Shown: positions 1-64,000, counted from the stretch's first letter. The stretch is 64,000 nt of DNA from an uncultured Cellulophaga sp. (GCA_947491225.1 CANLIE010000008.1:1-64000); one strand, 5' to 3'. The notes: a model not told the origin generated them from the letters alone. Made by a program: numbers and translations.

Positions 1-1
1 A

Positions 2-748
2 GATAATGATCTGATACTATATGATAGAGGGTACCCTTCCTATGATTTTATATATGAGCATACGATTAGAAATCTAAGCTATTTAATGCGAGCTAAGACT
101 AGCTTTAGTCGACTTACTATCGATTTTGAAAAGAGTAAAAAGAAGTCACTAATAGTAGAAATAAACACTGGTAAAAACGCAAAACTTGCAGACAAACAGT
201 ATACCAAAAACAGCCCTATTAAAGTACGTTTGATACGGGTAGAATTAACAGGTGGACAGGTAGAAATATTAATGACTTCGCTATTGGATAGTAAGCAATA
301 TCCAACAAGTCAATTTAAGCAATTGTATTTTAAACGTTGGGGTGTTGAAACCTTTTATGATGAGCTTAAAAATAAATTGAAGGTTGAGCACTTCTCTGGT
401 TATTCAAACCAAAGTATTCAACAAGATTTTAAAGCAGCATTATTCATAAGTAACGTACAAACCTTAATTGTTAGCGAGCTTGAAGATGAACTTAAAGAAG
501 CTAATCGAGGTAAAAAGTATGACTATAAAATAAATACCAATGTATCATATGGTCTTTTAAAAAACAGAGTGGTTACCCTATTTCTAGATAAGCATCCTAC
601 AGATGTCAATATGGTTGAACAACTCAAAGACTTATTTAAATCGCATCTAGTGCCTATTAGAAATAATCGGAAATTTGAACGGAACTCAGGAAAATATCGT
701 TCAAGAATAAAACCTAAAATAACTAAGAATCAGAAAGATGCAATATGA
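2..748 (+). CDS. IS4-family transposase, 3' part (5' end outside window)
   Basis: This is the C-terminal part of a DDE transposase. The reading frame is open from base 2, well before the first ATG at 86, so the gene begins outside the window. Early in the frame is DRGYPS, matching the second catalytic Asp region of IS4-family enzymes. Further on, Y-F-K-R-W-G-V-E followed six residues later by K fits the Y-(2)-R-(3)-E-(6)-K signature that carries the catalytic Glu. The C-terminus is basic, as is usual for these proteins. The visible part shows no frameshift, so the element could be intact. Without the 5' end and both terminal inverted repeats its activity cannot be judged. It probably inserted beside, or into, the small remnant at 806-916. 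Confidence 0.85.
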   Translation, partial: DNDLILYDRGYPSYDFIYEHTIRNLSYLMRAKTSFSRLTIDFEKSKKKSLIVEINTGKNAKLADKQYTKNSPIKVRLIRVELTGGQVEILMTSLLDSKQYPTSQFKQLYFKRWGVETFYDELKNKLKVEHFSGYSNQSIQQDFKAALFISNVQTLIVSELEDELKEANRGKKYDYKINTNVSYGLLKNRVVTLFLDKHPTDVNMVEQLKDLFKSHLVPIRNNRKFERNSGKYRSRIKPKITKNQKDAI

Positions 749-768
749 AAAATCCTTAACTTAATGAC

Positions 769-800
769 ATTAATCTAGCGGTAGCGGGAAATAGATTAAT
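769..800. terminator. Inverted repeat downstream of the transposase
   Basis: Perfect 9-bp arms ATTAATCTA (769-777) and TAGATTAAT (792-800) enclose a 14-nt loop, about 20 bp after the transposase stop. No strong T-run follows. It could be a weak terminator or part of the insertion-sequence end. The other end of the element is outside the window, so the two cannot be told apart. Confidence 0.35.
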
Positions 801-805
801 CTTTA

Positions 806-916
806 TTATTCTTCTAATCCATATATGTCAGTAGATATAGGTTCCATTATTTTTTCAATCGCCACTTTTTTACCAAGAGATTCTTCATCTAATACAGATT
901 GTAGATAGACTACCAT
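806..916 (-). pseudogene. Short C-terminal gene remnant (about 36 codons)
   Basis: On the minus strand an open stretch starts at ATG 914-916 and ends at TAA 806-808. It encodes an acidic, protein-like peptide beginning MVVYLQSVLDEESLG. Upstream the frame stays open for six more codons and then meets a stop. The composition looks like the C-terminal end of a soluble protein rather than random AT-rich sequence. The simplest reading is the stump of a gene broken by the neighbouring insertion sequence. I do not recognise the family. Confidence 0.3.
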
Positions 917-1090
917 TCGGGCATCAATAATAATTGAGCACTATAAATACTCCATATGACAGCTTTTTTTTTAATCAAATTCTAAGACCGAACTCAGGTT
1001 TACAGTAAAACCAAGAAAATTGAATAGGGAATCACTTCAAACCGACATAGGTTTTATTAAACTGTTTTTATGCAATATAAAGTTTAGGCG

Positions 1091-2086
1091 CTATTTTGCT
1101 TCTTTTGGAATGAATTTTAGTGTTTTAATAATAGCTTCCAGTTCAAACATATAATCTCTTTTTATGGCTGCTGGCGCAAATGTAAAACCCTCAACAACTA
1201 ATTTACGATTGTTTTCTTTATCATTAATTATAAAAGACACATAAGGACCAGCCATAGAGTAGTTATGTATTTCCCACCTACCCCTAGCCTCCGCCGCTTT
1301 CTTTCCTCCTATTTCAGCAGGAAAAACGGATGGTGCAAAAGCCTTTTCAGTAACCATATATGTTCCTTTATTAGGACCAGGAACATATTTTTTTGCTATT
1401 GAATCTCTTTTTCTCACTATGTCACTAACAAAAGTACTATCATTGGAAAATGAGTTCCATGGTAATGTATAGACTATAAGGTTCATTGATCCATTTTTAA
1501 TATCCCTATCCATCCAAACAAAATTATCTTCTCTTTTACCAACTTTATATACCGAAGGTATATTCATTGTAATACCAAACTCTTCTTGTATTGCTGTTTC
1601 TTTGTTTAAGGAGCGTAAAAAGTTGTTTTGGGTCACTTGCATATCCATTTCCCTAAATTCAGAAATAATGTGCTTAGCCCTATTATCTATTGTTTTTACA
1701 AGAGCTTCTTCAGAATTAGCAATTATGACTGCAACTTTTTGAGGAAGTGCATACGGATCTGTTCTTATGTATGCCAAATTGGTAGTATCTTTTTTCTGTA
1801 TAAACAAAACTGACCTTGATTTACGTACAGCTCCTGTAAACACATCTTCTGGCACGTGGCGTAATGAGAGTATTGGCTCATTCCAAGCTATACCAACAAC
1901 AGATGCAGCAAAATGCTCCCTTACCTTGTCACCTACTTTACCTTCCCATAGCCCATTGTTCATAACAACAGTGAGTGAATTTACTTGGCCTATGGATTTT
2001 GGTTTATATGCTTTTTGATTATTATCCTCTTTACATGATATTAATGCAAAAAAAGTGGCAACAACTATGATTAATGACTTTTTCAT
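1091..2086 (-). CDS. DUF4837 family lipoprotein
   Basis: This is a 331-residue exported lipoprotein. The first 18 residues form a signal peptide ending in a lipobox (ALISC), with Cys19 followed by charged residues. The rest has no membrane segment and matches my memory of DUF4837, a family restricted to Flavobacteriia and relatives: a conserved N-terminal block with WNEPILSL and a C-terminal block with YMFELEAIIKTLKF. No biochemical function is known to me. It lies 28 bp downstream of the lytic transglycosylase on the same strand and is probably co-transcribed with it. The envelope location and this neighbour suggest a cell-envelope role, which is inference only. Confidence 0.8.
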   Translation of the reverse strand: MKKSLIIVVATFFALISCKEDNNQKAYKPKSIGQVNSLTVVMNNGLWEGKVGDKVREHFAASVVGIAWNEPILSLRHVPEDVFTGAVRKSRSVLFIQKKDTTNLAYIRTDPYALPQKVAVIIANSEEALVKTIDNRAKHIISEFREMDMQVTQNNFLRSLNKETAIQEEFGITMNIPSVYKVGKREDNFVWMDRDIKNGSMNLIVYTLPWNSFSNDSTFVSDIVRKRDSIAKKYVPGPNKGTYMVTEKAFAPSVFPAEIGGKKAAEARGRWEIHNYSMAGPYVSFIINDKENNRKLVVEGFTFAPAAIKRDYMFELEAIIKTLKFIPKEAK

Positions 2087-2114
2087 CTGTTTGTTCTGTT
2101 TTTGGTTTGAATCG

Positions 2115-3731
2115 TTATATTTTTTTTGAGGAACAATCGCAAAGCATAATCTTTGCCCCTAACTTTAAGTTCTTACCACTAATACCGTTCCAATCTTTTA
2201 AATTCTGAACAGAAATACCCGCATATTTTCTAGATATAGTCCAAAGTGAGTCTCCTTCCTCAACAGTATGCGTTTTAACGCCAGGCGGAATGGGTTTTGG
2301 TTTACTTTCTTTTTTTACTGATACTGTTGCCTTTGAGTTCCTTGGGAATATAGTTAATCTTTGCCCTATTCTTAATTTATTGTTTCTTAAACCATTCCAA
2401 CGTTTAATTTCACTAATCCTAACACCAAATTTATCAGCAATTTTACCAAGAAAATCACCACTTCTGACCTTATATCTTTTTTGACTTTCTGAACTAACCA
2501 ATTTTGGAAGCGGTTTTTCTATTTTCTTTAATTCTTCTGCAACATATGCATAAATGGCATCTTCATTGGTAACAAACTTACCTATTGCATTAATTGGTAA
2601 ACGTAGTGCATAATTTCTTCCTTTTTCAAATGGAATTATATTTAACTTATAAGATGGATTTAAAATTGTTAATTCTTCAACACTAATACCCGTAAACCTA
2701 GAAATCTGATCAAAAGTTAATAAACTTTTAACATGAACTGTGTCTGTTTCAAAATAAGGGCGTTCAATAACATCCCCAGATAAGCCATGTTCTTTAGCAT
2801 ACTCAAAAACGTATAGTGTTGCTAAAAAAGCAGGAACGTAACCTGCTGTCTCCCTTGGTAAATGATTTCTAATGTTCCAATAATTTGTATATCCTCCTGA
2901 ACGCCTTATGGCTTTATTTACATTACCAGGTCCAGAATTATATGCAGCTAATGCCAAATCCCAATCATTATAAATCTTATATAAACGTGTTAAATACTCA
3001 CAAGCTGCTTTGGTAGATTTTATAGGATCACTACGTTCATCTACATAACTATTAACTTCTAAATTTTGTTCTTTTCCTGTTCCATACATAAACTGCCACA
3101 AACCAGTTGCTCCAACCCTTGACTTTGCCCTTGGGTTAAGTGCTGATTCTACAATTGCCAAATATTTCATCTCTAGTGGCATATTGTGATTGTCTAGCTC
3201 TTGCTCAAACATTGGAAAATAAAACTGGCTTAATGTTAACATTCGTTTCATTAATCCTCTTCTACGAGACAAATAAGACTTTATAACCCTCTCCAAAGAT
3301 GGATTATACTCAATATTAAAGGGTGTTTTCTCATTTAATCTTTGTAATCTTAGCTTTAATGTATCTGTTGGTAAATCAATTGTACTAACTGGTATGTTTT
3401 CTATAGCTGTAAAAGCTATTTCATTATAAATAGTGTCAAATAGAGAAGCACTGTCATAGATTTCCTTTAACCATAAACTATCATATGTAGCTGCATGTCT
3501 ATGATCTGATAATTTATACTGTGCTGACAAGGAATCTTTAGAGTAAATGGCCGTAATAGGCTTTACCTTTTTAGGAACGTCCTTTTTAAAAAATTGAACA
3601 GAATCCAAAGTGTTTACCCTAGATTCTGTTTTATTATCTTTTATTTTATTAAGAGGAGGAATACTATCTTTTTCTTGTGCATAAAGTAGTGCTCCAGAAA
3701 ATAAGAATAAACCTAAAAATATATCTTTCAT
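2115..3731 (-). CDS. MltD-like membrane-bound lytic murein transglycosylase with two LysM domains
   Basis: This enzyme would cleave the MurNAc-GlcNAc bond of peptidoglycan, forming 1,6-anhydroMurNAc ends. It has 538 residues with an N-terminal signal peptide (hydrophobic to about residue 18, ending AQ). An SLT catalytic domain lies at about residues 180-300: the catalytic Glu is in the IVESALNP block, followed by GATGLWQF and AAYNSGPGN. Two LysM peptidoglycan-binding domains fill the C-terminus (about 415-465 and 480-530), each with a YKVRSGD- or HTVEEGD-type start and an Asn-Gly turn. This order is that of MltD. It sits between pgk (114 bp upstream) and the DUF4837 gene (28 bp downstream). 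The order pgk, transglycosylase, DUF4837 recurs in Flavobacteriia to my recollection. Confidence 0.88.
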   Translation of the reverse strand: MKDIFLGLFLFSGALLYAQEKDSIPPLNKIKDNKTESRVNTLDSVQFFKKDVPKKVKPITAIYSKDSLSAQYKLSDHRHAATYDSLWLKEIYDSASLFDTIYNEIAFTAIENIPVSTIDLPTDTLKLRLQRLNEKTPFNIEYNPSLERVIKSYLSRRRGLMKRMLTLSQFYFPMFEQELDNHNMPLEMKYLAIVESALNPRAKSRVGATGLWQFMYGTGKEQNLEVNSYVDERSDPIKSTKAACEYLTRLYKIYNDWDLALAAYNSGPGNVNKAIRRSGGYTNYWNIRNHLPRETAGYVPAFLATLYVFEYAKEHGLSGDVIERPYFETDTVHVKSLLTFDQISRFTGISVEELTILNPSYKLNIIPFEKGRNYALRLPINAIGKFVTNEDAIYAYVAEELKKIEKPLPKLVSSESQKRYKVRSGDFLGKIADKFGVRISEIKRWNGLRNNKLRIGQRLTIFPRNSKATVSVKKESKPKPIPPGVKTHTVEEGDSLWTISRKYAGISVQNLKDWNGISGKNLKLGAKIMLCDCSSKKI

Positions 3732-3845
3732 TTTAATTTTTTTGATAGACTTTTGCTTGTAAACGTGTAAAATCGTACTTTTTTAGTTAAAAATAAAATT
3801 TTTTAACGCTTTTTAAGTCAATCAAAAACCATACCTATTTTCATA

Positions 3846-5036
3846 TTACTGAGAAATGGCAGCAATACCTGGCAATACTTTACCTTCTAAACTTTCTAAC
3901 ATAGCACCACCACCAGTAGATACATAACTTACTTTATCCTGAAATCCAAATTGTTTTACAGCGGCGACGGAATCTCCACCACCAACTAAAGAGAATGCTC
4001 CATTTTGTGTGGCCTCATCAATAAAATTACCAACAGCAATGGTACCTTTAGCATAACTTTCCATTTCAAAAACACCAATTGGTCCATTCCATAAAATGGT
4101 TTTAGATTTTAAAATCACTTCTTTAAAATTCTCCAAAGTCCTAGGTCCGGCATCCAATCCTAACCAACCATCTTCTATCTTATCTGCATCTACTATTTTT
4201 GTATTTGCAGTATTACTAAAATCGTCAGCAGCAATAACATCCACAGGAATATGTATTTCTACTCCTTTTTCTTTGGCTTGCTTTAATATGTCTAGTGCCA
4301 AATTCATTTTATCATCTTCACAAATGGAAGCACCTACTTGTCCACCTTGAGCTTTAATAAAAGTATAAGTCATTCCACCACCAATAATCAAATGATCTAC
4401 TTTATCTAATATATTTTCAATAATAGTAATCTTAGAGGAAACTTTTGCGCCTCCAAGTATTGCTGTAACGGGTTTTTCTCCAGTTTGCATTACTTTATCA
4501 ATAGCTTCTATTTCTTTTGCCAATAGATATCCAAAACACTTATTTTCTGGAAAAAATTGCGCTACAATGGTTGTAGATGCATGTGCTCTATGCGCTGTTC
4601 CAAAGGCATCATTAACATATATGTCTCCCAATTTTGACAACTGCTCAGCAAAAGCTTTTCCTCCTTTTTCTTCTTCTTCATTAAACCGTAAATTTTCTAG
4701 CAATAATACTTGTCCGCTTTCTAAATTAGAAGCTGCATTTTCTGCCTCTTCACCAACAGAACTAGCAACAAAAGTTACCTCTACGCCTAAAACCTCCGAA
4801 ACCTTAGAACAGATATGCCCTAGTGACATCTCAGGAACATTTTTACCCTTTGGTCTTCCTAAGTGACTCATTAAAATAACGCTCCCACCGTCTTCTAAAA
4901 CTTTAATTATGGTAGGTTTTGCTGCTTCTATACGGTTAGGATCAGTTATATTATAGTTTTCATCCATTGGCACATTAAAATCTACACGGATTAATGCTCT
5001 CTTATTCTCAAAGTTAAAATTGTCAATTGTTTTCAT
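3846..5036 (-). CDS. pgk: Phosphoglycerate kinase
   Basis: A glycolytic enzyme that transfers phosphate from 1,3-bisphosphoglycerate to ADP, giving 3-phosphoglycerate and ATP. Length is 396 residues, normal for bacterial Pgk. The family blocks are all present in order: RVDFNVP near residue 20, SHLGRPKG near 58, LLLENLRF near 112, [11 protein letters not shown] near 145, [10 protein letters not shown] near 195, GGGMTYTF near 220, WNGPIGVFE near 316 and GGGDSVAAV near 350. No key residue is missing. It is first of the minus-strand group with the lytic transglycosylase and DUF4837 genes, and the 254-bp gap to holB on the other strand holds its promoter. This is a housekeeping gene. Confidence 0.97.
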
Positions 5037-5081
5037 ACTATACTCTTGTTTGTTATGGTCTGTTTAAGGTTTTACAGATGT

Positions 5082-5089
5082 CAAATGTA
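5082..5089 (-). promoter_or_regulatory. Putative TAnnTTTG -7 box for pgk
   Basis: Read on the minus strand, TACATTTG lies 45 bp before the pgk ATG and matches the Bacteroidota -7 consensus TAnnTTTG. No TTG at the usual -33 distance is evident, so this rests on one box. Confidence 0.4.
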
Positions 5090-5277
5090 AAGATTTAAAT
5101 AAAGCATATAAAACTCAAATGCTTATTTTTATCAATGCTATCTTACTTCTCTCTTCTAATTCATATATCTATTTTTTTAGCCCTTATATTTTATATTTTA
5201 CGCATTCTAAACACAACTATTTATTTTAAATCTTAATTTTTATAGTAACCAAAGAAATGAAGTTCTATACATTTACA

Positions 5278-5285
5278 TATCTTTG
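5278..5285 (+). promoter_or_regulatory. Putative TAnnTTTG -7 box for holB, very close to the ATG
   Basis: TATCTTTG matches the Bacteroidota -7 consensus and ends only 5 bp before the holB ATG at 5291. If used, transcription would begin at or next to the start codon and the mRNA would be leaderless or nearly so. No clear -33 TTG is present. Confidence 0.4.
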
Positions 5286-5290
5286 ACGTT

Positions 5291-6442
5291 ATGCAATTTG
5301 ATGAAATTTTAGGGCTTTCTCATATAAAAAAACATCTATGTTTAAGTGCTGATGCTGGTAGGGTTCCACATGCACAATTATTTGTGGGTAATGAAGGTTG
5401 TGGTACTTTGCCTATGGCCATTGCCTATGCTCAATATTTACTGTGCAAAAATACCGATGGAGAAAATTCTGGGAAAAATGACGGTTGTAATATAAAGTGT
5501 AATAACTTATCGCACCCAGATATGCATTTTGCTTTTCCTGTCACAAATTCAGACAAAGTAAAAAGCCATGCCGTTAGCAACCATTTTATGCAAGAATGGC
5601 GAGAATTTGTGATAGAGCAACCCTATGGTAATTTATTTGACTGGTACCGGCTTATTGGTATTGAAAAAAAACAAGGTCAAATTGGTGTGGATGAAGCTCA
5701 GGATATTGTAAAAAAATTATCTTTAAAATCTTATGAAGGTGGATATAAAGTAATGATAATTTGGATGGCCGATAAAATGAACATTGCTGCGGCAAACAAA
5801 TTATTAAAGCTAATTGAAGAACCTCCTGAAAAAACAATATTTATTTTAATTGCTGAGGATGAAGAGCAAATAATACAAACCATACGCTCTCGTTGTCAAA
5901 TCTTGCATTTTCCTCCCTTGCCCGAAAATGCCATTACACAAGCATTAATTACCAAAGGTTTAGACCAACAATCTGCTTTTAAAATTGCGCATGAGGCAAA
6001 TGGCAATTACAATAAAGCTTTGGATTTGATGAATAATGATTCTGAAGATTTAATTTTTGAAAAATGGTTTGTACAATGGGTACGTAGTGCCTTTAGAGCA
6101 AAAGGTAATAAAGCAGCCATTCAAGATCTTATTTTATGGAGCAATGAAATTGCAAAAACGGGCAGAGAAACACAAAAGAAATTTTTGGGTTACTGTATGG
6201 CTATTATGCGACAAGCAATGTTACTTAACTATAACACCAAAGAACTAGCCTTTATGGAAATACATGTTGATGACTTTCAACTAGAAAAATTTGCCCCTTT
6301 TATACATGAAAACAATATTGTGGACATTATTGAAGAATTGGAGAAAGCAACATACCATATAGAACGCAACGGAAATGCCAAACTAATTTTAACTGACCTT
6401 TCAATTAAACTAACTAGATTTTTACATAAAAAAGCAAGCTAA
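5291..6442 (+). CDS. holB: DNA polymerase III, delta' subunit of the clamp loader
   Basis: Delta' is a clamp-loader subunit that helps the gamma/tau complex place the beta clamp on DNA. The 383-residue protein starts with MQFDEILGLSHIKKHL, typical of delta'/gamma relatives. It continues with an AAA+-like module: HAQLFVGNEGCG in place of a true Walker A (delta' does not need ATP binding), a Cys-rich insert with C-x-C around residues 55-75, VDEAQDIVKKL, KLLKLIEEPPEKTIFIL, and the SRC arginine-finger motif in RSRCQILHF. The C-terminal third is helical, as in the collar domain. The DoxX-like gene begins 3 bp after its stop and is likely co-transcribed. The TAnnTTTG box five bases upstream hints at a leaderless message. 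Confidence 0.88.
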   Translation: MQFDEILGLSHIKKHLCLSADAGRVPHAQLFVGNEGCGTLPMAIAYAQYLLCKNTDGENSGKNDGCNIKCNNLSHPDMHFAFPVTNSDKVKSHAVSNHFMQEWREFVIEQPYGNLFDWYRLIGIEKKQGQIGVDEAQDIVKKLSLKSYEGGYKVMIIWMADKMNIAAANKLLKLIEEPPEKTIFILIAEDEEQIIQTIRSRCQILHFPPLPENAITQALITKGLDQQSAFKIAHEANGNYNKALDLMNNDSEDLIFEKWFVQWVRSAFRAKGNKAAIQDLILWSNEIAKTGRETQKKFLGYCMAIMRQAMLLNYNTKELAFMEIHVDDFQLEKFAPFIHENNIVDIIEELEKATYHIERNGNAKLILTDLSIKLTRFLHKKAS

Positions 6443-6445
6443 AAA

Positions 6446-6847
6446 ATGAATAATTTACACCAAAATATTACTGAAGTTTTATTACTTGTATTTTTAATTA
6501 TTACTTTTTTACAAAGTGGTTTTGATAAGGTTGCAGACTGGAAAGGAAATCTATCTTGGCTAAAAGGTCACTTTAGTGCAACGCCCTTAAAAAATACAGT
6601 GCCTTTATTATTGGTCATTATATTATTGGTTGAAGTATTTGCAGGAGCGCTTTGTACTTTTGGTATAATACAATTTGTTTTAGACGGTGAGAGTACAATG
6701 GCTTTATATGGTGCAATTTTATCTTGCATTACTCTTTTATTCTTGCTTTTTGGCCAACGTATTGCCAAAGATTACGAAGGTGCAAAAACCATAGTTATTT
6801 ACTTTATGCCTGCTATATTTCTACTTTACCTTTTAGCTAATAAGTAG
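6446..6847 (+). CDS. DoxX-like small membrane protein
   Basis: A 133-residue integral membrane protein with four predicted transmembrane helices (about residues 8-25, 50-70, 82-102 and 112-130). Between the first two helices is QSGFDKVADWKGN, the pattern of the DoxX/DoxD-like family, where a Gly-x-x-Lys follows helix 1. Its biochemical role is unclear; family members have been linked to quinone-related redox functions. It starts 3 bp after holB and is probably translated from the same mRNA. A further short membrane ORF and a kinase pseudogene follow it. Confidence 0.7.
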   Translation: MNNLHQNITEVLLLVFLIITFLQSGFDKVADWKGNLSWLKGHFSATPLKNTVPLLLVIILLVEVFAGALCTFGIIQFVLDGESTMALYGAILSCITLLFLLFGQRIAKDYEGAKTIVIYFMPAIFLLYLLANK

Positions 6848-6877
6848 ACCAATGCAGAAAAACAATTCGAAATTTTA

Positions 6878-7003
6878 ATGCTATTGCTAGTCATAGTAAT
6901 GGCATTGTCTTTTTTATATTTTGAAATAACAAATTACAATTACCTCATCTTTATTCCCGCAGCGGCTTACATTGCAAGCGGAAGATTATTCTTTAAAAAA
7001 TGA
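6878..7003 (+). CDS. Small membrane ORF (41 aa), possibly a gene remnant
   Basis: This 41-residue ORF begins MLLLVIVMALSF and has one or two hydrophobic segments with a basic end (GRLFFKK). Its TGA overlaps the next ATG (ATGA at 7000-7003), as in translationally coupled genes. In-frame coding character continues upstream of the ATG (AEKQFEIL), and a more natural start, ATG at 6852, is out of frame by one base. It may therefore be a slightly longer gene damaged by a frameshift, like its downstream neighbour. I do not recognise the family. Confidence 0.4.
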   Translation: MLLLVIVMALSFLYFEITNYNYLIFIPAAAYIASGRLFFKK

Positions 7004-7911
7004 CACATTTTCCAGCAACTGCGTCTACCCTATCTGCAACAGCTTTAGGCTTGCTGGTAAAAGAACAATACAATTTATCTAGTGATTTTACCTGTACTTT
7101 ATTTAGAACAGGCATAAACCACACCTACTTTCTAAAAAATAAAGATTTTAGAGCTTTTAAAAATCAACGAGTTATCTGTGTCTTATGCTTTAAAAGATAA
7201 AAACAGTGAATATCTACAAACGATGCAAGCACCTGAAGGAGAACGCTATGTTGTTCTTTATTCATCTGCTGAGGGTAAAAAAAATTCGATTTATGGACTA
7301 TAGCACTTGCTTTTCTATTGGTGCTCTTATGGCTAGAGTTCATAATGTTACGTTAAACAAAAAGATTAGCCGTGTAGATTATGACCTAAAAACTCTTGTT
7401 AAAATACCTTACACATATGCCAAGCAATACTTTTCTGAAGATTTGCCAGAAATGAAATTCTTAAAAGCCCAAGGCTAAATAATTAATGGCATTTTTTCAA
7501 AAAGTAATATAAACAATCTACCAAAAGGAATTATTCATCTGGATATTTGGTACGTTAATATGAATATAACTAGTGATGATGAAATCACACTTTTTGACTT
7601 TGATTTTTGCGGTAATGGTTTGCTTATTTTTGTAAGCAACTTTTTCATATAGAAACTAATAAAGAGGAATATGAGTTAAAGGTACTACAATTTTAAATGG
7701 ATATGAAAGTGCTAGAAAATTAAGTAAAGAAGAAGTTCAATTACTTCCTATAGCAGCAATGGCTATATAGCTTTTTTATCTTGGTGTTCAATCTCAACGG
7801 TTTTATTGGTCTAATATCTTTTTAACTGAAAATTACTTAAAAATGTACGTTGGTAAATTAAAATCTTGGATTACTTATTATAAAAGCAAAATAGTTTTTA
7901 CAAAACTATAA
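7000..7911 (+). pseudogene. Aminoglycoside-phosphotransferase-like kinase, multiply frameshifted
   Basis: A small-molecule kinase of the APH fold (aminoglycoside phosphotransferase / homoserine kinase type II relatives) spread over several frames. The start MTHFPATASTLSATALG leads to LFRTGINHTYFLKN. The frame then shifts near 7150, again in the A-run near 7281, and a stop falls at 7476. The catalytic loop survives in a third frame as H-L-D-I-W-Y-V-N, matching H-x-D-x(4)-N. It is followed by LFDFDFCGNG, the metal-binding DFD block, near 7595-7620. The C-terminal stretch (LGVQSQRF, WSNIFLTENYLKMY) is readable up to TAA 7909-7911. A stop also interrupts it near 7770. It overlaps the convergent sigma-factor gene by 14 bp. 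At least three lesions make it non-functional. Confidence 0.8.
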
Positions 7912-9142
7912 GCCTATCTCTCTTCTTTATCAAGTAATTTTTTTCGACTTGGTTGGGTACTTTCTCAATGGCAATGTCCAAGTAATTTACTGCTTTTTTT
8001 ATTTGCCCTATACTCTTATAATATTTTGCCATTACACCATAGTACAAATACGTTCGTTGCTCTAAGTTCTCTGTCTTTAGATTTTGTAGTATTTCTAAAG
8101 CTTCTTGATTTTTGTTTAGCTGAATCAAGACTATGGACATAGACAAGGAAACTATATCACTGTTTTGTACTTGTTGTAGTTCTTGATAAAGCTCCAGTAT
8201 TTTTTTCCAATTGGTTGCTTCAAAAGATTTTGCCTTTAAGTGTTCTGCGGCAATTGCTGCTTCTATATGATAGGTTGAATAATCAATATAATCTGCAGCT
8301 TTTAGCATTGCTTGGTTTCCTAATTCCACTAATGGAAAATACCATTTGGAACGGTCTTGATTTTTTAAGTCTATGCTTTCAAAATTCTCATCTACCTTAG
8401 TTTCTAACCTAGCAGAATGAAAACACAACAATCCAAATAAGGCATAACTTGTGCCACATCTTAATTCTTCCTTAGAAAGAATTAACTTAGTTAACCGCAA
8501 GGCTTCTCCGCAGAGTTCTTTTCGCACTAATAACTTTTGATGATTAGAGTGAAAACCTTCGTTAAAAATAAGATAAACAACTTCTAAAACGCTATGCAAC
8601 CGTTCTGGTAACTTATTCTTACTTGGAAATTTAAAATTGATCTTTTTTTCGTTTATGGCCTTACGTGCTCTGGTCAATCGTTTTTTAACGGTTTCAGGTT
8701 TTAAGAGGAGTGCTGCTGCAATTTCATTGCTACTGAAACCACCAATGGTTTTTAAGGCAAATGCTATTTGATCTTTGGTATTTAATTTTGGATGGCACGC
8801 CGTAAAAATCATTCGTAACTCACTGTCTTCAATCTCTTCTTTTTCAAATAAATTATTGAATGATATGGCAGACGGCCCATAGCTAATTTTTTTAATTCGG
8901 TTTTTATCTGCATCAACTTTACGTAATAGATCTATGACCCTGTTCTTGGATGCTGTTGTAAACCAAGCTTCTGGATTTTCTGGAATTTTAGTTCGCCATA
9001 ATACTGTTGCTTTTGCAAATGTATCTTGTACAGCATCTTCAATTATTTCTAAGTTTGCAAGTCCAAAAATTCGTGTTAAAATAGAAACCATCTTTCCGTA
9101 CTGATGACGAAAAAGATGGTCTATTAATTGTTGGTTTTTCAT
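7898..9142 (-). CDS. ECF42-type RNA polymerase sigma factor with C-terminal DUF6596/TPR-like extension
   Basis: A 414-residue alternative sigma factor, about twice the length of an ordinary ECF sigma. Sigma-2 lies at about residues 8-75 (EDAVQDTFAKATVLW, then PEAWFTTASKNRVID). Sigma-4 lies at about 115-165 and is an HTH with FSSNEIAAALLLKPETVKKRL. From about 185 on is the helical extension typical of the ECF42 group (EVVYLIFNEGF). TPR-like repeats run from about 300 to the end and are thought to replace an anti-sigma factor as control domain. The gene starts 3 bp after a YCII/DGPF gene, the standard ECF42 partner. The call rests on this length, domain order and partner. The trigger is unknown. 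Confidence 0.9.
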   Translation of the reverse strand: MKNQQLIDHLFRHQYGKMVSILTRIFGLANLEIIEDAVQDTFAKATVLWRTKIPENPEAWFTTASKNRVIDLLRKVDADKNRIKKISYGPSAISFNNLFEKEEIEDSELRMIFTACHPKLNTKDQIAFALKTIGGFSSNEIAAALLLKPETVKKRLTRARKAINEKKINFKFPSKNKLPERLHSVLEVVYLIFNEGFHSNHQKLLVRKELCGEALRLTKLILSKEELRCGTSYALFGLLCFHSARLETKVDENFESIDLKNQDRSKWYFPLVELGNQAMLKAADYIDYSTYHIEAAIAAEHLKAKSFEATNWKKILELYQELQQVQNSDIVSLSMSIVLIQLNKNQEALEILQNLKTENLEQRTYLYYGVMAKYYKSIGQIKKAVNYLDIAIEKVPNQVEKNYLIKKRDRLIVL

Positions 9143-9145
9143 TAA

Positions 9146-9496
9146 TTAGTAATTGTCAAAAACCATAACTTCTCTTACTTCTACAGTATTACCTAAATCA
9201 TAATCCGGAAAGTCTTGTGCTATTTTACATGCTGCATCTAAATCTTTGGCTTTTACCATATAATAACCACCAACTATTTCTTTTAATTCTGCGGCCGTCC
9301 TATCCGTTACTGTTCTTTTTGGTCCACTTATGCGCCTTACTTCTGGTTGTAATGCTTCTCCGTGCTTTACCACTCCCTGTTCTTCCATTTTTGCATTCCA
9401 GGCAAACCATTTACCCATACGTTCTTGCATTTGCTCTGGAGAAAGTCCTAAATCTGTGTATTCTTTCCCAATAAAAATTAACATAAAATCTTTCAT
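9146..9496 (-). CDS. YCII/DGPF-domain protein, partner of the ECF42 sigma factor
   Basis: A 116-residue soluble protein of the YCII-related (DGPF) superfamily. Visible family traits are the N-terminal strand MLIFIGKEYTD, MGKWFAWNAKMEEQGVVKHGEAL, and the C-terminal GGYYMVKAKDLDAACKIAQDFP block. YCII-like proteins have a ferredoxin-like fold with conserved His/Asp, sometimes suggested to be catalytic. The exact reaction is unknown. It lies 3 bp upstream of the ECF42 sigma gene and is certainly co-transcribed. One to several such DGPF genes accompany ECF42 sigma factors in many phyla, and transcription of these partners is the known output of the sigma factor. Confidence 0.88.
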   Translation of the reverse strand: MKDFMLIFIGKEYTDLGLSPEQMQERMGKWFAWNAKMEEQGVVKHGEALQPEVRRISGPKRTVTDRTAAELKEIVGGYYMVKAKDLDAACKIAQDFPDYDLGNTVEVREVMVFDNY

Positions 9497-9621
9497 AACC
9501 TTTTCGTTTTTTTGTTCTTTAAATTTAAAAATAATTATTGTTTTCTATTACATAACGAAGTCAAAATAAATTAAGGGGACATTTTTAGTGAAGAAAATTA
9601 AAATGCAATTTTGTTCATATA

Positions 9622-9652
9622 AAAAACAAAAAGCCCCAGCAAATGCCAGGGC
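9622..9652 (-). terminator. Rho-independent terminator of the Skp-like gene
   Basis: On the minus strand GCCCTGGCA (9652-9644) pairs with TGCTGGGGC (9641-9633), with two G-T wobbles and a tight loop. A T-rich tract (TTTTTGTTTTTT) follows. It lies 26 bp after the Skp-like gene stop. Confidence 0.75.
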
Positions 9653-9677
9653 CTTATATTATAATTTTAGTAGCAAG

Positions 9678-10184
9678 TTATTTCTTGTACTTGTCATTTA
9701 ATATTTTAGTAATTGCTTCTGTAAGGTCATCTGTATCTTTACCGTATAATACAGTACCTCCATCACCACCTCCAAAGATGTAAGAAAAACCATTTGCAGC
9801 ACCATACGCCTTAATTTCTTCTTTTACCTTAGATACCACACTATCCATTTGTGTTTGGCTACTAAGTTGTAATTGCTGTTCTTCTTGTTGTAATTGCTGA
9901 CCAATAAACTGGCTTTTTTGTTGCAATAATGCATATTCTTCTTGTGCTTTTTTCTGTGCCATTTTTTGGGCTTTTGATTGAAAAGCCTGAGCTTCTATCT
10001 GAAAAGCTTGCTGTAAACTATCTTTTTTCTTGCTAAAAGCTTCAACCTTGGTTTTAAACTTAGCCTCTAAATCTATTTTCTCCTTATAATCGTTCATTAG
10101 TTTTACGTTATCTACGTAACCCATTTTACTCTGCTGGCATCCTACTAATCCAATGAATGCGATTGCTAAAATTATTTTTTTCAT
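9678..10184 (-). CDS. OmpH/Skp-family periplasmic chaperone-like lipoprotein
   Basis: A 168-residue exported protein of the OmpH/Skp family, which hold unfolded outer-membrane proteins in the periplasm. I place the start at 10184 because the product then begins MKKIILAIAFIGLVGC, a clean lipoprotein signal with Cys16. The frame is open to 10274, but those 30 extra residues would bury the signal. After the lipobox comes MGYVDNVKLMNDYK, the usual N-terminal strand of OmpH proteins. A long Gln- and Lys-rich coiled coil follows (about residues 35-125), then the C-terminal YIFGGGDGGTVLYG block typical of Bacteroidota members. It appears monocistronic with its own terminator. The lipid anchor is unlike soluble E. 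coli Skp but common in Bacteroidota. Confidence 0.85.
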   Translation of the reverse strand: MKKIILAIAFIGLVGCQQSKMGYVDNVKLMNDYKEKIDLEAKFKTKVEAFSKKKDSLQQAFQIEAQAFQSKAQKMAQKKAQEEYALLQQKSQFIGQQLQQEEQQLQLSSQTQMDSVVSKVKEEIKAYGAANGFSYIFGGGDGGTVLYGKDTDDLTEAITKILNDKYKK

Positions 10185-10483
10185 TTCCAAAATATTTAAT
10201 AATAAAATTTCCGAACTAACGGAAAGTTCAAATTTTAAGTTGAGCAAAAATAGAAAACGTTTTGGAATGTGCAACTGATTCGTTTGTTAGTTTTTGTATT
10301 ACCCAAACAGTTAAAATTAGAAAAACAGAATCATAACAAAAAACTATATAAAATATCATTAATATAATTTTTTGTTATTGAAATTCACTTTCATAAACAT
10401 AGATATAAGAGTGAGAAACAAAAGAAAAGACTTATGTGCTATAAAAAATTAAAAACGCTCTTAAAATAGCTTAAAATAAGCTT

Positions 10484-11311
10484 TTAGTTCTTTTTTATGA
10501 TGTAAATGATAGATGAATGCTCTTTTGTTGTCATTGCAGAAATATTAGAGCGTAGGCCTCTATAAAAAGCCTTAAACATATTTTGTGTTCCTGTTTTGTA
10601 TTTTTCAGATAATAGTGAAACATAAAACGCATCAAACAACATTGGTTTGGTTTGTACCAGTTTCATATTATGTTTTGAAAAAATATTTTTTATTGATGTT
10701 TTAGAAAAATGCCACAAATGTCTAGGCACATCATAGGCGGCCCAAAATTCTTTATAATGTTTAGCATCATAACTATTAAAATTAGGAACGGCTATAACAA
10801 GAGTACCATTGTCTGTTAATTTAGATTTTAGCATTTTTATTTGTTCATCTAAATTTGGTAAGTGTTCTAAAACGTGCCAAAGTGTTATTACATTATATTT
10901 TTTATCTGGCAATGTTTCTAAACTCATAAATAAACTTAATCCTTTTTCTGTTGCTTTTTGTCTTGCTGAAGCACTTGGCTCTACACCATCACAAATCCAT
11001 CTATTGTTTTGTGCAGTCTTTATAAAATCTCCTGTGCCAGCACCAACATCTAAAAGTGTTTTTTCTTCTTTGGTAAAACTTGTTATTAATTGTATTTTTT
11101 TTTGCAAGCTGTAATTTTTTACAGTTTGATACATTTTATCTATAAAGGTTTTCTTGGAATCTGTATGTGAGATATAATCGTTGCTCTCATAATACATAGC
11201 CAAATTTTCTGGCTGAGGATTTGTAACCAACATATCTAGTTCTTCATTATAATTTAATGTATACTCTTCTTGGGTTACAGAATAATCCTTAGTTTTTAAA
11301 TAAAACTTCAT
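10484..11311 (-). CDS. Class I SAM-dependent methyltransferase
   Basis: A 275-residue methyltransferase of the Methyltransf_23 type. The SAM-binding motif I is LLDVGAGTGDF (about residues 92-102). Motif IV is ITLWHVLEHLPN (near 143-154), typical of UbiE/UbiG-like or sugar and lipid methyltransferases. VIAVPNF (near 172) and PRHLWHFS (near 198) match a subgroup often found with glycan genes. Its substrate cannot be deduced. The N-terminal 50 residues carry the PENLAMYYESNDYISH block. The start overlaps the upstream lipoprotein gene by 23 bp, so the two are translationally coupled. Residues 1 to about 50 are present again as a decayed copy at about 11975-12129. Confidence 0.85.
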   Translation of the reverse strand: MKFYLKTKDYSVTQEEYTLNYNEELDMLVTNPQPENLAMYYESNDYISHTDSKKTFIDKMYQTVKNYSLQKKIQLITSFTKEEKTLLDVGAGTGDFIKTAQNNRWICDGVEPSASARQKATEKGLSLFMSLETLPDKKYNVITLWHVLEHLPNLDEQIKMLKSKLTDNGTLVIAVPNFNSYDAKHYKEFWAAYDVPRHLWHFSKTSIKNIFSKHNMKLVQTKPMLFDAFYVSLLSEKYKTGTQNMFKAFYRGLRSNISAMTTKEHSSIIYIIKKN

Positions 11312-11849
11312 TATAATTGTGCGTAGCTAAATATTCTTTCTTTAAGGCACGAAGATACTCTAAAACTAAAGGGCGTGAAAGTGAATTTTTATCTAAACAA
11401 TCTTTTCCTAAATTATCATACGCATTTATTGCAATATAATAATTCCCTGCTTTGCGTATTTTAGGGTCTTCATTAAAAATCTCTGCACGCTCACCATTTC
11501 TGCCTAAAGCAGCATTTGCTGTTATTGCAGCAGCAGGGCTTAATAAATCTATATGTTTATCTTTTATTTCTACTTCATAGAAAGAAAAATAATATGTAAC
11601 ATTATTTATTACAAAAGGAATGTTGTCATAAGCATTTGAACTGTTTAATTGATATTTTGTGTCTACATAGTAGTAAAACTCATTTGCCTTTTTGGGGTCT
11701 TCAAAAATAAATAATTGCTGTTTAGGCAAGCCTCTTTTGAATTTTTTACCCTTCTCAATTTTATAATCAGAAATATTTGGAGCAATCCGCAACGGAATAC
11801 ATGACTGTATTAAAAATAAAATTGAAACAAAAAATAGTACTTTTTTCAT
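11289..11849 (-). CDS. Uncharacterised lipoprotein
   Basis: An exported lipoprotein of 186 residues. I place the start at 11849 (MKKVLFFVSILFLIQSC) because this gives a compact signal peptide with lipobox Cys17. The frame runs upstream to 11894 without further signal-like sequence. The mature part has KGKKFKRGLPKQQLFIFEDPKKA and a C-terminal tail with DKNSLSRPLVLEYLRALKKEY. No known domain is recognised. The gene is coupled to the methyltransferase by a 23-bp overlap. A second, decayed copy lies directly upstream at 12130-12649, and comparing the two shows the lipobox region, the KKFKRG block and the FIFED block are the conserved parts. Function unknown. Confidence 0.75.
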   Translation of the reverse strand: MKKVLFFVSILFLIQSCIPLRIAPNISDYKIEKGKKFKRGLPKQQLFIFEDPKKANEFYYYVDTKYQLNSSNAYDNIPFVINNVTYYFSFYEVEIKDKHIDLLSPAAAITANAALGRNGERAEIFNEDPKIRKAGNYYIAINAYDNLGKDCLDKNSLSRPLVLEYLRALKKEYLATHNYNEVLFKN

Positions 11850-11974
11850 TTTGTTTTTTGTTATATTATTGTAATGTAGTTTAACAATAATCAAGCCAAT
11901 TTAAAAAATTTCGTTTTAAAAATTCTAATAAAATTTTACTCAATCTTACATTCTAATGAGAAGAATTAAAATGG

Positions 11975-12129
11975 GGAGTCTGTGTATAAGATATAATCAT
12001 AGCTCTCATAATATACAGCTAAATTTTCTGGTTGAGGATTTGCAACCAACATATCTATTTAGCGTTATATTTTAAACTAAATTGTTCTTTAGAAACGGAA
12101 TAATCTTTTGTCAGTATATATTCTTTCAT
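11975..12129 (-). pseudogene. Truncated second copy of the methyltransferase N-terminus
   Basis: The minus strand from ATG 12127-12129 repeats the first roughly 50 codons of the methyltransferase at 10484-11311, including the region encoding PENLAMYYES and the following Asn-Asp-Tyr. Similarity stops near 11975, where the upstream region of the intact lipoprotein copy begins. The remnant carries an in-frame stop and cannot encode an enzyme. It marks the end of the duplicated unit. Confidence 0.8.
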
Positions 12130-12649
12130 TTAGTTCTCTTGTGTTTTCTTATATTCATCTTTAAGTTCACGAAGATAATTTTAAAACTGGCGTTTTAGAA
12201 AGTGCGTGTGTAGCAAGACAATCGTCCTCTATATCACTTAATACTTGTATCCCTATATAATGATGATTATTTTCAACCATCTCTAAACTTTTTAAACTTT
12301 GTGGATTTCCACTGTTTATAGCATTTTCTATAATAAAAGGAAGTAAGTTAATTGCTATGCTAGATTTATCTACTTCAAAAAAAGAAAAAAAAATATTGAT
12401 GTCTATTTACCATAAAAGGGACATTGTCATTACCTGTTTATTTCCTAAATTTAATTTTGAATCTACAAGATTATAAAAGGCATTTATACCTTTTTTGTCT
12501 TCAAAAATAAAAATATTTCTTTCTGGCATTCCTCTTTTAAATTTCTTGCCATTAATTATTTTATAATCTTCAATTTTTGGAGCAGATTTAATAGGAACAC
12601 AAGATTACACAAACAATATAATTACAAGGATAAGTAGTGTTCTTTTTAT
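12130..12649 (-). pseudogene. Decayed second copy of the uncharacterised lipoprotein
   Basis: This is a diverged paralogue of the lipoprotein at 11289-11849. The start codon position reads ATA (12647-12649). The signal peptide is interrupted by TAA exactly before the conserved Ser-Cys lipobox. Downstream, KIEDYKIINGKKFKRGMPE and FIFEDKKG line up with the intact copy. Further frameshifts follow before the end at 12130, which abuts the ATG of the truncated methyltransferase copy. Loss of the start and a stop in the signal region make it a pseudogene. Its upstream flank (about 12655-12770) also resembles the flank of the intact gene (about 11855-11970). Confidence 0.82.
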
Positions 12650-12943
12650 TTTTTTGCTACGTTATTGTAATCAAGTTCCACAATAATTAAGCCGCTTTAA
12701 AAAAAATTGTTTTAAAAATTTTAATCAATCTTATGCTTTAAAGAGAAAAATTAAAATGGAAAATTGAATACTAAAGCCTAATTACGATACAATTTTTATT
12801 AGTTTCACTATGAAAATTCAAACTTAAAAGCACAAGGAAATAGATAGCCTGACAAACTAAAAACCACCTAAGTTAATACAATAAAAAGATAGAGTATTCG
12901 TTTTATAAAAGAATAAAAAATAGTTTATATAGACTTCAAAAAG

Positions 12944-12983
12944 TAAAAGTCCAATTGTTCCACGTGGAACAATTGGACTTTTA
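12944..12983. terminator. Perfect 40-bp palindrome: mnmG terminator containing a parS-like core
   Basis: The arms TAAAAGTCCAATTGTTCCAC and its exact reverse complement meet without a spacer. The palindrome lies 20 bp after the mnmG stop and is flanked by T-runs in both directions, so it can act as a bidirectional rho-independent terminator. The central 16 bp are the parS-like site at 12956-12971. Confidence 0.75.
12956..12971. promoter_or_regulatory. parS-like ParB-binding site, copy 1
   Basis: TGTTCCACGTGGAACA is a perfect 16-bp palindrome. It differs by one base from the family consensus TGTTNCACGTGAAACA bound by ParB for chromosome segregation, and is the symmetric form I remember from Bacteroidota. 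A second identical copy is at 14881-14896. mnmG (gidA) lies between, and parS clusters normally sit near the replication origin. Confidence 0.75.
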
Positions 12984-13003
12984 TATCTGTTTACATTGGC
13001 TAA

Positions 13004-14872
13004 TTACCTACCCATAAATACTAAAAGCACACTAACATCACTTGGTGAAACACCGCTAATTCTAGATGCCTGTGATATGGTAACTGGTCTAATTGCCTCT
13101 AATTTTTCTCTAGCTTCATACGACAAAGATTTTAGCTTACTATAGTCAAAATTCTCTGGTATTTTTATATTTTCTAAACGCTGTAGCTTGTCTGCATTAT
13201 TTTTTTCCTTAGCAATATAACCTGCATACTTAACCTGTATTTCTGTTTGCTCTTGCACTTCCCTGTCTAATTTTTCTTTCTCAATAAATTCTGCAACAAC
13301 AGACAAAGTTTTCATATGATCCATAGTAACATTTGGTCTGGAAAAGGTTTTAAACATTTTATCAGATTGTTTAACTAAGGCAGAGTTAACGGATTCTAAT
13401 ATAGGATTTATATCTTCTGGCTGCACACTTGTTTCTCTGAAAAAATTTACAAAAGCATCAGACTTTTTTTGCTTTTCTTCCATACGCTTTAAACGATTAT
13501 CTGAAGCCAAGCCAATTTTATGTGCCATTGGTGTAAGCCTAATATCTGCATTATCTTGTCTTAACAATGTTCTATATTCAGCCCTAGATGTAAACATTCT
13601 ATAGGGCTCTTCTGTACCTTTAGTAATTAAATCATCTATTAAAACTCCTATATAGGCTTCATCTCTATTAAGCATAAAAGGTTCTTCTTCTTGTATTTTT
13701 AAGTGTGCATTTATACCTGCCATTAAACCTTGACTTGCTGCTTCTTCATACCCAGTTGTACCATTAATCTGTCCTGCAAAATAAAGGTTGTTTACAAGTT
13801 TAGTTTCTAATGTATGCTTTAACTGTGTTGGTGGAAAATAATCATACTCTATAGCATAACCTGGTCTAAAGAATTTTACATTTTCAAACCCAACCACAGA
13901 ACGTAAAGCTTTAAACTGGACATCTTCTGGTAATGAAGTAGAAAACCCATTAACGTAAATTTCTACCGTGTCCCACCCTTCTGGCTCTACAAATAATTGG
14001 TGTTTATCTTTATCTGCAAACCTATTTATTTTATCTTCTATAGACGGACAGTATCGTGGCCCTAGACTTTTTATACGACCATTAAACATAGGAGATCTAT
14101 CAAAACCCTCACGTAATAAATCGTGTACTAAAGCACTAGTATGAGTCATATGACAATCTCTTTGGTGCGTTAAAGGTTTTGTATTTGTATAAGAAAACTT
14201 TTCTGGTATTGCATCTCCTGGCTGAACAATCATTTTAGAATAATCTAAAGAACGACCATCTACTCTTGGTGGTGTACCTGTTTTCATTCTTCCGCTTTCA
14301 AAACCTAAACTAACAAGCTGTTCAGTTATGCCAATAGCTGCTTTTTCTCCTGCTCTACCGCCTCCTAATTGGCGTTCTCCAATATGTATTAATCCATTTA
14401 AAAAAGTCCCATTAGTTAAAACAACTGACTTAGATTTTATTTCTATACCTAAAGATGTTTTTACACCACATACTTTGTCTCCTTCTATTATTAGTCCAGA
14501 AATCATTTCTTGATAAAAATCTACATTAGGTGTACGCTCTAATGCTAAACGCCATTCTTCTGCAAAACGCATTCTGTCATTTTGTGTTCTTGGGCTCCAC
14601 ATTGCAGGTCCTTTAGATTTGTTAAGCATTTTAAATTGTATGGCAGATTTGTCAGAGATAATTCCGCTATAACCCCCTAGTGCATCAATTTCTCTAACAA
14701 TTTGTCCTTTTGCTATACCACCCATAGCTGGATTGCATGACATTTGACCAATGGTTTGCAGATTCATAGTAACCAAAAGGGTTTTTGAACCTAGGTTAGC
14801 GGCGGCGGCGGCGGCTTCTGATCCTGCATGTCCTGCGCCTACTACAATAACATCGTATTCTTTATCAAACAT
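13004..14872 (-). CDS. mnmG: tRNA uridine-5-carboxymethylaminomethyl modification enzyme MnmG (GidA)
   Basis: MnmG, with MnmE, installs the cmnm5/nm5 group on U34 of tRNAs reading two-fold degenerate codons, using FAD, NADH, glycine and a folate methylene donor. Length is 622 residues, the normal size. The N-terminal FAD-binding motif is VVGAGHAGSEAA (about residues 10-21), followed by CNPAMGGIAKG with the catalytic-region Cys, GTPPRVDGRS, and EEPYRMFTSRAEYRTLLRQDNAD. The C-terminal helical domain ends normally. It starts 4 bp after ybeY on the same strand. The gene is framed by two identical parS-like palindromes, one inside the 3' end of ybeY and one in the downstream terminator. Confidence 0.96.
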   Translation of the reverse strand: MFDKEYDVIVVGAGHAGSEAAAAAANLGSKTLLVTMNLQTIGQMSCNPAMGGIAKGQIVREIDALGGYSGIISDKSAIQFKMLNKSKGPAMWSPRTQNDRMRFAEEWRLALERTPNVDFYQEMISGLIIEGDKVCGVKTSLGIEIKSKSVVLTNGTFLNGLIHIGERQLGGGRAGEKAAIGITEQLVSLGFESGRMKTGTPPRVDGRSLDYSKMIVQPGDAIPEKFSYTNTKPLTHQRDCHMTHTSALVHDLLREGFDRSPMFNGRIKSLGPRYCPSIEDKINRFADKDKHQLFVEPEGWDTVEIYVNGFSTSLPEDVQFKALRSVVGFENVKFFRPGYAIEYDYFPPTQLKHTLETKLVNNLYFAGQINGTTGYEEAASQGLMAGINAHLKIQEEEPFMLNRDEAYIGVLIDDLITKGTEEPYRMFTSRAEYRTLLRQDNADIRLTPMAHKIGLASDNRLKRMEEKQKKSDAFVNFFRETSVQPEDINPILESVNSALVKQSDKMFKTFSRPNVTMDHMKTLSVVAEFIEKEKLDREVQEQTEIQVKYAGYIAKEKNNADKLQRLENIKIPENFDYSKLKSLSYEAREKLEAIRPVTISQASRISGVSPSDVSVLLVFMGR

Positions 14873-14876
14873 AATT

Positions 14877-15296
14877 TTAATGTTCCACGTGGAACAATTT
14901 AATTTTTTCTTCTTCTTTATTTCTCATCAAAGCTGCTTCTTCTGCACTTTTATCTTTGTAATTACACAAATGTAAAATACCGTGTGCCATAACCCGCAGC
15001 AATTCTATGTCAAATTCAACCTTAAAATCAATTGCATTTTCTTTAACCCTATCAATAGATATGTAAATATCTGAACTAATAACTTTACCATTTGTATAAT
15101 CAAAAGTTATGATATCTGTATATGTATCATGATCTAAATAATTCTTATTAATTTCAAGTAAATACTCATCATCACAAAAAATATAATTTATGTCACCTTC
15201 CAAATATCCTTCTGAATCTATAATCCTATTAATCCAATCGATATAATTCTCTTTAGATTCCAGTTTAAAGTTAGTTTCGTAATGAAAATTAATCAT
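14877..15296 (-). CDS. ybeY: Endoribonuclease YbeY (rRNA maturation factor)
   Basis: YbeY is a zinc-dependent RNase involved in 16S rRNA 3' maturation and ribosome quality control. The 139-residue protein carries the signature HGILHLCNYKD. Two metal-binding His residues are present, while the third position is Asp rather than the His of E. coli; Bacteroidota members typically have Asp there. The preceding DIITFDYTNG block is also conserved. The start overlaps the DUF4175 gene by 8 bp, and mnmG follows after 4 bp, making a three-gene operon. The last coding residues, FHVEH, are encoded by a perfect parS-like palindrome that lies inside the gene, so the C-terminal tail seems dictated by a DNA site. 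Confidence 0.9.
   Translation of the reverse strand: MINFHYETNFKLESKENYIDWINRIIDSEGYLEGDINYIFCDDEYLLEINKNYLDHDTYTDIITFDYTNGKVISSDIYISIDRVKENAIDFKVEFDIELLRVMAHGILHLCNYKDKSAEEAALMRNKEEEKIKLFHVEH
14881..14896. promoter_or_regulatory. parS-like ParB-binding site, copy 2, inside the ybeY 3' end
   Basis: TGTTCCACGTGGAACA, identical to the copy at 12956-12971, lies just before the ybeY stop codon. Unlike copy 1 the palindrome does not extend beyond 16 bp. Confidence 0.72.
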
Positions 15297-18200
15297 TTGT
15301 TTTAAAATAGCGTTGTACTTTGTTTTGAAAAATTTGGTGCAAAGGTAATGCTTGTCTGTTTAAAACTTCTATTTCATTTCTATAATTATCCAAAGCTGAA
15401 GGTTTTGTAATTATTGGGTTTGCAAACTTATCTTTATTAATTGTAGCTTCACGCTCACTTTTCTGACCTTGCTTTAAAGCAGCATTTTCTAGCTTTAACA
15501 ATTGATGTTGTATGTTATTGACTTTATTTTTTGTGGCTTTAGTAATTCCGTTTTCTAACAAATTATCCTCAAATTCTTCCATTTGCTTCAAAATCTTCTT
15601 TGCTAAGTTTTTATCATCTTCATTAATCATATTCTGCAATTGTTGTTCTAATTGCTGCCTGATTAATTGTTGCTCTTTATAAATATTATAAATTTCTTCT
15701 AATTCTTTTTCAGATAACTGGTTTCCGCTGCCTGTGTCAATTTTATCTGTAGAACTTTTTGGTTGTCCAGAGCCTGTTTTATTATTTTCACCTTTTTCTT
15801 TACCAACTTGTTTATCATTTTTTCCAGATTCTCCTTCTTTACCTTCTGATCCAGATTTGGTACCTTCTCCTTGTTTTCCAGATCCTGATTTATTGCCTTT
15901 AGAAGAATTAGAATTGCTATCCTTATCCATTTTGTTTTTTAGGCTATTTTGAGCTTTAATTATATCTGGTAATTGAAAACCTTGCCCTTTGCTTTGCCCC
16001 TTACCTGAGCTTGGTTTCATACTTTGGTTCATATTATCTAAAAGATTAACAAGAAAGTCTGCCAAACTATTTGAAGCGTTTAAAACATATTTCTGGTTAG
16101 ATTTTCCTATGAATGCTCTATTATCTGCTATATTTTCTAATGACTTATCTATATTATAATATATTTCTGTTACTTGTTCATTTACGAACTCAGACAATTC
16201 TACTTGTCTTAAAGATAATGCAAACAAACTATCATCTACATGCTCAAAAAGGGTGCGCAATTCTTTTTGGCTTTTTACAGTTCCAGAATAACTTGACAAA
16301 TCCATCTCCCTTGGATCTAATTTATTGTATAAGCTCTCTTGCTTAAAAGAAAAAACAATTAAATTGTCTAAAATTTGACGTAGCATTTCTGCATCCTCTG
16401 TAATTGAATTACCACCTTCACCTGATGAAGATTGTTGTAATTCTTGACTCATTTCTTTTATTTTTTGCGCAGCTGATTTTTGTTTTTTTGATGCCTTATT
16501 ACCACTCTCTTCTTTAGATTTAGATGCTGAGGATTGTTTATTATCTTGATGCTTGTTTATTTCATCTAAAGCTTGATTCTGATCTTTTGCAATGCTTTCT
16601 TGTTTTGTTTTATCTGAATTTATCTCTAATGGATTTTTTAATTTGGAATTGTCTTTTTCCAATTCCTTTAATTCATTTGCAATATTTTTAAAATCTTTAT
16701 TAAGTTTTTCTTGCTCACTGTTAGAATAATCTTGACCAATTTTTTGCTCTGATAGGGTTTCTTGTTTCTTAGCAAGCTTTTCTAAATCTTTGGCTATTTG
16801 TGTAGTTTTTTCTGTAACATAGTACTTTTTTGTTAATTCTAACAATTGTTCTAAATTACGTTTGCTACTTTTTTGACTTTTTGCTAACTCTTCTAAACGC
16901 TTACTTAATTCTTCTTTATTTATTTTTTCTGCAATTTTGTTTAGTTCTTCTAGTAGCTTTTGATTCTTTTTTGCCTCTATTTCTTGTCTTTCTAATCTTT
17001 CTTGCAATAACTTATTTTGTTTATCTGTTTTATTGCTCTTCTTAAGATTTTCTCTAAGTTCTTTACTAAACTTCTCCATCATTTGTTCCTGATTTTGTTG
17101 TTTTTGCAAAAAATCTATTATTTCATTCTTTTCATTAAAATTAAGTCTAGATTTCTCCTTTTGTTTGTTATTCAATTCTTCCAATTTGGTTTCTTGCTCT
17201 TTTAATTTATCTGCTGAATTATCAAGCTGTTCTAAAAGTTGCTGTTGTTGATTTAAATCATTGTTTTTCAGTTGATTATCATTAAAAATAAGTGTGCTAA
17301 AAACTTGACTTTTAGAACTTTTACCCTTATGAATTGCATCATTATCCGTTACAACAAAGTAAAAACTATAGTTCTTTTCTGCTTCTAACTTTAGTCCAGA
17401 AGGAAAAGTGTAATAAAACTGAACAATATTGTTATTAGGTGTGCTTAAACTTAAAAATTGTTTCTTTTCTATATCATCAGAAGGATAACAAACCAGATTA
17501 ATACTTTTAACTTTATAATCATCAGATGCTTTACCAACATAATAGGAAACATTAGGGTTAAGCGAATCCTTTATTTGTTCAACAGAAACTGTTGGGTGAG
17601 CATCTTTTATTATTTTAAAACTATACTCAAGACTTTCATAATTTTTTACATTATTATTAGATGTTTTAATACTGTAAATAAGGTCATTATATATAGTTTT
17701 TGATGCAAAGAACTCATCACTTTTTTGGGAGAAGTTCAATGAAACACTATCCAGTTCTAAAACAATGTTATTTATATTACTTCCCAAAATATTCCATGTA
17801 ACTTTTGTGCCTTCAGGAAAAGTAGCATTGCCAGTACTTCTTAAAATATCTGGTTTTCTATTTATATAATTTGGATAATCTAAACGAAGCTTAAAATCTT
17901 TAAGTAAAGGAACAGATTTAACACTTAAATTATAACTTTTGGAAACAACCTCATTTGCTAAAAAGTAAAACGGTTTACTTACTGTGGCAGACATTACCTT
18001 ATATTCAAAAACTCCATTTTTTTCCTGTAAAAGCATCTCCTTTCCATCAAAAACAATAGAAACATTTTCTGGTTTTAATTTACCTTCTGTAACAACTTGA
18101 AGCTTTATACTCTCTCCACTTAAAATAGATAAATTATCATTGATTAGACGAAATGAGAAAGGAGCTGGTTGTTCGTAAGCCATTTTATAATTAACTACCC

Positions 18201-18747
18201 TTTTATAAGATCCAAAAAACGTACTCAAATTACCCGAAAGCCAAATGGCAATAAAAAATAATATAGGTAAAGAAACATACTTAAGGTATTTTATAACATC
18301 ACTACTATTTATTGCCTTTACAAAAGGAATACCATCCAAATCTTTAGATCGTTGTTCAATACTTGCCAACAAAAGTTCAGAAGAATTAGTATCCTCTGTA
18401 AGGTCTAATAAATTGTAAAGCTTATCATCTACTTCTGAAAAATGCTTGCCAATCAATATTGAAGCTTCTTTATTGGTTAATCCCTTTTTTAATTGGAATA
18501 AATAAAATAATGGAACAATAATAAGCTTATAAAGTAAAAAAACAGTTGCCAAAATTAAAGTCAATAATAAGGAGAACCTGCCACTAGAGTTTAGCCATAA
18601 GAAATACTCTAAACTAATTATTAGTAAAAAAACAAGAAGCCCAAAACAGACAAAGAGTATTATTCCCTTTAACAATTTTTGTGTGTAATACTTTTTAATA
18701 AAAGCATTTAATTTCTTTATTATATTTTCAATGCTATTCAAAATCAA
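15289..18747 (-). CDS. DUF4175 family membrane protein with long coiled coil
   Basis: A 1152-residue membrane protein. Three hydrophobic segments lie near the N-terminus (about residues 20-45, 53-76 and 155-175), followed by a beta-rich extracytoplasmic region to about 490. A very long Lys/Glu/Gln-rich coiled coil follows (about 500-760), and a low-complexity Gly/Ser/Lys stretch lies at about 935-1010, ending in further helices. This layout agrees with DUF4175 proteins of Bacteroidota and Alphaproteobacteria, whose function is not established. It is first in the operon with ybeY and mnmG and overlaps ybeY by 8 bp. A role in envelope or division-site structure is possible, but the sequence does not prove it. 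Confidence 0.75.
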   Translation of the reverse strand: MILNSIENIIKKLNAFIKKYYTQKLLKGIILFVCFGLLVFLLIISLEYFLWLNSSGRFSLLLTLILATVFLLYKLIIVPLFYLFQLKKGLTNKEASILIGKHFSEVDDKLYNLLDLTEDTNSSELLLASIEQRSKDLDGIPFVKAINSSDVIKYLKYVSLPILFFIAIWLSGNLSTFFGSYKRVVNYKMAYEQPAPFSFRLINDNLSILSGESIKLQVVTEGKLKPENVSIVFDGKEMLLQEKNGVFEYKVMSATVSKPFYFLANEVVSKSYNLSVKSVPLLKDFKLRLDYPNYINRKPDILRSTGNATFPEGTKVTWNILGSNINNIVLELDSVSLNFSQKSDEFFASKTIYNDLIYSIKTSNNNVKNYESLEYSFKIIKDAHPTVSVEQIKDSLNPNVSYYVGKASDDYKVKSINLVCYPSDDIEKKQFLSLSTPNNNIVQFYYTFPSGLKLEAEKNYSFYFVVTDNDAIHKGKSSKSQVFSTLIFNDNQLKNNDLNQQQQLLEQLDNSADKLKEQETKLEELNNKQKEKSRLNFNEKNEIIDFLQKQQNQEQMMEKFSKELRENLKKSNKTDKQNKLLQERLERQEIEAKKNQKLLEELNKIAEKINKEELSKRLEELAKSQKSSKRNLEQLLELTKKYYVTEKTTQIAKDLEKLAKKQETLSEQKIGQDYSNSEQEKLNKDFKNIANELKELEKDNSKLKNPLEINSDKTKQESIAKDQNQALDEINKHQDNKQSSASKSKEESGNKASKKQKSAAQKIKEMSQELQQSSSGEGGNSITEDAEMLRQILDNLIVFSFKQESLYNKLDPREMDLSSYSGTVKSQKELRTLFEHVDDSLFALSLRQVELSEFVNEQVTEIYYNIDKSLENIADNRAFIGKSNQKYVLNASNSLADFLVNLLDNMNQSMKPSSGKGQSKGQGFQLPDIIKAQNSLKNKMDKDSNSNSSKGNKSGSGKQGEGTKSGSEGKEGESGKNDKQVGKEKGENNKTGSGQPKSSTDKIDTGSGNQLSEKELEEIYNIYKEQQLIRQQLEQQLQNMINEDDKNLAKKILKQMEEFEDNLLENGITKATKNKVNNIQHQLLKLENAALKQGQKSEREATINKDKFANPIITKPSALDNYRNEIEVLNRQALPLHQIFQNKVQRYFKTND

Positions 18748-18844
18748 AATTATTTTATACCAAGATACCCACTAGTTCATAAATAGATAGAAAAAAATTG
18801 TTAAAAAGTAACTATAAGTTTTTACTAGGACAAATAACTAACAG

Positions 18845-18852
18845 TATATTTG
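18845..18852 (+). promoter_or_regulatory. Putative TAnnTTTG -7 box for gltX
   Basis: TATATTTG matches the Bacteroidota -7 consensus 19 bp before the gltX ATG. No clear -33 TTG at standard distance. Confidence 0.45.
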
Positions 18853-18871
18853 CTATACTAATTACAAGATT

Positions 18872-20374
18872 ATGAGTTCAAAAGTACGTGTTCGTTTTGC
18901 TCCAAGCCCTACTGGACCTTTACATATAGGTGGTGTACGCACAGCCCTATTTAATTATCTTTTTGCTAAAAAAAATGATGGTGATTTTATTCTAAGAATT
19001 GAAGACACGGATCAGAATAGGTATATTGAAGGTGCAGAACAATACATTATTGATGCATTAAACTGGTGCGGAATTGGATTTGATGAAGGTCCAGGCAAAG
19101 AAGGCAAATTTGGCCCTTACAGACAGAGCGAGCGTAAACATTTGTATAAAAAATATGCAGATACTTTAATAGAAAGTGGTAATGCATATTATGCTTTTGA
19201 TACCCCAGAAAGTCTAGATAAACATAGAAAGCAACACGAAGCTGATGGAAAAACCTTTATCTACAATTGGCATAATCGTTTAAAATTAAATAACTCTTTA
19301 ACTCTTTCTAAAGAAGAAGTTGGTGCCAAATTAGTAACTAAAACACCCTATGTAATTCGTTTTAAAACACCAGAAAACGAAAAGCTTATTTTAACTGACA
19401 TTATTCGTGGCACAATTGAAATAGATACCAATATACTAGATGACAAGGTTCTTTTTAAAAGTGATGGTATGCCAACTTATCATTTAGCTAACATAGTGGA
19501 TGACCATTTAATGGAAATTTCACATGTTATTCGTGGTGAAGAATGGTTACCCTCCTTAGCGTTACACAAACAATTATATACTGCTTTTGGTTGGCAAGCT
19601 CCAGAATTTGCACATTTGCCTTTAATTATGAAACCTGTTGGTAAAGGTAAATTAAGTAAACGCGATGGTGAAAAATTAGGTTTCCCTGTGTTTCCATTAT
19701 CATGGAACGAGTCCGTAGGATACAAAGAAGAAGGTTATTTTCCTGAAGCAGTTGTAAACTTTCTTGCACTTTTAGGATGGAACCCAGGAACAGAACAAGA
19801 AATTTTTAGTTTAGATGAACTTATTAAAGCATTTTCATTAGAACGTGTAAACAAGTCTGGAGCGCGTTTTGACCCTGATAAAACTAAATGGTATAATAGC
19901 CACTATTTACAAGCCAAAACAAATACTGAAATTGCAAGACTGTTTTTACCTATTGTACAGACTCATATTACTAAGGAAAATGATATAGCAGACGTTGAAA
20001 AAATAGTTTCACTTATAAAAGAGCGTGCAACATTTGTGCATGAGCTATGGAATTTGAGTGATTACTTTTTTAAAGCACCAACAAGCTATGCGGAGAAGGC
20101 AGTAAAAAAACAATGGAAAGAAGGAACTTCAGAAATACTAAACCAATTGATATCTGTTTTAGAAGGAATTGATGATTTTACATCTGAAAACACAGAAGAA
20201 ATTGTTAAACTATGGATTACAGATAAAGAATTGTCTTTTGGTAAAGTTATGCCACCCTTACGATTAGTATTGGTTGGTGATATGAAAGGGGCACACGTTT
20301 TTGATATCATTGGAATTATAGGTAAAAAAGAGACTATTGATAGAATTAAAACTGCAATAAAAAACCTTGGATAA
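18872..20374 (+). CDS. gltX: Glutamyl-tRNA synthetase
   Basis: Charges tRNA-Glu with glutamate using ATP. The 500-residue class I synthetase opens with RFAPSPTGPLHIGGVRTALF, where HIGG is the HIGH-equivalent. It includes RIEDTDQ, the middle HVIRGEEWLPS block, and KLSKRDG, the KMSKS-equivalent, near residue 255. The C-terminal helical anticodon-binding domain ends in LRLVLVGDMKGAHVFDIIGIIG, as is usual. Length and motifs indicate a single discriminating or non-discriminating GluRS. A separate glnS is in the same window, so tRNA-Gln is charged directly and GluRS need not mischarge it. The gene is divergent from the DUF4175 operon. Confidence 0.96.
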   Translation: MSSKVRVRFAPSPTGPLHIGGVRTALFNYLFAKKNDGDFILRIEDTDQNRYIEGAEQYIIDALNWCGIGFDEGPGKEGKFGPYRQSERKHLYKKYADTLIESGNAYYAFDTPESLDKHRKQHEADGKTFIYNWHNRLKLNNSLTLSKEEVGAKLVTKTPYVIRFKTPENEKLILTDIIRGTIEIDTNILDDKVLFKSDGMPTYHLANIVDDHLMEISHVIRGEEWLPSLALHKQLYTAFGWQAPEFAHLPLIMKPVGKGKLSKRDGEKLGFPVFPLSWNESVGYKEEGYFPEAVVNFLALLGWNPGTEQEIFSLDELIKAFSLERVNKSGARFDPDKTKWYNSHYLQAKTNTEIARLFLPIVQTHITKENDIADVEKIVSLIKERATFVHELWNLSDYFFKAPTSYAEKAVKKQWKEGTSEILNQLISVLEGIDDFTSENTEEIVKLWITDKELSFGKVMPPLRLVLVGDMKGAHVFDIIGIIGKKETIDRIKTAIKNLG

Positions 20375-20505
20375 ATACGTAAAGACTACTGCATTTAATG
20401 ATATGTTTACATAAATGCAAAAAAAATTGTAACAATTATAAAAAATTGCCACTAATCTCTTACAAACTTTGTACATTTAATATATTAATTTAAAAACACT
20501 TACTT

Positions 20506-21435
20506 ATGAATTATTTTTTTATTCCAATTGTAGTTTTTGGTATTATTATTCTTTTATCCTCATTTTTTGTTGTAAAACAACAAACTGCTGTAATTATAGA
20601 GCGCTTTGGTAAATTTCAAAGTATTCGTCATTCTGGTTTACAAATAAAAATTCCTTTAGTAGATAAAATTGCAGGGCGTTTAAGTTTAAAAATACAGCAA
20701 TTGGATGTTTTAATTGAAACGAAGACTTTAGATGATGTATTTGTTAAATTAAAAGTTTCTGTACAATACAGAGTTTTAAATCAAAAAGTATATGATGCTT
20801 TCTATAAATTAGATTATCCACACGACCAAATAACTAGTTATGTATTTGATGTAGTACGTGCTGAAGTTCCTAAAATGAAATTAGATGATGTTTTTGTAAA
20901 AAAAGATGATATTGCATTAGCTGTAAAAGCAGAGTTGAATGACGCTATGTTAGATTATGGTTTTGACATTATTAAAACTTTGGTGACTGACATTGACCCA
21001 GATCCACAGGTAAAATCTGCAATGAATAGAATCAATGCTGCAGATAGAGAAAAAACTGCTGCACAATATGAAGGTGATGCTGCACGTATTTTAATTGTTG
21101 AAAAAGCAAAAGCAGAAGCAGAAAGTAAACGTTTACAAGGACAAGGTATTGCAGATCAAAGACGTGAAATTGCACGTGGTTTAGAAGAATCTGTTGATGT
21201 TTTAAATAGAGTTGGTATAAACTCTCAAGAAGCTTCTGCCCTTATTGTTGTTACTCAACATTATGACACATTACAGGCTGTTGGTAGTGAGACAAATAGC
21301 AACTTAATTTTACTACCCAACTCGCCACAAGCAGGTAGTAATATGTTAAATGATATGGTTGCATCTTTTACAGCAAGTAACCAAATTGGTGAAGCTATGA
21401 AGAAAACCAATGCACCAAAAAACAAAAAGGAATAA
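20506..21435 (+). CDS. Stomatin-like SPFH/band-7 membrane protein (QmcA/YbbK type)
   Basis: A 309-residue protein with one N-terminal transmembrane helix (about residues 3-24) followed by an SPFH (band 7) domain. Typical landmarks are VKQQTAVIIERFGKF, KIPLVDKI, VQYRV, LDYGFDIIKTLVTDIDPDP and the Ala/Glu-rich helix AAQYEGDAARILIVEKAKAEAESKRL, which builds the oligomeric ring. Such proteins form membrane microdomain scaffolds and control proteases or membrane order. No NfeD protease partner lies next to it here. A strong terminator 20 bp downstream suggests a single-gene transcript. A second, unrelated SPFH protein is encoded at 50878. Confidence 0.88.
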   Translation: MNYFFIPIVVFGIIILLSSFFVVKQQTAVIIERFGKFQSIRHSGLQIKIPLVDKIAGRLSLKIQQLDVLIETKTLDDVFVKLKVSVQYRVLNQKVYDAFYKLDYPHDQITSYVFDVVRAEVPKMKLDDVFVKKDDIALAVKAELNDAMLDYGFDIIKTLVTDIDPDPQVKSAMNRINAADREKTAAQYEGDAARILIVEKAKAEAESKRLQGQGIADQRREIARGLEESVDVLNRVGINSQEASALIVVTQHYDTLQAVGSETNSNLILLPNSPQAGSNMLNDMVASFTASNQIGEAMKKTNAPKNKKE

Positions 21436-21455
21436 ATCTTATTTTATATGTCTTT

Positions 21456-21491
21456 AAAACCCAGATGGAATTTTAATTCCATCTGGGTTTT
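21456..21491. terminator. Strong hairpin terminator after the stomatin-like gene
   Basis: Perfect 17-bp arms AAAACCCAGATGGAATT (21456-21472) and their complement (21475-21491) are separated by a 2-nt loop. A-runs on the left and T-runs on the right make it usable in both directions. Confidence 0.85.
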
Positions 21492-21749
21492 AAATTTTGA
21501 ATAAATTCATACAAAAATTACAAACGTTTTAACAAGCCTAAGCGCTATATGTAATTATAAGTTAAAAATTACTTCTTTTAGCTGTTCTTGAGCCTTAAAT
21601 ACTATACCCAACCTTGTATATAAACAAAAACCATTAAACAAAAATGCAAGACAGAAAAGCACAAGCAAAAAAATAGAAAATGATGTATTAAAGTTATAAG
21701 AGAACTTGATGTTAATGACTTGCTAGGGATTAGGATAAATAGAAAAATG

Positions 21750-21784
21750 AAAATCCGATTGTACTTAAAATACAATCGGATTTT
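21750..21784. terminator. Hairpin with T-run, no evident parent gene
   Basis: Perfect 14-bp arms AAAATCCGATTGTA (21750-21763) and TACAATCGGATTTT (21771-21784) enclose a 7-nt loop, with more T residues after. It is a typical rho-independent terminator, but no convincing gene precedes it on either strand. The gene or small RNA it served may be lost or unrecognised. Confidence 0.65.
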
Positions 21785-21884
21785 TTATAACTAATAAATT
21801 TAGTAAATAAAACTAAATATTTATTTTAAAAGCTTATCATTTACCTTTAAACCAAATACGCTCCCGTTTATTGATAATTTCACA

Positions 21885-21942
21885 AAAGCGCCGTAAAACG
21901 CTTTAAAACAATCCGTTTTTAATAGAAAATACCGATTGTTTT
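21885..21942 (-). terminator. Probable glnS terminator region
   Basis: Two weak hairpins follow the glnS stop on the minus strand. GATTGTTTT/AAAACAATC arms lie at 21934-21942 and 21905-21913, and AAAGCG/CGCTTT arms at 21899-21904 and 21885-21890, the latter followed by TTG. Either could end glnS transcription. Confidence 0.45.
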
Positions 21943-21967
21943 AAAATTTACATCAATAAAGTTTATG

Positions 21968-23653
21968 CTAGCTTTTTTGTTCAATTTTAGCCCAAGAATC
22001 TCGTAACCCTACTGTTCTGTTAAAAACTAATTTTTCAGGAGTGCTGTCTGTATCTATATTAAAATACCCTATTCTTTGGAACTGAAAACAATCTCCAATA
22101 TTTGCCTCTTTTAAACTTGGCTCTACATAACCTTTTATCACCTTTAAAGAATCAGGATTTAAGAATTCCATAAAATCTTTGTCCTTATGTGTATCTGGAC
22201 TTTCATCTGTAAATAATCTGTCGTACAATCTAATTTCAGATTCAATAGCGTGTGCAACAGATACCCAATGTAATGTTCCTTTTACTTTTCTAAGGCTTTC
22301 CTCGGTACCACTACCACTCTTACTTTTAGGGTCATAGGTACATTGTATTTCGGTAATATTCCCATCGGTATCTTTTGTACAAGACTCTGCTTTAATAATA
22401 TAGGCACCTTTTAATCTAACTTCTTTGCCAAGCTTTAACCTAAAAAATTTTTTGTTTGCCTCTTCCCTAAAATCTTCTCGCTCAATATATATTTCTCTTG
22501 AAAATGGTATTTCTCTAGTTCCAGATTCTAAATCTTCTGGGTTATTTTCTATTGGCAACCATTCTTCTTGTTCTTCAGGATAATTTGTAATAACTACTTT
22601 TATAGGATCTAAAACACCCATAACTCGGGTTGTTATTTTATTAAGATGCTCGCGTACGTGAAACTCTAATAAAGAAACATCTACTAAATTTTCTCTTTTA
22701 GTTATACCTATTGTATCTGCAAAATTACGAATGGACTCTGGTGTATATCCTCTTCTACGCATACCAGAAATTGTTGGCATACGTGGATCGTCCCATCCAT
22801 TTACTACACCTTCTTCTACAAGCCTTAGCAATTTTCGCTTACTAACTAGGGTATGGCTAAGATTTCGTCTTGCAAATTCTCTTTGCTTTGGTCGCGTTTT
22901 ACTTTCATCATAAACCTGATCTAAAAACCAGTCGTAAAGCTCTCTATGCATAGCAAATTCAAGTGTACAGAAAGAATGAGATACTTGTTCTAAGTAATCA
23001 CTTTCCCCATGCGTCCAATCATACATAGGATAAATACACCAATCGGTATTTGTTCTATGGTGGGCTTTATGTAGAATGCGGTACATAATTGGGTCTCGCA
23101 TTAGCATATTAGAAGAAGCCATATCTATTTTAGCACGTAAAACGTGTTCTCCTTCTTTAAATTCACCCTTTTTCATACGATCAAAAAGGTCCAAATTTTC
23201 AGCTATGGCTCTATCTCTAAACGGACTAGCTGTACCTGGTGCAGTGGGTGTTCCTTTTTGCTCTGCCATTGCTTCAGAAGACTGACTGTCTACATAGGCT
23301 TTTCCTCCTTTAATAAGATGAACAGCCCAGTCATATAATTGCTGAAAATAATCTGATGCAAAACATTCATGATTCCATTCATATCCCAACCAAGAAACAT
23401 CCTTCTTTATAGCATCTACATATTCTTGTTCTTCCTTTGCAGGATTGGTATCATCAAAACGCAAATTAACAGGCGAATTATAGCGCAAACCAAGTCCAAA
23501 ATTTAGGCAAATAGAACTAGCATGTCCTATATGTAAATAACCGTTTGGTTCAGGTGGAAATCTAAAACGCAAATTCTCTTTTGAGAAACCATTTTTCAGG
23601 TCTTCCTCTATAATGTGCTCTATAAAATTTAATGATTTTTCGCCTTCATTCAT
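21968..23653 (-). CDS. glnS: Glutaminyl-tRNA synthetase
   Basis: Charges tRNA-Gln directly with glutamine. The 561-residue class I enzyme begins the catalytic core with FRFPPEPNGYLHIGHASSICLNFG (HIGH motif near residue 38). It continues with NLRFDDTNPAKE, then TDWCIYPMYDWTHGESDYLE, and the KMSKS-equivalent LVSKRKL near 270. The C-terminal beta-barrel anticodon-binding domains are complete (KGTLHWVSVAHA, then FQRIGYFNIDTDS). Length matches bacterial GlnRS. Its presence shows that this organism does not depend only on the GatCAB transamidation route for Gln-tRNA. It stands alone on the minus strand, convergent with the stomatin-like gene. Confidence 0.96.
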   Translation of the reverse strand: MNEGEKSLNFIEHIIEEDLKNGFSKENLRFRFPPEPNGYLHIGHASSICLNFGLGLRYNSPVNLRFDDTNPAKEEQEYVDAIKKDVSWLGYEWNHECFASDYFQQLYDWAVHLIKGGKAYVDSQSSEAMAEQKGTPTAPGTASPFRDRAIAENLDLFDRMKKGEFKEGEHVLRAKIDMASSNMLMRDPIMYRILHKAHHRTNTDWCIYPMYDWTHGESDYLEQVSHSFCTLEFAMHRELYDWFLDQVYDESKTRPKQREFARRNLSHTLVSKRKLLRLVEEGVVNGWDDPRMPTISGMRRRGYTPESIRNFADTIGITKRENLVDVSLLEFHVREHLNKITTRVMGVLDPIKVVITNYPEEQEEWLPIENNPEDLESGTREIPFSREIYIEREDFREEANKKFFRLKLGKEVRLKGAYIIKAESCTKDTDGNITEIQCTYDPKSKSGSGTEESLRKVKGTLHWVSVAHAIESEIRLYDRLFTDESPDTHKDKDFMEFLNPDSLKVIKGYVEPSLKEANIGDCFQFQRIGYFNIDTDSTPEKLVFNRTVGLRDSWAKIEQKS

Positions 23654-23866
23654 AGGGTAAAATTAAGCTGTAAAGGTACAAAATTAGATTAATTATGGGT
23701 GCTAAAAAATAAGTCACCATACAATAAAGTCATTTTCACAACATATTTAAATGCTGCTACAACAATAAATTTATGAACAAGTTATAAACAGTCATATTTG
23801 TTTAAGCAAATTTCGCACATGCGTTAAAATGTTTGCAAAAATTTTAAACGTTTAATCTAACTAACT

Positions 23867-26152
23867 ATGTCCCCAGGCAATAAAATAGTTACAAAACTTC
23901 ACCCTATGAGAACTACACCTACATCTCTTTTGGTACTTTTATTGTTTATTCTATTTTCCTTTAAAACTAATTCCCAAATTTTAAATGCCCCAGTGCCAAT
24001 TCCGCTCCCTGGTGGTAGTTCTCCTTGGACATCTATTTGTGCCTCTTCTACCTTTAATGATTATTCGGTAAATTTTACTTGGATTAACGCACCTGCAGTT
24101 AACAATGACAATAAATTTATACTAGAACTATCTGATGCTAATGGAAACTTTGGTAGTCCTGTTGCATTAGCAACTTTTAGCGATAAGAATACTACTTATG
24201 ACTTTGATATTAATTTTTTACTGCCTACAGATATACAGGGAGAGAACTACAAAATAAGGGTGAAAAGCACTAGCCCAGAAAAGTTTAGTCCAACAAGCGG
24301 ACCATATTCAATGTATTATGTAAATTTTAAAAAACAAATACTATTAAGCCAAGATGGCAATGGTACTATTCCTTCTGGTCAGAAGATAGAAATTTGTGAA
24401 GGTACAGCAGTAACTTTGGCTCCACACAATGTTCCAAATGCAGATACTTATAAGTATAATTGGTACAGGAGTGGTACTTTATTATCAGAGAAAGGACCTT
24501 CTTTAACAACCACACAAGCAGGAATGTACTATGTTTTTATTGACTATGGATCTGTATGTAGTAGTGCTTCAGGAACAGAATCTATAATCATAGAAGTTAC
24601 AACAGGAACAAAATTGGGTGTAGCCATTAACGCACCCACAAAGAGAAGCTTATGCTCATCTGAAACAGAAACATTAACTGCAAATATTTCTGGACAAGGC
24701 TTAACATATGTTTGGTATAAAGATAATGTGGCAGTAACCAGCCCCACTGTTGATGACCATACTTATACAGTTAACGGTTCTAGCGCTGGTTTTCAAGGAG
24801 ATTATGCTGTAGAAATTAGTGGTTCAGGCATTTGTTTAGAACGTTCAGCTATTGTACCTATTACAACAGCAGCTAATGTAACAGTAACCAGAGATAATCC
24901 AACAAATATAGTAATTCTACCAAATAAGACTAAAACACTACAAGTTACCAGTAGTGATACTAATGTAAATTTTTCTTGGTATAAAGATGGTAATTTAATT
25001 ACAGGTGAAAATAACAATACATTACAAATAAACAGTGCAGGAGAGTACTTTGCACGTATATCAGATAAAGGTGGTAGCTGTTCTTTTTCAATAGATTCAG
25101 ACAAAACAATGGTTGTTTCCCCAGCCTCATTTGAACTTACTATAGAACATAAAACTAGCTATACTGAATGTGAAAGTACAGCCACAACCATAGAGGTATC
25201 TATAATTGAAGCCATAGCAGCTGATGGAACGAAAACAAATGTTACAGCTGATCTAATCAATGATTTTACATATCAATGGAAAAAAAGTGGAACAAACGTT
25301 TTAGGTGAAACAACTAAATCTATTAACCTTAGTAATGTAACCCAAAACGGAGATTACAGTGTTAATGCTAGTATAAGTGGTTATAGCAATATAGACTCCA
25401 ATACAGTAACAGTTAAATTATTGACTACTGAAACGGTTAGTATTTCAGCAACAAGTACAACCTTCTGTAACCCTAGTAATCCTGTACAAATAAGTACAAC
25501 TACTTCGCTTTCTGGTGAAACTTTTACTTGGTATAAAGATGGTAACGCTTTTAATAGTACAGATGAAACTTTAAGTAGTGCAGAAACTGGAACCTTTGTT
25601 CTTGAGGTTATTAAAGATAGCTGCCCATTACGCTCCAACGAAATTAGTATTGCTTCCTTAAATGAAAACCTAATAACATTTGATAGTGAGAACCCAGTTA
25701 TTTTGGTAGAAGGACAGACAAAAACAATAACTGCTTCTGGAGGAACTTCATATCGATGGTTAAATGCTTCTAATAATGAATTAAGCACAACATCATCTGT
25801 AGATTTAACAGAGGAAGGAACTTATACGCTTATAGCAAAAATTGATAACTGTGATGTAACAAAGCAATTTACAGTTACATATAAAGATACTTTTAATATT
25901 CCTAATGTGGTAACCCCCAATGGCGATGGTAAAAATGATTTATGGGTATTGCCAAACACTTATGCTAACAAAGCAAACGTGAATGTAATCATATACAACA
26001 GTAACGGAGAAGAAATTTTAAACGAAAAAAGTTACAACAATAACTGGCCTAGCTCATCAATGAAGTTCCCAAAACAAAATATGGTTTTTTTCTATAAGAT
26101 AATAGATTCTAAAAACTCTCAAAAACAAGGAACCATAACAATTATAAGATAA
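23867..26152 (+). CDS. T9SS type-B sorted surface protein with Ig-like repeats
   Basis: A 761-residue secreted protein. The signal peptide is clear (LLVLLLFILFSFKTNSQ); translation may instead begin at ATG 23906 (MRTTPTSLL), which gives a more compact signal. Residues about 45-170 look like a fibronectin-type fold. From about 185 to 665 there are five or so Ig/PKD-like units with a WYKDG or WYRSG strand and paired cysteines. The last 85 residues (from about 676, NIPNVVTPNGDGKNDLW) are the CHU_C / gliding-motility-associated C-terminal domain, the type-B signal for type IX secretion. It is first of a five-gene run ending with two PorP/SprF proteins and the giant adhesin, and is probably an accessory component or ligand of that surface structure. 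Confidence 0.85.
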   Translation: MSPGNKIVTKLHPMRTTPTSLLVLLLFILFSFKTNSQILNAPVPIPLPGGSSPWTSICASSTFNDYSVNFTWINAPAVNNDNKFILELSDANGNFGSPVALATFSDKNTTYDFDINFLLPTDIQGENYKIRVKSTSPEKFSPTSGPYSMYYVNFKKQILLSQDGNGTIPSGQKIEICEGTAVTLAPHNVPNADTYKYNWYRSGTLLSEKGPSLTTTQAGMYYVFIDYGSVCSSASGTESIIIEVTTGTKLGVAINAPTKRSLCSSETETLTANISGQGLTYVWYKDNVAVTSPTVDDHTYTVNGSSAGFQGDYAVEISGSGICLERSAIVPITTAANVTVTRDNPTNIVILPNKTKTLQVTSSDTNVNFSWYKDGNLITGENNNTLQINSAGEYFARISDKGGSCSFSIDSDKTMVVSPASFELTIEHKTSYTECESTATTIEVSIIEAIAADGTKTNVTADLINDFTYQWKKSGTNVLGETTKSINLSNVTQNGDYSVNASISGYSNIDSNTVTVKLLTTETVSISATSTTFCNPSNPVQISTTTSLSGETFTWYKDGNAFNSTDETLSSAETGTFVLEVIKDSCPLRSNEISIASLNENLITFDSENPVILVEGQTKTITASGGTSYRWLNASNNELSTTSSVDLTEEGTYTLIAKIDNCDVTKQFTVTYKDTFNIPNVVTPNGDGKNDLWVLPNTYANKANVNVIIYNSNGEEILNEKSYNNNWPSSSMKFPKQNMVFFYKIIDSKNSQKQGTITIIR

Positions 26153-26158
26153 TTAAAC

Positions 26159-28264
26159 ATGTTTAAGTTTAAGTACATATACTTTCTATTATTACTAATG
26201 GCACTAACCAATGTTAGTGCACAAGAGGTTAATCCTTACCTATCCTATGATGTTCCCTCACAAAACCTTTTAAAATACAATAGGTTTTTAATAAATCCTA
26301 CTTTTTCAACAGTAAGAGAAGACAAGTCGTACATAAACTTTTTACATAGAAATCAATCCGTAAATTTTTCAGATAATAATCAAAACTATTTCCTAAGCTA
26401 TAGTGGCCGTGTTAATGACCGTACAGGTTTAGGTCTTAGTCTATATTCTCAAACCGCAGGTACATTAACAAACTATGGTGTCTTGGCCAACTATGCATAT
26501 GGCGTAAAGCTAAATGATAAAAGTAATTTTACTTTTGGAGCCAACCTATCATATTATGCCAGTGGCTTAGACCAAAACAGGATAAATGTCAATGATCCAA
26601 ATGATCCGTTCTTAAATGGTCAAAAAGATAACTTATTACAGTTTCAACCAGGTGTAAACCTATCTTATGGAAAGTTTGATTTTGGCGTGTACGCAGAAAA
26701 CTTATTTGATTATAACCTTAAAACTAGTGAATCCATTACAGAATTTAACGAAAAAACATTTTCTGGTCACTTACAATATACCCATCAGTTTAATAAAACA
26801 ACTGGAGTCTTAGAAGAAGGGCGGCTAATGCCCCTAGCAAGAGTTAGAAAGGTTGCTAGCAATGATATAGTCCTTGGTGGTAGTTTAATTTTAGATTTAC
26901 CAAAATTGGGTTGGATTCAGACTGGTTATGATGATCATTATGGTGCCGCTGCTGGTATAGGGTTTAATCTTAACAAACGTTTGTCTTTAGGATATACAAT
27001 GGAAAAAGGAGTTTCAGGAACCTTTGATAATTTTGGAATTACACATGAAATATCGCTTGCCTACGCATTTACTCCCAATTTAACAGAAGACAGGGTTATG
27101 CTAGAAGATAATAATGATTTGGTAGAACAGGAGCAGGAAGATTTTTTAAATTCTGATGAAGCATTAGCTTCCGAAAAAATAGAAGAATTAAAAAGGAAAC
27201 TTGCAGAAAATGATGAGATACTGGCAGAATTAATATACAGACAAGATTCCTTAGAACAAAATAGACAGGAAGATTTAGAAAAAAGATTTGAAATGGTAAT
27301 GCGTATGGTTCGTAATGAAACCAAAGGTAAACGCCCAGATCTAGAAGAAAAAGCAAAGAAAATGTATTTTATTAATAATGACAATAAAGCATTGGCTAAT
27401 AATTCTAATAAAAAACCAATTGGTATAGAAAAGTCTTTTCGTGATAAAAAAATTCAGGATGAAACAGATGCAACTACTGTAAAACCAATTTCAATAAAAA
27501 ATGCCAACAACAACAATACTATTGCTAAATCAAACAAAACAAAAACAGAGAATAGTGTATCAAAAATAAAAAGTAGAAAATTTAAAAACTTAAGCGGAAT
27601 ATCAGAAGGTTATTATGTAATAGCAAATGTTTATAAAGGTGAGGGCTATCTAAACAAATTCATATCTAATTTAAATAGTCGCGGAATTGATGCTGATTAC
27701 ATAGAAAACCCTAATAACGGATTAAAATACGTTTACCTAAAAAAATATGATACTTGGCAAGAAGCTGTAGATGCTCACAATTCTAAAATGAATGGTAAGT
27801 ATGATGATACAATGTGGATAATGAATGTAGATAATAATACATCTACAGATACCAGATACTCAGACACGGCTTATGCTAGTAATAACCAAACAAAAGATAA
27901 AACAGCTATACAGGCTAAAGAAAAATATACTAGGTCTAAATTCAGAAATCCTGTAAAAAAAGACAACGTTACTAATGGTTTTACACAAACCAAAATTGCA
28001 AAACTCAGTGGTGTAGATTCTGGGTATTATATTATAGTTAATGTTTTTGCTAATCTAAGAAATGCTAACAAATTTGTGACACTACTTAACAAACAAGGAC
28101 TTAATGCCAGCTATTTTATAAACCCAGAGAACAATTATAGATATGTATATCTAAAGAAGCACAGTTCATGGAACAATGCACTATTATCATACTATTCAAA
28201 AATTAACAACTCATATCAAGATAAAATGTGGATAATGAGAGTAACCCCTAATCAACTAGCATAA
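26159..28264 (+). CDS. PorP/SprF family outer-membrane protein fused to two SPOR-like repeats
   Basis: A 701-residue protein starting 6 bp after the previous stop. After a signal peptide (ALTNVSAQ), residues about 25-310 form the PorP/SprF beta-barrel (NRFLINPTFSTV, many alternating Tyr/Gly strands). PorP/SprF proteins attach type-B T9SS cargo to the cell surface. A charged coiled coil follows (about 325-410), then a linker. Two homologous units of about 80 residues come last (about 478-560 and 615-698), with GYYVIANVYK or GYYIIVNVFA starts, a KYVYLKKY or RYVYLKKH centre and KMWIM-type ends. These resemble SPOR domains, which bind denuded peptidoglycan. The fusion would tie the barrel to the cell wall. 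Ordinary PorP/SprF proteins stop near 310 residues. The SPOR call is by pattern only. Confidence 0.82.
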   Translation: MFKFKYIYFLLLLMALTNVSAQEVNPYLSYDVPSQNLLKYNRFLINPTFSTVREDKSYINFLHRNQSVNFSDNNQNYFLSYSGRVNDRTGLGLSLYSQTAGTLTNYGVLANYAYGVKLNDKSNFTFGANLSYYASGLDQNRINVNDPNDPFLNGQKDNLLQFQPGVNLSYGKFDFGVYAENLFDYNLKTSESITEFNEKTFSGHLQYTHQFNKTTGVLEEGRLMPLARVRKVASNDIVLGGSLILDLPKLGWIQTGYDDHYGAAAGIGFNLNKRLSLGYTMEKGVSGTFDNFGITHEISLAYAFTPNLTEDRVMLEDNNDLVEQEQEDFLNSDEALASEKIEELKRKLAENDEILAELIYRQDSLEQNRQEDLEKRFEMVMRMVRNETKGKRPDLEEKAKKMYFINNDNKALANNSNKKPIGIEKSFRDKKIQDETDATTVKPISIKNANNNNTIAKSNKTKTENSVSKIKSRKFKNLSGISEGYYVIANVYKGEGYLNKFISNLNSRGIDADYIENPNNGLKYVYLKKYDTWQEAVDAHNSKMNGKYDDTMWIMNVDNNTSTDTRYSDTAYASNNQTKDKTAIQAKEKYTRSKFRNPVKKDNVTNGFTQTKIAKLSGVDSGYYIIVNVFANLRNANKFVTLLNKQGLNASYFINPENNYRYVYLKKHSSWNNALLSYYSKINNSYQDKMWIMRVTPNQLA

Positions 28265-28431
28265 TGGATAAGATTTTTTCAAAAATAATTCTTTTGTGTG
28301 CACTCTTACTAACGTGTATTGCCCTAGCAAATAATAAAAACCATATATCAAAAGAAAATATCATAATTAAAAAAAATATAGAAAATAACTTTTCTACAAC
28401 TCATAATTACCCAACCAAACAATACTCATAA
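28264..28431 (+). CDS. Small exported protein (55 aa) within the adhesin operon
   Basis: The ATG overlaps the stop of the PorP-SPOR gene (TAATG at 28262-28266), and the giant adhesin starts 15 bp after its end. The product begins MDKIFSKIILLCALLLTCIALA, a good signal peptide. The mature part is about 33 residues, rich in Lys, Asn and Ile. A Cys at residue 18 lies inside the hydrophobic core, so a lipoprotein is unlikely. Position and coupling argue that it is a real gene. It is too short to assign to a family. It could be a small cofactor or chaperone for the secretion pair, but that is conjecture. Confidence 0.6.
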   Translation: MDKIFSKIILLCALLLTCIALANNKNHISKENIIIKKNIENNFSTTHNYPTKQYS

Positions 28432-28446
28432 AAACATTCTAACCAA

Positions 28447-31400
28447 ATGAATAAGTTATTAAAATTACTCTTAATCATAATTACTATTGCTATAACCTAT
28501 ACAGGTTATGGTCAAGTAAAGAATAGTTTTAAACCACGTTATGACAATAGTCTAAAAGGTGATTTAACTATAATAGCCAATAATATAGTAAACCGGGAAG
28601 GAGATGAAGGCTATTGGACTGGCCCATCGTGGAATAGAACATGGGTTTCTGTACCTAGAAACGCCAACGACCCATATAACCAAACAGGAAGTAGCTCTAC
28701 CTATAACGATAGCTGGAATATGCAGTATATTGATATTGATGGTGATAGTGATACATCTACCTTTAGTTCTAGTAGTTCTACATTAACAGTACCAGATGCT
28801 AGCTGTTCTCTTGTTAGGTATGCTGGCTTATACTGGTCTGCCGTTTATAGAAATACTGACAGAAGTAATATAGATAACATTAAGTTTAAAGTTCCTGGTG
28901 GATCATATATGGATATTTCTGCAGATGAGATATTATTTGATGGAAACGGCGATACAGATTTTGGGTTTTACAGCCCGTATGCATGTTATAAAGATATCAC
29001 TTCAATAATTACTGGTTTAGCAGATCCAAACGGAGATTATACAGTAGCTAACGTAAGAGCCAGTTCTGGAAACTCTATTCCAGGGGGTGTTTCTGGTGGT
29101 TGGACTATGGTTGTAGTGTATGAAAACCCTAACTATCCAGGAAAATACATTACTACTTTTGATGGTTATGCGGGTATAAAATCTGGTGAAACAGTTGATA
29201 TTCCTATTTCAGGATTTACTACTTTACCAAACCCTTTCCCAGTTAATGCAAGACTGGGTGTTAGCACATTAGAAGGTGATAATCGTATTTCAGGAGATGG
29301 TTTATCAATTAAAGCAAATAGCAAACCCCTTACTGATCCCTTTATCCCACTAGGAAACACGGTAAACCCCACTAATAATTTTTTTAATAGTAATATAACC
29401 ATTGAAAATACTATAGTAAATACACGTAGTCCCAATAGTATAAATACTTTAGGGTGGGATGCTGACCTTTTTACAATTCCCAACCCAGCTAGATCTGTTA
29501 TTCCAAATAATGAAACAGGAGCCGTATTAAGAGCTAGTTCTTCTCGAGATAAATATGATATTTTCTTTACTTCTTTTGATGTAGAAATCATAGAACCCAA
29601 AATAAACCTAGCTAAACGGGTAGAAGATATAGGTGGTACTGATATTACTGGACAAGGTGTAAATTTAGGACAAATATTAGATTACGTACTAACATTTCAA
29701 AACGTTGGTAATGATGATGCAGACGAATACACTATAAGAGATGTTTTGCCACAAAATGTAACCTTAGATGAAAACAACTTTACACTTCCCGCAGGAGTAA
29801 CCTATACCTATAATGCTGGTACAAGAACAGTTTTGTTTACAATACCAAATAATTTAGTGCCAGAAGGCGGTTCTTCTTATAGCATACGTATGCGGGTTAA
29901 GGTTGCAGAAAATTGTTTCGATTTTGTAGATGCATGCTCAGATTTAATTCAAAACTTAGCATATTCTACATATAAAGGTGTCCTAAATAGCAACCAAATA
30001 ACTGATGATCCAAGTGTTACAGATTTTGACAGTTGTGGCTTTACTACTCCTGGTGCCACCAATTTTTTATTAGATGACCTAGAAAGTTGTGATTATAGTA
30101 GAACTGTTCAGCTTTGTGGTGCCAATATACTATTAGATGCTGGTGATAATTTTGATGATTATATATGGTATAAGGATGAAAACAACAACAGAATTATAGA
30201 TGCTGGTGACACTGTTCTAAATGATGGTAATCCAGACAATGATTTAAGCACATTAATAGTAGATGATATAGGTATATATATTGTTGACAAAATAGTTGCT
30301 GATCCGTGTAAGGGGTTTCAAGAAATCATAACCGTTGAGCGTTTTGGAATAACACAAACAAACCCAATTTCAGCCTTAATAAATGACACTTCTAATACTG
30401 TTGAAGGAGAAGTTACTATTTGTCCAATAGACGGAGACCCATTACCAAAAGTATTTTTATGTGGGTTAAATGATGTTGAGCCAATTACCATTAACATTCC
30501 TGATGCATCTAGCATACAATGGCAAAAACTAGATGAAAATAGCTGTACCGCTTCTATAGATGATTGTGCTAATAAAAATGGTACATGTACTTGGAACAAT
30601 GTAGAATCTGGAAGTACTTTTTTAGCTTCAGATGCTGGCCAATATAGACTTATAATCAACTATCAAAATGGTTGTTTTAGTAGATTCTATTTCAATGTTT
30701 TTAAAAACCTATTAGATCCTCAATATACTAGTAATGACATAATTTGTACAACACCTGGTAATATTACTGTAACTAATATTCCTGCAGATTATGAATTTCA
30801 ATTACTAAATGCTGCAACAAATGCTGTTTTGGTTCCTTTTAGTGCTAATAATGGTCCTAGTTTCACAATTGCAAACAATGGGGCATATACAATTGAAATT
30901 CGTCAGCAAGGGGTTGTAGATGGTTGCCTTTTTATGCTAGAAAATATTGGTATAAGAACACGTAATTATGAGGTAAACATTACTACAAAAGATACAGATT
31001 GTAATGGTCTAGGAGAAATACGAATCTCTGCTGAAGACGTAGAACCACAATACTATTTTGAAGTCTCTCAAGGAGGAACAACAATAGATACTTATGGACC
31101 TACCGATGACAATGATTATACTTTTGAAAAATTAAGTGATGGTGTTTATGATGTTACTGTGTCCACAGATGACGGATGTACACATACAGAACAAATAACC
31201 ATAAATGATGTATCTGATTTAGCAGGTTCTGCATTAACAACAAAATCTATAGATTGTACTGATGGTATAATAACTGTTACTGGTACAGGAGGTTTTGCAA
31301 ACCCTGCATATTCTTATGCTATTTGGAGTAAAGACGGAGTTAATTTATATACTGACTTATCTGATATACCTGCTAGCGAGTTCCAAGCTAACAGTGATTT

Positions 31401-34400
31401 TACATTTGACGCAACTGAAGCTGGTACTTATGAATTTATAGTGGTTGATAGCAATAATTGCTATGCAATAACTAATGAAGAAATAATTACTATTGCACCC
31501 GCAATAACATATACTACATCTGTAACAAATGAATCTTGTTTTGAGGCTGAAGATGGTAGTTATGTGGTGACTGTTACAGCTAGTAATGGTTATACAATGT
31601 CTTACAGTTTATTAAACCCAGATGGGTCTACTACAGTTAATGGCTCTGGTAATTTTACAAATTTAGCTCAAGGAAATTATACTTTAACAATTACACAAAC
31701 AAATGGAAGTGACGTTTGTGATTTTACAGAAACTTTTACAATTGGTGGGCCAACAAGTAGAGTAGCTGGTACTGCTTTTTTAATACAAGATTATACCTGT
31801 TTACAAGAAGCGATAATAGAAGCTCAAAATGTAACAGGTGGTGAGGCTCCATATCAATATAGTATTGACGGAATAAACTTTGTTGGACCAAGTGCTAGTG
31901 CAGAAAGATTTACCAACTTAACAAACGGTACTTATAAGATTACCATTAGAGATGCTAAAGGGTGTACTTTTGTCACTAATAGCATAAGCATAGATCCTTT
32001 AAACGGACCTACTGATTTAGATTTTACAGCAACAACTCCTAATTGTCCTACTCAAACATCAGATGTTACTGTTACAGTTACTAATGGGAACACTCCTTTT
32101 ACTTTTGAAATAATTGCACCTTCAGCAATTGCAGCAACAAATGTTACTGGTAATACAGCAATTTTTAATGGCTTGGCTCCTAATACATATACGTATAAAG
32201 TTACAGATGCAAAAGGTTGTTCTTATGAGGAAAGTCATACAATTAGACCAGTTAACCTAATAAACGTTGTTGGTAATCTTAATAGCAATATTACTTGTTT
32301 TAATGATACTGATGGTGAAGCTACTTTTACGGTTTCAGGCTTTAATACAACATATAATTATTCCATTACAGGACCTACAGCAATCCCAAATGGAACAGCA
32401 GTAAACAATTTAACCATTCCATTGACCAATTTAGATGATGGAATATATACTATAACTGTTACCGATACAGAAACAAATTGTACAGATACAGCAAGTGTAA
32501 CTATTAATGCACCTGTTAGTGCTTTATCATTAACTGCTAATGAAACACAACCAACCTGTACAACAGATGGTAGCGTTGTTTTAACAGCTACTGGTGGCTG
32601 GGGAGGTAATACCTTTACCATTACACATCAAAATAGTGGAACAACATTTACAAATAGTACTGGCAGGTTTAATAACTTAAACCAAACAGGAACTTTTAAT
32701 ATTAGTGTAGAAGATGCTAATGGTTGTATTGTTACTTCAAGCTTTGATTTATATCCTTCTATAGCTCCAACTTTAGAAATTGTTCCAAATAACAATTGCT
32801 TTATAGCAGCCGTAGGACTAGAACTTACAGCAAATGTGATTGCAGGCGGAGACGGTGCTTATAAATACAGAATAAATGGAGGTGCTTACGCTGCAAATAA
32901 CACATTCTCTAACTTAAACCCAGGCACATATACTATAGACGTTATAGATGGTAACAACTGTACAGGAACGGCTTCTATTACAGTTAATCCTGAACTAACA
33001 ATTACTGCGACTGCAGATACTATTACTGCTTGTGGTACAGATACTAATGTAACCATTACTGCCGCTGGTGGTGACGGTATAAATTATGTTTATGCAATTG
33101 TTGATAATGGGGTAACTCCTAATACAGGTGATTTTTCTACAACAAACCCAAGAACAATTACAACAGGCCCAGGTGATTATGATGTTTACGTACGTGATAA
33201 CAATGGAACAGGGAATTTCTGTGAGGCTAAGTTTGACTTAACAATAAATAAAAGAACACCAATAGTAATTACAGAAACAGTTACAAATGTTTCGTGTTTT
33301 GGTGGTAATAATGGTACTATTTCTTTGGCTATTACTGGCGGAAAAGCACCATATCGCTATAGTATTAATAATGGCGCTGATTATAAAACAACAAACAGCT
33401 TTTCAAATTTAACTGCAGGTACATACCCAGTACTTATACAAGATTCAGATTTATGTACACAGTCTTTAAATGTAACCGTTAATGAGCCTGCAGAAATTGA
33501 AGCAGAAGCATTACAAACAAAAGATTATACTTGCCTGCCTTCTCCTAACAATTTTGCTGAAATTACAGTAGGAAGCATAAACCCTACCATTGGTGGTTCT
33601 GGAAACTATCAATATAGTATTAATGGTGGTGCATGGACAGCTTCTACTACAGGAGGTATTGTATTTGATAATTTAATTGATGGTACATATTCAATTCGTG
33701 TAAGAGATGCTAACGCAACAGATTGTTTCATTACTTTACCAAATGTAATTATACCTGCTTTACCTACAATGCCAACTTTAAGCAGTTCAATTACGTATAA
33801 TTGTGATGGTAGTGGAAATATAAGCATCTCTCCCTTTAATGCTTCTTATACATACACCTTAGGGGCATTAGTACAGACAGGGGCTTCTGCTAATGTATTT
33901 AACAATATAGCTCCTGGTAATTATACAATTACTGTTGATTATGGTAGCAGTTGTACTACAGACATTGTAGTTAATGTTGAAACAGGTAAAGCTTTTGGAG
34001 CAACAATTACAAATCCAAAAAATATTTCTTGTTTTGGTGGTAATGACGGTGAATTTGTTATTAATGCTTCAAACTTTGGTGCGGGTGGATTCCAATATTC
34101 TATAAATGGAGCTCCTTTTTCAGCTGCTTTTACAACTCCGCAAACAATAACTGGCTTAACTGCACAAAACTTTACTATTGAGGTTAGAGATGTTGATGAT
34201 AATACGTGTACTATACCTTTAACTCAAGAATTAACTCAGCCTACTGAGGTAACAGCAACTGCATCTATAACAGAAGAATTTACGTGTAATAACACTGGTG
34301 CTACAATTACAGCAGTAGCTAATGGTGGTACACCAACTTATACTTATCAATTAGAAACAAATACTGGTACTGTTGTAAGAGCATATCAATCTTCAGCAAT

Positions 34401-37400
34401 ATTTAACAATGTACCTGCTAATAATCCAACAGAAAATTATATTGTAAGAGTACTAGACAGAAATTTATGTACAAATGTTGTTACTCCTGCAATAACTGTT
34501 ACTGCCCCAGAAGTGCCAACTTTTACTGTAACGCCAACAGCGTGTTACTCTGGTGCAAATGATGGAGAAATACGTGTAGATATAACATCTATTCCAGGAA
34601 ATGGTAATTTCCAATTTAGAATTGATGGTGGGGCTTGGGTTACACCAACTCCTGTTACAGCAACAACTTATACTTTTACGGGCCTAGCTAACGGATCTTA
34701 TAATATAGACGTTAAAGATGGTTATGGTTGCGTTGGCGTACAAGAAACGGTTGTATTAAATCCAGTTATTAATGCTACAATAGATGTTGTACATATTAGC
34801 TCTTGTGCAGATGGTAGTATTACTGTTAATGCAAATGGTGGTGATGGTAATTTAGCTTATGCTTTTGTCACAACAGGAACTCCTGTAACAGCAGTAGATT
34901 TTAACCCATCTAATACTTTTACAGTAATACCTGCAAATGCAGGTACATATGATGTTTATGTATGGGATAATAACGCAGCAGATCCACATTGTGAATATAT
35001 GGAAACTGTTACAGTTAACCCAGCAACTCCATTAACTTATAATGCGGCACCTACAGATCCTACTTGCCATGATGGTACAGGAACTATAGAAATTACAGTT
35101 ACATCTGGAATAGCACCATATACATATCAAATTATTGATTTAGATAACGGTGGTGCATCTAATGAAACTACAACTAATGTAATAAACAATACTAAAACAT
35201 TTTTTAATTTAGCACCTGGTAACTATACAATTAACGTTACAGATGCAAGCGGATGTACAATAGAAACAACACCTGTATTAATTAATAATCCTGATGAATT
35301 AGTAACAGATATAGAATCTATTTTATCTGGTAATTGTGACCCTGCAACAGGGTTTAGATTTATTAACTATACAACAACTTTAAGTGGAACATTAGAATTT
35401 AGTCATGATGGTGGTACTACTTGGCAAACATCTGATGAGTTTAATGCTCCTACATACACATTAACATCTGGTGATGCTGTAGACCCTTCAATTAGAACAG
35501 TAGATGCATCTGGTAATACATTATGTAGATTAGATTTACCTAGATATATTATAGCTTATCCATTAGATAATTTAGATATAACAATTGGTGCTGTAATTGT
35601 TGATTGTAATGATTTACAAGTTACTGTTCAAGGTAACGAGGGTACAGCACCTTATCAATATACGTATACAGACGATCCTGTTAATTTTGATGCAACTACA
35701 CCAAGTAATCCTTGGACAACACCTGCTAAAGGACTAGCAGACCCACACGTATTCACTGGTTTAGTACCAGGTAGAACGTATGTGTTTTATGTAAGAGATG
35801 CTAATGGTTGTGTTAGACAAAGTGATATTAATGTAAACGATTTAATTACGTTACCATTAGAAATTACATCTACTTCTGTACCAGCTTGTTTTGGTATGAC
35901 AAATGGTAGTATTACATATACAATAACTGATAATCAAGCTCCATTTGGTAATGAATATAGATGGGAAGTTTTTAATATGATTACAGGTACTCCAGTATCT
36001 GTAGCAAATAGTGGAGGTAATATTCCTTTTTCTTCTCCACAATCAGTTACAGTATCTGGTTTAGGAGCTGGAGAATACTTTATACAAGTAACAGAGAGAG
36101 ATAGTGGAGTAGATAGTTGTATATCTGCATCAGAAAATTTATTATTAGAAGAGTTAGATGATATTACAGCAACATTAAATAAGATTCAAGATATTTCTTG
36201 TGCTACACCTGGTCTTATTCAAATAGAAAACATCAATGGTGGTGGCGGTATTTATACTTTTACTGTAACTGGTCCGGCACCTTTTACAACTATTACAGGT
36301 ACTACAGATAATCCAATAGAAATTCCTGCTAATTCACCTGCTGGTACTTATAACGTAACTATTCAAGATCAATATAGTTGTGATAAAGATTTAGGAGATG
36401 TTATAATGACATTAACTCCTAACCCAACAATAGATAGTATAGATGTAAATAATTGTGCAATACCAAATACTTTGCAAATTAATGCAACTAGTACAGCTGC
36501 TCAAATACTATATTCTATAGATGGTGGTGTAACATATGTAGATAATGGAGGTTTATTTACTAACCTTTCCGTTGGTACATATAACATTTCTATAAAAGAT
36601 AGTAACGGCTGTATAGCTACAGATAGTGCTACTATTTATCCAATATTAGAGGCTAATGTTGAGCTTACTAAACTAATGGATTGTACTCCTGGTACTGCAG
36701 AAATTACAATTGAAGCTATAAATGGTTCTGGAGATTATGATTATGAAATTACAAACGGTTTAGGAACTGTTGTTGCTAGAACATCATTAGCAACAAATCC
36801 TCTTGTAGCAACTGTAACAGTTGTAGAAAATTATACTGTTACTGTTTATGATAATAACACAAGTGGTCCAGAATGTTCTAGAGTATTTACTATAGAAGTT
36901 CTTGCTGCCGTAACCCCAATATTTACAGAAACACATACAAATCTTACTTGTAATGCTTCAAATGATGGAACAATAACTTTATACCAAACAGATAATGGTA
37001 TAAACCCATTAACATATACAATTTCTCCAGTTGCTGGTACTTTTGATGCTGCTACAAGCACATTCTCAGATTTACCACCTAATACATATACTGTAACTGC
37101 TACAGGTACAAACGGATGTACAGAAAACATAGTAGGAATAGTAATAGATAACCCTGCTGTTATAGCAGATATAAATACCACAATAGTAGAATTTGGTTGT
37201 ACTATAGGTAATACTTCTAACAATGCTTCTATATCAATTAACAATGGCATAACTGGTGGTAGTGGAACATATGTTATTTATGAATTTATAAATAATAATG
37301 GCACACCTGCAACTGGTGATGATGTTACTGTACAATCTAGTTCTAATACTGTTTATATAGAAACGAATACTAGTGGTGGTTCTTACACCATTAATGTATA

Positions 37401-40400
37401 TGATGATAAAGGATGTGTTGGTAGTACAACAGCAACCATTCTTCCATATGATGAATTGTTAACACCTACAATTACCGTTGATGATAACATTACATGTAGT
37501 AATGCTGGTGAAGATATTACAATAAATGCCTTTGGATCTCTAACAGACTCTAGTACACCTGCTGGTTTAGCAAACTATGAATTTAGAGAATTACCTAGTG
37601 GTATTTTTCAAGCTTCAAACCAATTTACAAATTTAGCCATAGGTGATCATACTTTTGAAGTACGTAATGTAAATACTAATTGTGTTGCTACTATTTCTCA
37701 TAAAGTAATAGATCCTAATACTTTTGATATAACTGTTACCAAGCTAAATGATGTCATTTGTTATGGTACTGAAACAGGTCAGGTTACTTTTGAGTTGACA
37801 GATGCTACGTATTCTGGTCCAATCAATTGGGTAATTTATGATACTAATGGAACAGTAGATAGGTTAGATGATACACCTGTTAAAAACAATACTTTTGCCA
37901 CTAATGGTCCAACAGCTCCAATAACGTTGGAAGCTGGTAGCTATTTGGTTGAAATTTTTCAAGTTAATAATCCACAATGTAGTAATGTTGAAGCATTTAC
38001 TATTGCTGGCCCTAGTGCTGCAATAACTGCTGCTACAGATATTACTCCTGTAACTTGTGCTGGTAATGATGGAGTTATTGAAATAATTAATGCTGCTGGT
38101 GGTTGGGGTAATTATACTTACTTTGTAGATATCGCTACAAACCCTGCACCAACTTTTCCTGGAAGTTACCAAACATCTCCTAGATTTACAGGTTTATCGG
38201 GTGCTGTAGGGCCAGCAGGAACAGATTACCAAGTTTGGATTGCTGATAAAGACGGCTGTGTTCTTCAACTAGCTAATGTAAACTTAGTAGAGCCTACTCC
38301 AATTAGTGCTACCTTACAAGTAAACCAAGAAAACTGTACAAACTTAGAAGGTGAAATTCAAGTTATTGGAACTGTAGGTGGACAAGGAAGCAACTACACA
38401 TACCAATTAATTAAAAACGGTACAGCTGTTGGTTCTCCACAAACAACAACAATATTTAGTGGATTAGGAGAAGGTTCATATACAGTATTAATAAATGACC
38501 AATGGAGTTGTTCTTTTACAACATTGGCAACAGTATTATATGAAGAAATGAATGTAACAACAACAGTTGTTAAACCAATAGATTGTAGTACAACGGATCC
38601 TGGTGGACAAATAACTGTAAATGTAAATGGTGGTTCTTCAAACTTAGAGTTTATAGCTACTTTACCAGTAAGTGGTACAACTATTACTAATAATACAGGG
38701 GTATTTACAGGTTTAATGGAAGTTGGTATATATAGCTTTACGGTACGTGATTTAGATACTAATACGCCAGTATGTGAAAAACCAGTTACACAAGAATTAA
38801 CAGATAAGGTAGATCCTATTTTATTGGCTTCTACTATAAAAAATGTTAGCTGCTTTGGTTTGTCTGATGGTAGTATTACTGCTAACTTAGACCCAACAAC
38901 CAACGTAGATCCTATCTATACTTATAATTTATATGATGCTACTGGGACAACTCAAATAGGAGGAAATCAAACCAGTCCAACTAGTCCAACATTTACAGGA
39001 TTACCTGCAGCATTTTATCAAATAGAAGTAATTTCTGCTAAAGGATGTTCTGTAAGACAAACTGTTGAGGTTACACAGCCAACAGAATTATTAATTAGTG
39101 CCGTTGCAACAGAATTTGTATGTGCCACTAATAATACTGTAAATATGGCAACCATTACTGTTACTATAGAAGATGGAGCTACAACTCCAGGAACGCCTTC
39201 TGGTACTAGCCCATATTTATACAGTATAGACAATGTTAACTTCCAAACAGCTAATACATTTAGTGTAGTAGATACAGGAATTGCACAAACCATAACTATA
39301 TATGTAACAGATGGTAATAGTTGCCCGCAAACAACAACGGTAACTATAGAACCTATTAATACATTTACTGCTGTAGTTACTAAAGATGCAGATATATCAT
39401 GTGTTGGTCCAGAAGAAATTACTATTACAGTAACAGATAACGGTGATGCTATTAATGTATATACGTATGAGTTATTGCCAATAGGTAATACTAATGCTAC
39501 ACAAACAGGGACACCTACATATAATACAGCAACCTTTAATTTAACAGCAGTTGGTGGGTATGTATTTAGAGTTACAGATACAACTACGGGTTGTTATGTA
39601 GATACAATACCTTATGATATTTCACCTTATAATTTAATTAAGGTTGAAGCTACAGCAACTAGTTCTGTAACTTGTTTTGGAGACACAAATGGTACAATAG
39701 ATGTTACAGTAACAGATGCTACAGGACCGTTTACATATACCGTTTTAAATGCAGATGGTACCTTATTAACTCCAAGTATAACAAATACAGTTAATACAAA
39801 TACGTTTACCATTTCTGGACTATCTGGAGGTAATTATTATGTTGCTGTAAAAGAAGATAATGCCCCAGAGTGTACAGCAGATTCTAACATAATTACTATT
39901 GCTTCTCCTGATATGCCTTTAACAGCAATTGTTAACCCTACAGCAGATGTTACTTGTGATAATGATAGAGGAGAGATATTGGTTGACCCTAGCGGAGGTT
40001 ATGCTCCTTATGATATTGTATTGACAAATACCACTACATCAGATGTATATTCGGTTACAGATGTATTAACCCATACTTTTCAAACTCTAGGATCAGGAAA
40101 CTACACAGTATCCATTACAGATGCAAATGGTTGTGTCTATAACGATACTGAAGTATTGGTTGCTGCTACACGAATTGTAGCTGATATAACACCGCTTACA
40201 ACTGTTTTAACTTGTTTTGGCGATACTACAGGTAGCGTTTCTGCAAATGTTAGTGGAGGGCAAGGAGTATATCAATATCAACTTAATGTTTATGATGCTA
40301 CTGGCACAGTAATTATCTCAACCAGTGGAAAACAAGCAAGCAATACTTTTAACAATTTAGGTGCTGGTAGATATTCCATTACAGTATCTGATGGTTGGAA

Positions 40401-42159
40401 CTGTATGGAAGATACTATACAAGCCGTTATATCTGAACCTTCAGATGTTTCTGGATCATTGGTTCAATTATCGCCTTTAACTTGTGTAGACCCAGCTAGA
40501 ATACAATTAACAGCAACAGGTGGTACTGCTCCTTATCAATTTAGTACAGATGGTATTAATTTTACTTCAATGTCTAGTGGAGATACCCATATATTTACAA
40601 TTACAGATGACGACGTATATCAATATTATGTAAGAGATAATTTTAACTGTGGTAATACTATAAGTAACCAAGTTTCTATAGATGCTGTTCCTGATTTGGA
40701 AATTATATTAGATGAAAGTGCAGCAATAATTAACTGTAGTGGAGAATCAACAGCAAGTATTAATGCAACAGCCATAGGTGGTATGGGTAATTATTCTTAT
40801 GAATTATTAGACTCTCCAACCAGTACCACTCCATTAGATGGTCCAAAAAATACTGGTGATTTTAGAAATATATCTTCTGGTACTTACTATATAAAAGTAA
40901 CATCTGATGGTGGTTGTGAAGAGATTTCTAGAGCTATAAACATAACAGAACCAAATCCATTACAAATAGATACAGAAGAATATACAGATGTAGCTTGTGC
41001 AAATGAAGATAATGGTACTATAACTGTTGAGGTTTCTGGAGGAACTGGAATAATATTATATGCTATATCTCCTAATCTAAATCAATTTGATACCAAAAAT
41101 GTATTTACAGATTTAGCACCAGGTGTTTATGATGTAATTGCACAAGATGAAAACGGCTGTTTTATTCCTTTCAACTTTACTATTACAGAACCTCAACCAA
41201 TACAATTAAGTGCCACAACTGTAGGAGAAACTTGTACTGGCAATGAAGATGGTATGGCAACAGTTACCATAGTTGGTGGTATAGCTCCTTACAGCACAAG
41301 CATTGATTCTAATGACCCAGCAGATTATGTACTAGACAGAGTAGATTTTACTGGACTGTCTTCTGGAGCACATGTTATATTTATTAAAGATGCTAATGGA
41401 TGTGATGCTAATATCGTTATAGATATAGCACCAGGAGTTAACCTAAAGGCTACTGCAACCCCAATTTACGAGTGTAGCACAGATACTCCTACAAACTATT
41501 TAGAAGTAGTTTTAGAAGACAATACAATAACAGATGTTCTATATGGTGTAGACACAACAGACCCTACTGTAATGCAATTAACACCAGATTTTGCAAATAT
41601 TCCTGCTGGTGATCATTATTTATACATAATGCATGAAAATGGTTGTACAGAAACAATAGACTTTACAGTTGAAGCTTTTGACCCATTAACTTTAGTTTTA
41701 GAAAATACTAATATAAATGAAATCACAGCCATAACAACTGGTGGTAAACCTAAGTATACTTTCTATATAGAAGGAAACAATAATGGAGAAGACAATACGT
41801 TCAGAATACATAAGACAGATACTTATACCGTTGTTGTTGTAGATGAAAATGGTTGTGAAGCTACTCAAGATATATTTATTGAGTTTATTGATATAGAAAT
41901 TCCTAATTTCTTTACACCAAACGGTGATGAAACTAACAACACGTGGAAGCCTAAAAACACTGAGGGATTCCCTAATATTTTAACTATTATATATGATAGA
42001 TATGGTAGAGAACTATACAGAATGGGATCTAATGATAAAGGTTGGGATGGAACTTACAATAATAAAGAACTACCCTCTGGAGATTATTGGTACACAATTA
42101 AATTAAAAGAAGAGGAAGATGATAGAGAATTTGTTGGACATTTCACTTTATATAGATAA
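28447..42159 (+). CDS. Giant SprB-like T9SS type-B adhesin with about 40 SprB repeats
   Basis: A 4570-residue cell-surface protein. The signal peptide is residues 1-23 (ending TGYGQ). Residues about 25-380 form a unique N-terminal module with GLYWSAVYRN, WTMVVVYENP and LGVSTLEGDNR blocks. A DUF11-like domain lies at about 385-500 (QILDYVLTFQNVGNDDADEY), and Ig-like segments run to about 830. From there to about 4470 about 40 SprB-type units of 80-100 residues follow. Each starts with a TC or SC strand, has YSI-D-G or F-NL--GTY strands, and ends in a D-x-x-G-C motif. The last 85 residues (from about 4485, IPNFFTPNGDETNNTW) are the CHU_C type-B sorting domain. SprB of Flavobacterium johnsoniae is the mobile gliding adhesin with the same plan. 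A PorP/SprF gene follows after 25 bp, as sprF follows sprB. Confidence 0.9.
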   Translation: MNKLLKLLLIIITIAITYTGYGQVKNSFKPRYDNSLKGDLTIIANNIVNREGDEGYWTGPSWNRTWVSVPRNANDPYNQTGSSSTYNDSWNMQYIDIDGDSDTSTFSSSSSTLTVPDASCSLVRYAGLYWSAVYRNTDRSNIDNIKFKVPGGSYMDISADEILFDGNGDTDFGFYSPYACYKDITSIITGLADPNGDYTVANVRASSGNSIPGGVSGGWTMVVVYENPNYPGKYITTFDGYAGIKSGETVDIPISGFTTLPNPFPVNARLGVSTLEGDNRISGDGLSIKANSKPLTDPFIPLGNTVNPTNNFFNSNITIENTIVNTRSPNSINTLGWDADLFTIPNPARSVIPNNETGAVLRASSSRDKYDIFFTSFDVEIIEPKINLAKRVEDIGGTDITGQGVNLGQILDYVLTFQNVGNDDADEYTIRDVLPQNVTLDENNFTLPAGVTYTYNAGTRTVLFTIPNNLVPEGGSSYSIRMRVKVAENCFDFVDACSDLIQNLAYSTYKGVLNSNQITDDPSVTDFDSCGFTTPGATNFLLDDLESCDYSRTVQLCGANILLDAGDNFDDYIWYKDENNNRIIDAGDTVLNDGNPDNDLSTLIVDDIGIYIVDKIVADPCKGFQEIITVERFGITQTNPISALINDTSNTVEGEVTICPIDGDPLPKVFLCGLNDVEPITINIPDASSIQWQKLDENSCTASIDDCANKNGTCTWNNVESGSTFLASDAGQYRLIINYQNGCFSRFYFNVFKNLLDPQYTSNDIICTTPGNITVTNIPADYEFQLLNAATNAVLVPFSANNGPSFTIANNGAYTIEIRQQGVVDGCLFMLENIGIRTRNYEVNITTKDTDCNGLGEIRISAEDVEPQYYFEVSQGGTTIDTYGPTDDNDYTFEKLSDGVYDVTVSTDDGCTHTEQITINDVSDLAGSALTTKSIDCTDGIITVTGTGGFANPAYSYAIWSKDGVNLYTDLSDIPASEFQANSDFTFDATEAGTYEFIVVDSNNCYAITNEEIITIAPAITYTTSVTNESCFEAEDGSYVVTVTASNGYTMSYSLLNPDGSTTVNGSGNFTNLAQGNYTLTITQTNGSDVCDFTETFTIGGPTSRVAGTAFLIQDYTCLQEAIIEAQNVTGGEAPYQYSIDGINFVGPSASAERFTNLTNGTYKITIRDAKGCTFVTNSISIDPLNGPTDLDFTATTPNCPTQTSDVTVTVTNGNTPFTFEIIAPSAIAATNVTGNTAIFNGLAPNTYTYKVTDAKGCSYEESHTIRPVNLINVVGNLNSNITCFNDTDGEATFTVSGFNTTYNYSITGPTAIPNGTAVNNLTIPLTNLDDGIYTITVTDTETNCTDTASVTINAPVSALSLTANETQPTCTTDGSVVLTATGGWGGNTFTITHQNSGTTFTNSTGRFNNLNQTGTFNISVEDANGCIVTSSFDLYPSIAPTLEIVPNNNCFIAAVGLELTANVIAGGDGAYKYRINGGAYAANNTFSNLNPGTYTIDVIDGNNCTGTASITVNPELTITATADTITACGTDTNVTITAAGGDGINYVYAIVDNGVTPNTGDFSTTNPRTITTGPGDYDVYVRDNNGTGNFCEAKFDLTINKRTPIVITETVTNVSCFGGNNGTISLAITGGKAPYRYSINNGADYKTTNSFSNLTAGTYPVLIQDSDLCTQSLNVTVNEPAEIEAEALQTKDYTCLPSPNNFAEITVGSINPTIGGSGNYQYSINGGAWTASTTGGIVFDNLIDGTYSIRVRDANATDCFITLPNVIIPALPTMPTLSSSITYNCDGSGNISISPFNASYTYTLGALVQTGASANVFNNIAPGNYTITVDYGSSCTTDIVVNVETGKAFGATITNPKNISCFGGNDGEFVINASNFGAGGFQYSINGAPFSAAFTTPQTITGLTAQNFTIEVRDVDDNTCTIPLTQELTQPTEVTATASITEEFTCNNTGATITAVANGGTPTYTYQLETNTGTVVRAYQSSAIFNNVPANNPTENYIVRVLDRNLCTNVVTPAITVTAPEVPTFTVTPTACYSGANDGEIRVDITSIPGNGNFQFRIDGGAWVTPTPVTATTYTFTGLANGSYNIDVKDGYGCVGVQETVVLNPVINATIDVVHISSCADGSITVNANGGDGNLAYAFVTTGTPVTAVDFNPSNTFTVIPANAGTYDVYVWDNNAADPHCEYMETVTVNPATPLTYNAAPTDPTCHDGTGTIEITVTSGIAPYTYQIIDLDNGGASNETTTNVINNTKTFFNLAPGNYTINVTDASGCTIETTPVLINNPDELVTDIESILSGNCDPATGFRFINYTTTLSGTLEFSHDGGTTWQTSDEFNAPTYTLTSGDAVDPSIRTVDASGNTLCRLDLPRYIIAYPLDNLDITIGAVIVDCNDLQVTVQGNEGTAPYQYTYTDDPVNFDATTPSNPWTTPAKGLADPHVFTGLVPGRTYVFYVRDANGCVRQSDINVNDLITLPLEITSTSVPACFGMTNGSITYTITDNQAPFGNEYRWEVFNMITGTPVSVANSGGNIPFSSPQSVTVSGLGAGEYFIQVTERDSGVDSCISASENLLLEELDDITATLNKIQDISCATPGLIQIENINGGGGIYTFTVTGPAPFTTITGTTDNPIEIPANSPAGTYNVTIQDQYSCDKDLGDVIMTLTPNPTIDSIDVNNCAIPNTLQINATSTAAQILYSIDGGVTYVDNGGLFTNLSVGTYNISIKDSNGCIATDSATIYPILEANVELTKLMDCTPGTAEITIEAINGSGDYDYEITNGLGTVVARTSLATNPLVATVTVVENYTVTVYDNNTSGPECSRVFTIEVLAAVTPIFTETHTNLTCNASNDGTITLYQTDNGINPLTYTISPVAGTFDAATSTFSDLPPNTYTVTATGTNGCTENIVGIVIDNPAVIADINTTIVEFGCTIGNTSNNASISINNGITGGSGTYVIYEFINNNGTPATGDDVTVQSSSNTVYIETNTSGGSYTINVYDDKGCVGSTTATILPYDELLTPTITVDDNITCSNAGEDITINAFGSLTDSSTPAGLANYEFRELPSGIFQASNQFTNLAIGDHTFEVRNVNTNCVATISHKVIDPNTFDITVTKLNDVICYGTETGQVTFELTDATYSGPINWVIYDTNGTVDRLDDTPVKNNTFATNGPTAPITLEAGSYLVEIFQVNNPQCSNVEAFTIAGPSAAITAATDITPVTCAGNDGVIEIINAAGGWGNYTYFVDIATNPAPTFPGSYQTSPRFTGLSGAVGPAGTDYQVWIADKDGCVLQLANVNLVEPTPISATLQVNQENCTNLEGEIQVIGTVGGQGSNYTYQLIKNGTAVGSPQTTTIFSGLGEGSYTVLINDQWSCSFTTLATVLYEEMNVTTTVVKPIDCSTTDPGGQITVNVNGGSSNLEFIATLPVSGTTITNNTGVFTGLMEVGIYSFTVRDLDTNTPVCEKPVTQELTDKVDPILLASTIKNVSCFGLSDGSITANLDPTTNVDPIYTYNLYDATGTTQIGGNQTSPTSPTFTGLPAAFYQIEVISAKGCSVRQTVEVTQPTELLISAVATEFVCATNNTVNMATITVTIEDGATTPGTPSGTSPYLYSIDNVNFQTANTFSVVDTGIAQTITIYVTDGNSCPQTTTVTIEPINTFTAVVTKDADISCVGPEEITITVTDNGDAINVYTYELLPIGNTNATQTGTPTYNTATFNLTAVGGYVFRVTDTTTGCYVDTIPYDISPYNLIKVEATATSSVTCFGDTNGTIDVTVTDATGPFTYTVLNADGTLLTPSITNTVNTNTFTISGLSGGNYYVAVKEDNAPECTADSNIITIASPDMPLTAIVNPTADVTCDNDRGEILVDPSGGYAPYDIVLTNTTTSDVYSVTDVLTHTFQTLGSGNYTVSITDANGCVYNDTEVLVAATRIVADITPLTTVLTCFGDTTGSVSANVSGGQGVYQYQLNVYDATGTVIISTSGKQASNTFNNLGAGRYSITVSDGWNCMEDTIQAVISEPSDVSGSLVQLSPLTCVDPARIQLTATGGTAPYQFSTDGINFTSMSSGDTHIFTITDDDVYQYYVRDNFNCGNTISNQVSIDAVPDLEIILDESAAIINCSGESTASINATAIGGMGNYSYELLDSPTSTTPLDGPKNTGDFRNISSGTYYIKVTSDGGCEEISRAINITEPNPLQIDTEEYTDVACANEDNGTITVEVSGGTGIILYAISPNLNQFDTKNVFTDLAPGVYDVIAQDENGCFIPFNFTITEPQPIQLSATTVGETCTGNEDGMATVTIVGGIAPYSTSIDSNDPADYVLDRVDFTGLSSGAHVIFIKDANGCDANIVIDIAPGVNLKATATPIYECSTDTPTNYLEVVLEDNTITDVLYGVDTTDPTVMQLTPDFANIPAGDHYLYIMHENGCTETIDFTVEAFDPLTLVLENTNINEITAITTGGKPKYTFYIEGNNNGEDNTFRIHKTDTYTVVVVDENGCEATQDIFIEFIDIEIPNFFTPNGDETNNTWKPKNTEGFPNILTIIYDRYGRELYRMGSNDKGWDGTYNNKELPSGDYWYTIKLKEEEDDREFVGHFTLYR

Positions 42160-42184
42160 TACAAAAAGAACTTAATCTAAAATT

Positions 42185-43138
42185 ATGCGATATAAATTAT
42201 TAACTTTACTATTATTTATGAGTACTTTGCTCATAAAAGCACAGGAATTAAATTCTCCTCAATTGTCGCAATATCTGGCAGATAACCCTTTTGTGCTTTC
42301 TCCTACCTATGCTGGTATAGGAGATCATGTAAAAATTAGGATGAATGGCCTAGCCCAATGGGTAGGTATAAAAGATGCTCCTCAAACACAATCTCTTGCT
42401 GCTGATGCAAGAATAGGAAACAAATCAGGATTAGGAATTTTTCTTTATAATGATAAAAATGGATATACAAAACAGCAAGGGGCAAGACTCTCTTTTGCTC
42501 ACCATTTAACATTAGACAAATACGAAGATGAGTTCTTATCCTTTGGTATCTCTTATAACTTTAATCAATTTAGAATAGATATAGAAAAATTTAATCTAAT
42601 TGCCGACCCTGACGATTATGTAACAGATGATAGGTCTACTACAAATCATAACTTTGATGTTGGTTTAATGTATAGAATAAATAAATTTTATGCTAGTTTA
42701 AATGTATCAAATCTAATCAATAAAGACATTACTAATTTTAATCCAACTTTTGAGCCAAACAGATTAAGAAATTATTACTTATATACTGGTTATAGATATA
42801 AGAAAAGTAAAAATAGTGATTGGGAAATTGAACCTTCTGCACTTTATAAAATGTTTGAAAGTGATGGAAGATCTGAAACAGATCTTAATTTAAAATTTAG
42901 AAAGTATAATTTTGAAGATTATTATTATGCTGGAGTAAATTACAGGTTCTTAAATGATCAAATTGGTAAACCCTTATATATTGCACCATTTGCAGGCTTA
43001 AAAAAGAACAACTTTTATTTTGGGTATTCTTACCAAATAATATTAAACGATATTTTAAATTATAGTACCGGAACTCATGTGGTTACAATTGGAATGGATT
43101 TATTCCAAGGTTTAAGTAATTGTAGATGTACCTACTAA
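42185..43138 (+). CDS. PorP/SprF family type IX secretion membrane protein
   Basis: A 317-residue outer-membrane beta-barrel of the PorP/SprF family with a signal peptide (LLFMSTLLIKAQ). Family traits are the N-terminal SPQLSQYLADNPFVLSPTYAGIG block, WVGIKDAPQTQSL, then alternating aromatic strands (FSFGISYNFNQF, DVGLMYRINKFYASLNVSNL), and a short Cys-containing end. In F. johnsoniae SprF is needed to deliver SprB to the surface. The gene is 25 bp downstream of the giant adhesin, so it is very likely its dedicated SprF-type partner. It is a normal-length version, in contrast to the SPOR-fused paralogue at 26159. Confidence 0.88.
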   Translation: MRYKLLTLLLFMSTLLIKAQELNSPQLSQYLADNPFVLSPTYAGIGDHVKIRMNGLAQWVGIKDAPQTQSLAADARIGNKSGLGIFLYNDKNGYTKQQGARLSFAHHLTLDKYEDEFLSFGISYNFNQFRIDIEKFNLIADPDDYVTDDRSTTNHNFDVGLMYRINKFYASLNVSNLINKDITNFNPTFEPNRLRNYYLYTGYRYKKSKNSDWEIEPSALYKMFESDGRSETDLNLKFRKYNFEDYYYAGVNYRFLNDQIGKPLYIAPFAGLKKNNFYFGYSYQIILNDILNYSTGTHVVTIGMDLFQGLSNCRCTY

Positions 43139-43184
43139 TTTATAATATTGTTTAGGTTAATTTTACAGCTCTAAACAATAATTA

Positions 43185-43541
43185 ATGGGAATAATAAAAG
43201 TTAGCAACATTAAGGTATATGCCTATCATGGTTGTTTGAATGAAGAAACTATAATTGGTAGTGATTACTTGGTCAATGTTTTGGTTAAAGCTAATTTATC
43301 TAAAGCTTCTTTATCTGATGATTTACAAGACACAGTAGATTATGTTCATATTAATCATATTGTAAAACAAGAGATGGCTATTAAATCTAAATTGTTAGAG
43401 CACGTTGCAAAACGTATTATGGACAGGATTTTCTTAGAAATTAGTATTGTAAATACTGCTGAAGTGACTGTTTCTAAAGTAAACCCTCCAATAGGAGGAG
43501 ATGTAGAAAATGTTTCGATAACATTACAATTATCTCGTTAA
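43185..43541 (+). CDS. folB: Dihydroneopterin aldolase
   Basis: Converts 7,8-dihydroneopterin to 6-hydroxymethyl-7,8-dihydropterin and glycolaldehyde in folate synthesis. The 118-residue protein matches FolB in length and motifs: VSNIKVYAYHGCLNEE with the substrate-contacting YHG, IGSDYLVNV, the central DTVDYVHINHIVKQE, and the final AEVTVSKVNPPIGGDVENVSI block. The conserved Lys near residue 97 (VSKVNPP) is in place. It follows the PorP/SprF gene by 46 bp with an inverted repeat in the gap, so it is probably a separate housekeeping gene. Two tRNA-Cys genes follow. Confidence 0.92.
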   Translation: MGIIKVSNIKVYAYHGCLNEETIIGSDYLVNVLVKANLSKASLSDDLQDTVDYVHINHIVKQEMAIKSKLLEHVAKRIMDRIFLEISIVNTAEVTVSKVNPPIGGDVENVSITLQLSR

Positions 43542-43580
43542 ACTACAGTACTTAAAGTTTTATTAACATATAAATATATG

Positions 43581-43588
43581 TAATTTTG
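43581..43588 (+). promoter_or_regulatory. Putative TAnnTTTG -7 box for the first tRNA-Cys
   Basis: TAATTTTG matches the Bacteroidota -7 consensus and ends 20 bp before the tRNA 5' end. The second tRNA has a box at exactly the same distance. Confidence 0.5.
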
Positions 43589-43608
43589 TTTTCTACTCAA
43601 TTTAAAAT

Positions 43609-43680
43609 GGCATTGTGGTCGAAATGGATAGACCTAATCTCGCAAGGATTAGTATAGTGGTTCGAATCCACTCGATGCCT
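43609..43680 (+). tRNA. tRNA-Cys(GCA)-like gene with C33
   Basis: The cloverleaf folds fully: acceptor GGCATTG with CGATGCC (one T-G wobble), D arm GTC/GAC, anticodon stem TAATC/GATTA, and T arm AGTGG/CCACT with loop TTCGAAT. Position 73 is T, the Cys identity element. CCA is not encoded, as usual in Bacteroidota. The anticodon loop reads TCGCAAG, placing GCA at 43642-43644 but with C at position 33, where U is nearly universal. The 32/38 pair is also altered (T/G), and a C26-G44 pair could extend the anticodon stem to six pairs. It might be a functional variant or a decaying duplicate of the tRNA-Cys at 43756. Confidence 0.75.
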
Positions 43681-43727
43681 CTAAAAATTATTGAATAAAA
43701 TATAAGAAACCTGTCTTCTTATTAATC

Positions 43728-43735
43728 TATTTTTG
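43728..43735 (+). promoter_or_regulatory. Putative TAnnTTTG -7 box for the second tRNA-Cys
   Basis: TATTTTTG ends 20 bp before the 5' end of the second tRNA, the same spacing as for the first tRNA. This suggests each is transcribed from its own promoter. Confidence 0.5.
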
Positions 43736-43755
43736 TAAGTTTGCAAACCAAAAAT

Positions 43756-43826
43756 GGCATCGTGGCCGAGTGGCTAGGCAGAGCTCTGCAAAAGCTTGTA
43801 CAGCAGTTCGAATCTGCTCGATGCCT
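43756..43826 (+). tRNA. tRNA-Cys (anticodon GCA)
   Basis: A canonical tRNA-Cys. Acceptor GGCATCG pairs with CGATGCC, the D stem is GCC/GGC, and the anticodon stem is GAGCT/AGCTT (one G-T) with loop CTGCAAA. The anticodon GCA is at 43788-43790 and U33 is present. The T arm is AGCAG/CTGCT with loop TTCGAAT, and the discriminator is T73. CCA is not encoded. A terminator follows directly. Confidence 0.95.
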
Positions 43827-43828
43827 CT

Positions 43829-43858
43829 AATAAACCCATCAAATTTGATGGGTTTATT
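43829..43858. terminator. Bidirectional terminator between tRNA-Cys and the LysE gene
   Basis: A perfect 30-bp palindrome (AATAAACCCATCAAA and its complement) starts 3 bp after the tRNA. T-rich flanks are present on both sides, so it can serve both the tRNA and the convergent LysE-family gene. Confidence 0.8.
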
Positions 43859-43871
43859 TATTTTATAGAAA

Positions 43872-44540
43872 TTAGTTTTCCCTAATTAACTCAATACCTT
43901 CTTGTATATTTAATTTATCCTTAGGCAAAAATCCTTTTGTTATTAAAACTATGCCACAAATAATAAGTATGATTCCTAATCCCTTTTTTACTGAAAAAAT
44001 TCTTCTTTGCGTTAAATGTCTTTTTAATTGTTTGGCAAGTAATATTTTAAAAATATCAGTGATAAAATAAGTGGCCAACATTGTAGAGAAAAAAACTAAA
44101 ATACGGTTAGAATCGTTATCTAGACTAGGTCCAACTACTAATATAATTCCTAACCAAAAAACCAGTACTCCTATATTAATAAAATTAAGTAAAAAGCCTT
44201 TTATGAATAAACTTAAATAAGCTCCTTTGGTTACTTTTATTTGTTTTAGCTTTTCTTTAGACGGTTTTTTTAAAAAAATTATTATACCATAAACAAGTAG
44301 TATAACACCACCAAAAACGTATAGCCCTGGTAAATTGCTTAAATTTTCTAAAAGTTGATAACTACTAAAGTAAGCTAAAACTAAAAAAATTATATCAGCT
44401 ATTATTACTCCAATGTTAAAACTTAAAGCAGCTCTAAAACCTTTTACCGCACTTGTTTCTAAAAGAACAAAAAAAACAGGACCTATCATAAAACTTAAAA
44501 AAAAGCCTAGTGGTATTGCTGCCTGTATATCTTTTAACAT
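43872..44540 (-). CDS. LysE/RhtB-family amino-acid exporter
   Basis: A 222-residue inner-membrane protein with about six transmembrane helices. The N-terminal IPLGFFLSFMIGPVFFVLLETSAVKGFRAAL stretch carries the GP-V motif of the LysE/RhtB translocator family, followed by FNIGVIIADI in helix 2. The middle loop is basic, and the later helices contain GFLLNFINIGVLVFWLG, again typical. Members export amino acids such as lysine, homoserine or threonine; the substrate here is unknown. The start is 9 bp after the DUF2807 gene stop, so both belong to one minus-strand transcript that may also include rnr. Confidence 0.8.
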   Translation of the reverse strand: MLKDIQAAIPLGFFLSFMIGPVFFVLLETSAVKGFRAALSFNIGVIIADIIFLVLAYFSSYQLLENLSNLPGLYVFGGVILLVYGIIIFLKKPSKEKLKQIKVTKGAYLSLFIKGFLLNFINIGVLVFWLGIILVVGPSLDNDSNRILVFFSTMLATYFITDIFKILLAKQLKRHLTQRRIFSVKKGLGIILIICGIVLITKGFLPKDKLNIQEGIELIREN

Positions 44541-44549
44541 CTACTTTTT

Positions 44550-45230
44550 CTATTTTCTAATTATTTTTCCTCCAAAGACTGTTTTTTCATCCATTCTTTT
44601 AGGATTTCCATAAACTAATACTTCTCCTCCTGCTTTTACTGTTGCCTGTACATAATTAGATGTATTAATTTCTGCATTTCCACCAGCATTTACGGTAATT
44701 GTAGTAAGCTCTGTACTAAAGTTTTTACCTTTGTAAGCACCTCCTGTATTAATCTTTACATCTTGGTTTTTGGAAGAGCCATTTGTTGTTATTACTCCTC
44801 CTGTTATAGATTTTACTAATAACTGAGTTACTTTAGTATTAATTATTAATTCTCCTCCCTCTTGTGCTTTTAATTCTAATATATCTTGTTCTATATTTTC
44901 TTTAGAAATAATCCTTGCATCTTCATTTACATCTATTATTTTTAAATTTTCAGTATAATACAAATCTATAAATGTTCTATAACCACTGAAAATTTTATCA
45001 ATTTCCATTCTAATTTTTAAAACACCATCTTTATTTACTATGGCTACTTTTTTTGTATTAACGCCTGTTATTATGGCTTCGTTCTTATCAGATCTAATTA
45101 AATTAACTGACAAACCATCAAAAGCTTTTACTTCTGTAAAGTTTTGTAGTTTTTGAGTTATTTTCTCTTCTTGCGCTTTTACGGTATTTATACTTAATAG
45201 TAAAAGCATAAATAAGGATAACTTATTCAT
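44550..45230 (-). CDS. Head GIN domain-containing (DUF2807) exported protein
   Basis: A 226-residue secreted or envelope protein with signal peptide (LLLLSINTVKAQ). The mature region is a right-handed beta-helix-like DUF2807 domain: a start with FTEVKAFDGLSVNLIRSDKNEAIITG, then repeated short strands with Gly/Asn turns (AQEGGELIINTKV, ITGGVITTNG, VNAGGNAEINTS), and a terminal VYGNPKRMDEKTVFGG block. The family is abundant in Bacteroidota, and its molecular role is not known. It lies 58 bp downstream of rnr and 9 bp upstream of the LysE gene. Confidence 0.8.
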   Translation of the reverse strand: MNKLSLFMLLLLSINTVKAQEEKITQKLQNFTEVKAFDGLSVNLIRSDKNEAIITGVNTKKVAIVNKDGVLKIRMEIDKIFSGYRTFIDLYYTENLKIIDVNEDARIISKENIEQDILELKAQEGGELIINTKVTQLLVKSITGGVITTNGSSKNQDVKINTGGAYKGKNFSTELTTITVNAGGNAEINTSNYVQATVKAGGEVLVYGNPKRMDEKTVFGGKIIRK

Positions 45231-45288
45231 TTTGTTGTTTTTAGGTATAATTCCTAATCTAATTTACAAAATTCATTCCAAAAATAAA

Positions 45289-47481
45289 TTATTCTGCTTT
45301 TCTTAGTAGGGAAAAGTCTAAATGTCTTTTTAGTAAATCTGTACTTTTTACCATTACTACTACCTCTTCTCCTAATTGATAACTATTATTGGTACGTTCT
45401 CCTACAATAGAGTAACTTTTTTCATCAAAAATATAATAATCATCTTTAATATCTCTTATACGCACCAACCCTTCACATTTATTATCTATTATTTCTATAT
45501 AAATACCCCATTCTGTAACTCCTGAAATAACACCTACAAATTCTGAATCTTTATGATCTTCCATAAATTTAATTTGCATATATTTAATAGAATCGCGTTC
45601 TGCACTGGCAGCTAAACCTTCCATATCTGAAGAATGTTTACATTTTTCTTCATAAACTTCTTCTTTAGCACTGACTCCTCCATCTAAATAATGTTGTAAT
45701 AAACGATGTACCATTACATCTGGATATCTTCTTATAGGTGATGTAAAATGCGAATAATAATCAAAAGCCAAACCATAATGACCTATATTATCAGTAGTAT
45801 ATATGGCTTTACTCATACTACGTATAGCTAATGTATCTACTAAATTTTGTTCTTTTTGACCTTTAACGTCTTCAAGTAATTTATTTAGAGAATCACTAAT
45901 TGTCTGTTTATTTTTAAAGTCTAATTTATGACCAAAACGAGAAATTATACCATTTAAATTAATTAATTTTTCTTCATTTGGTTCATCATGTACTCTATAT
46001 ATAAATGTTTTTTCAGGTTTTTGTTTACCAATAAATTCAGCTACCTTTCTATTTGCCAACAACATAAATTCTTCAATTAACTTATTGGAATCTTTAGATT
46101 CTTTAAAATATACTCCTTCTGGATTACTATTTTCATCTAAACTGAATCTAACTTCAACCTTATCAAAAGAAATAGCACCTGCTTTCATACGTTTTTTACG
46201 CATTATCTTAGCTAATTTATCTAAAGCTAAGGTAGCTTCAACTATATCATTACTAACTGTATAAGAACCTTTTTCTCTTATTGAAATCTCTTTAGGAATT
46301 GTATTTTCTCCTGTTTCAATTATATGTTGTGCTTCTTCATAAGCAAAACGTTCGTTTGAATTTATGACTGTTCTTCCAAACCATTGATTTACTAGCTTGG
46401 CATTTTTATCTATTTCAAAAACTGCAGAAAAAGTATATTTTTCTTCATTTGGACGTAATGAACAAGCATTATTTGATAAAACTTCTGGTAACATTGGTAC
46501 CACCCTATCTACTAAATAAACAGATGTTGCTCTTTCATATGCTTCATCATCTAGAATAGTATCTGGTAAAACATAATGAGATACATCTGCTATGTGTATT
46601 CCTATTTCATAATTTCCATTTTCTAATGTAACATAGGATAATGCATCATCAAAATCTTTTGCATCTTTTGGATCAATGGTAAATGTTAGGGTTTCTCTCA
46701 TATCCCTACGTTTAGCTATTTCCTCTTGCTTTATGGAAGTATCTATTTTATTTGCATAACTTTCTACTTCTATAGGAAATTGGTACGGTAGACCATATTC
46801 TGCTAAGATAGAATGTATTTCTGTGTTGTGCTCTCCTGGCTTACCTAAAACTTCAATAATTTCTCCATATGGAGAATCTGTATCTTTAGGCCAATCGTTC
46901 ATTTTAACAATTACTTTATCACCATCTTTAGCATCATTTATTTTATCTTTTGGTATAAAGAAATCAGTATACATTCTAAAATCAGTAGGTTTTACAAAAG
47001 CATAATTTTTTTGTAATTGAACAATACCAACAAAATTAGTTTTATCTCTTTCTATTATTTTAGTTATTTCTCCTTCTAATTTTCTACCTTTTCTTCTAGG
47101 AAAAATATAGACTTCTACTATATCTCTATGAAAAGCTTTATTTAATTTATTATTATGTATAAAAATATCATCATCAATACCCTCTATAACTATATAGGCA
47201 TTTCCTTTACCAGTAATATCTACTTTTCCTGTATGGTATGTTTTTGTAGAAGCTATAGCTTTATAATTACCTCTACTTTCTTCTACTATTCTCTTTTTTT
47301 CTTTTAATTGAACTAATCTTTTTATAAGTATATTTCTACCACTTGCATCTGTTATTCCAATCTTAGCGGCAATTTGTTTATAATTAAAACTCTTATTAGG
47401 ATTTTTTTCTAAGACCGTGAATATACCTTTAGTTATTTCATTTTTGAGTTGGTTATTAGTTCCTTTTTTTTTCTTACGCAT
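45289..47481 (-). CDS. rnr: Ribonuclease R
   Basis: A processive 3'-to-5' exoribonuclease that degrades structured RNA. It has 730 residues: an N-terminal basic winged helix (about 10-75, KQIAAKIGITDASGRN), cold-shock OB domains (about 80-225), the RNB catalytic domain and a C-terminal S1 domain. The RNB domain has TIDPKDAKDFDDALS near 275 with the metal-binding Asp residues, HIADVSHYV, and YSHFTSPIRRYPDVMVHR near 575. The S1 domain is at about 645-725 (VGVISGVTEWGIYIEI). All catalytic motifs are intact. It is divergent from rpiB across a 616-bp very AT-rich gap and probably heads the transcript with the DUF2807 and LysE-family genes. Confidence 0.95.
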   Translation of the reverse strand: MRKKKKGTNNQLKNEITKGIFTVLEKNPNKSFNYKQIAAKIGITDASGRNILIKRLVQLKEKKRIVEESRGNYKAIASTKTYHTGKVDITGKGNAYIVIEGIDDDIFIHNNKLNKAFHRDIVEVYIFPRRKGRKLEGEITKIIERDKTNFVGIVQLQKNYAFVKPTDFRMYTDFFIPKDKINDAKDGDKVIVKMNDWPKDTDSPYGEIIEVLGKPGEHNTEIHSILAEYGLPYQFPIEVESYANKIDTSIKQEEIAKRRDMRETLTFTIDPKDAKDFDDALSYVTLENGNYEIGIHIADVSHYVLPDTILDDEAYERATSVYLVDRVVPMLPEVLSNNACSLRPNEEKYTFSAVFEIDKNAKLVNQWFGRTVINSNERFAYEEAQHIIETGENTIPKEISIREKGSYTVSNDIVEATLALDKLAKIMRKKRMKAGAISFDKVEVRFSLDENSNPEGVYFKESKDSNKLIEEFMLLANRKVAEFIGKQKPEKTFIYRVHDEPNEEKLINLNGIISRFGHKLDFKNKQTISDSLNKLLEDVKGQKEQNLVDTLAIRSMSKAIYTTDNIGHYGLAFDYYSHFTSPIRRYPDVMVHRLLQHYLDGGVSAKEEVYEEKCKHSSDMEGLAASAERDSIKYMQIKFMEDHKDSEFVGVISGVTEWGIYIEIIDNKCEGLVRIRDIKDDYYIFDEKSYSIVGERTNNSYQLGEEVVVMVKSTDLLKRHLDFSLLRKAE

Positions 47482-48097
47482 TCATTTATTTTATTTTGGA
47501 AAAGTACAAATTATAATCTAGTCTACTATAGATTAAACAGTTTCTTAATTTTATATTAAAGAAACATATGTTATAAACATATATATAATATATTATTATT
47601 CTTTTATTAAATTTAAAAAAAAGTGGTGATTATTATAGTGTGTTAATATATAGAATAAAATTATATAATATTTTTTGTACTTAACATTAATGTAAATTTA
47701 TTGTAAACTTATGAGTCGTTTATATTCTATTCTATTCTTAAAAATCAATCAATTACAATATTTATTAACTGTTATTAATAACTTCTATTAACAACGTTTT
47801 TTTAATAAATATACTCTTTATAATTGTTTACATTATTAATATTAGTCTTAATATCTTTTATCTAAAAAGTTAAAAATAGATTTGGTTGAAGATAATCAAT
47901 GCTATAATGCAATAATTTTTAGAAAAAACAAAATTTATGTTTTGTATAGTTATTAAAGTGTTGTGAACAACTTATTAGTTGTATGTAATATAATCAAAAA
48001 TGTATGTAAAATAGGGTTATATATTTATTAACAATTTTAGAATAGTAAATACAAAGGTATTTGTACTTTTGTAATGTAAAACTACAAAATATATATA
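47482..48097. other. Long AT-rich divergent intergenic region (rnr / rpiB)
   Basis: I find no ORF or structured RNA in these 616 bases. The region is markedly more AT-rich than its surroundings. It contains several ATTAACA-type nonamers on both strands (for example near 47642, 47761, 47788 and 48028) that loosely resemble DnaA boxes but do not match TTATNCACA. Promoters for both genes must lie here, with one TAnnTTTG box at 48064-48071. Confidence 0.5.
48064..48071 (+). promoter_or_regulatory. Putative TAnnTTTG -7 box for rpiB
   Basis: TACTTTTG matches the Bacteroidota -7 consensus 26 bp before the rpiB ATG. No clear -33 TTG was seen. Confidence 0.45.
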
Positions 48098-48529
48098 ATG
48101 CATATAGCTATAGGTAATGACCATGCAGGTACAGATTATAAATTTGCGGTACTAGAACTTTTAAAAGAAAAAGGTATAGAAGTTACTAATTATGGTACAG
48201 ATAGTAATGATAGTGTAGATTATCCAGATTTTGTACATCCTGTGGCTACAGATGTAGAAAATAAAAAAGTAGATTTAGGGATACTTATATGTGGTAGTGG
48301 TAATGGTGTTTCTATGACAGCTAATAAATACCAAAAAGTAAGAGCAGCCTTATGTTGGACAAAAGAGATTGTTTCTCTTGCCCGTGAGCATAATAATGCT
48401 AATGTATTGAGTATACCAGCACGTTTTGTTTCTTTACCACAAGCTTTAGAAATGGTTAATACATTTTTAGATACTGAGTTTGAAGGTGGAAGACATCAAA
48501 ACAGGGTAGAAAAAATAGCTTGTAAATAA
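48098..48529 (+). CDS. rpiB: Ribose-5-phosphate isomerase B
   Basis: Interconverts ribose 5-phosphate and ribulose 5-phosphate in the pentose phosphate pathway. The 143-residue protein belongs to the RpiB/LacAB family. It has IAIGNDHAGTDYK at the N-terminus (substrate-binding Asp-His), DYPDFVHPVA, ICGSGNGVSMTANKYQKVRAAL with the catalytic-site region (a Cys precedes GSGNG), and HNNANVLSIPARF. Length and motifs are those of a complete enzyme. A GNAT acetyltransferase gene follows 11 bp later and is probably co-transcribed. Confidence 0.93.
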   Translation: MHIAIGNDHAGTDYKFAVLELLKEKGIEVTNYGTDSNDSVDYPDFVHPVATDVENKKVDLGILICGSGNGVSMTANKYQKVRAALCWTKEIVSLAREHNNANVLSIPARFVSLPQALEMVNTFLDTEFEGGRHQNRVEKIACK

Positions 48530-48540
48530 CATACCTCACT

Positions 48541-48984
48541 ATGGTTGTGTGTGTTAAGAGTTTTAAAGAGCTAACTACAAAAGATTTATATGCTGTTCTA
48601 CAATTAAGATCAGAAGTTTTTGTAGTAGAACAAGATTGTGTTTACCAAGATATAGATGATAAAGATTTTAAAGCATTACATATTTTAGGATATAAAAATA
48701 ACAATTTAATTGCTTATACACGTATTTTTAGAGCTGGCGACTATTTTAAAGAAGCCAGTATTGGTAGGGTAGTAGTTAAAAAATCAGAAAGAAAACATAA
48801 ATATGGTAACGTAATTATGAAAGAGTCCATAATTGCAGCTAAACAAAACTTACAAGAAACAATAATTAAAATTTCTGCTCAAAAATACCTTCTAAAATTC
48901 TATAATAATTTGGGTTTTAAAGAAGAAGGAGAAGAGTATTTAGAAGATGGTATACCACATATGGTTATGATGTATAAGGAATAA
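48541..48984 (+). CDS. ElaA-type GNAT acetyltransferase
   Basis: A 147-residue N-acetyltransferase of the GNAT fold, closest in pattern to E. coli ElaA. The N-terminus has LYAVLQLRSEVFVVEQDCVYQDIDDKD, the ElaA signature (RxxVFVVEQ.C.Y.D.D..D). This is followed by YTRIFRAG, then IGRVVVKKSERKHKYGNVIM, where Q/R-x-x-G-x-A is replaced by a degenerate RKHKYGN acetyl-CoA loop. The C-terminus is FYNNLGFKEEGEEYLEDGIPHMVM. The acceptor substrate is unknown. It lies 11 bp after rpiB. Confidence 0.85.
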   Translation: MVVCVKSFKELTTKDLYAVLQLRSEVFVVEQDCVYQDIDDKDFKALHILGYKNNNLIAYTRIFRAGDYFKEASIGRVVVKKSERKHKYGNVIMKESIIAAKQNLQETIIKISAQKYLLKFYNNLGFKEEGEEYLEDGIPHMVMMYKE

Positions 48985-49290
48985 ATCTTAATTGCTTTTT
49001 TATTTAGTTTATATTTTTATAACTTCTGTTGTAAATTTAAAATGACTTTTTTATTATGAATTTGAATAAGTTTAGAATTAATTTTATCTATAGTATTTAA
49101 AAAAACAATTATTTAGATTTTAAAAAAATATTTTTTTCTTGTTTTCATTAACAATAATATATGGTGTTATCTTATTTTAAATTTTTTTCTTAGGTATTAT
49201 TTTAGATATTAAAAACCTTTTAGATAAGCTTTTACATTATAAAGCTTAAAATTTTATATTTTCACTTAAGAATTTTAAAATCATTGCATA
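48985..49290. other. Gene-free AT-rich stretch
   Basis: No ORF, hairpin or RNA recognised in these 306 bases. They presumably carry the promoter of the NlpC/P60 lipoprotein gene. Confidence 0.45.
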
Positions 49291-50493
49291 ATGAAATTAT
49301 TTTTTAATAATAAACTATATACTTTTTTAATATTTGGTTTTGCTGTATTATTTAGTTGTAAGGAGAAAGAAAATAAAGAAAACACATTAACAACTTTTAT
49401 AGATGTTGTAAAAAAACAATATGCGCCAGATAAGCGAGTAGCTCTGTTTAACATAGAGAGTACCATTGATAAAGGAGAATATATATTAAAAGGAGAATCT
49501 AACTTACCTGAAGCTGTAAATAAGCTAAGAACAAATTTAAAAGAAGCTAATATTACTTTTATTGATAGTATTCAATCATTACCTACAGATGAATTTAAAA
49601 ACAGTAATTGGGCAATAATTAAGATATCAGCAGCAAATTTAAGAAGTAAAGCAGGTCACTCTCAAGAATTGGCAACACAAGCTACATTAGGAACACCTGT
49701 AAGAGTATATAAAAAAGAAGGAGATTGGTATTTAGTACAAACACCAGATAATTATTTGGCTTGGGTAGATAAAGGTGGTATAGAGGTATTAAATAATGAT
49801 GATTATAAACAATGGAAAACAGTAAAAAAAATAATTTATACAAATATAACAGGTTATTCGTATGAGTCACCAACTAGTACCCAAGTTGTATCTGATTTAG
49901 TTGCTGGTAGCATTCTTGAACTGATAGCAGATGATAAAGGCCTTTTTTATGAAATTAAATATCCAGATGGCAGAAGAGGTTTTATACGTAAAACGGAATC
50001 TCAAGAATATGATATTTGGTTAAAAACATTGAACCCGACCACCGAGTCATTAGTAGCAACTTCTAAACAGTTAATGGGTTTACCGTACTTGTGGGGTGGC
50101 ACAACTACAAAAGGTGTAGACTGTAGTGGGTTTACCAAAATAATATATTTTTTAAATGGAATGGTGCTACCTAGAGATGCATCACAACAAGTACATACAG
50201 GTAAAACGGTTGACACTAATAAATATTTTGATAATCTTAATATAGGAGATTTGCTATTTTTTGGTAAACAAGCAACAGATTCAACAGAACAAAAGGTAGT
50301 ACATGTGGGTATGTGGATAGGTAACAGCCAGTTTATACATTCATCAGGTAGAGTACATATAAGTAGCTTTGATAAGAAAGCTCCTAATTATGATGAATAT
50401 AATTACAATAGGTATTTACAATCTAATCGTATTTTAAAGGAAAATAATAAGGATGTAATCCAATTACAAAAAACACCACTTTTTAAGGATTAA
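49291..50493 (+). CDS. C40-family (NlpC/P60) peptidase lipoprotein with SH3-like domains
   Basis: A 400-residue exported cell-wall hydrolase that would cut peptide stems of peptidoglycan. A lipoprotein signal peptide (LIFGFAVLFSC, Cys near residue 23) comes first. SH3-like domains lie at about 110-170 (ISAANLRSKAGHSQELATQA, then GTPVRVYKKEGDWYLVQ) and 180-240. The NlpC/P60 domain runs from about 255 to 385: the catalytic Cys is in GVDCSGFT near residue 275, the catalytic His in VVHVGMWIG near 337, and IHSSGRVHISS follows. The product is similar to bacterial gamma-D-glutamyl-diaminopimelate endopeptidases. The gene is monocistronic with a clear terminator downstream. Confidence 0.9.
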   Translation: MKLFFNNKLYTFLIFGFAVLFSCKEKENKENTLTTFIDVVKKQYAPDKRVALFNIESTIDKGEYILKGESNLPEAVNKLRTNLKEANITFIDSIQSLPTDEFKNSNWAIIKISAANLRSKAGHSQELATQATLGTPVRVYKKEGDWYLVQTPDNYLAWVDKGGIEVLNNDDYKQWKTVKKIIYTNITGYSYESPTSTQVVSDLVAGSILELIADDKGLFYEIKYPDGRRGFIRKTESQEYDIWLKTLNPTTESLVATSKQLMGLPYLWGGTTTKGVDCSGFTKIIYFLNGMVLPRDASQQVHTGKTVDTNKYFDNLNIGDLLFFGKQATDSTEQKVVHVGMWIGNSQFIHSSGRVHISSFDKKAPNYDEYNYNRYLQSNRILKENNKDVIQLQKTPLFKD

Positions 50494-50877
50494 ATTTAGT
50501 CAGTTAAATGGAGTATTCTTTCTTACACAAAGCTATTGTTTACGAAATTTTTTTCGTAAATTTTGAATTCATTTAAGTTATGTAAACAAAATGTATTTAG
50601 TTTTTACAATTTTTCTTGGGAAGGTTAATTAGATAATATTTAATTTCAAATCAATTTCATTTGTTCTTGCAAAGTGAGAATTTGGTTCAATAATTACTGG
50701 GTAGATTCAAGTAGTAAATACAAGATTATAATTTTTAAAGTTTATGAGGTACGGTATCTTTGATACTTATTCCTCTGTTTTTTTATTACAATTATAATTC
50801 TAGTTTTTGATAGCTGTTATTTTGTTTGATTTTCAAAAAAACACTACCTTTTTAAAAAATTAAAAAACACTACCACA
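50494..50877. other. Intergenic stretch with terminator and putative promoter
   Basis: It contains the terminator at 50539-50564 and a TATCTTTG box (50755-50762) that fits the -7 consensus, about 115 bp before the SPFH-GYF_2 gene. Nothing else was recognised. Confidence 0.4.
50539..50564 (+). terminator. Terminator of the NlpC/P60 gene
   Basis: TTTACGAAA (50539-50547) and TTTCGTAAA (50552-50560) form a perfect 9-bp stem with a T4 loop, followed by TTTT, 46 bp after the stop. Confidence 0.7.
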
Positions 50878-52011
50878 ATGGGAATATTTGATGAGATTAA
50901 AAAGAAATTAAGCCACGAATTTATTGATATTATAGAATGGTTAGACAATAGTAATGATACCATTGTTCACCGTTTTGAACGTTACCAGAATGAAATTAAG
51001 AATAACGCCAAACTAATAGTAAGAGAGGGGCAAGTTGCTGTTTTTATAAATGAAGGCCAATTGGCAGATGTTTTTCAACCAGGGACATATACCTTAAACA
51101 CAAAAAACTTACCAATTTTAACTACATTAAAGGGTTGGAAGTACGGTTTTGATAGTCCATTTAAGGCTGAGGTTTATTTTGTGAATACTCGTTTGTTTAC
51201 AGATGAGAAATGGGGGACAAAAAACCCAGTTATGTTAAGTGATGAACGATTTGGACTTACAGAAATAAGAGCTTTTGGAACCTATAGTTTTAGAATTAAG
51301 GATGCAGGAAAATTTGTAGTTGATGTTGTGGGAACAGATGGTAATTTTACTAATTATGAAGTAAATGAGCATTTAAAGAGCTTAATTGTTACCCGTTTCA
51401 CAGATACCGTAGGTGAGGCTAACTTACCCATAGAACTATATGCAGCCAATACTTCTGAACTATCTGAAACTTGTAAAGAAGTAATGCAGCCAGAATTTGA
51501 ACGTGTAGGTATAGAATTGGAAAAATTCTATATTGAAAATGTATCTATGCCAGAAGAGCTTAAAAAGGAAATCTTTGAGTACAGCAGGTTAGATAAATTA
51601 GATATGGGGAAACTAACTCAATTTAAAACAGCAAAAGCTATAGAAGCTGCAGCCAAAAATGAAGGTGGTACAGCAGGGGCTGGTATGGGCATGGGTATGG
51701 GCTTTGTATTGGCGCAACAAATGGGAGGTATGATGAATCCACAAATGGGACAACAACCAGTAGCACCAATGCAAGGAGCAGTAATGCCACCACCAATGCC
51801 AGTACAAACACAATATTTTTATGCTGTAAACGGGCAACAAATGGGACCTGTAACTTTTGATAAATTAAAAGAACTTTTTGCAAATAGAACCATAAATAAA
51901 GATTCTTTACTCTGGAAACAAGGGATGGCTAATTGGACAGCATTACAAGAAATAGAAGAATTAAAATCATTTTTAGGAGGCAATACACCACCACCTTTAC
52001 CTGGTGTTTAA
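50878..52011 (+). CDS. SPFH-domain protein with C-terminal GYF_2 domain
   Basis: A 377-residue cytoplasmic protein without a transmembrane segment. Residues about 10-285 are an SPFH-like domain of the YdjI / 'virion core protein' type (LIVREGQVAVFINEGQLADVFQPGTYTL, TPKW-like KWGTKNPVML, EKFYIENVSMPEELKKEIFEYSR). A Gly/Met/Gln/Pro-rich linker follows (about 263-310). A GYF_2 domain at about 315-370 has FYAVNGQQMGPVTFDKL and SLLWKQGMANWTALQE. GYF_2 domains bind proline-rich or partner proteins. The zinc-ribbon gene 340 bp downstream is a known kind of neighbour of such SPFH proteins. The function is not established. Confidence 0.85.
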   Translation: MGIFDEIKKKLSHEFIDIIEWLDNSNDTIVHRFERYQNEIKNNAKLIVREGQVAVFINEGQLADVFQPGTYTLNTKNLPILTTLKGWKYGFDSPFKAEVYFVNTRLFTDEKWGTKNPVMLSDERFGLTEIRAFGTYSFRIKDAGKFVVDVVGTDGNFTNYEVNEHLKSLIVTRFTDTVGEANLPIELYAANTSELSETCKEVMQPEFERVGIELEKFYIENVSMPEELKKEIFEYSRLDKLDMGKLTQFKTAKAIEAAAKNEGGTAGAGMGMGMGFVLAQQMGGMMNPQMGQQPVAPMQGAVMPPPMPVQTQYFYAVNGQQMGPVTFDKLKELFANRTINKDSLLWKQGMANWTALQEIEELKSFLGGNTPPPLPGV

Positions 52012-52050
52012 TGCAAATGTAAATACGTATGTAATAATGATTATGAAAAA

Positions 52051-52272
52051 ATGACTTGTAAACAATTGGGTGGAGCTTGTTGTATGAAATTTTATACTGA
52101 TACTTTTAAAGAAATGGTAACGCAAAATAAAAATATTATCTAGAAATGTTTTTAATCTGTTAATAGTTTTCATTTGAATGTTAAGCAAAAAATGAAAATA
52201 CTTATGCAATCTTCTTCCATAGTTATGAATGATTGGTTTACTAAAAATAGGAAAGAATTTAATGCATTGTAA
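52051..52272 (+). pseudogene. Remnant of a small Cys-containing protein
   Basis: Two fragments look like the ends of one small protein. The first (52051-52143) encodes MTCKQLGGACCMKFYTDTF and stops after 30 codons. The second (52192-52272) encodes a C-terminal piece with MNDWFTKNRKEFNAL. From memory, Bacteroidota have small uncharacterised proteins starting MTCKQLGGACD with a similar Lys/Glu-rich end, and the middle part is missing or out of frame here. The family function is unknown to me. It lies between the SPFH-GYF_2 and zinc-ribbon genes. Confidence 0.5.
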
Positions 52273-52348
52273 ATATAAAAGAGGTTATAAAATTTTCTTT
52301 TTATTTACAAGTCTAAATTAGTAAACCTTTTAAAAGACCCATATTCTT

Positions 52349-53431
52349 ATGGAAGAAATAAAACAATCTGAACAAAACAAATCTTGCGCCAATTGCGGTG
52401 CAGAATTGAAATACAAACCAGGATCACAACAATTAAATTGTGGATATTGTGGGTATGAAGAATTTATAGAAAAAACCAAAAGTAGTTTTGAAGAATTAGA
52501 GCTACAGCATTATTTAAAAGCTGTTGGTGACAATGCATATACAGAAACTATAGATTTATTACACTGTAAAAACTGCGGAGCCAACCAGCATATAGAAGAA
52601 AATTTTAAATCGCTTCATTGTGTATATTGTAGCGAGCCTTTAATTAGGGAAGACGTAGAAAAGGAAGGTTGGATTTTACCTAGTGCTGTAATTCCTTTTC
52701 AGATTGATAGTATAAAGGCAAGAAACATTTTCAAGACTTGGGTTGGTAGTATATGGTTTGCACCAAGCAAGTTAAAGAGAGCTGCGCTAGATCCAGAAAG
52801 TATACATGGTTTGTATGTACCGCATTGGACTTTTGATGCAGATATGTATGCAGACTATCAAGGGCAACGAGGAGAATATTATTATGAAACCCAAACCTAT
52901 AGAACTAAAAACGGTACAAAAACAAGACAGGTAAGAAAAACAAAATGGTATCCTGCTTCTGGTTCTGTAAATGGTTTTGTGGATGATATCTTAATAAACG
53001 CATCAGAAAAAAAACAAAGAGAAATACCTTCTAGTGTTGCTTTTTGGAACCTTAAAGAATTACAACCTTTTAGCTCAAAGTATTTGGCAGGTTTTGTTAC
53101 AGAAAAATATACAATCTCACTTAAGGATGGTCACCATCAATCATTTAAAAGAGCAAAGGAGATTGCTTATAATTGGATTCGCAGGGATATAGGAGGCGAT
53201 ACTCAACAAATTCATCACGCAGACATAAAACTATCAGAAGAAAAATTTAAGCATATTTTATTGCCCATATACATTAGCTCTTATGACTATAATGGAAAAG
53301 AATATAGATTTTATGTAAACGGACAAACAGGTAATATAAGCAGTACAAGACCCTATTCTTTCTGGAAAATATTCTTTTTAGTAGTATTGATAATACTTAT
53401 AATTGCACTATTTGCTTTCTTTGCTCAATGA
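52349..53431 (+). CDS. Double zinc-ribbon membrane protein (TFIIB-type zinc ribbons)
   Basis: A 360-residue protein with two N-terminal zinc ribbons: CANCG with CGYCG (about residues 13-38) and CKNCG with CVYCS (about 72-96). A middle domain follows (about 105-325) with WILPSAVIPFQID, PHWTFDADMYADYQGQRGEYYYE and PFSSKYLAGF. The C-terminus is one transmembrane helix (about 338-358). Proteins of this type are often annotated as primosomal N'-like or TFIIB-like zinc-ribbon proteins, but no helicase domain is present. Pairing with an SPFH protein occurs in many bacteria, suggesting a joint membrane function. The stop overlaps the phosphatase start by 4 bp (ATGA). Confidence 0.82.
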   Translation: MEEIKQSEQNKSCANCGAELKYKPGSQQLNCGYCGYEEFIEKTKSSFEELELQHYLKAVGDNAYTETIDLLHCKNCGANQHIEENFKSLHCVYCSEPLIREDVEKEGWILPSAVIPFQIDSIKARNIFKTWVGSIWFAPSKLKRAALDPESIHGLYVPHWTFDADMYADYQGQRGEYYYETQTYRTKNGTKTRQVRKTKWYPASGSVNGFVDDILINASEKKQREIPSSVAFWNLKELQPFSSKYLAGFVTEKYTISLKDGHHQSFKRAKEIAYNWIRRDIGGDTQQIHHADIKLSEEKFKHILLPIYISSYDYNGKEYRFYVNGQTGNISSTRPYSFWKIFFLVVLIILIIALFAFFAQ

Positions 53432-54153
53432 GAAAATTAGTTATAGGAGACATCCATTCCGGATTAAAAGCTTTGGAACAAGTATTGCAAAGAGCAAATG
53501 TAACAACAAAGGATTACCTTATTTTTTTAGGCGATTATGTAGATGGTTGGAGTGAGGCCAGAGAAACCATTAATTTTTTAATCAATCTTAATAAGACACA
53601 TAATTGCACTTTTATTAGAGGTAATCATGATGAACTATGTTTAAACTGGCTTAAGAAATCAGAATATAATGAAATATGGGAATTGCATGGTGGAAAGACC
53701 ACAAAAGATTCTTATGCCAGTATTAAATTAGAAGAAAAAGAAAAGCATATTCAATTTTTTGAGAGTCTTGAAAATTATTATCTAGACACAGAGAATAGAC
53801 TTTTTTTACATGCAGGATTTACAAATTTAAAAGGAGTAAAATTTGAATATTTTACCAAAATGCTTTATTGGGACAGAACCCTGTGGGAGTTAGCATTGTC
53901 TGTAAACCCTAACTTATCTAGAGACAATAAACTTTACCCACAACGGTTATTGCAGTATAAAGAAATATATATTGGACATACGCCAGTTACTCGCATAGGA
54001 GAAACTACGCCACAAAATGGGGCAAACGTGTATAATATTGATACTGGAGCAGCTTTTAAAGGACCACTATCAGTAATGAATATTGATACCAAAGAAGTAT
54101 GGCAAAGCAATGATGTACATACGTTTTATCCTAATGAAAGAGGAAGGAATTAA
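53428..54153 (+). CDS. Calcineurin-like metallophosphatase (PrpE/Ser-Thr phosphatase type)
   Basis: A 241-residue phosphoesterase with the complete metallophosphatase signature: GDIHSG (residues about 7-12), GDYVDGWSEA (about 35-44), GNHDE (about 69-73), LHAGF near 130 and GHTPVTR near 188. These carry the Asp, His and Asn residues that hold the two metals. The overall pattern is that of bacterial serine/threonine protein phosphatases or Ap4A-type hydrolases, and the substrate cannot be told from sequence. Translation is coupled to the zinc-ribbon gene by an ATGA overlap. The desaturase gene follows after 39 bp. Confidence 0.88.
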   Translation: MRKLVIGDIHSGLKALEQVLQRANVTTKDYLIFLGDYVDGWSEARETINFLINLNKTHNCTFIRGNHDELCLNWLKKSEYNEIWELHGGKTTKDSYASIKLEEKEKHIQFFESLENYYLDTENRLFLHAGFTNLKGVKFEYFTKMLYWDRTLWELALSVNPNLSRDNKLYPQRLLQYKEIYIGHTPVTRIGETTPQNGANVYNIDTGAAFKGPLSVMNIDTKEVWQSNDVHTFYPNERGRN

Positions 54154-54192
54154 AAATTATTAACGACCTTTGTAAAAATAAACATTAGTATA

Positions 54193-55188
54193 ATGTCTGC
54201 ACACAATATAAGATTAGAAGTAATGAAGGCCATAGAGGGAAAAGTAGAGGGATTTATAGATTCTTATCTTGTACCTATAGAAAAAATATGGCAACCTACG
54301 GATTTTTTACCCAACTCGCAGAGCGATAATTTTTTTAATGAAGTTGAACAAATAAGAGAAGAGGCTAAAGAGCTTGGTTATGATTTTTGGGTAACCTTAG
54401 TAGCAGACACTATAACAGAAGAAGCTCTGCCCACCTATGAATCTTGGTTAATGGATGTTGAAGGAATAGATCAACATGATGGAAATGAAAATGGGTGGTC
54501 TAAATGGGTAAGGCAATGGACAGCAGAAGAAAATAGACATGGAGATGTTTTAAATAAATACTTATATTTATCTGGAAGAGTAAATATGAAAGAAGTAGAA
54601 ATAACTACCCAACATCTTATTGCAGATGGTTTTGATATTGGCACAGATAGAGACCCTTATAAAAACTTTATATATACTTCTTTTCAAGAATTAGCAACAA
54701 ACATATCTCACAAAAGAGTAGGGCAGATGGCTAAGAAAAAAGGAAATGCCTTATTAGGAAAAATGTGTAATATTATTGCTGGTGATGAAATGCGCCATCA
54801 TTTGGCCTATAGAGAATTTGTAAAAACCATATTGGAGCAAGACCCCAATGGTATGTTATTAGCATTTGCTGATATGATGAAACGTAAAATTGTTATGCCT
54901 GCTCACTTTTTACGTGAGTCAGGAGGAAGTATAGGAACAGCTTTTGAAACTTTTAGTAATTGTGCACAAAGATTAGGAGTGTATACAGCAAATGATTATA
55001 TAGAAATTCTTAAAAAGTTAAATGACTATTGGGATGTAGAAAATTTAAGAGGATTAAATGATACTGCTGAAAAAGCTAGAGATTATTTAACAAAACTACC
55101 TTCTAGATTACAAAGAATATCAGAGCGTATGAAGTTTGAAGATGATCAATATCATTTTAAATGGGTAGAGGCCAATGGTATGATATAA
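54193..55188 (+). CDS. Acyl-ACP desaturase (soluble di-iron, stearoyl-ACP type)
   Basis: A soluble di-iron enzyme that introduces a cis double bond into acyl-ACP with O2 and ferredoxin, so it controls membrane unsaturation. The 331-residue protein has both iron-binding motifs of the FA_desaturase_2 family: EENRHGD (about residues 115-121) and DEMRHH (about 199-204), 84 residues apart as expected. The carboxylate residues around residues 75-80 (ITEEALPTYE) complete the site. There is no membrane segment. It follows the phosphatase by 39 bp. A composite hairpin terminator lies about 440 bp downstream. Confidence 0.93.
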   Translation: MSAHNIRLEVMKAIEGKVEGFIDSYLVPIEKIWQPTDFLPNSQSDNFFNEVEQIREEAKELGYDFWVTLVADTITEEALPTYESWLMDVEGIDQHDGNENGWSKWVRQWTAEENRHGDVLNKYLYLSGRVNMKEVEITTQHLIADGFDIGTDRDPYKNFIYTSFQELATNISHKRVGQMAKKKGNALLGKMCNIIAGDEMRHHLAYREFVKTILEQDPNGMLLAFADMMKRKIVMPAHFLRESGGSIGTAFETFSNCAQRLGVYTANDYIEILKKLNDYWDVENLRGLNDTAEKARDYLTKLPSRLQRISERMKFEDDQYHFKWVEANGMI

Positions 55189-55632
55189 TTGTTTTTATAA
55201 ATACATACCTGTTATGCATTTTAATATATTTTTAAGCTACTGTTTTACAGGCTTCTAAATCTGCATAAGATTTATGTTTTTGTATTTTCAAATTTGTATT
55301 TCAGTAGAATTATCCATAGTTTTTTACTTCCCCTACCAATTATATAACCTATAATACCACAAATTAGAGTAACTAAAATAGCTCTATTAGCCAACACCAA
55401 ATGTTTCTATTTTCAGTTCCGTACTTATTTTTAATAGTAGTAGAAATGCAATATATTAAAATGTAAATAAAGAGATGTTTATTAAACTTTTTTAATCTGA
55501 TTTTTACAATTTTAGTGCAATAGAGTCATTTATGCTCAAAAAGTAACCAACTACACAATGTTGCCTTACACTTACATAATAGATGAGTATAGAAGAATAA
55601 TGTTTCAGAAATTTACTGAATCATAGTAGGAT

Positions 55633-55680
55633 AAAAACCCTTATTCTCCCGAAAAATTCGGCACTGAATTTGGGTTTTTT
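55633..55680 (+). terminator. Composite hairpin terminator
   Basis: The outer stem AAAAACCC (55633-55640) / GGGTTTTT (55672-55679) encloses an inner hairpin CCGAA/TTCGG (55649-55661), followed by a T-run. It could end the desaturase transcript, though 440 bp from its stop, or belong to an unrecognised small RNA. Confidence 0.5.
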
Positions 55681-55764
55681 GATTTTTTATTATAGTTATT
55701 AGTTTTTCGGAAAGGTCCATTTTTTGTAAGTACTCAAAGAATGGGCTTTTATTTATAAAACATA

Positions 55765-55803
55765 AAAAAGCCATTATTTGATTAATTTAAAGTATGGCTT
55801 TTT
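55765..55803 (-). terminator. Terminator of the ALDH gene
   Basis: AAAAAGCCAT (55765-55774) and ATGGCTTTTT (55794-55803) form a perfect 10-bp stem with a T-tract on the minus strand, 15 bp after the ALDH stop. Confidence 0.7.
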
Positions 55804-55817
55804 GATTAATATACTCT

Positions 55818-57371
55818 TTATAAATCAAATTTAATGCCTTGAGCTAAAGGTAATTCAGTGGTATAATTTATAGTATTAGTCTGCCTTCTCATATATATTT
55901 TCCAAGCATCTGAACCAGACTCACGACCACCACCTGTTTCTTTTTCACCACCAAAAGCACCACCTATTTCAGCACCAGAAGTTCCTATGTTTACATTAGC
56001 AATGCCACAATCTGATCCTTGTACAGATAAGAAATGTTCTGCTTCACGCAAATTGTTGGTCATTATTGCAGAAGATAATCCTTGTGCAACACCGTTTTGT
56101 ATGTCAAGAGCATTTTCTAAACTACCAGAGTATTTCAATAAATATAAAATAGGAGCAAAAGTTTCCTGTTGTACAATTTCAAAATAATTTTTAGCTTCTG
56201 CAATTGCTGGTTTCACGTAGCAACCACTTTCATAACCTTCTCCTTCTAAAATACCACCTTCAACAACAATATTGCCACCTTCAGCAACTACTTTATCTAG
56301 TGCAATTTGGTACATTTTTACAGCATCTTTATCTATAATTGGACCAACATGGTTGTTTTCATCTAATGGGTTACCAATACGTAATTGTTTATAAGCACTT
56401 ACTATAGCTTTTTTTACTTTATCATACATAGATTCATGAATAATTAGTCTACGGGTAGATGTACAACGTTGACCAGCTGTACCTACAGCACCAAACACAG
56501 CACCAATAACAGTCATTTTAATATCTGCATCTGGTGTAACAATAATTGCATTATTGCCTCCTAATTCTAATAAAGATTTTCCTAAGCGACCAGCAACTTC
56601 TTTGGCAACAATTTTACCCATCCTAGTAGACCCTGTGGCAGAAATTAAAGGAACACGAGTATCTTTTGTCATCATTTGACCAACAGCATAATTACCATTG
56701 ATTAAGTTACAAATACCTTCTGGCAAACCATTTTCAGCAAATACTTCTGCGGCTATATTTTGGCAAGCAACACCACACATAGGTGTTTTTTCACTAGGTT
56801 TCCATATACATACATCTCCACAAACCCAAGCTAAAGCAGCATTCCAAGCCCAAACTGCAACAGGAAAATTAAAAGCAGAAATTATACCTACTATACCTAA
56901 TGGGTGGTATTGCTCATACATCCTATGCCCAGGACGCTCAGAATGCATTGTAAGACCATGTAATTGTCTGGATAAACCAACGGCAAAATCACAAATGTCT
57001 ATCATTTCTTGCACTTCTCCCAAGCCTTCTTGATAACTTTTCCCCATTTCATATGAAACTAATTTACCTAAGGCTTCTTTTTTCTCACGTAATTTTTCTC
57101 CAAACTGCCGAACAATTTCACCTCGACGAGGTGCTGGCATTGTCCTCCATAATTTAAATGCATTAGTTGCAGTTATCATTACTTTTTGGTAATCTTCCTT
57201 GCTAGTTGCTTTTACTTTGCCAATAAGTTTTCCGTCTACAGGAGAATAACTTTCTATGATATCCCCATTAGAAAAATTGTTAGAACCAGTAGAAGTCCCG
57301 TCATTAATATTTTTTAAACCTAATTGTTTTAGGGTAATATCTATTCCAAAAGAGGATACTATTTTTGACAT
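55818..57371 (-). CDS. ALDH7-type aldehyde dehydrogenase (aminoadipate-semialdehyde dehydrogenase-like)
   Basis: An NAD(P)-dependent aldehyde dehydrogenase of 517 residues, closest in pattern to ALDH7A1 (antiquitin), which oxidises alpha-aminoadipic semialdehyde in lysine degradation. Landmarks are the N-terminal half with GIISAFNFPVAVWAWNAALA (the cofactor-binding Asn of the FNFP block), WKPSEKTP, GSTRMGKIVA, LLELGGNNAIIV with the general-base Glu, and GQRCTSTRRL with the catalytic Cys near residue 303. Near the end are QQETFAPILYL and GGEKETGGGRESGSDAWK. ALDH7 members have the GGN motif and the early Cys. The gene stands alone on the minus strand. The substrate is inferred from family only. 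Confidence 0.88.
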   Translation of the reverse strand: MSKIVSSFGIDITLKQLGLKNINDGTSTGSNNFSNGDIIESYSPVDGKLIGKVKATSKEDYQKVMITATNAFKLWRTMPAPRRGEIVRQFGEKLREKKEALGKLVSYEMGKSYQEGLGEVQEMIDICDFAVGLSRQLHGLTMHSERPGHRMYEQYHPLGIVGIISAFNFPVAVWAWNAALAWVCGDVCIWKPSEKTPMCGVACQNIAAEVFAENGLPEGICNLINGNYAVGQMMTKDTRVPLISATGSTRMGKIVAKEVAGRLGKSLLELGGNNAIIVTPDADIKMTVIGAVFGAVGTAGQRCTSTRRLIIHESMYDKVKKAIVSAYKQLRIGNPLDENNHVGPIIDKDAVKMYQIALDKVVAEGGNIVVEGGILEGEGYESGCYVKPAIAEAKNYFEIVQQETFAPILYLLKYSGSLENALDIQNGVAQGLSSAIMTNNLREAEHFLSVQGSDCGIANVNIGTSGAEIGGAFGGEKETGGGRESGSDAWKIYMRRQTNTINYTTELPLAQGIKFDL

Positions 57372-57639
57372 TTTATAATTATAACTTTTATATTAAAAAT
57401 TGTTATGTTTTTACAAAGTTACGAATAAAAAATTATGAAAACAGCGGTGGTGTAAAAATGAAAATACAATTTATATAACTTAACTTTACCAAAGGAGATG
57501 AGATGTAGTTTACAGCGCATTTATAATTAATTAGTGTTTACAGGTTAAACACATACTTTTTTAAGATAAAAATATAATTAGTTAATTTTCAGTTTATTAA
57601 AATGATTTTACCTGTATAATACAATGATAATTAATTACT

Positions 57640-57900
57640 TAATACATTAAAATCAGACAGTGAAATAATAAATATTTTTAAGCAGATAGAAGACCCTATA
57701 AGCCCTGTCAACCAGCTTCACAATTTAACAGACATCCCCTTCTCATTGGAATAATTTAAGTGATTTCTAGGGCAGAAACTTGGAAACAAATGGGTTGGGT
57801 TTGCTAAATTAAAAAAAACCTTTCTAAAAACATTTCTTGAATTACCAGAAGGGATACCATTCAGAAGACATTATAAACAAGGAGTAGTAAAAGGTTAAAA
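57640..57900 (+). pseudogene. Decayed ISAs1-family transposase N-terminus
   Basis: One frame reads IFKQIEDPISPVNQLHNLTD, then two in-frame stops, then GNKWVGFAKLKKTFLKTFL, ELPEGIPF and a frameshifted end. This matches the N-terminal pattern of ISAs1-family (DDE) transposases: short helix, 'HNLxDIL' block, 'VGFAKxK', 'LPxGIPxH'. The remaining two thirds of the gene, including the catalytic residues, are absent. It is a dead insertion-sequence trace at the left edge of the restriction-modification locus. Confidence 0.75.
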
Positions 57901-58066
57901 GCAGAATGGGAAAATCAGTATTTATTAAAAGTGCTTAAAATAAAAGTATGAGTTTGACCTGCTTGTTATACTTGCTTTTTTAGTTCTTAATTTTAAACAT
58001 ACCTCGTTTTCTACACTATTATTTTTAATCTGAAAAATATAAAATTGAGATATTAATAAATATTAG

Positions 58067-58186
58067 ATAACGTTCAGTATAAGAAACGTAGGGCAGGTGA
58101 TAAGCGATACGTTTCGGTTTGGCGACTTTGTAAATAAACAAAGAACTTTCGGAAAGCCTATAATAGCTATGTTTTATATACGTTAT
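58067..58186. mobile_element. MITE-like structured element upstream of the R-M locus
   Basis: About 120 bp bounded by ATAACGT (58067-58073) and ACGTTAT (58180-58186). Internal hairpins are GAAACGTA/TACGTTTC (58083-58090 with 58108-58115) and CTTTGT/ACAAAG (58126-58131 with 58138-58143). The GC content is higher than the surroundings. From memory, similar sequences (CGTTTCGGTTTGGCGACTTT and relatives) recur in Flavobacteriia next to accessory genes. No coding capacity. It could be a non-autonomous transposable repeat. Confidence 0.55.
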
Positions 58187-58251
58187 TAGCACACGTTTTT
58201 TTATTTCAAATTTAATTGTATTTTTGTAACCAATGTGTAAGGTTGTTTAAT

Positions 58252-59496
58252 ATGGTTACAAAAGATTATTATTCTCTAAATGAGGTTTCTGAAATTTTAG
58301 GGAAAAGCAAAGAAACTTTAAGACGTTGGGACAGAGACGGAAAATTTTCAGCTGTTAGAGAGCCTATTAGTCAATATAGAATATATAAAAAAGAACAAGT
58401 CAATTCTCTTTTAGAAAAATTATCTATCGATTACGAAGATACTATAGATAATTCAGTTACTCCAATAAAAGAATTTAGTGTTTTAGAATTATTTGCTGGA
58501 GCTGGAGGTTTAGCTGTTGGTTTAGAAAAATCAGGTATTAAATGTGTAGCTTTAAATGAAATTGATAAATGGGCTTGTCAAACTTTAAGAGAAAATAGAC
58601 CTCATTGGAAGATTTTAGAAGGAGATATAAAGTCTTTTGATTTTTCGGAATATAATAATCAAGTTGATATTGTTACAGGTGGTTTTCCGTGTCAAGCATT
58701 TAGTTATGCAGGAAAAAAATTAGGACTTCAAGATGCGAGAGGAACTCTTTTTTATGAATTTGCAAGAGCCGTTAAAGAAGTCAATCCATTAATTTGTATT
58801 GGAGAAAATGTTAAAGGTTTATTATCTCACGAAAAAGGAAAGACAATTGAAGGAATGATTTCTATTTTAGATGAAATCGGTTATAATGTTGTTCCTGTAA
58901 AAGTTTTAAAAGCGATTAATTATAAAGTTCCTCAAAAAAGAGAACGAGTAATTTTAGTAGGGGTACGAAAAGATATTGATATTAAATATGAATATCCTAA
59001 ACCGCATAATAAAATTTACAACTTAATAGATGCTCTTAAAAAAGGAGAGTTATATGGTTGTAACGTGCCCAAATCTGAAGGTTCAAAATATCCAGAACAT
59101 AAAAAGGCTGTATTGGATTTAGTTCCTCAAAAGGGGTATTGGAGGAACTTACCTTTAGATATTCAAAAAGAGTATATGGGAAAGAGTTTTTATTTAGGAG
59201 GTGGAAAAACTGGTATTGCTCGAAGAATTGGATGGGATGAACCAAGTTTAACACTTACTTGTAGTCCAGCTCAAAAACAAACAGAAAGGTGCCACCCTGA
59301 ACAAACACGACCATTTACAGTAAGAGAATATGCAAGAATACAAACCTTTCCTGATGATTGGAAATTTATGGGTTCAGTCTCTCAACAATATAAACAAATA
59401 GGAAATGCTGTTCCTTGTAATTTAGGACAAGAAATAGGTTATTCAGTCATTAAGTTTTTGAACAAATATTATTTGAGTTTATCAAAACCTAAATAA
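58252..59496 (+). CDS. Type II DNA (cytosine-5) methyltransferase with N-terminal HTH domain
   Basis: Methylates cytosine C5 as the protective half of a type II restriction-modification system. I place the start at 58252 (MVTKDYYSLNEVSEILGKSK). The frame is open to 58216, but the extra residues are not conserved-looking. The first 65 residues are a MerR/excisionase-type helix-turn-helix (LNEVSEILGKSKETLRRWDRDGK) fused in front. The C5 motifs follow: I LELFAGAGG, IV GGFPCQAFSYAGK with the catalytic Cys, VI GENVKGL, VIII QKRERVILVGV, IX RPFTVREYARIQTFPDDW and X QIGNAVPCNLG. Length is 414. The gene overlaps the convergent endonuclease gene by 28 bp. The target is presumably GGNCC, judged only from its Eco47II-like partner. 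Confidence 0.93.
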   Translation: MVTKDYYSLNEVSEILGKSKETLRRWDRDGKFSAVREPISQYRIYKKEQVNSLLEKLSIDYEDTIDNSVTPIKEFSVLELFAGAGGLAVGLEKSGIKCVALNEIDKWACQTLRENRPHWKILEGDIKSFDFSEYNNQVDIVTGGFPCQAFSYAGKKLGLQDARGTLFYEFARAVKEVNPLICIGENVKGLLSHEKGKTIEGMISILDEIGYNVVPVKVLKAINYKVPQKRERVILVGVRKDIDIKYEYPKPHNKIYNLIDALKKGELYGCNVPKSEGSKYPEHKKAVLDLVPQKGYWRNLPLDIQKEYMGKSFYLGGGKTGIARRIGWDEPSLTLTCSPAQKQTERCHPEQTRPFTVREYARIQTFPDDWKFMGSVSQQYKQIGNAVPCNLGQEIGYSVIKFLNKYYLSLSKPK

Positions 59497-60233
59497 TAAC
59501 TATAATTTTCAAAGGTAATTTCGTCTAAAATGCTTCTTTTTGATTTTTCTGAACTTTCAGTGATTTCTTCAAGAGCAGAATTACTTTGAGTTTTTTCATT
59601 TTCTTGCTTACTCAAATAATCTGAAATAGCTTGAGGTAAAACTTGATATAATTCGAATAGAGCATTTTCTTTACCTGAAAGTAATTTATAGAATTGGTCT
59701 CCTGATATTTTATAAACTCTGCTATGACTGTATTCTTTTCCATTAATTTCCCCAAACCACTTTTCATTAAAACTGTTTTTCGCTAAGATTTGAACGCAAT
59801 AGCAATTGGCTTTTTTATAGGTATCTGCATATTTTGCTAATTTTTGAAATAAACTTTCAGCAGAACTACTATTCATTGTGTTATGCTTATTTTTTATATC
59901 AGCAAATAAAGTATCATCAGATGCTTTAATGTCAAAACCGCTTAGGTTTCCCATTTCAAAACCTGTGATTCCGCCTAAAATCTGTTCGTGAAAATTTCCA
60001 ATGGAATTATTTATAGATTTATCAATTTGACGATTTATTTCTGTCTTAATAAGAGTTTCTTCATCTAAATCATTGAATTTAGCATCAAAAGTAAGTTTAA
60101 TAGTATCTATTTTGTTTTTGTAGAACTTCTTTTTACTTACATTGGATTTTGCCTTTAAGTATGATTTATGAAGATTTTCAATGCAATTTAAAAGATGTTC
60201 ATCAGATATAAAGCTTAGATACTTATTCACCAT
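59469..60233 (-). CDS. Eco47II/Sau96I-like type II restriction endonuclease
   Basis: A 254-residue restriction enzyme. The pattern matches the Eco47II family (enzymes that cut GGNCC): LSFISDEHLLNCIENLHKSY at the start, INRQIDKSINNSIGNFHEQILGGITGFE in the middle, then GFDIKASDDTLFADIKNKHNTMNSSSAES. In this last block the D...(D/E)-x-K nuclease residues lie within SGFDIK..LFADIKNKHNTMNS. CYCVQIL follows. The C-terminus is charged. It lies tail to tail with the C5 methyltransferase with a 28-bp overlap, so transcripts of the two genes are antisense at their ends. Assignment is by recall of family motifs, and a GGNCC specificity is inferred. Confidence 0.85.
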   Translation of the reverse strand: MVNKYLSFISDEHLLNCIENLHKSYLKAKSNVSKKKFYKNKIDTIKLTFDAKFNDLDEETLIKTEINRQIDKSINNSIGNFHEQILGGITGFEMGNLSGFDIKASDDTLFADIKNKHNTMNSSSAESLFQKLAKYADTYKKANCYCVQILAKNSFNEKWFGEINGKEYSHSRVYKISGDQFYKLLSGKENALFELYQVLPQAISDYLSKQENEKTQSNSALEEITESSEKSKRSILDEITFENYSYYLGFDKLK

Positions 60234-60536
60234 TTTTTAGTCCTATTTTAGGTATAACGAATTTAAACAATATTTTTTGATTTTTGATTTTTTCCGCATT
60301 ATGCACAACAGTAGAATAAAACACATAATAAACTATACGGTCTTATAGGTATTGTTTTTATACTATACAGAATGGACTTTTGTATGTCGGTTTTTAGTCA
60401 TACAAACACTACGTTACACTTAATTTATTTCAGGGTCACATTGCAGAAGGTTGGTTTACAGTAGAGAGATTCTGAAACAAGTTTAGAATGACAATCCCCT
60501 TGACAATACATCACTTAACGGACATAAAAAATATTT
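60234..60536. other. Intergenic stretch right of the R-M locus
   Basis: No gene. ATTCTGAAAC (60469-60478) pairs with GTTTAGAAT (60481-60489) with one bulge. This ATTCTGAAAC-type hairpin recurs in flavobacterial intergenic regions to my recollection and may mark a repeat family. Confidence 0.4.
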
Positions 60537-61610
60537 TTATTTAACCTTCTTTATCAAATACACATATACTGGAAAATGATCACTATAACCTCCTGTATAA
60601 GTACCACCTGAATAGGTTCTTTTTGGATAGCCTTTATATTTTCCAAAATCAGTTATTAAATAGTCTGAAATAAATATACCTGCTTTCCAAAAAGAATAAG
60701 ATTCTTTAGTATTGCTTATTAGATTTCCAGTAAAGAAAATTTGGTCAAAGACATTCCATTTATCACGGTAAGCCAAAGAACCTTCTCCTTTTTTATATAA
60801 TTTTTCCATTGGATTGTATAATGATTCTAAGGTAACTTGTCTTATTTTCCCTTTTGTTTTTAGTACTTTCTTTAAACTATCGTCTATTGGATCATCATTA
60901 AAATCTCCCATACTTATTATTTTAGCATTAACATTTAGCTTTAAGACAGAATCTATAATTCGTTTGTTTAATTTAGCAGCAGCTAACCTATTAGGTTTAC
61001 TTCTAGCCTCACCTCCACTCCTAGATGGCCAATGATTAACGATAAAATAAAATTCTTCATCATCTAATAGCCCTCCTACAATTAACTGATCTCTTGTATA
61101 ATCTCTAAACTCATTTTCTTTAAACAATAGTAGTCTATGACTTTTAAAAGAGGTTGGAGAAAATACTTCTTTTTTATATAATAGAGCCACATCTATTCCT
61201 CGTTCATCGGGTGAATCAAAATGAATTATTCCATAGTTTTTATTTTGCAAAGAAGACTCTTTTACTAAATCTTGTAAAACTTGTATGTTTTCAACCTCAC
61301 AAACACCTATGATATCTGGAGAAGAATTTATGGTTTTATAGCCTATCTCTGACAAAGCCTTAGATAGATTCTTAAGCTTCTCCTTGTAACGACTAGATGT
61401 CCATTTATCTTTTCCTAATGGTGTTCTATCATCGTCAAATGTCTTAGGATCATTAATTGTATCAAATAAATTTTCAAGGTTATAAAAAGCTACTGTTCTA
61501 ACTTTATATTGTATTCCTTCCTGTGAAAAAGAGTTAATGGTTGTTATAAATGAGATTAGTAGAAAACTAAAAAATCTGGATCTATTAGAAAATGTGTGAT
61601 TCATTAACAA
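60537..61610 (-). CDS. Secreted endonuclease/exonuclease/phosphatase (EEP) family protein
   Basis: A 357-residue exported protein with signal peptide (FFSFLLISFITTINSFSQ). Translation could also start at 61604 (MNHTFS). The mature part is a DNase I-like EEP domain: VAFYNLENLFDT near residue 40 with the metal-binding Asn/Glu, IIGVCEVENIQVLQDL near 101 (catalytic Glu), VALLYKKEVF, VNHWPSRSGG near 192, ISMGDFNDDP near 233 (Asp/Asn), and the final YSDHFPVYV with the catalytic Asp-His. All catalytic positions are present. It could be an extracellular nuclease or a phosphodiesterase. It is divergent from a TonB-dependent receptor gene 56 bp away, which may import the products. Confidence 0.88.
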   Translation of the reverse strand: MLMNHTFSNRSRFFSFLLISFITTINSFSQEGIQYKVRTVAFYNLENLFDTINDPKTFDDDRTPLGKDKWTSSRYKEKLKNLSKALSEIGYKTINSSPDIIGVCEVENIQVLQDLVKESSLQNKNYGIIHFDSPDERGIDVALLYKKEVFSPTSFKSHRLLLFKENEFRDYTRDQLIVGGLLDDEEFYFIVNHWPSRSGGEARSKPNRLAAAKLNKRIIDSVLKLNVNAKIISMGDFNDDPIDDSLKKVLKTKGKIRQVTLESLYNPMEKLYKKGEGSLAYRDKWNVFDQIFFTGNLISNTKESYSFWKAGIFISDYLITDFGKYKGYPKRTYSGGTYTGGYSDHFPVYVYLIKKVK

Positions 61611-61666
61611 GTATTTTTCTTCAAATTAAAGAAAATTCTCTAAAATTTTATACTTTCATCAACTAT

Positions 61667-64000
61667 ATGCAATTATTTATTAATATTTTAGTGTTTATCG
61701 TATTCCTGCAATCTGCAGCTGGGCAAGAAACATACACACTAAAAGGAAAGATAACAGACAAGCAGAAAAGCTCTAACATAAACAATATACTCATACAAGT
61801 AGAAGGAACACAATACAGTCAAAAAATAAACAACGGCTTAATTTCTTTAACCCTAAAAATTAAAGGATCCTATATTTTAAAGATAACAGCTAAAGATTAC
61901 CATACTAAGAGAATCCCTGCTATTATTAATGACCCAATTACAGATTTAGGAATAATTTACTTAGAAAAAGATATTACAATTGAAAAATCTGATAATCTTA
62001 TCTCCTTAATAGATAATGATATTTCTAATGAAGATGCTACAACTATTACGTCTGGCTTATTGCAAGCTACAAAAGACATCTTTTTAAGTAGGGCTGCTTT
62101 TGATTTTGGACAAGCTTTTTTTCGTGTTCGAGGATATGATTCTCAATACGGCAAAGTGCTACTAAATGGTATTCCTATGAATAAATTATATGATGGTAGA
62201 CCTCAATGGAATAACTGGGGAGGACTTAATGATGCTACAAGAAATCAAGATTTTACATATACTTTACTACCATCTGATCATAATTTTGGCGGAATCTTAG
62301 GCACAACAAATATAAGCACAAGACCCTCACTAATTAGACCAGGGACAAGAGTTTCCTTTTCTACATCAAATAGGACTTATGCTGGAAGATTAATGGTTAC
62401 GCACACAGAACCCACAAATAGTAAAGGGTTTTCATATAGTATTTCTACTTCCCGTAGATGGGCAGAAGAAGGTTATATAAATGGTACCATATACGATGCC
62501 TTTTCATTGTTTGGGGCATTAGAATATAAAATGAACACTAAAAACAGTTTAAACCTAACAGCAATAATAGCATCAAATAGGAGAGGTCGTTCATCTGCTA
62601 TTACAGAAGAAGTATTTAACCTAAAAGGGAGAAAGTATAATCCTTATTGGGGAAAACAAAACGGGAATATGCGTAATTCTAGAGAGCGTAAAGTAGAACA
62701 ACCTATTCTTCTTTTAAATCACTTATATGAATCTAAAAAATTTAAATTAAACACAGGTATATCTTATCAATACGGACCTCATACTAAAAGTAGGTTGGGG
62801 TATTATAATGCATCTAATCCTGATCCTACTTATTATCGTTATCTGCCAAGCTTTTACATCAACAGTTCTATTGGTGCAAATTTTGAAAGTGCAGAAATAG
62901 CAAAGAAAGCATTTCTTAAAAACCCTCAATTAAACTGGCAAAACACATACATATCTAACTCCTCTAGTGAAACTAATCAAGCATTTTACGTTTTATACAA
63001 TGATGTAGTAAAAGATAAAACGATAACACTTAATAGCATTGCCAACCTAAAAATAAACAATAAAGTCTCTATGGATTTTGGATTTACGTATAAAAACCTA
63101 CAATCAAATAACTATGCAAAAATAAATGATTTATTAGGCTCTAATTTTCATAACGATATAGATCCGTTTTCAAACACAGAAAATGATGTTGAAGGGAACG
63201 TACAAAAAGCAAAAAATGACATTTTTAATTACAACTACAGATTAAATGCTAGCAACATAAATGCTTTTTCCCAAATTAAAGTAAATTATGGTAAGTGGTA
63301 CGTATCTTTAAGTTCTAGTTTAGATAATGTAAATTATGAAAGAAATGGAATTTTTAAAAATGAGCGCTACATAGAGACATCTAAAGGAAAAAGTAACAAA
63401 GTCAACTTTTCCAATATTAATATTAAAGGTGCTTTTACCTATAAGATAACAGGAAGGCACTGGGTTAGCTCACACTTTGCAGCTCTAAACAAGCCAACTA
63501 CTATACAAAATACTTTTATAAACCCTAGGGAAAACAACACTATTGTACCTAATTTAAAAAAAGAAGAAATAAAATCTATTGATCTTAATTATTACGTGCG
63601 CTTACCAAATCTAAATGGTAGGGTTTCCTTATTTAACACTACGTTTAAGAATGCAACAGACATAAATTTTTTCTTTGTGGAATCTGGTGTTGGTTCAGAT
63701 TTTGTTCAAGAAGTATTAACAGAAATAGGCAAATTACATACAGGAATAGAAATTGGTTTAGAATATGAACTTTCTTCTGCTGTAAAAATATCTGGTGTAG
63801 CTGCTCTTGGTAGCTATGTTTATAGCAAAAACCCCAACGTAACTATAAATTTTGATACTGCTGGCGCAATTGAAGATATTATTAATGTAGATGGGTACGT
63901 TGATTTAGGAAAGAGTAATATTAAAAATTACAAACTGTCTCAAGGGCCACAAAAAGCAATTGCTATAGGGTTAGAATATAGAGATCCTAAATATTGGTGG
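61667..64000 (+). CDS. TonB-dependent receptor with carboxypeptidase-like regulatory domain (3' end outside window)
   Basis: The frame is open from ATG 61667 to the last base, giving 778 residues without a stop, so the gene continues beyond the window. A signal peptide (FIVFLQSAAGQ) is followed by a carboxypeptidase-like regulatory domain (about residues 20-95, LKGKITDKQKSSNINNILIQ). A plug domain follows from about 125 (FFRVRGYDSQYGKVLLNGIPMN, then RPQWNNWGGLND), and a beta-barrel of alternating aromatic strands completes it. Receptors of this plan import large substrates across the outer membrane with TonB energy. The substrate is unknown. The divergent EEP gene lies 56 bp to the left. Confidence 0.88.
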   Translation, partial: MQLFINILVFIVFLQSAAGQETYTLKGKITDKQKSSNINNILIQVEGTQYSQKINNGLISLTLKIKGSYILKITAKDYHTKRIPAIINDPITDLGIIYLEKDITIEKSDNLISLIDNDISNEDATTITSGLLQATKDIFLSRAAFDFGQAFFRVRGYDSQYGKVLLNGIPMNKLYDGRPQWNNWGGLNDATRNQDFTYTLLPSDHNFGGILGTTNISTRPSLIRPGTRVSFSTSNRTYAGRLMVTHTEPTNSKGFSYSISTSRRWAEEGYINGTIYDAFSLFGALEYKMNTKNSLNLTAIIASNRRGRSSAITEEVFNLKGRKYNPYWGKQNGNMRNSRERKVEQPILLLNHLYESKKFKLNTGISYQYGPHTKSRLGYYNASNPDPTYYRYLPSFYINSSIGANFESAEIAKKAFLKNPQLNWQNTYISNSSSETNQAFYVLYNDVVKDKTITLNSIANLKINNKVSMDFGFTYKNLQSNNYAKINDLLGSNFHNDIDPFSNTENDVEGNVQKAKNDIFNYNYRLNASNINAFSQIKVNYGKWYVSLSSSLDNVNYERNGIFKNERYIETSKGKSNKVNFSNINIKGAFTYKITGRHWVSSHFAALNKPTTIQNTFINPRENNTIVPNLKKEEIKSIDLNYYVRLPNLNGRVSLFNTTFKNATDINFFFVESGVGSDFVQEVLTEIGKLHTGIEIGLEYELSSAVKISGVAALGSYVYSKNPNVTINFDTAGAIEDIINVDGYVDLGKSNIKNYKLSQGPQKAIAIGLEYRDPKYWW

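Follow-up and report, generated by a model that had tools for sequence, protein, structure and literature searches.

Genes at the locus

The genes described here lie on contig 8 of a 3.59-Mb Cellulophaga genome, within a window of 64,000 nucleotides (the whole stretch of DNA that was analysed). An earlier note on this DNA had described five plus-strand ORFs, coding for an Ig-like CHU_C protein, a PorP/SprF-SPOR fusion, a short exported peptide, a protein with SprB repeats and CHU_C, and a PorP/SprF protein. ORF and Pfam/NCBIfam checks recovered all five in the places described there, separated by 6 bp, a one-base overlap (TAATG), 15 bp and 25 bp, and the same family searches confirmed the domain calls. 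The first gene of the operon, sprC, sits beside a divergent glnS. The features are as follows.

Promoter-like element, 23738..23800, plus strand: ACAACA..ACAACA(W)nAAATT..CATATTTG upstream of sprC, found by a regular-expression scan
sprC, 23867..26152, plus strand: exported Ig-like protein with a Type B T9SS signal; Ig_7 and CHU_C by Pfam/NCBIfam, CHU_C at 25895-26149
sprD, 26159..28264, plus strand: PorP/SprF-type barrel at approximately 26327-27070, helix at 27158-27322, SPOR 1 at 27572-27832, SPOR 2 at 28022-28246; no Cys
p55, 28264..28431, plus strand: 55-aa ORF with a signal peptide and a short tail; confined to a clade of the genus
sprB, 28447..42159, plus strand: giant repeat adhesin with 14 SprB-repeat stretches; Type B T9SS signal (CHU_C) at 41893-42156
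sprF, 42185..43138, plus strand: PorP/SprF carrier; Cys-Arg-Cys in the C-terminal tail at 43121-43129
folB-like gene, 43185-43541: directly 3' of sprF, and kept there in nearly every relative read

The fusion of PorP and SPOR in SprD is real, with two SPOR domains (residues 472-558 and 622-696) instead of the one first reported. The second CHU_C cargo also stands, the operon holding two pairs of Type B cargo and carrier genes, with one of the carriers SPOR-tailed. As judged from order and homology, the locus is the orthologue of the sprCDBF gliding-motility operon plus one small extra ORF. The gene set itself is already known, and is found here in another species, a Cellulophaga.

Conservation of the arrangement

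A divergent glnS followed by sprC and sprD was kept in all of the 25 other genera read and in all 17 congeners. The neighbourhood of PorP-SPOR and SprB, for which a synteny search had been proposed, recurs in 24 of these genera and 15 of these congeners, where sprB comes next, and the arrangement is therefore not due to chance. In the 25th genus (L044) the N-terminus of sprB was not recognised, and the SprB C-terminus and folB do come after. Downstream, sprF-folB was found in 16 of the 17 cases read that far (8/8 other genera and 8/9 congeners). The upstream genes, whose separate conservation the earlier note had envisaged, are co-conserved with sprB-sprF almost everywhere. Such a separation was seen in the single-contig congener G155 (L116 / L138), where sprC-sprD lies beside glnS and is followed by unrelated genes, no sprB-sprF-folB being found within about 30 kb downstream; the two pairs are thus separable. 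In another congener, G162, sprD is followed by an ORF that reads from its sequence as site-specific-recombinase-like, close to where the stretch ends. One genome, G003 (L063, L064; G003:C75), has sprC-sprD-sprB-sprF and then a second sprC-sprD-sprB.

In the same regular-expression scan, 7 congeners and 10 genera besides this one had the promoter-like element ahead of sprC, at a distance of 110-172 bp. In 5 congeners it precedes sprB instead, which seems to be a transcription unit of its own there. In other clades sprB overlaps sprD directly or has, by eye, an apparent terminator and promoter of its own. The SM5 promoter of Flavobacterium psychrophilum was considered as an identity for the element and rejected, as its TAnnTTGY box gave no fit by eye.

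How the locus compares with F. johnsoniae

In order to compare the locus with that of F. johnsoniae, the genus Flavobacterium was located by GldM identity, with the GldM chain of PDB 6ys8, which we take to be the F. johnsoniae protein, as the query (89% in the best genome). The operon was then located with the sprD primer of PMC9870892, which hit just 1 of the 399 genomes of this genus (G545, a single contig). A search with the same primer in 397 family genomes gave no match, and a profile scan of genome contigs with an SprD alignment had no Flavobacterium among the matches listed (80 close relatives). The F. johnsoniae stretch contains sprC (483 aa), sprD (1588 aa), sprB (6497 aa) and sprF (356 aa, from the first ATG) in that order, in agreement with the published sprCDBF operon (PMC5879114).

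By blastp, SprF is 59% identical to its F. johnsoniae counterpart (E 8e-131), the C-terminal 420 aa of SprB 42% (E 3e-98), the SprD barrel 34% (E 9e-48), SprC 29% (E 6e-29), and the SprD SPOR part 28% to the single C-terminal SPOR of F. johnsoniae SprD. By order and homology the four genes are thus the same, sprC-sprD-sprB-sprF, closely spaced and all on one strand. Both loci also share the CxC tail of SprF, a SprD composed of a PorP barrel and SPOR, and an SprB with repeats and a Type B signal. They differ in protein size, SprB having 4570 aa here versus 6497, SprD 701 aa versus 1588, and SprC 761 aa, in this case longer than the 483 aa of F. johnsoniae. Moreover, SprD here has two SPOR domains instead of one and lacks an Ala/Lys coil, and a 55-aa ORF is added between sprD and sprB. 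The F. psychrophilum arrangement is remFG-sprCDBF (PMC9723704), whereas no remFG lies ahead of sprC here. The suggestion that this might not be the canonical gliding adhesin does not survive the comparison, since the F. johnsoniae locus has the same four genes and its SprD is also a PorP-SPOR protein. For the same reason, the idea of parts added to a simpler pair has to be abandoned, as nothing extra was added.

In F. johnsoniae SprD the linker from barrel to SPOR is much longer than in Cellulophaga and has ~1200 residues, including roughly 1000 residues of Ala/Lys-rich coil, a region that, if helical, would be longer than the depth of the periplasm. The possibility that this coil forms the periplasmic rails was rejected, since every spr mutant that was examined still had visible rails (PMC9870892). 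F. johnsoniae SprD has no Cys outside the signal peptide, as is the case for SprD here.

SprB, SprF and the gliding track

SprB scores 305 bits with PF13573 and 63 bits with CHU_C in Pfam, and 95.7 bits with TIGR04131 in NCBIfam. The SprF tail (..NCRCTY) carries Cys313 and Cys315, the only cysteines of the protein, and F. johnsoniae SprF ends in ..NCPC... Among the sprF orthologues read, only one G003 copy lacks the CxC tail (..GRKCTY, a single tail Cys). The gld genes, for which a genome check had been proposed, are there as well: contig 34 has gldK, gldL, gldM and gldN, contig 40 has gldJ, and each of the five scores over its NCBIfam cut-off. GldK has Cys278 and Cys335 besides its lipid Cys. 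In F. johnsoniae, gliding depends on both C-tail Cys of SprF, which form bonds with Cys343 of GldK, part of the moving GldJ/GldK/GldN track (PMC12635249). Since the CxC tail, gldKLMN and gldJ, and the Cys pair of GldK are all present, the SprB-SprF half appears to have what it needs to work in the F. johnsoniae manner.

Taken from the F. johnsoniae work, the mechanism would be as follows. The 4570-aa SprB would cross the outer membrane through the T9SS and be taken over through its CHU_C domain by SprF, to which it would stay bound. The tail Cys of SprF would bond the GldK Cys of the GldJ/GldK/GldN track, which would drag SprB round the cell, and the cell would move once SprB grips a surface. 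Along these lines, the best explanation is very probably that this is the sprCDBF gliding operon, with SprB-SprF bound to the track and SprC-SprD as an accessory pair. For the latter pair the steps are weaker: SprC may be the cargo of SprD, given the adjoining genes and their cargo-then-carrier order, and SprD may be an accessory carrier whose helix and SPOR domains could reach the peptidoglycan or the track with no covalent bond.

Another SprB-repeat protein of ~2800 aa with CHU_C is found elsewhere in this genome (G000:C3:110135-118000, L125). No PorP carrier was found on the same contig, which makes this Type B cargo an orphan; the lone Cys-tailed carrier on contig 19 might serve it.

SprC and SprD

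The Type B signal of SprC scores 35.5, narrowly above the NCBIfam cut-off of 35, and the start of the protein may be the internal Met14 (23906), as five close congeners begin at MRTTPT. In the AlphaFold2 model of SprD, which has no cysteine, residues 57-304 form a barrel and 334-388 a helix, and two SPOR-type folds (472-558 and 622-696) come after, with disordered linkers in between. The C-terminal part folded alone gave pLDDT >90 over most of both SPOR folds. In Foldseek searches the barrel matched OmpG, FadL and the T9SS carrier in 8gl6. CwlC, DedD, FtsN and RlpA (6i09, with glycan) were among the best PDB matches of the SPOR part, with weak E-values (0.008 at best). SPOR domains, which have a beta-alpha-beta-beta-alpha-beta fold, usually bind the denuded glycan of peptidoglycan. 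The SPOR Pfam score of SprD is 23.0 against a cut-off of 21, and SprD is a putative glycan binder. A sequence search of PDB with SprC, SprD and SprF gave no relevant relative.

Genome-wide there are 11 PorP matches (one a fragment at a contig end), of which 8 come directly after a CHU_C gene; besides SprB-SprF and SprC-SprD, six more pairs have the cargo-then-carrier order. SprC-SprD therefore fits a general layout, and it is from adjacency that we infer, less firmly, a cargo-carrier pair. Type B cargos need PorP-like shuttles in F. johnsoniae (PMC12618676, PMC9143113). A second PorP-SPOR paralogue of 665 aa with no Cys is found at G000:C46:19586-21600 (L060). Pfam found its barrel only, and its SPOR was recognised by similarity to SprD. 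It comes directly after an exported PD40 protein, with no CHU_C gene on the stretch. PorP-SPOR paralogues of ~590-720 aa are present in 17 of 17 congeners.

The SPOR tail of SprD points to a possible wall anchor, which is hard to square with the reported movement of SprC on the F. johnsoniae gliding track (PMC12635249, citing an unpublished thesis). If SprD carries a moving SprC, its own movement has to do without a disulfide, or else the SPOR contact is a loose one; if SprD is fixed to the wall, SprC has another carrier or the movement report concerns something else.

Carrier tails and the possible fate of the adhesin

The tails of the carriers were compared with the genes that follow them. 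In this genome six carriers are barrel-ended (..RFF/RFY), and four of these are followed by a PD40+OmpA (PorE-like) gene. Cys-pair tails are found in two others (SprF and the lone carrier, ..DCKCPAVNY), and the tails of SprD and the contig-46 paralogue are of SPOR type; a PorE-like gene comes after none of these four. In the operon, sprD is followed by p55 and sprB, and sprF by folB. In F. johnsoniae six carriers end in RFF, and the gene after each of the six is PorE-like by its position and C-terminal sequence; the same number of carrier/PorE-like pairs is given in the literature (PMC9143113). Three others have Cys-pair tails (SprF and the carriers at 1,946 kb and 5,741 kb, the last as CxxC), none with a PorE-like gene after it. 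One carrier with neither tail type and SprD complete the set.

By gene order and strand, the 1,946 and 5,741 kb carriers are most likely Fjoh_1677 and the shuttle beside Fjoh_4750. The cargos assigned to these two shuttles formed foci on helical paths (only a small share of the foci for Fjoh_1677), and Fjoh_3952 was static (PMC12618676). The carrier of Fjoh_3952 is most likely one of those ending in RFF.

Among 40 further congener carriers, which are those found in a SprD search, a PorE-like gene follows 0 of 5 with a Cys pair and 32 of 35 with a barrel end (Fisher p 8.5e-5, a value that does not refer to independent events, many of these carriers being mutually orthologous). Added to this genome and F. 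johnsoniae, the totals are 0 of 10 for Cys-pair tails and 42 of 48 for barrel-ended tails, a contrast in gene neighbourhood, not in movement. That moving cargos lack a PorE gene was already noted in PMC12618676. The link between the Cys tail and the absence of PorE is an addition of this analysis, and keyword searches in PMC12618676 and PMC12635249 did not find it. The passages retrieved from these two papers do not join the disulfide to mobile and static shuttles, nor do they explain how a Cys-less SprD fits with a moving SprC. Pairs of the Fjoh_3952-3951-3950 / PG1035-PorP-PorE type are like those here in that a CHU_C cargo gene precedes a PorP-like carrier gene. Their carriers end in ..PRFF with, mostly, a PorE-like (PD40+OmpA) gene next, unlike SprF with its Cys-pair tail and SprD with its SPOR tail, neither of them beside such a gene.

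By its sequence SprD belongs to a third tail class, with neither Cys pair nor barrel end. We propose, tentatively, that the periplasmic tail of the carrier sets the fate of the adhesin: a Cys pair would mean a covalent ride on the GldK track, a barrel end with a separate PorE-like partner fixation to the wall, and SPOR (in SprD and its paralogue) a non-covalent moving mode that touches the peptidoglycan. If true, the gliding machine would have in SprC-SprD a second moving part, one that works with no disulfide. The pieces come from 2025 work on the SprF-GldK disulfide and on mobile and static Type B shuttles, and the locus makes it testable how cells with about ten similar carriers route some adhesins to the moving track and fix others.

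A possible alternative, although we would not bet on it, is that SprC-SprD is a static, wall-anchored pair merely co-transcribed with a moving SprB-SprF, the SPOR tail replacing the PorE-like OmpA partner. Carriers with no Cys pair are mostly followed by PorE-like genes (the 42 of 48 above) and SprD, lacking both Cys and PorE, carries a SPOR tail, of a kind that binds denuded glycan (as in RlpA 6i09, among the fold matches); the persistence of sprC-sprD in G155 would also agree with it. The reported movement of SprC in F. johnsoniae (PMC12635249) goes against a static pair, as does the listing of sprD as required for gliding motility (PMC11885536). Rather improbable is that the two are not cargo and carrier at all, SprC being carried by another shuttle (for example SprF or the lone Cys-tailed one) and SprD having only a structural role. 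This would reconcile a moving SprC with a Cys-less SprD, and PMC12618676 documents crosstalk of Type B signals with shuttles; on the other hand, 8 of the 11 PorP genes directly follow their CHU_C gene, sprD after sprC included, and the two genes remain together where sprB-sprF is absent. Finally, a composite surface machine apart from the gliding adhesin, with the wall-tethered second PorP as a stator, would have in its favour the SPOR domains of SprD, the second CHU_C cargo and the lone sprC-sprD of G155, but is very hard to believe given the same composition (PorP-SPOR SprD included) of the F. johnsoniae gliding operon, the family-wide synteny and the track-binding CxC of the SprF tail.

The small ORF between sprD and sprB

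The extra ORF in this sprCDBF operon, p55, matches no Pfam or NCBIfam family. A 60-aa version is found in 5 congeners and its first 22 aa only in a sixth (G160), with no clear match elsewhere in the genus; p55 is real but genus-restricted. Over codons 1-23 there are 0-2 amino-acid-changing versus 3-13 synonymous differences per pair, and dN (~0.02) is far below dS (~0.2 to saturated) in the signal-peptide codons; in the pairs that include the p55 of the window, dN is 0.02-0.04 and dS ~1.1 or saturated. This part is therefore under strong selection as a protein in six genomes, this one and the five congeners. In the 3' part dN about equals dS and the DNA is 91-95% identical among five close congeners (flanking coding DNA mostly 80-93%), a modest hint of a role at the nucleotide level beside the sprB start. 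Possible roles for p55 would be those of a micropeptide or of a translation-coupling leader. At L050 (G050:C6) the gap from sprD to sprB holds a separate 167-aa ORF with a signal peptide and a single SPOR, which shares 65% identity with the second of the SprD SPOR domains.
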